Shown here: in pieces, positions 1 through 16,088 of the stretch
How positions within the stretch are numbered: the first letter of the stretch is position 1
Layout: each line of letters starts with the position of its first letter
NCBI GenBank assembly: GCA_026985515.1
Contig: JALSQH010000071.1
Location: 1 to 16,088, forward strand
Direction: 5' to 3'
DNA from: a bacterium
GTDB taxonomy: Bacteria; JALSQH01
DNA length: 16,088 nucleotides
The notes under the pieces: model-generated
Told to the model about the DNA's origin: nothing
Databases searched by the model: none
The model's input: only the letters and a program-made list of their open reading frames with translations
Program-made: the position numbers and the translations under genes

Positions 1-1
1 G

Positions 2-85
2 GAACTGATAGATTACACCAACAGTGGGGAGGTAACTGGTGATTACTCGAGTGTCGTCGCATATGCGGGGGTGGTTGTGGAGTAG
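2..85 (+). CDS. Possible 3' end of an upstream gene (partial)
   Basis: Frame 2 is open from the window edge to a TAG at 83-85 and would encode 27 residues, ending in a hydrophobic GVVVE tail. Frame 1 is also open and ends with TGA at 40-42, overlapping the next gene's GTG in a GTGA junction. One of these is probably the tail of a gene whose body lies outside the window, and I cannot decide which. Neither tail is long enough to recognise. Confidence 0.25.
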   Translation, partial: ELIDYTNSGEVTGDYSSVVAYAGVVVE

Positions 86-1637
86 CCTGATTCTGCTCAT
101 CCTGATCTTCTCCTGCAGCAGGACAGGGAAAGAAAAAAGTAAATCAGTTAAACCAGCCAGTTATTTTTATCTTGAAAATAAAAATCTTGATCTTCATCTC
201 CTTCTTCCTTCTGAATTTTCGGAAAGTTACTCTCTTATTACTCCATTTGGAGGCTTTCGCATACTGGACCAGAAAGAGCAGATTTACGGATTCATATCCC
301 TCAAACCTGCAAAATTTGCATCAGGTTCATCGGATATTGACCTCTTAGAGGCAAATTCTTCCTATGACTTAAACAACTTCAATTCACACTGGGAAAATTA
401 TCTTCAGATAAGGGGGATAAATGTTGATTTCTCCCTAAAGGAAAGGTTTCTGACCAGAGACCGGTGGAACAACATGATTAAGTATGTTTCAGGGAGTCTC
501 AATTTCCCCGGAACAGTTGCCATAACAACATTTCAGGTTGGTGATTACGCAGAACAAACAATGGGATACCCTGAAGTTCCTGCAACTCTGACTCAACACT
601 CAACACAGGAAGAATGGTACGATTACACAGCCTATGACATATTTTTATCTGAAACTCTGATACCTCCCGAGATTCCGGGAGGCAAACCCAAAATTCTTGT
701 TGTTTTTCTCGTAAAACCTTCATCCAGGGAAGATGAAAATTTCAAAAGAATTTCAGATGATTTCAGAAGCAATAGCAATCTATGTATGGGGAAATGTGAG
801 GTGAAAAGCATCACAGAAGAAATCAAAATCGGCCAGACCTCTCCTGCTGAAATTCTTTTCTTTTACAAAAACACATCATCCATGGAAATGGAAATAAACA
901 AGGCAAAGGATCTCCTCCAGACACCTCTCCTGAATCTGCTCAACGAGAATAAAATAAGCTATAAAATTGGCATTGCCACATTAACCCATCCTGATCTGAT
1001 CCCCCTGGAAGGGAAAAGATGGTTAACAGAAAATGAATCTCCAGATAATTTCTTTACCCCACCGGTTACATCTGCGTACTTAAGGAATTCCCTCATTCAA
1101 CTTGCTCCAGAAGTCGTGAGTAAAGCCACTGACGAAGGACTTTTCAGCAACTCAGATGAAAAGATCATCGTCTTCGTAACTGATAGAGATGATCAATCAA
1201 TAACTCCCGGTGGCGATCCAATAAGCACAGACAATCTGGACAGCTTTCTGAAGATATATGAAAATGAGAGAATACTTCCCTTTGGAATAATCGGGGATCA
1301 GAATGAAGAAAGCCCATACTGTGACACGCCCGAGGTGTGTACCATTCTGAAAAAATTCATATATCTGAGTGGGGGAAGCAGTGTAAACATATGTTCACAG
1401 TACCGCTACAACTTTTATCTTACACTTATCATGAAGGCTCTGATCTCAGCTTCAAACATAAAACTTTCCCATCATCCCGTGATATCCTCACTCAAAGTCA
1501 AGTTTAACGGGACAGAAATGATGTACGGCTTTCCAGGAGGATTCATTGCGGATGGAAAATTCAGCAAAATTGTGATTGTTCCTCCACAGACAGGAGATAT
1601 TGAAACAGGATATCTTTTTTTCCATAAGATTTTTTAA
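39..1637 (+). CDS. Secreted lipoprotein with a degenerate von Willebrand A-like domain
   Basis: The 532-residue product starts with a lipoprotein signal peptide: a hydrophobic run at about residues 12-25 and a lipobox I-F-S-C with Cys26 as the expected lipidated residue. Residues 270-475 resemble a vWA domain: a beta-strand (ILFFY), an alpha-helix, a second strand (YKIGIATL) and a strand IIVFVTDRDD at 376-385 followed by a C-rich segment ending GGSSVNICS. The MIDAS motif DxSxS is replaced by K-N-T-S-S at 277-281, so metal binding there is doubtful. Residues 40-250 are not recognised. I chose GTG 39 because GGGGAGG lies 6 nt upstream (26-32). ATG 63 would give a shorter n-region but has no good ribosome site. 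The stop shares bases with the stop of the convergent response-regulator gene. The likely role is an envelope-anchored binding or scaffold protein; its ligand is unknown. Confidence 0.75.
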   Translation: MITRVSSHMRGWLWSSLILLILIFSCSRTGKEKSKSVKPASYFYLENKNLDLHLLLPSEFSESYSLITPFGGFRILDQKEQIYGFISLKPAKFASGSSDIDLLEANSSYDLNNFNSHWENYLQIRGINVDFSLKERFLTRDRWNNMIKYVSGSLNFPGTVAITTFQVGDYAEQTMGYPEVPATLTQHSTQEEWYDYTAYDIFLSETLIPPEIPGGKPKILVVFLVKPSSREDENFKRISDDFRSNSNLCMGKCEVKSITEEIKIGQTSPAEILFFYKNTSSMEMEINKAKDLLQTPLLNLLNENKISYKIGIATLTHPDLIPLEGKRWLTENESPDNFFTPPVTSAYLRNSLIQLAPEVVSKATDEGLFSNSDEKIIVFVTDRDDQSITPGGDPISTDNLDSFLKIYENERILPFGIIGDQNEESPYCDTPEVCTILKKFIYLSGGSSVNICSQYRYNFYLTLIMKALISASNIKLSHHPVISSLKVKFNGTEMMYGFPGGFIADGKFSKIVIVPPQTGDIETGYLFFHKIF

Positions 1638-2386
1638 CTTCTTGCCAGTACCCTTGTTATCACTTTTCTCACTTCCACAGGCTGGAATGGTTTTGGTAAA
1701 AATTCTTCTGCACCAAGGAGATAGGAAGTCTTCTGATCGTCAAGCTGGGATTTCACCGAGGCAACAACAACAGGTATCTTCCCGAGTTCTTCATCATTTT
1801 TTAAGCTGTCAAGAACTTCAAAACCATCATGAGGTTCAATAACGAGATCAAGTATTATCACATCAGGAGAATAACTCTTTATTTTTTCAGCAAAATTCTT
1901 GGTACTCTTCTCCACTCTTACTTCTGCTCCCTCATTAATGAGAATTTCCTTTAAACTTTCTGCGAGAAATTTGCTATCCTCAAAAACGAGAATTTTTTTG
2001 CCGTGAAGAGGTTTTTTTGTCGTTATATACCTTACCCTTTCCTTATGTGACTCGAGAGAATCGAGGAAATTTATCAGTTTCACCGAGAAAAGGGGTAAAT
2101 TGAGAACATACACACACTCCTCCAGCTTCCCCTCTTTCTCCTCGTTACCTATTATGATAACCGGCACCTTCCTGGCCTTACCTAAAATCCTTACATCATC
2201 CACAACAATGGAATTTTCCTCCACTATGACGGCATATGGCTTTCTGGAAGAATTAAATATTTCGGGAGTGTAGTGGGCAAGATCTATATGCTCAAAAAAG
2301 TACTTTGTGTCAAACAGGAAGTTCTCAAGTAAAAAGCGCAAATCTTCCTTTAAAGCTATTCCAGCAACAATTTTCTTCTTAAGCAT
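1634..2386 (-). CDS. Response regulator: degenerate receiver plus intact receiver domain
   Basis: The product is 250 residues from ATG 2386. The C-terminal half (about 129-248) is a complete receiver domain: acidic pocket Glu136-Asp137, phosphoacceptor Asp180 in VIILDLV, Ser210 and Lys232 in LPKPF. The N-terminal half (about 4-112) has the same alternating strand/helix pattern, but the position expected for the phosphoacceptor reads VIVEEN, so it looks like a pseudo-receiver. There is no DNA-binding or enzymatic output domain, so it probably acts by protein contact. It is the last gene of the five-gene operon. GTG 2413, which abuts the FlgT-like gene's stop as TAGTG, would add nine residues. 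I prefer ATG 2386 because GGGTGG lies just upstream and the protein then starts M-L-K-K-K, as receivers usually do. No histidine kinase is present in the window. Confidence 0.85.
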   Translation of the reverse strand: MLKKKIVAGIALKEDLRFLLENFLFDTKYFFEHIDLAHYTPEIFNSSRKPYAVIVEENSIVVDDVRILGKARKVPVIIIGNEEKEGKLEECVYVLNLPLFSVKLINFLDSLESHKERVRYITTKKPLHGKKILVFEDSKFLAESLKEILINEGAEVRVEKSTKNFAEKIKSYSPDVIILDLVIEPHDGFEVLDSLKNDEELGKIPVVVASVKSQLDDQKTSYLLGAEEFLPKPFQPVEVRKVITRVLARS

Positions 2387-2412
2387 TGCCCACCCAGAAG
2401 TTAAGATTAGCA

Positions 2413-3534
2413 CTACTTGAGAATTATTTCAATCCCCCCTGATGAAACTTCGTTTATTTCAACATGTTTTTTCCCCAATCTCATTCTATCCAGAAGATCA
2501 GCCAGTCTATCGGGATCACCGAGAAATTTAACACTCAGTTCCGCCACAGGTTTATCAAAACTCCTCTTTATGACCTCTTTAACACCCTTTATTCTTTTTA
2601 TCTTTTTCATCAACCTCTTAAGGCTGGAATAACTCACGCCACGAACTGTGACTTCAATATCCTGACCATTCAGCTGAATATTGTTCCACTCTTTAACAAT
2701 CTTCCAGAAAATCTTTTCAGCAGCTTTCCTGACTCCATCTTCCACAGCCTTTCTGACCGCACCTTCCCCCACTGCATCAACTCCCTTTCCTTCAGAAGTT
2801 TCCACAGCGTATATCCTCCCTGTGGAAGCATCAATGGCTCTGAGGGTAACTGTTGACTTGGCACCATAGAGGACTCCCTGAATTGATTCTGGTTTACTCA
2901 CAATAACCTGACCAGTGATAACAACCTCAGCACCTTCACGATAACCCAGTTTCGCCGCCTGAAGTTCATTTCCCTCAGCAAGAATTCTCAACTTACTTCT
3001 CTCAATTTTCGCTTTTACACGGCTGGCATCAACTATCTGAAAACCCTTTTCCTTAAAAAATCCAATAAGAGCATTTTCACCCTGTGAGGAAAGCTGCGCC
3101 TTGTTATCTTTAACTTCTGTAATCAGAATCATAATTCTGGGTTTGTTCATCTGAGCGTATATCATTCTGGCATCATTTTTCAACGCCTCAGCACTCACCT
3201 TTGCCCTGATCTTAACATAGTAGTTTTTGCCCCTTTTCCCCTCCTCAAGGATTTTGTACTGGTGTACATAGCCAGCCACCTTTGAAATGATTCTGTCCCT
3301 GACCAGCTGATAATTGGACACCACCGTCTCAGAGATAACTTCGGAACCCACCTGATCAACGGCGTTTCTCTTAGCATCCAGAAGGGCAGCATTTTTCGCA
3401 GATTCAATGTCACCATTTTTAATTGGAGCAACCCCTTCCGCGATCACTTCTTTAATTTCGTCACTTCGCAAAGAGTTGTTCAACACAAAAGTTGAAAAAA
3501 GGATCAGTAAAACAATCGTACTTACTCTCTTCAT
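2413..3534 (-). CDS. FlgT-like exported protein
   Basis: The product is 373 residues, with a Sec signal peptide at about residues 1-24 (K-R followed by a hydrophobic core). Residues 30-115 carry the pattern of the FlgT N-terminal/LPP20 fold: A-E-G-V-A-P, then A-x-x-A-A-L-L-D-A-K-R-N-A-V-x-Q-x-x-G, then a beta-rich segment ending Y-Y-V-K-I-R-A-K-V. Residues 130-270 resemble the FlgT middle domain (R-I-M-I-L-I strand and E-G-A-E-V-V-I-T-G). Residues 290-373 are a third small alpha/beta segment with a repeated V-K-x-V-I/L pattern. In Vibrio, FlgT is a periplasmic part of the flagellar H-ring. No flagellar gene occurs nearby, so the function here may be non-flagellar. A GAGGGG ribosome site lies 6 nt before ATG 3534, and the gene follows the cyclase stop by 12 nt. 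Confidence 0.75.
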   Translation of the reverse strand: MKRVSTIVLLILFSTFVLNNSLRSDEIKEVIAEGVAPIKNGDIESAKNAALLDAKRNAVDQVGSEVISETVVSNYQLVRDRIISKVAGYVHQYKILEEGKRGKNYYVKIRAKVSAEALKNDARMIYAQMNKPRIMILITEVKDNKAQLSSQGENALIGFFKEKGFQIVDASRVKAKIERSKLRILAEGNELQAAKLGYREGAEVVITGQVIVSKPESIQGVLYGAKSTVTLRAIDASTGRIYAVETSEGKGVDAVGEGAVRKAVEDGVRKAAEKIFWKIVKEWNNIQLNGQDIEVTVRGVSYSSLKRLMKKIKRIKGVKEVIKRSFDKPVAELSVKFLGDPDRLADLLDRMRLGKKHVEINEVSSGGIEIILK

Positions 3535-3546
3535 GATTCACCCCTC

Positions 3547-5676
3547 TCATTTAGTTTTCATTACAAACACCCCATCCCAGTTTTCAGGAGGAGGATTTTC
3601 TATCAGCCTTTCACACCTTTCAATGAAAACTTCAGAAGGACCATCCTCACCGGCAAATTTAATGGTTGCAAGAAAATACTTTTTCGCCTCAGAAAAATTC
3701 CTTTCAAAGTAGAGAGCCAGACCTTTCTCGAAGAGTTTTATCTTTTTTATTGTCTCAATACCGGTTTTACCCTTTTCTCCCACAAGCTCATAAATTTCAA
3801 CAGGCTTCTTCTTTCCCTTAACTGCCACACGGTCAAGCTTTCTGAGAACAAATTCATCCTTAATCTTTTCCCTGGTATATTCACTCACAACTATTCTGGT
3901 CCTGTACTGCTTGTTGATTCCCTCAAGCCGTGAAGCAAGATTAACATTGTCACCCATCACCGTATAATCAAATCTCACATTTGATCCCATATTTCCTATT
4001 GTTACAACACCTGAATTAATCCCAATGCCAATATTTATCTGTGGCTTTCCTTCTTTTTCCCACTTTTTGTTCAGATTCTCAAGTCTTTCAAGCATTTTTA
4101 GAGCTGCCCTTGCAGCATTTGAAGCGTGATGTTTATCCTCCACCGGCGCACCCCAGAAAGCCATTATTGCATCACCAATATATTTATCCACAACTCCATT
4201 GTACTCAAAAATGATCTCAGTCATGGCACTGAGGTACTCATTGAGAAAATTCACCAGATCCTCAGGGTCCATATTCTCCGAAAGAGTTGTGAAGCTCCTT
4301 ATGTCTGAAAAAAGAATGGTCAATTCCTTTTTCTGACCTCCCAGTTTCACAAGTTCAGGGTTGGAAAGGAGTTGTTTGACGATCTGGGGAGATACATACC
4401 TGCCAAAGGTCTCCTTTATAAATCGTTTTTCCACAGCCTCAGTGTAGCGATGGTAGAAGAGTCCCGCCACGAAAACAGCGCTCCACGAAAAAACTGGCGC
4501 CACCGTCTCAAGCCAGAAGTGATCCTCCACAAATAATCTGCAGGAGATGAAAAGATATGCACCTGCACCTATCAGAAAAAGTAGAACCTGCCAGAGAGGC
4601 TTCAGAGATAGAAAAATAAAAAGCAGGGAACCCAGCAAAATTGTCCCCGCAAGCAGATAGTAATTCTGAGGTGCCTTTTCCCCATTCGGGAGAACCCATC
4701 TTTTTATATAATTTCCGCGCATTATGGTCTGAATGATATTTGCATGAACCTCTATCCCGCTCATCAATTGTGAGGAAAGAATCTCCAGTTTCCCCCCACC
4801 AGAAAGTTTTTCTACCTTCCCCTTTCCCGAAAAAGGCACTTTGTAAAAATCGTGATCGGCTGGTATGGTTGATCCAACGAGTACGATTTTATCTTTAAAG
4901 AGGAGAGGATCCACTTTTCCCCTCAGAACTCTCCAGAAGGAAACATGTCTGAAAGTCCCGGGAGGTCCCGTAAAGTTGATATAGATATGGTCGGGAAGGA
5001 GAAGATTTCCAATTTTAAAATAACCAGGGGGAATAAAATTTTCATCGGAGGAGAGTTGAAGAGGTGGAACGCTTACAGGTGGAGGATAGAGATAATCAAT
5101 ATATGTCTCAAGAGCAAAGGCAAAATATGGAACCATTCTGTTATCATCTATTTCAAGCTCCAGGAGAGGAACACTTCTGAGGACTCCATCACTGTCAAGG
5201 GTAAAATTTATAAATCCCTCCCCCAGCTCCAGCTCCCGAAATGGTTGAAAAGGCGGCACTGGTTTTCCATTCTGAATAAATCTTGCAAGAACCACCCTTC
5301 CACTGGAGTCAAGTGCTCTGGCAAAGTTTTCATCCTGTGCCTCATCCATATAAACAGGATGAGAGAATTCAAAATCAAGGGCTATTACTCTCGCACCCCA
5401 CTTTGTAAGGTTCTCAATAACCTTTGCATAGTAGGACCTGGTGAAATCGCTCCCCCTCTTCCTCAACCTTTCCTTACTCTCCTCATCTTTTGTAACTATG
5501 ATGATCCTGCTATCTGGCTTTTCCACACCTCTGAGTTTGAATCGCAGATCATAGCTCATATTCTCAAGGGAATCAAACCATCCCCATCTGTAGGCAAAGA
5601 TGATCACAATTCCCGTTACAAGCATGAGCAAAAGGGGATAAAGAAAAAACCTCTTAAAACTTTCACTCCTTACCAT
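3547..5676 (-). CDS. CHASE2-domain class III adenylate cyclase
   Basis: A membrane sensor that should make cAMP from ATP. The 709 residues run in order: an N-terminal membrane helix (about 10-28), an extracytoplasmic CHASE2 domain (about 35-325), three membrane helices (about 339-408), a class III cyclase domain (about 448-632) and a tail with a TPR-like helix pair (about 640-692) ending P-P-P-x-x-W-D-G-V. Catalytic residues are complete: metal-binding Asp458 (F-S-D-I) and Asp502 (Y-I-G-D-A), adenine-selecting Lys498 (V-D-K-Y) with Thr572 (Y-T-V-M-G-D), and transition-state Asn579 and Arg583. The Lys/Thr pair fits adenylate rather than guanylate cyclase. The start overlaps the upstream gene's end by 7 nt, and the ribosome site is weak, which suggests translational coupling. 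The operon promoter carries a cAMP-CRP consensus site, so the product may control its own gene. The periplasmic CHASE2 ligand is unknown. Confidence 0.92.
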   Translation of the reverse strand: MVRSESFKRFFLYPLLLMLVTGIVIIFAYRWGWFDSLENMSYDLRFKLRGVEKPDSRIIIVTKDEESKERLRKRGSDFTRSYYAKVIENLTKWGARVIALDFEFSHPVYMDEAQDENFARALDSSGRVVLARFIQNGKPVPPFQPFRELELGEGFINFTLDSDGVLRSVPLLELEIDDNRMVPYFAFALETYIDYLYPPPVSVPPLQLSSDENFIPPGYFKIGNLLLPDHIYINFTGPPGTFRHVSFWRVLRGKVDPLLFKDKIVLVGSTIPADHDFYKVPFSGKGKVEKLSGGGKLEILSSQLMSGIEVHANIIQTIMRGNYIKRWVLPNGEKAPQNYYLLAGTILLGSLLFIFLSLKPLWQVLLFLIGAGAYLFISCRLFVEDHFWLETVAPVFSWSAVFVAGLFYHRYTEAVEKRFIKETFGRYVSPQIVKQLLSNPELVKLGGQKKELTILFSDIRSFTTLSENMDPEDLVNFLNEYLSAMTEIIFEYNGVVDKYIGDAIMAFWGAPVEDKHHASNAARAALKMLERLENLNKKWEKEGKPQINIGIGINSGVVTIGNMGSNVRFDYTVMGDNVNLASRLEGINKQYRTRIVVSEYTREKIKDEFVLRKLDRVAVKGKKKPVEIYELVGEKGKTGIETIKKIKLFEKGLALYFERNFSEAKKYFLATIKFAGEDGPSEVFIERCERLIENPPPENWDGVFVMKTK

Positions 5677-7400
5677 AGATACCCCATCCAGAAAGGCACA
5701 GATTTTCTGCCCTCAGTTCCTCCAACAGTGGCTGTGGTTATCACCACAACTCTTGCTGTTCTGAACAGCTTTCTGACCATTTTCCTGAAATTTTTTCCCC
5801 TTTTTACAGAAATGACAACACCGGTTCTTATTTTTCCATTCTCTGGAAGGGAAATTGCCCTTACTCTCCAGGGTCTCCTGCCCTGTCTCCTCCTCTTCGT
5901 CCACCACCTTTTTCCCTTGTAACGGAAGTGATGACCCCTTCCTCTTCTTCTGGCAAGGTAAATATAATCCACATTTGAAGCAATGAAAAGCGGCAACCCG
6001 AGATTTGCCTTTCTGTACAGCTTAAGATCACTTCCCTCATTCACAACAAAGGCAGCCATACCCATTTCTCTGAAAGACTCCGGATCAACATTCTTTTCGT
6101 CATACACCGGTTCACCATCTTCATCAAAAACCCTGAATATTACAGAGGGAGCAAGTTTCAGGGATGAGGCATCAATGACCACGCCTGTATATGGGAGATT
6201 TTCCCCGGCAGAAGGCTGGTTTTGATTTATGTAGGAAAAAGGAGCATCGATGGAAGGATCCGTGAGCAATCCTGTGAGACCGTTTATTCCATAAACTGGA
6301 ACTCTCATTACCACATGGTACTCACCATTTTCAATCCACTCCTTTACCACATCTCCATTCTTTACTATTCCCCTGAGGTGATACTCCATTCCGAAATCTC
6401 CCGCCCTCTTCTCCTCATTTACCCTAACTCCTTTGAGAGCCTCCAGAGCCTTTCCCTGGGCATCAACAATGGCTGCTCTGCGTGCAAGAAGAAGGGCAGG
6501 GGGATTCTTCCCGATCTTTCCCTTACCTTCAACGAGCAAAAATCCCTTCTCCCAGTCTGCCTCCACACCCTTTATATTCATGGTTAAGGGCGGGAAACCT
6601 GTTTCAAGAGGCGGTTTTCTGTAAAGGGCTGGATACTTTTTCACATATTCAGAGGGGATTTTCACCTCCGCCTCAATGGTTAGAATCAGAAAGCCATTCT
6701 TCACCTCTCTGGAAACAATTTTATATTTGAGATATCCCATTGCCCTGGAAATAATCTCTCTCCTGTCTTTTTCGGGAACTATCTTCACATCCACAATTGA
6801 ACCCACAGCCTTTTCCACTGCTCTTCTCTTTGCATCCAGTAGCGCAACTTTTCCTGCAACACTCTCCGGCCCCTTTCCCCTTCCAGCTGCCACAACCTTA
6901 ATCCAGTATTCCTTCTTTACAGCCTCCACTTTGCTCTCAGGTGCCACTGGCATTCTCTTATTCACCAGCATAGCAAACACCCTGTCAACCACAGAGTTTA
7001 TCCCTTCGTAAAGGAAGGTGATACTGCTTTCCACCTCACCAGTTTCCTCATCTATAAGAGAAGCGGAAATGTACCTTTCTCCCTTTGATGTAAACATCTT
7101 GAGCAGGAGCAGATAATCCGCATAGGTTATTTTTTCAATTGCTGGTGGGAACTTTTTACCCTGAAAAATTTTCAGTTTGATCTCCTTCAAAACCTCCACA
7201 GGAACATTTTCCGAAAGAAGAAAATTCCCGCTCTTTTTAATTCGACTTTTGAGAGCGGTTACAATGGCTTTAATCTCTGGTGCAGATTCCTTCTGCATGG
7301 AGATCCCGGTTACCAGAATTGAGGGTTTTGTACCTTCAAAGGCAAAAAGAATCCCCATCAGAAGCAGAACCCCCATTCCCCCTGCGATTATCTTTTTCAT
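5670..7400 (-). CDS. Exported CsgG-like protein with two LPP20/FlgP-like domains and a basic insert
   Basis: The product is 576 residues with a signal peptide at about 1-20. Residues 25-145 resemble a CsgG/TolB-type N-terminal fold (S-I-L-V-T-G start; A-D-Y-L-L-L-L; S-L-I-D-E-E-T-G-E-V). Two LPP20/FlgP-like modules follow at about 165-248 and 280-372, each with the A-L-x-x-A-R/K-R-x-A-x-x-x-A pattern and a closing beta-strand. Residues 404-556 form a C-terminal domain (Y-T-G-V-V-I-D-A; D-E-D-G-E-P-V-Y; R-T-G-V-V-I-S) of a kind seen in large FlgP/LPP20 relatives. Between the halves of that domain, residues 484-512 are very basic (15 of 29 are Arg or Lys). I considered a frameshift there but rejected it, because the same frame resumes the domain pattern after the insert. 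It follows the FlgO-like gene by 18 nt and overlaps the cyclase start by 7 nt. Likely an envelope ring or pore component; the exact role is unknown. Confidence 0.7.
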   Translation of the reverse strand: MKKIIAGGMGVLLLMGILFAFEGTKPSILVTGISMQKESAPEIKAIVTALKSRIKKSGNFLLSENVPVEVLKEIKLKIFQGKKFPPAIEKITYADYLLLLKMFTSKGERYISASLIDEETGEVESSITFLYEGINSVVDRVFAMLVNKRMPVAPESKVEAVKKEYWIKVVAAGRGKGPESVAGKVALLDAKRRAVEKAVGSIVDVKIVPEKDRREIISRAMGYLKYKIVSREVKNGFLILTIEAEVKIPSEYVKKYPALYRKPPLETGFPPLTMNIKGVEADWEKGFLLVEGKGKIGKNPPALLLARRAAIVDAQGKALEALKGVRVNEEKRAGDFGMEYHLRGIVKNGDVVKEWIENGEYHVVMRVPVYGINGLTGLLTDPSIDAPFSYINQNQPSAGENLPYTGVVIDASSLKLAPSVIFRVFDEDGEPVYDEKNVDPESFREMGMAAFVVNEGSDLKLYRKANLGLPLFIASNVDYIYLARRRGRGHHFRYKGKRWWTKRRRQGRRPWRVRAISLPENGKIRTGVVISVKRGKNFRKMVRKLFRTARVVVITTATVGGTEGRKSVPFWMGYLW

Positions 7401-7418
7401 TTTATCCCCTCCGGTAAA

Positions 7419-8357
7419 TTAAAAACTGAATCTTGCTCGGAAACCGAGATAAATGCCCCTCTCCTGAGGTGAAACCACAGCTTCAAATGACTTTACTTCT
7501 TTTGCATTTACACCGGAAATATATGCATCCACAGCATTAATAACCCACACCACAGCACCGGCAAGGAGAAGTCGATCCCTCAACTTTAAAGTAGAAACAG
7601 CTTTGTCATAGTAATATGTGGCGTCAGAGGTATTTGTGGAGTTTTTATACTTCTTTTCATAATACACGTTATATCCAAGATAATGTGAAACGAGGGCTCC
7701 TGCCATCAAACCAAGTGTCACCGTTGTAAAAAAGGCTCCCTTTACCACATGACCACTGTAAATCTGACCCCATCCAGGAATCAATAGGGATCTGAAAAGT
7801 GCTCCACTTTTTGTTTTAACCACAATATATTTGCTTGAAAGAGCAACAACATCATCCTTCATCAATCTCACCTTGACAGCCTTTACTATCCTCGATGTTG
7901 CAACGTTAACCACTCTGGCATTTATGATAAATTGATTTCCAACATCTGCCACAGCACCAACTATCATATACTGAGCATTGAGCATCTTTCCAACCTGACT
8001 CGCAAGTTTTGGATTTGTCACTCCAAGCAAACTCAACTTCAATTCTGAGAGAAGCTTATCAAGATTTTCTCTCTCCACCAGTTTTATTCTCTTTGACTTT
8101 GCAAATTCCTGGGTTAGAAGTGCCGTCACAATTTCTCCCATTTTTCTGTTTATTGCCTGGGGGCCCAGATTTATGAACTTTACAATGGCCACAACTGCAC
8201 CTGAGGGAGAATTTGAAAGGATACTTGACTCAAGATCACGGGCCAGGGTTTTAACAGCTGATTCTGCTTTTGTCAATTGACCATTCTCCCGAGCGGATAT
8301 CTGAAAAGGAAATAAGATAATCAATCCTGCCAGAATCAAGGCCAATCTTCCTTTCAT
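7419..8357 (-). CDS. FlgO/CsgG-like protein fused to a DUF5683-like membrane domain
   Basis: First gene of the CRP-linked operon. The product is 312 residues with a signal peptide at about 1-22. Residues 50-165 match the FlgO/CsgG pattern: V-A-I-V-K-F strand, M-G-E-I-V-T-A-L-L helix, V-E-R-E-N-L-D-K-L-L-S-E-L, then A-Q-Y-M-I-V-G-A-V and a closing strand. Residues 185-312 resemble DUF5683: L-I-P-G-W-G-Q-I-Y-S-G at 192-202, hydrophobic segments at about 207-225 and 263-280, and a final strand G-I-Y-L-G-F-R-A-R-F-S-F. The terminal Phe and alternating residues suggest an outer-membrane strand. CsgG forms outer-membrane secretion pores, and FlgO is part of the Vibrio H-ring. The fusion and the operon suggest an envelope complex, not necessarily a flagellum. 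ATG 8357 has a perfect AAGGAGG 6 nt upstream. Confidence 0.8.
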   Translation of the reverse strand: MKGRLALILAGLIILFPFQISARENGQLTKAESAVKTLARDLESSILSNSPSGAVVAIVKFINLGPQAINRKMGEIVTALLTQEFAKSKRIKLVERENLDKLLSELKLSLLGVTNPKLASQVGKMLNAQYMIVGAVADVGNQFIINARVVNVATSRIVKAVKVRLMKDDVVALSSKYIVVKTKSGALFRSLLIPGWGQIYSGHVVKGAFFTTVTLGLMAGALVSHYLGYNVYYEKKYKNSTNTSDATYYYDKAVSTLKLRDRLLLAGAVVWVINAVDAYISGVNAKEVKSFEAVVSPQERGIYLGFRARFSF

Positions 8358-8363
8358 TTCTGA

Positions 8364-8370
8364 CCTCCTT
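8364..8370 (-). promoter_or_regulatory. Strong ribosome binding site of the FlgO-like gene
   Basis: AAGGAGG on the minus strand, 6 nt before ATG 8357. It lies only about 1 nt inside the transcript predicted from the TAAAAT box, so the 5' leader would be about 14 nt. Confidence 0.9.
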
Positions 8371-8377
8371 TTGAATA

Positions 8378-8383
8378 ATTTTA
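8378..8383 (-). promoter_or_regulatory. -10 box of the envelope/cyclase operon
   Basis: TAAAAT on the minus strand (5 of 6 to TATAAT), with transcription predicted to start near 8371. The hexamer 17 nt upstream (CAGAAT) is not a recognisable -35, as expected if an activator replaces that contact. A nearby TTGAAC sits only 11 nt from the -10 and cannot serve with it. Confidence 0.65.
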
Positions 8384-8404
8384 CCTCACATCCTGTTCAA
8401 ATTC

Positions 8405-8420
8405 TGTGACACATATCACA
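8405..8420 (-). promoter_or_regulatory. cAMP-CRP binding site, class II position
   Basis: TGTGA-N6-TCACA with both half-sites perfect, read as TGTGATATGTGTCACA on the minus strand. Its centre (8412.5) lies 29.5 nt from the first base of the TAAAAT -10 box, which places it at -41.5, the class II activator position known for E. coli CRP. It falls between the rsmI stop (8424-8426) and the first operon gene. The operon's third gene encodes an adenylate cyclase. No CRP gene is present in the window, so the presence of a CRP-family regulator is inferred. Confidence 0.75.
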
Positions 8421-8423
8421 ATA

Positions 8424-9236
8424 CTACATCTTTTTCAGCAATTTGTAAATTTTATTTCTTGGAAGTCCAGTTCTCCACCTGAGATACGCAATGAGTTCAT
8501 CTTTTTTGAGGATATTTTTTAACCTCTCAATATCAATCTCATAAATATCCTTCACTTCTTCAACCTTCGCAAGAACAATTGTTATTTCTCCTTTTTCCTT
8601 AACACTCCCCGGATCTATCTTGTCGGTTACTCCGCGAATCACCTCCTGATTGATTTTGCTGAATTCCCTGATAATTGCGATTCTCCTCGGAATTAATTTC
8701 TCTCTGAAAATTTCCAGAGTTTCTCTTATCCTGTGAGGTGTTTCAAAAATTACCACTGTCTCATCAAAGAAATTGAGTGACTCAATAAACTCTTCCCGTT
8801 CCTTCTTTCTTGACGGGATGTATCCAAGAAAAGTAAAGGGAACAGGATCAAAACCTGAAAGGACAAGAGCAGAAATCACCATTGAAGGTCCAGGAATATG
8901 ATCAACACAAATACCCTCTTCAATCACTTTCTTAACCAGGAAGTATCCGGGATCATTTATGAGTGGTGTACCTGCATCAGAAACGAGTGCTATCCTGAAA
9001 CCATCTTTCAGATTCTGAATAACTCCTGCTTCTTCCCTTTTCTCTTTACCCCTGTAAAAACTTTTGAGAGGAGTTTTTATTCCATATTTCTGTAAGAGTT
9101 TGCCCGTTACCCTCGTATCTTCACAGAGGATATAATCAACTTTCCCCAGTACTTCTACTGCTCTGAAAGATATATCTGAAAGATTACCGAGAGGAGTTGA
9201 AACTATGTAGAGGCATCCCCCCTTTTCTTCAACCAT
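8424..9236 (-). CDS. rsmI: 16S rRNA (cytidine-1402)-2'-O-methyltransferase RsmI
   Basis: RsmI methylates the 2'-OH of C1402 in the 30S decoding centre using S-adenosylmethionine. The 270-residue product has the family motifs: V-S-T-P-L-G-N-L-S-D-I-S-x-R-A at about 12-26, L-C-E-D-T-R at 37-42, S-D-A-G-T-P-L-I-N-D-P-G at 86-97 and I-P-G-P-S at 114-118. The length fits the family's usual 270-290 residues. The start ATG 9236 lies within the end of metH (34-nt overlap) with only a weak AAGG upstream, so its translation is probably coupled to metH. It is the last gene of the nudix-murI-metH-rsmI operon. No clear terminator follows before the CRP-controlled promoter, so some read-through into the envelope operon is possible. 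Confidence 0.95.
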   Translation of the reverse strand: MVEEKGGCLYIVSTPLGNLSDISFRAVEVLGKVDYILCEDTRVTGKLLQKYGIKTPLKSFYRGKEKREEAGVIQNLKDGFRIALVSDAGTPLINDPGYFLVKKVIEEGICVDHIPGPSMVISALVLSGFDPVPFTFLGYIPSRKKEREEFIESLNFFDETVVIFETPHRIRETLEIFREKLIPRRIAIIREFSKINQEVIRGVTDKIDPGSVKEKGEITIVLAKVEEVKDIYEIDIERLKNILKKDELIAYLRWRTGLPRNKIYKLLKKM

Positions 9237-11653
9237 TCTTCTACCTTTTTTACTGTATCCATTGCATCTTCACCATAAATGTCGGCACCTATTTCTTTTG
9301 CAAAATCCTCCGTAACAACGGCACCTCCAACCATCACAGCGACATCAATTCCATTTTTCCTCAACGCCTCTATCACCCTTGGCATCTCCATCATTGTTGT
9401 CGTCATCAGGGCAGACAGACCCACAAAATCGTACTTTTCCTTCTTTGCCTCTTCAACAATCTTCTCCGTGGGGACACTCTTTCCGAGATCCTTTACATAG
9501 TAACCATAATTCTCCAGAAGAGTGATGACGATGTTCTTCCCTATGTCATGAACATCCCCCTGAACCGTGGCAAAGAGAATTCTCCCTTTTGGTTTTTCAA
9601 CTTTTTTATTTTTCAGCATCTCCTCCTTCAATCTTTCAAAGGCAAGCTTCATCGCCCTCGCTGATTGCATGACCTGGGGGAGAAAGATCCTGCCAGCACC
9701 AAATTCTTCACCTATGTAGGAGATCCCCGGTATCAGAGCCTCATTGCTGATCTGGAGAGGTTCATATCCATCCTTCAATGCCTCCTCAACAAGAGATACA
9801 ATGTTTTCCTCATCTCCCTTTATCACTGCAAGTTTAATCTGCTCTTTAATGTCAAGAGGCTTTCCCTCTTCCTGTTTTACTGGAATTTCCATCTCCCCAA
9901 TCTGAGACATTGCCGAGATATACTTTGAAGCATTCTTATCCCTGTTGAGAAGAACAAGAGAGGCAAGAAAGGTGGATCTTACCAGTTTATCTGAAGGATT
10001 AATTATTGCAGCAGCCAGCCCCTCATACATTGCCATTGAGAGGAAAGACGAAGTTATGTAGCGTCTGTTGGGCAGTCCATACGAAATATTACTCACCCCC
10101 AGGACAGTGTTCAAGCCATACTTTTCCCTCACCATTTTAAGGGCTTTGATTGTTTCCATAGCCCTTTTCTGCTCCGCACTTACAGTGAGAGTCAGGGTAT
10201 CAACTAAAATATCTTCTCTTTTAATTCCCGCTCTATCAGTTTCTGTGAGAATCCTATCCAGTACAGAAATTCTCCCCTCCGCTGTCTCCGGAATTCCGTT
10301 ATCATCAAGGGTCAATGCAATAAGGGCTCCTCCATACTTCTTTACAAGAGGCAGTATCTCTTCTATCTTCTTTTTCTCCCCAGAAATTGAATTAATCACC
10401 GGCTTACCATCAACCATGAGCAGAGCAACCCTGATGGCATCGGGATTTGAACTATCAATCACCACAGGTGCCTCCACTGTGCTGTTTATCGTAAAAATTG
10501 CCTTTCTCATCATCTTAACTTCATCGACCCCTGCAGCACCAACATTTACATCCAGCAGGTCGGCACCATCCTCCACCTGTCTCAGTGCCTGGTTTCGTAT
10601 GTATGTAACTTTTCCTTCTTTCAATTCGGCGGTAAAGGATTTTTTACCCGTGGGATTTATTCTCTCACCAATAATCACCGGATTGTCAGAGTTTATGACC
10701 ACATACCTTGTCCTGCTTGCAACTTTAGTACCCTTTAACACTTCAATTTCTTTCCCAGGAAGGGGATCAAGTGATTCCAGTTTTTCTCTCATTACCCTTA
10801 TGTGAGCAGGAGTGGTTCCACAGCATCCAGCTATTATTCTTCCTCCAGCCTTGAGATTATCCGGTACATACTGAGCCATCTCTTCAGGTGTGGCGGGAAA
10901 TATGGTTTGACCATTTTCCACACGGGGAATCCCTGCATTGGGCTGCGATATCAGAGGAAGGTCTGTGACCCTCCCCATTCTTCTCAGAAGTTCCACTATG
11001 GTATCGGGTCCAAGCCCACAGTTACTTCCCACCACATCCACACCAAGAGATTCAGCAACAATGGCAGTTACTTCCGGTGGTGTACCAAGAACCGTTCTTT
11101 CTCCATCATCAAAAGTCATCATGGCAATAATTGGAAGATCGGTAAGTTCACGGATCGCAATTATTGCCGCTTTGAATTCCTTTATATCCAGCATTGTCTC
11201 AATGGAAAAGAGGTCAGTGCCCCCTGCAATTGCCCCTTCCACCTGTTCCTTGAAAATATCAATCATTTCCTCCATGGTAACATCTCCAATGGGCTCAACA
11301 AACCTTCCGGTGGGACCAATGGAGGTGGAAACAAAATGATCCTCCCCTGCTGCCTTCCTGGCTATTTCAACTGCTCGTTCATTTATCTCAAAGACCCTAT
11401 CCTGAAGCCCATACTCAGAAAGTTTAATTCTGTTTGCCCCAAAGGTATTGGTAACAACTATATCTGCTCCCGCCTCTATGTACTCTCTGTGGACCTCCTC
11501 AATCCATTCTGGATGCTCAAGGTTCAGTAGTTCGGGACATTCACCTCCCCTGAGGTACCCTTTCTGCTGGAGGTATGTCCCCATTGCTCCATCAAGAACA
11601 AGGATTTTTTCTTTAATTTCTTTTCTGAAATCTCTCCTGCTTCTCAAAGCCAT
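9203..11653 (-). CDS. metH: Cobalamin-dependent methionine synthase MetH, three-domain form
   Basis: MetH transfers a methyl group from methyltetrahydrofolate through cobalamin to homocysteine. The 816 residues contain a homocysteine-binding domain (about 12-295) with zinc ligands Cys212, Cys277 and Cys278 (N-C-G-L-G and G-C-C-G-T-T), a pterin-binding domain (about 318-585; P-V-I-I-G-E-R-I-N-P-T-G), and a cobalamin module (about 600-808) with the D-V-H-D-I-G-K-N motif at 700-707, where His702 is the lower cobalt ligand. The C-terminal AdoMet-binding reactivation domain of E. coli MetH (about 1,200 residues in total) is absent, as in Thermotoga maritima, so a separate reactivation protein should exist elsewhere. 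AGGAG abuts ATG 11653 and lies about 6 nt from an in-frame TTG two codons downstream, so TTG may be the real start. murI ends 9 nt upstream. Confidence 0.96.
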   Translation of the reverse strand: MALRSRRDFRKEIKEKILVLDGAMGTYLQQKGYLRGGECPELLNLEHPEWIEEVHREYIEAGADIVVTNTFGANRIKLSEYGLQDRVFEINERAVEIARKAAGEDHFVSTSIGPTGRFVEPIGDVTMEEMIDIFKEQVEGAIAGGTDLFSIETMLDIKEFKAAIIAIRELTDLPIIAMMTFDDGERTVLGTPPEVTAIVAESLGVDVVGSNCGLGPDTIVELLRRMGRVTDLPLISQPNAGIPRVENGQTIFPATPEEMAQYVPDNLKAGGRIIAGCCGTTPAHIRVMREKLESLDPLPGKEIEVLKGTKVASRTRYVVINSDNPVIIGERINPTGKKSFTAELKEGKVTYIRNQALRQVEDGADLLDVNVGAAGVDEVKMMRKAIFTINSTVEAPVVIDSSNPDAIRVALLMVDGKPVINSISGEKKKIEEILPLVKKYGGALIALTLDDNGIPETAEGRISVLDRILTETDRAGIKREDILVDTLTLTVSAEQKRAMETIKALKMVREKYGLNTVLGVSNISYGLPNRRYITSSFLSMAMYEGLAAAIINPSDKLVRSTFLASLVLLNRDKNASKYISAMSQIGEMEIPVKQEEGKPLDIKEQIKLAVIKGDEENIVSLVEEALKDGYEPLQISNEALIPGISYIGEEFGAGRIFLPQVMQSARAMKLAFERLKEEMLKNKKVEKPKGRILFATVQGDVHDIGKNIVITLLENYGYYVKDLGKSVPTEKIVEEAKKEKYDFVGLSALMTTTMMEMPRVIEALRKNGIDVAVMVGGAVVTEDFAKEIGADIYGEDAMDTVKKVEEWLKKRGDAST

Positions 11654-11662
11654 CTCCTCATC

Positions 11663-12448
11663 CTACCTTATATCTATAAGTTCAATATCCTCTATTTCTT
11701 CTCCCATAAACATTTCTCCCACTCTTTTGAAAGATTCGGGAGAATCAGTAACAAAATATTTTACCCCGCCGGAAGAATTGCTCAAGTTATTGGTAATTTT
11801 CAAATACTCTTTGATATGCCTGGCAATGGATTCTGCAGAATCAACAAGCCTTACATCACTGCCCATTACCTCAGAAATTGCTTTTTTCAATAAGGGATAG
11901 TGGGTACAACCAAGGATAAGGGTGTCCACTTTTCTATCTCTCATTTCCGCAAGGTACATTTCTGCCACTGAAAGAGTTATGGGATGATAAAACATCCCCT
12001 CTTCAGCAAGAGGTACAAAAAGAGGGGTTGCCTTCTGAAAGACCTCCACATCTGGTCTGATCTTTTTTATCTCCCTGAGATAGGAACCGCTGAGAATTGT
12101 TGACCTGGTCCCTATTACTCCTATTTTCCCCCTTGTAACAGGAACTGCTTCCTCCGCTCCGGGCCTGATAACCCCAATTACCGGGATAGACAATTCTTTT
12201 CTCAGAACATCAAGAGCATAAGACGAAGCGGTGTTGCATGCAACCACAAGATACTTTATTCCCACCGAGACAAGAAATTTTGCATTCTGCATGGCATACT
12301 TTACGACTGTTTCGCCAGACTTTGTTCCATATGGAACCCTTGCAGTATCACCAAGATAGTAGAAGAACTCACCTGGAAGGGCTTTTCTAAGGGCCTTGAG
12401 CACTGTGAGACCCCCTACCCCTGAATCGAAAACTCCTATACCTTCCAT
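11663..12448 (-). CDS. murI: Glutamate racemase MurI
   Basis: MurI makes D-glutamate for peptidoglycan in the cytoplasm. The 261-residue product has the Asp/Glu racemase motifs G-V-F-D-S-G-V-G-G-L-T at 5-15 (Asp8), P-Y-G at 39-41, V-V-A-C-N-T-A at 68-74 with catalytic Cys71, and L-G-C-T-H-Y-P-L-L at 179-187 with catalytic Cys181. Length is typical. GGGAG lies close upstream of ATG 12448. It follows the nudix gene by 8 nt and precedes metH by 9 nt, so all are likely on one transcript. Confidence 0.96.
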   Translation of the reverse strand: MEGIGVFDSGVGGLTVLKALRKALPGEFFYYLGDTARVPYGTKSGETVVKYAMQNAKFLVSVGIKYLVVACNTASSYALDVLRKELSIPVIGVIRPGAEEAVPVTRGKIGVIGTRSTILSGSYLREIKKIRPDVEVFQKATPLFVPLAEEGMFYHPITLSVAEMYLAEMRDRKVDTLILGCTHYPLLKKAISEVMGSDVRLVDSAESIARHIKEYLKITNNLSNSSGGVKYFVTDSPESFKRVGEMFMGEEIEDIELIDIR

Positions 12449-12456
12449 TTCTCCCT

Positions 12457-13032
12457 TTAAGCTCGAAAATCAAAAACGACTTCCAGAAACTGCTTCAGAA
12501 TTCTTGCAGTGGCCCCCCAGATTACATGGTCCTGATAAAAGAAGTAATAAACGGGAAAAACTTTTCCGTTTATTTTAAGATTCCTCTCCACCCGAAAATT
12601 TCTCTCATCAAGAAGTTCCTTTACAGGAACTTCAATTATATCTTCAACCTCATCCACAGATGTTTTGAAGCGGTAAGGGTAGGGGATTACTCCCACATAA
12701 GGGGAAATCAGATATCCGGTTACAGTTATCACATCGTCAAGTTCACCCAGGATCCTGACATGCCTCTTTTCCACCCCTATTTCTTCCTGACACTCCCTCA
12801 ACGCAGTGGAAAGAAGGTTGAGATCATTCTTGTTGTACTTTCCTCCTGGAAAGGAAATTTGATCTTTATGATCCCTCACCTTAGATGTCCGCTTGGTAAA
12901 AATAAGGTAGAGTTCACCATCCTTGAGAAAAAGTGGTAAAAGGACAGCAGAGGGAATGAACCTTCTTGGATTAATGGTTCGCTTGCTGTTCTTTTTCAGT
13001 CTTTCGCTGATGAATTCAAGGATATCTTCCAT
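12457..13032 (-). CDS. Nudix hydrolase, NudL/CoA pyrophosphatase-like
   Basis: The 191-residue product has the CoA-pyrophosphatase signature preceding the nudix box: L-I-F-T-K-R-T-S-x3-R-D-H-K-D-Q-I-S-F-P-G-G at about 43-64. The nudix box spans 64-87, with Asp70 in place of the first Glu, as is common in NudL, followed by R-E-C-Q-E-E-I-G-V (Arg79, Glu83, Glu84). Family knowledge suggests hydrolysis of CoA or oxidised CoA to phosphopantetheine and adenosine 3',5'-bisphosphate, with Mg or Mn. It is the first gene of the housekeeping operon. There is no ribosome site before ATG 13032, and the promoter places the transcript start about 2 nt upstream, so translation is probably leaderless. Other nudix substrates are possible. 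Confidence 0.88.
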   Translation of the reverse strand: MEDILEFISERLKKNSKRTINPRRFIPSAVLLPLFLKDGELYLIFTKRTSKVRDHKDQISFPGGKYNKNDLNLLSTALRECQEEIGVEKRHVRILGELDDVITVTGYLISPYVGVIPYPYRFKTSVDEVEDIIEVPVKELLDERNFRVERNLKINGKVFPVYYFFYQDHVIWGATARILKQFLEVVFDFRA

Positions 13033-13040
13033 TTTAGAAT

Positions 13041-13049
13041 ATTATAACA
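13041..13049 (-). promoter_or_regulatory. Extended -10 promoter of the nudix-murI-metH-rsmI operon
   Basis: The minus strand reads TGTTATAAT: a perfect TATAAT with the TGn extension. The hexamer 17 nt upstream (TGGCAT) is a poor -35, which an extended -10 can tolerate. The predicted start is near 13034, 2 nt before ATG 13032. Confidence 0.7.
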
Positions 13050-13104
13050 TATTCACTTTTTCCATGCCACAACCGGAACGAATCCTGAGAAGATGAAAGG
13101 ATGG

Positions 13105-13240
13105 AAATAGTGGAACACATGGAGGTGAAAACCCCATTCTTCATAGCCTCCCATCGGGTCGGCTGTGAAAGTGGGTTATTCAAGTGAAGCTACTGCCACG
13201 AAGTCACACTAAACGGAGGGACAGAAGGCCGGAAAAGGGG
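13105..13240 (+). repeat. Direct repeat copy A (intergenic element)
   Basis: The core 13145-13240 aligns without gaps to 13372-13467, with 13 mismatches in 96 nt. The first 30 nt are identical (AGCCTCCCATCGGGTC onward). Weaker similarity extends upstream to about 13105 (AATnGTGGAA). A hairpin, ATGG(A)GGT-GAAA-ACCCCAT at 13119-13137 with a GNRA-type loop, precedes the core. Within the core TGTGA/TCACA and GTGG/CCAC could pair. No gene or known RNA family is recognised. The orientation given is arbitrary. Confidence 0.8.
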
Positions 13241-13273
13241 AAAAGTGAATAAACCTTGCAGGGCGGGTGGAGA

Positions 13274-13318
13274 CCTTCTGTCCCGGAGTGGTTCTGTGAC
13301 GGAGACAGACCCGATGGG
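13274..13318 (-). repeat. Shortened inverted copy of the intergenic element
   Basis: On the minus strand CCCATCGGGTC (13318-13308) and GGGACAGAAGG (13284-13274) match the two most conserved blocks of copies A and B, but with about 34 nt less between them. It can form nested stems with copy A (13150-13160 with 13308-13318; 13218-13228 with 13274-13284) or, alternatively, with copy B (13308-13318 with 13377-13387; 13274-13284 with 13445-13455). Confidence 0.65.
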
Positions 13319-13330
13319 GTAAAGGCGGAG

Positions 13331-13467
13331 CAATCGTGGAATACCCGCAGAGGAAGACATCCTTTTTGCGGAGCCTCCCATCGGGTCGGCTGTGAAAGTG
13401 GTTTATGCAAATGAACTCACCGCCATGGAGTCACACTTAACGGAGGGACAGAAGGTAGGAAAGGGGG
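13331..13467 (+). repeat. Direct repeat copy B (intergenic element)
   Basis: The partner of copy A, with its core at 13372-13467. The hairpin before its core differs in sequence (CCGCA...TGCGG at 13345-13371) but lies in a similar place to the hairpin of copy A. This suggests conserved structure rather than conserved sequence. It ends about 50 nt before the pdaD promoter. Confidence 0.8.
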
Positions 13468-13519
13468 AAGGAAAAAGACAAACAGGGGACAGAGAAGGAT
13501 AAATCCAGAAAAACCACCA

Positions 13520-13547
13520 TTGCTTGCAGTAAAAAAACAGGTATAAT
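13520..13547 (+). promoter_or_regulatory. Promoter of pdaD
   Basis: A TTGCTT -35 (13520-13525), a 16-nt spacer and a perfect TATAAT -10 (13542-13547). Transcription is predicted to start near A13554, giving a 17-nt leader that holds AAAGGAG (13558-13564), 6 nt before ATG 13571. Confidence 0.7.
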
Positions 13548-13570
13548 TTTGCTACAAAAAGGAGAGAAAA

Positions 13571-14128
13571 ATGATCCTTGGAAGAAAATTATTCCTCACA
13601 AAAGGAATAGGCAGGCACAAGGAAAAACTGGGTAGCTTTGAGATGGCCCTCAGAGACGCCAAAATAGCCCCATACAATCTCGTTGAGGTCTCCTCAATAA
13701 TCCCACCTGGCTGCGAAATAGTTTCTGTGGAGGAAGGTCTCTCATACCTGCAACCTGGAGAAATAACATTCTGTGTTCTTGCCAGACAGCAATCGAATGA
13801 ACCCAACCGTCTCATTGCTGCCTCGGTGGGACTTGCAATTCCGGCAGATAAGACAATGTATGGTTATCTCTCTGAACATCACGCTTTCGGAGAAACCGAA
13901 GAAATTGCAGGTGAATATGCCGAGGACCTTGCTGTGGAAATGCTGGCATCAACTATGGGACTTGAAATTGATCTTGATAAGGCATGGGATGAACAGAAAC
14001 AGATCTGGAAAGTTTCTGGCCACATTGTCAACACTCAGAACATAACCGCAGCCACAACCGTCGGTCCCGACGGAATGTGGACTACGGTAGTAGCTGCGGC
14101 AGTCTTCACAGATTATATCTGCAAGTAA
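13571..14128 (+). CDS. pdaD: Pyruvoyl-dependent arginine decarboxylase
   Basis: It converts arginine to agmatine, the first step of one polyamine route. The 185-residue product has the self-cleavage site V-S-S-I-I-P-P-G. Cleavage between Ser41 and Ser42 should give a small beta subunit and an alpha subunit whose Ser42 becomes the pyruvoyl group, as established for the Methanocaldococcus jannaschii enzyme. Other conserved segments are G-E-I-T-F-C-V-L-A (63-71), [10 protein letters not shown] (97-106) and the C-terminal T-T-V-V-A-A-A-V-F. Length is close to the archaeal enzymes (about 165). It has its own promoter and ribosome site and ends 5 nt before the convergent methyltransferase stop. No agmatinase or aminopropyltransferase gene lies beside it, so the rest of the pathway must be elsewhere. 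Confidence 0.93.
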
Positions 14129-14133
14129 TGTAT

Positions 14134-14712
14134 TCAGAGATAGCCTGTTCCTATAAGCCAGGGAAAAGATTTTAAAATGCGGAATCGGTCGAACTGTTCA
14201 GAAAAAAGCTTACTCAACCTTGCTGGAGTAAATTGCTGGATATGTTCAGGGTGATTTCCCAGTGTGGAAATATACTTCCCCCGGAGAAAACTCCCTATTC
14301 TGAAAAATGGTTCGTGGGGAACACTGACAATAACCCCCTTTTTAGCCACCCTTTTCAACTCCGAAAGGGCTCTCCCGGGTTCGTGAAGATGCTCAAGAAC
14401 CTCGAGAGACATTACCACATCAAAGGATGAATCTTCAAAGGGCAAATTATAGATATTCCCTCCCATGAAAAGCACATTTTTCCAGTGACCTTTAGCCCAC
14501 CGCAGTGCTTCAAAATTTATGTCAACTCCAATCCTCAGCGGGACATCAATTCCTGAAATAACAAATCCCTCACCACATCCCGCCTCAAGAAGAGAATGTG
14601 GGTTAAATTCTGATACAATTCCCCCGATTCTGATGAGGAATTTATTTATCAGCTTTCTCACCAGGGGATTCTTTGTCTGGTACTTCCTCAGATTTGAGGA
14701 TTGATGACTCAT
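14134..14712 (-). CDS. Class I SAM-dependent methyltransferase (Methyltransf_11-like)
   Basis: The 192-residue product has the SAM-binding motif L-L-E-A-G-C-G-E-G at 41-49, an acidic Asp64 at the end of strand 2 (I-G-V-D-I), and the F-D-V-V-M-S-L-E-V-L-E-H-L signature at 97-109. The substrate is unknown. I chose ATG 14712 because TGGAGG lies 6 nt upstream and the protein then starts just before the fold. A start at 14766 would add 18 residues that overlap the glycosyltransferase and look unrelated. It overlaps the glycosyltransferase end by 71 nt, so the two are probably translated from one mRNA and may act on the same lipid-linked sugar or polysaccharide. Confidence 0.85.
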   Translation of the reverse strand: MSHQSSNLRKYQTKNPLVRKLINKFLIRIGGIVSEFNPHSLLEAGCGEGFVISGIDVPLRIGVDINFEALRWAKGHWKNVLFMGGNIYNLPFEDSSFDVVMSLEVLEHLHEPGRALSELKRVAKKGVIVSVPHEPFFRIGSFLRGKYISTLGNHPEHIQQFTPARLSKLFSEQFDRFRILKSFPWLIGTGYL

Positions 14713-15643
14713 AAATAGCCTCCAGGGGATAAAACTCTCTCTGAGGGTAAAACCACCCCGATACAATCATGTCAGCTATGAATCCTGTTGTGAAAAATTG
14801 TATTCCAACTATGAGAAGAAGGATCCCAAGAAAAAAGAGAGGTCGATTTCCGATGGGTCTCACCCCGTGAAACCACAGAATAGTGAGGTAGAGCAGAATA
14901 AGGAATCCAGCAAAAGAAGAGAGGAGACCAAGACTACCAAAAAGGTGGAGAGGCCTCAAACGGTACCTCGTAATAAAAAAAACCGTGAGAAAATCAAAGA
15001 AACCCCTCAAAAATCTTTCCATACCAAATTTGGACTTACCATATTTCCTGGGATGGTGGACTACCGGTACCTCTGAAACCCTGAAACCCTTCCACGCAGC
15101 CAGAACAGGAATAAATCTGTGTAACTCTCCATAAAGTTTAATCCTCTCCACAACTTCTCTTCTGTAAACTTTAAAACCACAATTCATATCGTGGAGATTT
15201 ACTCCAGTCATTTTACTGACAAACCAGTTAAATATTCTGGAGGGAAGGGTTTTGGAAACAGGGTCTCTTCTCCTCTTTTTCCAGCATGAAACCAGGTCAT
15301 ACCCCTTCTCAAGATGTTCAAGGAGACGGGGAATCTCTGCAGGGTCATCCTGAAGATCAGCGTCAAGAGTTATCACGATTTCTCCCTCCACATGATCAAA
15401 ACCCGCCTGCAGAGCTGCAGATTTACCACTGTTTCTCCTCAATCTTATGTACTTTAAGGGATATCTCTCAAAGAAATCCTTCACCAATTTATCAGTTCCA
15501 TCAGTGCTTCCATCATCAATTAGAATTATTTCGTAACCTTCCCCAATCTGCTCCATTACAGCTGCAATTTTCTCAAACAACTCAGGGAGATTTTCCCTCT
15601 CATTGTATGCCGGTATTACTACAGAAAACTTTAACTTTTCCAT
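14642..15643 (-). CDS. GT2 family polyprenyl-phosphate glycosyltransferase with two C-terminal membrane helices
   Basis: The 333-residue product has a GT-A fold: V-V-I-P-A-Y-N-E at 8-15, I-D-D-G-S-T-D-G-T at 42-50 and the metal site D-A-D-L-Q-D-D at 94-100, then N-C-G-F-K-V-Y-R-R. Two membrane helices follow at about 232-258 and 266-292, with a soluble acidic tail. This is the layout of DPM1/GtrB/ArnC-type enzymes, which move a sugar from a nucleotide to undecaprenyl phosphate at the inner membrane. The sugar is unknown. I chose ATG 15643 because the protein then starts M-E-K-L-K-F-S-V-V-I, typical of the family. TTG 15679 would add 12 residues. It follows the surface-protein gene and overlaps the methyltransferase. 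Confidence 0.9.
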   Translation of the reverse strand: MEKLKFSVVIPAYNERENLPELFEKIAAVMEQIGEGYEIILIDDGSTDGTDKLVKDFFERYPLKYIRLRRNSGKSAALQAGFDHVEGEIVITLDADLQDDPAEIPRLLEHLEKGYDLVSCWKKRRRDPVSKTLPSRIFNWFVSKMTGVNLHDMNCGFKVYRREVVERIKLYGELHRFIPVLAAWKGFRVSEVPVVHHPRKYGKSKFGMERFLRGFFDFLTVFFITRYRLRPLHLFGSLGLLSSFAGFLILLYLTILWFHGVRPIGNRPLFFLGILLLIVGIQFFTTGFIADMIVSGWFYPQREFYPLEAIYESSILKSEEVPDKESPGEKADK

Positions 15644-15682
15644 CCCTTTAATCTTACAACCTGAATGGAAATATAGCAATCC

Positions 15683-16088
15683 TCATTCAGAAACTTTCCT
15701 GAAAAAGAGGAAGAAGATAAAAGAGAAAAGTATGGGGATCAGATCTCCCTCGCTCCCTCCACTTCTGCATGAGCAACCCTGCGACTCTGGTTCATAAACC
15801 ACGAGTACATACTCCTGCGTATCTTCTCCACCACAATTTTCAACCTTAACAACCACTTTATGATATCCCAGATCAGATTTACGGGGATACCATGTTATGA
15901 TACCTCTTGCAGGGTCTATTCTCATCCCTTCAGGAGCCTCAATGAGTTCGTAACTGAGCCCATATCCAGACGCTTCCACTTTATACACATACTTCTTCCC
16001 AACCTGTGCACTGGTGGGAGGAATGGAAAATATCTGGGGAGGGGATAACTTAAAATCGGGATCAACTATGAAATTTATTTTTGCATAG
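15683..16088 (-). CDS. C-terminal part of a surface protein with an Ig/cadherin-like domain and a MYXO-CTERM-like tail (partial)
   Basis: The frame stays open from the window edge (codon phase from 16087) to the stop at 15683, so the N-terminus is missing. A GTG at 15988 is inside the domain and is not the start. The visible part has an Ig/cadherin-like repeat (P-P-x-S-A-Q-V-G-K-K-Y-V-Y-K-V, then P-E-G-M-R-I-D-P-x-x-G-I-I-T-W-Y-P, then H-K-V-V-V-K-V-E and E-Y-V-L-V-V-Y). It ends with G-C-S-C-R-S-G-G, a hydrophobic stretch of about 13 residues and a short basic end (R-K). This layout matches the MYXO-CTERM class, a C-terminal signal handled by myxosortase in Myxococcota. The protein is therefore probably exported and anchored or processed at the envelope. 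The next gene is 39 nt downstream. Confidence 0.8.
   Translation of the reverse strand, partial: YAKINFIVDPDFKLSPPQIFSIPPTSAQVGKKYVYKVEASGYGLSYELIEAPEGMRIDPARGIITWYPRKSDLGYHKVVVKVENCGGEDTQEYVLVVYEPESQGCSCRSGGSEGDLIPILFSFIFFLFFRKVSE

Follow-up and report, generated by a model that had tools for sequence, protein, structure and literature searches.

The window, by which we mean the whole stretch of 16,088 nucleotides that was analysed, carries on its minus strand a tight run of five genes with a cyclase gene in third position, preceded on the same strand by an RsmI-like gene. In the direction of transcription, the features are as follows.

8424..9236, minus strand: upstream gene with a TP_methylase domain (RsmI-like), its stop codon 3 nt before the palindrome
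8405..8420, minus strand: TGTGAtatgtgTCACA, a perfect palindrome of the CRP/GlxR type, in its extended form TGTGAY-N4-RTCACA
8383-8378, minus strand: -10 hexamer TAAAAT, its first base 29.5 nt from the palindrome centre
8371, minus strand: predicted transcription start (A), placed by geometry, 14 nt ahead of the start codon
7419..8357, minus strand: gene 1, exported protein of 312 aa with a CsgG/FlgO/LpoB-like domain and DUF5683
5670..7400, minus strand: gene 2, exported protein of 576 aa with a weak FlgT_N similarity under the curated cut-off
3547..5676, minus strand: gene 3, 709 aa, CHASE2 (residues 22-349) and class III adenylate cyclase (449-631)
2413..3534, minus strand: gene 4, exported protein of 373 aa that contains FlgT_N
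1634..2413, minus strand: gene 5, response-regulator receiver protein of 259 aa

Convergent with this operon, an exported 532-aa protein with no Pfam match is encoded at 39-1637 of the window, and its homologue is found at the same position in a sister genus (G001, L153:2307-3899).

Promoter elements ahead of gene 1

The promoter elements sit within a 66-nt gap that separates the ATG of gene 1 at 8357 from the stop of the RsmI-like gene, both genes lying on the same strand; AAGGAGGTC precedes this ATG. Positions 8405-8420 read TGTGACACATATCACA on the plus strand and TGTGATATGTGTCACA on the minus strand with the centre at 8412.5, which agrees with the description of two perfect TGTGA-N6-TCACA halves in the initial annotation. 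The distance of 29.5 nt from this centre to TAAAAT, and hence the position of -41.5, could also be reproduced when the hexamer was taken as -12 to -7, which sets +1 at 8371; the figure of -41.5 presupposes a start 7 nt past the -10 and is a prediction from geometry. No -35 hexamer is visible, as had likewise been noted, the sequence at a 17-nt spacer being CAGAAT, which matches TTGACA at 2/6 positions. The gap combines a consensus palindrome at about -41.5 and a -10 with the lack of a -35.

Class II CRP promoters of Escherichia coli, with galP1 as the type example, have their site centred at -41.5. The present promoter shares with them TGTGA-N6-TCACA at this position, the -10 and the missing -35; it differs in belonging to a far-removed uncultured lineage, in that its start is predicted, and in that its regulator is a candidate. 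A terminator was looked for between the RsmI-like gene and gene 1 and none was found, and some read-through into the operon from the former is possible. The palindrome was also considered as a hairpin or terminator, a reading rejected on its unremarkable folding (z 0.43) and the absence of a T run after it.

Recurrence of the site and its spacing

A scan for TGTGA-N6-TCACA, which the initial annotation had proposed for intergenic regions, was run on the whole genome and returned seven perfect palindromes, one of them in the window, five of them intergenic and four with the matching -10 spacing; about three would be predicted genome-wide if the halves were independent. Since the sample behind these statistics, about 0.49 Mb in size, takes in contigs picked for bearing sites, weight is best given to the placement and spacing of the sites and not to their raw count. 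With regard to placement, 5/7 perfect sites are intergenic and 2/7 coding in sampled DNA that is about 93% coding (binomial P ~3e-5). With regard to spacing, TANNNT follows with the exact 21-nt gap at 4/5 intergenic perfect sites and at no more than two for any other offset; after exclusion of the window site, 3/8 orientations still carry it at the offset fixed beforehand, the local rate of TANNNT being 3.5% (P ~0.002). Degenerate matches in the window mean little (14 sites with up to two mismatches versus 8.5 expected), and a large regulon of one-mismatch sites was rejected, as 57/60 of those examined sit in coding sequence. The recurring sites of the genome are given below.

C18: ahead of a secreted protein, followed by beta-barrel, polysaccharide export and Wzz/Wzc-like proteins
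C38: ahead of a 1385-aa lipoprotein
C39: perfect and intergenic, layout with 21-nt gap and TANNNT
C229: promoter with one mismatch and fitting layout, ahead of an exported-protein operon

The extended half site TGTGAY-N4-RTCACA is common to these four sites and the window site, and the targets at the recurring sites include a polysaccharide export operon. Downstream of the C39 site (L134:3221-3350) come a strong GC-rich hairpin and then a separate TTGACA-N17-TATATT-like promoter, and the class II-type site may there drive a short RNA rather than the downstream gene.

The sister genus, represented by G001 as the sole genome of the same family compared with that of the window (G000), contains the exact layout TGTGATAAAAATCACA-N21-TAAAAT on contig C157 ahead of a lipoprotein gene, the product of which is 34% identical to the C38 lipoprotein of G000. 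A degenerate, symmetrical copy with two mismatches precedes a related lipoprotein gene on C72. The syntenic contig of G001 (C81) stops within the cyclase gene, so that the comparison covers the layout at other promoters of G001; rsmI of G001 is located elsewhere, and a homologue of gene 1 was sought in G001 and not found. More remote relatives of the gene 3 cyclase, with 30-54% identity in the best segment, were left out of the promoter comparison.

Because the same site-to-(-10) geometry recurs both within the genome and in the sister genus, the reading of 8420-8371 as a class II CRP-type promoter, which the initial annotation had put forward from the window, is strongly supported, and on the sequence patterns described we regard it as very probable.

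Cyclase and candidate regulators

The third gene had been described as a complete class III adenylate cyclase with a CHASE2 sensor, and this description holds. CHASE2 is matched by PF05226 (E 8e-49, residues 22-349) and lies N-terminal to the cyclase output domain. An alignment with CyaB (3r5g) spans the whole catalytic domain and pairs the motifs FSDIRSF, DKYIGDA, RFDYTVMG and NLASR, in which the metal-binding Asp pair, the adenine-selecting Lys and Asp and the transition-state Asn-Arg are kept. Judged by these residues, the catalytic domain is complete and of the adenylate type.

A CRP-family protein with the R-E-x-x-x-R recognition helix, to which the initial annotation had pointed as a check, is lacking in this assembly and present in the sister genus. 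The window's genome has 12 cyclic-nucleotide-domain matches. A CRP-type HTH is absent from most of the proteins concerned and occurs in only two, and in this 97.6% complete assembly neither of the two carries the R-E-x-x-x-R helix. These two CRP-like proteins (L143:5566-6207 and L139:310-996) keep the equivalent of Thr127 in the C-helix and share a C-terminal extension; their recognition helices read LPMEDVEEVL and FTTTAILKEA. The CRP of G001 (P0001, 225 aa), by comparison, has the helix SRETVSR, and its best PDB matches are Mycobacterium tuberculosis CRP and Corynebacterium glutamicum GlxR, with which it shares the recognition-helix core ASRETV. GlxR binds the consensus TGTGANNTANNTCACA (PMC4254451).

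In G001 the gene for P0001 overlaps ispE by 17 nt. The family model that finds this ispE detects none in the window's genome, in which dxs is present. The C-terminal half of ispE is followed by prs in G001, and the contig with prs in the window's genome starts inside that gene; given the absent ispE and the truncated prs, crp may have been lost in the gap, and a crp-ispE segment missing from the assembly is the simplest reading. Synteny on the far side of crp is not kept in the window's genome, so that we infer the placement in the gap solely from the ispE overlap. We consider it likely from these comparisons that the regulator is this missing CRP with an SRETVxR helix. A separate observation concerns contig C116 of G001, in which the C-terminal half of ispE is fused to a G5/DUF348-like reading frame (L193:440-1353), possibly a misassembly.

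Proposed circuit and its alternatives

We propose that a CRP/GlxR-type regulator binds the palindrome and that the class II, activator-dependent promoter drives the five-gene envelope operon. The palindrome at -41.5 would substitute for the absent -35, and transcription would then need an activator that touches RNA polymerase. This activator would be the SRETVxR-type CRP, whose gene would adjoin ispE in the piece missing from the assembly, and its effector would be cAMP. Signals sensed through CHASE2 would raise cAMP and in turn the expression of the operon, cyclase included, which amounts to positive feedback. Taken as a whole, the combination of promoter, missing CRP and cAMP loop is our preferred explanation, held with measured confidence. 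As cAMP is a plausible effector, the loop is plausible and not established; in its full form it is a reasonable proposal that falls just short of probable. The lack of a CRP with the right helix among the assembled contigs and the presence of a second class III cyclase speak against the proposed circuit.

In E. coli CRP, Thr127 and Ser128 contact the adenine of cAMP. P0001 aligns with Ala-Asp at these positions, the alignment with M. tuberculosis CRP shows Thr-Asn there, and owing to the Ala-Asp pair the effector of P0001 is uncertain and perhaps not cAMP. It can accordingly be argued that the class II site is genuine and that its regulator has an altered effector or is constitutive, the cyclase serving another receptor, e.g., another cyclic-nucleotide-domain protein, with no cAMP feedback. 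The existence of cyclic-nucleotide-domain proteins without a CRP-type HTH would suit this alternative, as would the two assembled CRP-like proteins, which retain Thr127 and have differing recognition helices. However, P0001 retains a complete phosphate-binding cassette (FGEM...PRSA) with the Arg82-Ser83 equivalent present (FGEMSLLDGMPRSA), and its nearest solved relatives are cAMP receptors; we therefore judge a regulator that does not respond to cAMP to be unlikely.

The palindrome might instead be bound by either of the assembled CRP-like proteins through an unusual recognition helix. Both have a CRP-type cNMP domain with the C-helix Thr, but their helices do not contain the TGTGA-reading Arg-Glu...Arg and the sole HTH match of one of them is under the curated cut-off, which makes such binding quite improbable. 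A chance palindrome, with the operon promoter within or upstream of the preceding gene, would fit the same-strand gene without an intervening terminator, the mostly coding and chance-like one-mismatch sites and the three or so perfect sites expected, but it is hardly credible given that the perfect sites are biased towards intergenic DNA and that independent promoters, as well as the sister genus, show one and the same -10 spacing.

Returning to the preferred reading of a CRP-dependent cAMP circuit, the closest known arrangement is that of Sinorhizobium meliloti, in which the CHASE2 adenylate cyclases CyaD1, CyaD2 and CyaK feed the CRP-family regulator Clr and the signal enters at the outer membrane (PMC13001267). 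Unlike in S. meliloti, the cyclase gene studied here shares an operon with CsgG/FlgT-like envelope genes, and a CRP-type promoter stands ahead of that operon. Within the partial coverage of our literature search, no description was found of a CHASE2 cyclase with a CRP promoter of its own. The individual parts are already known; the combination and the lineage are new. A more tentative idea, and a rather doubtful one, has the CHASE2 cyclase inside its CRP-activated envelope-assembly operon amplify its own expression through a CRP whose ligand pocket is changed and whose regulon would be small, made up of surface lipoproteins and polysaccharide export. If the preferred reading were true, the E. 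coli-type class II geometry would work in an uncultured lineage that is far removed and has a small regulon centred on the envelope, and a sensor cyclase would be wired into its own regulon; the missing crp-ispE locus and a start at 8371 are predictions that can be checked.

Besides gene 3, the window's genome encodes one more class III cyclase (L156:2004-3335), which combines an FHA part with the cyclase and, judged from its length and sequence, probably also a GAF-like part. Its gene runs off the contig end and is convergent with a TPR-Ser/Thr kinase gene.
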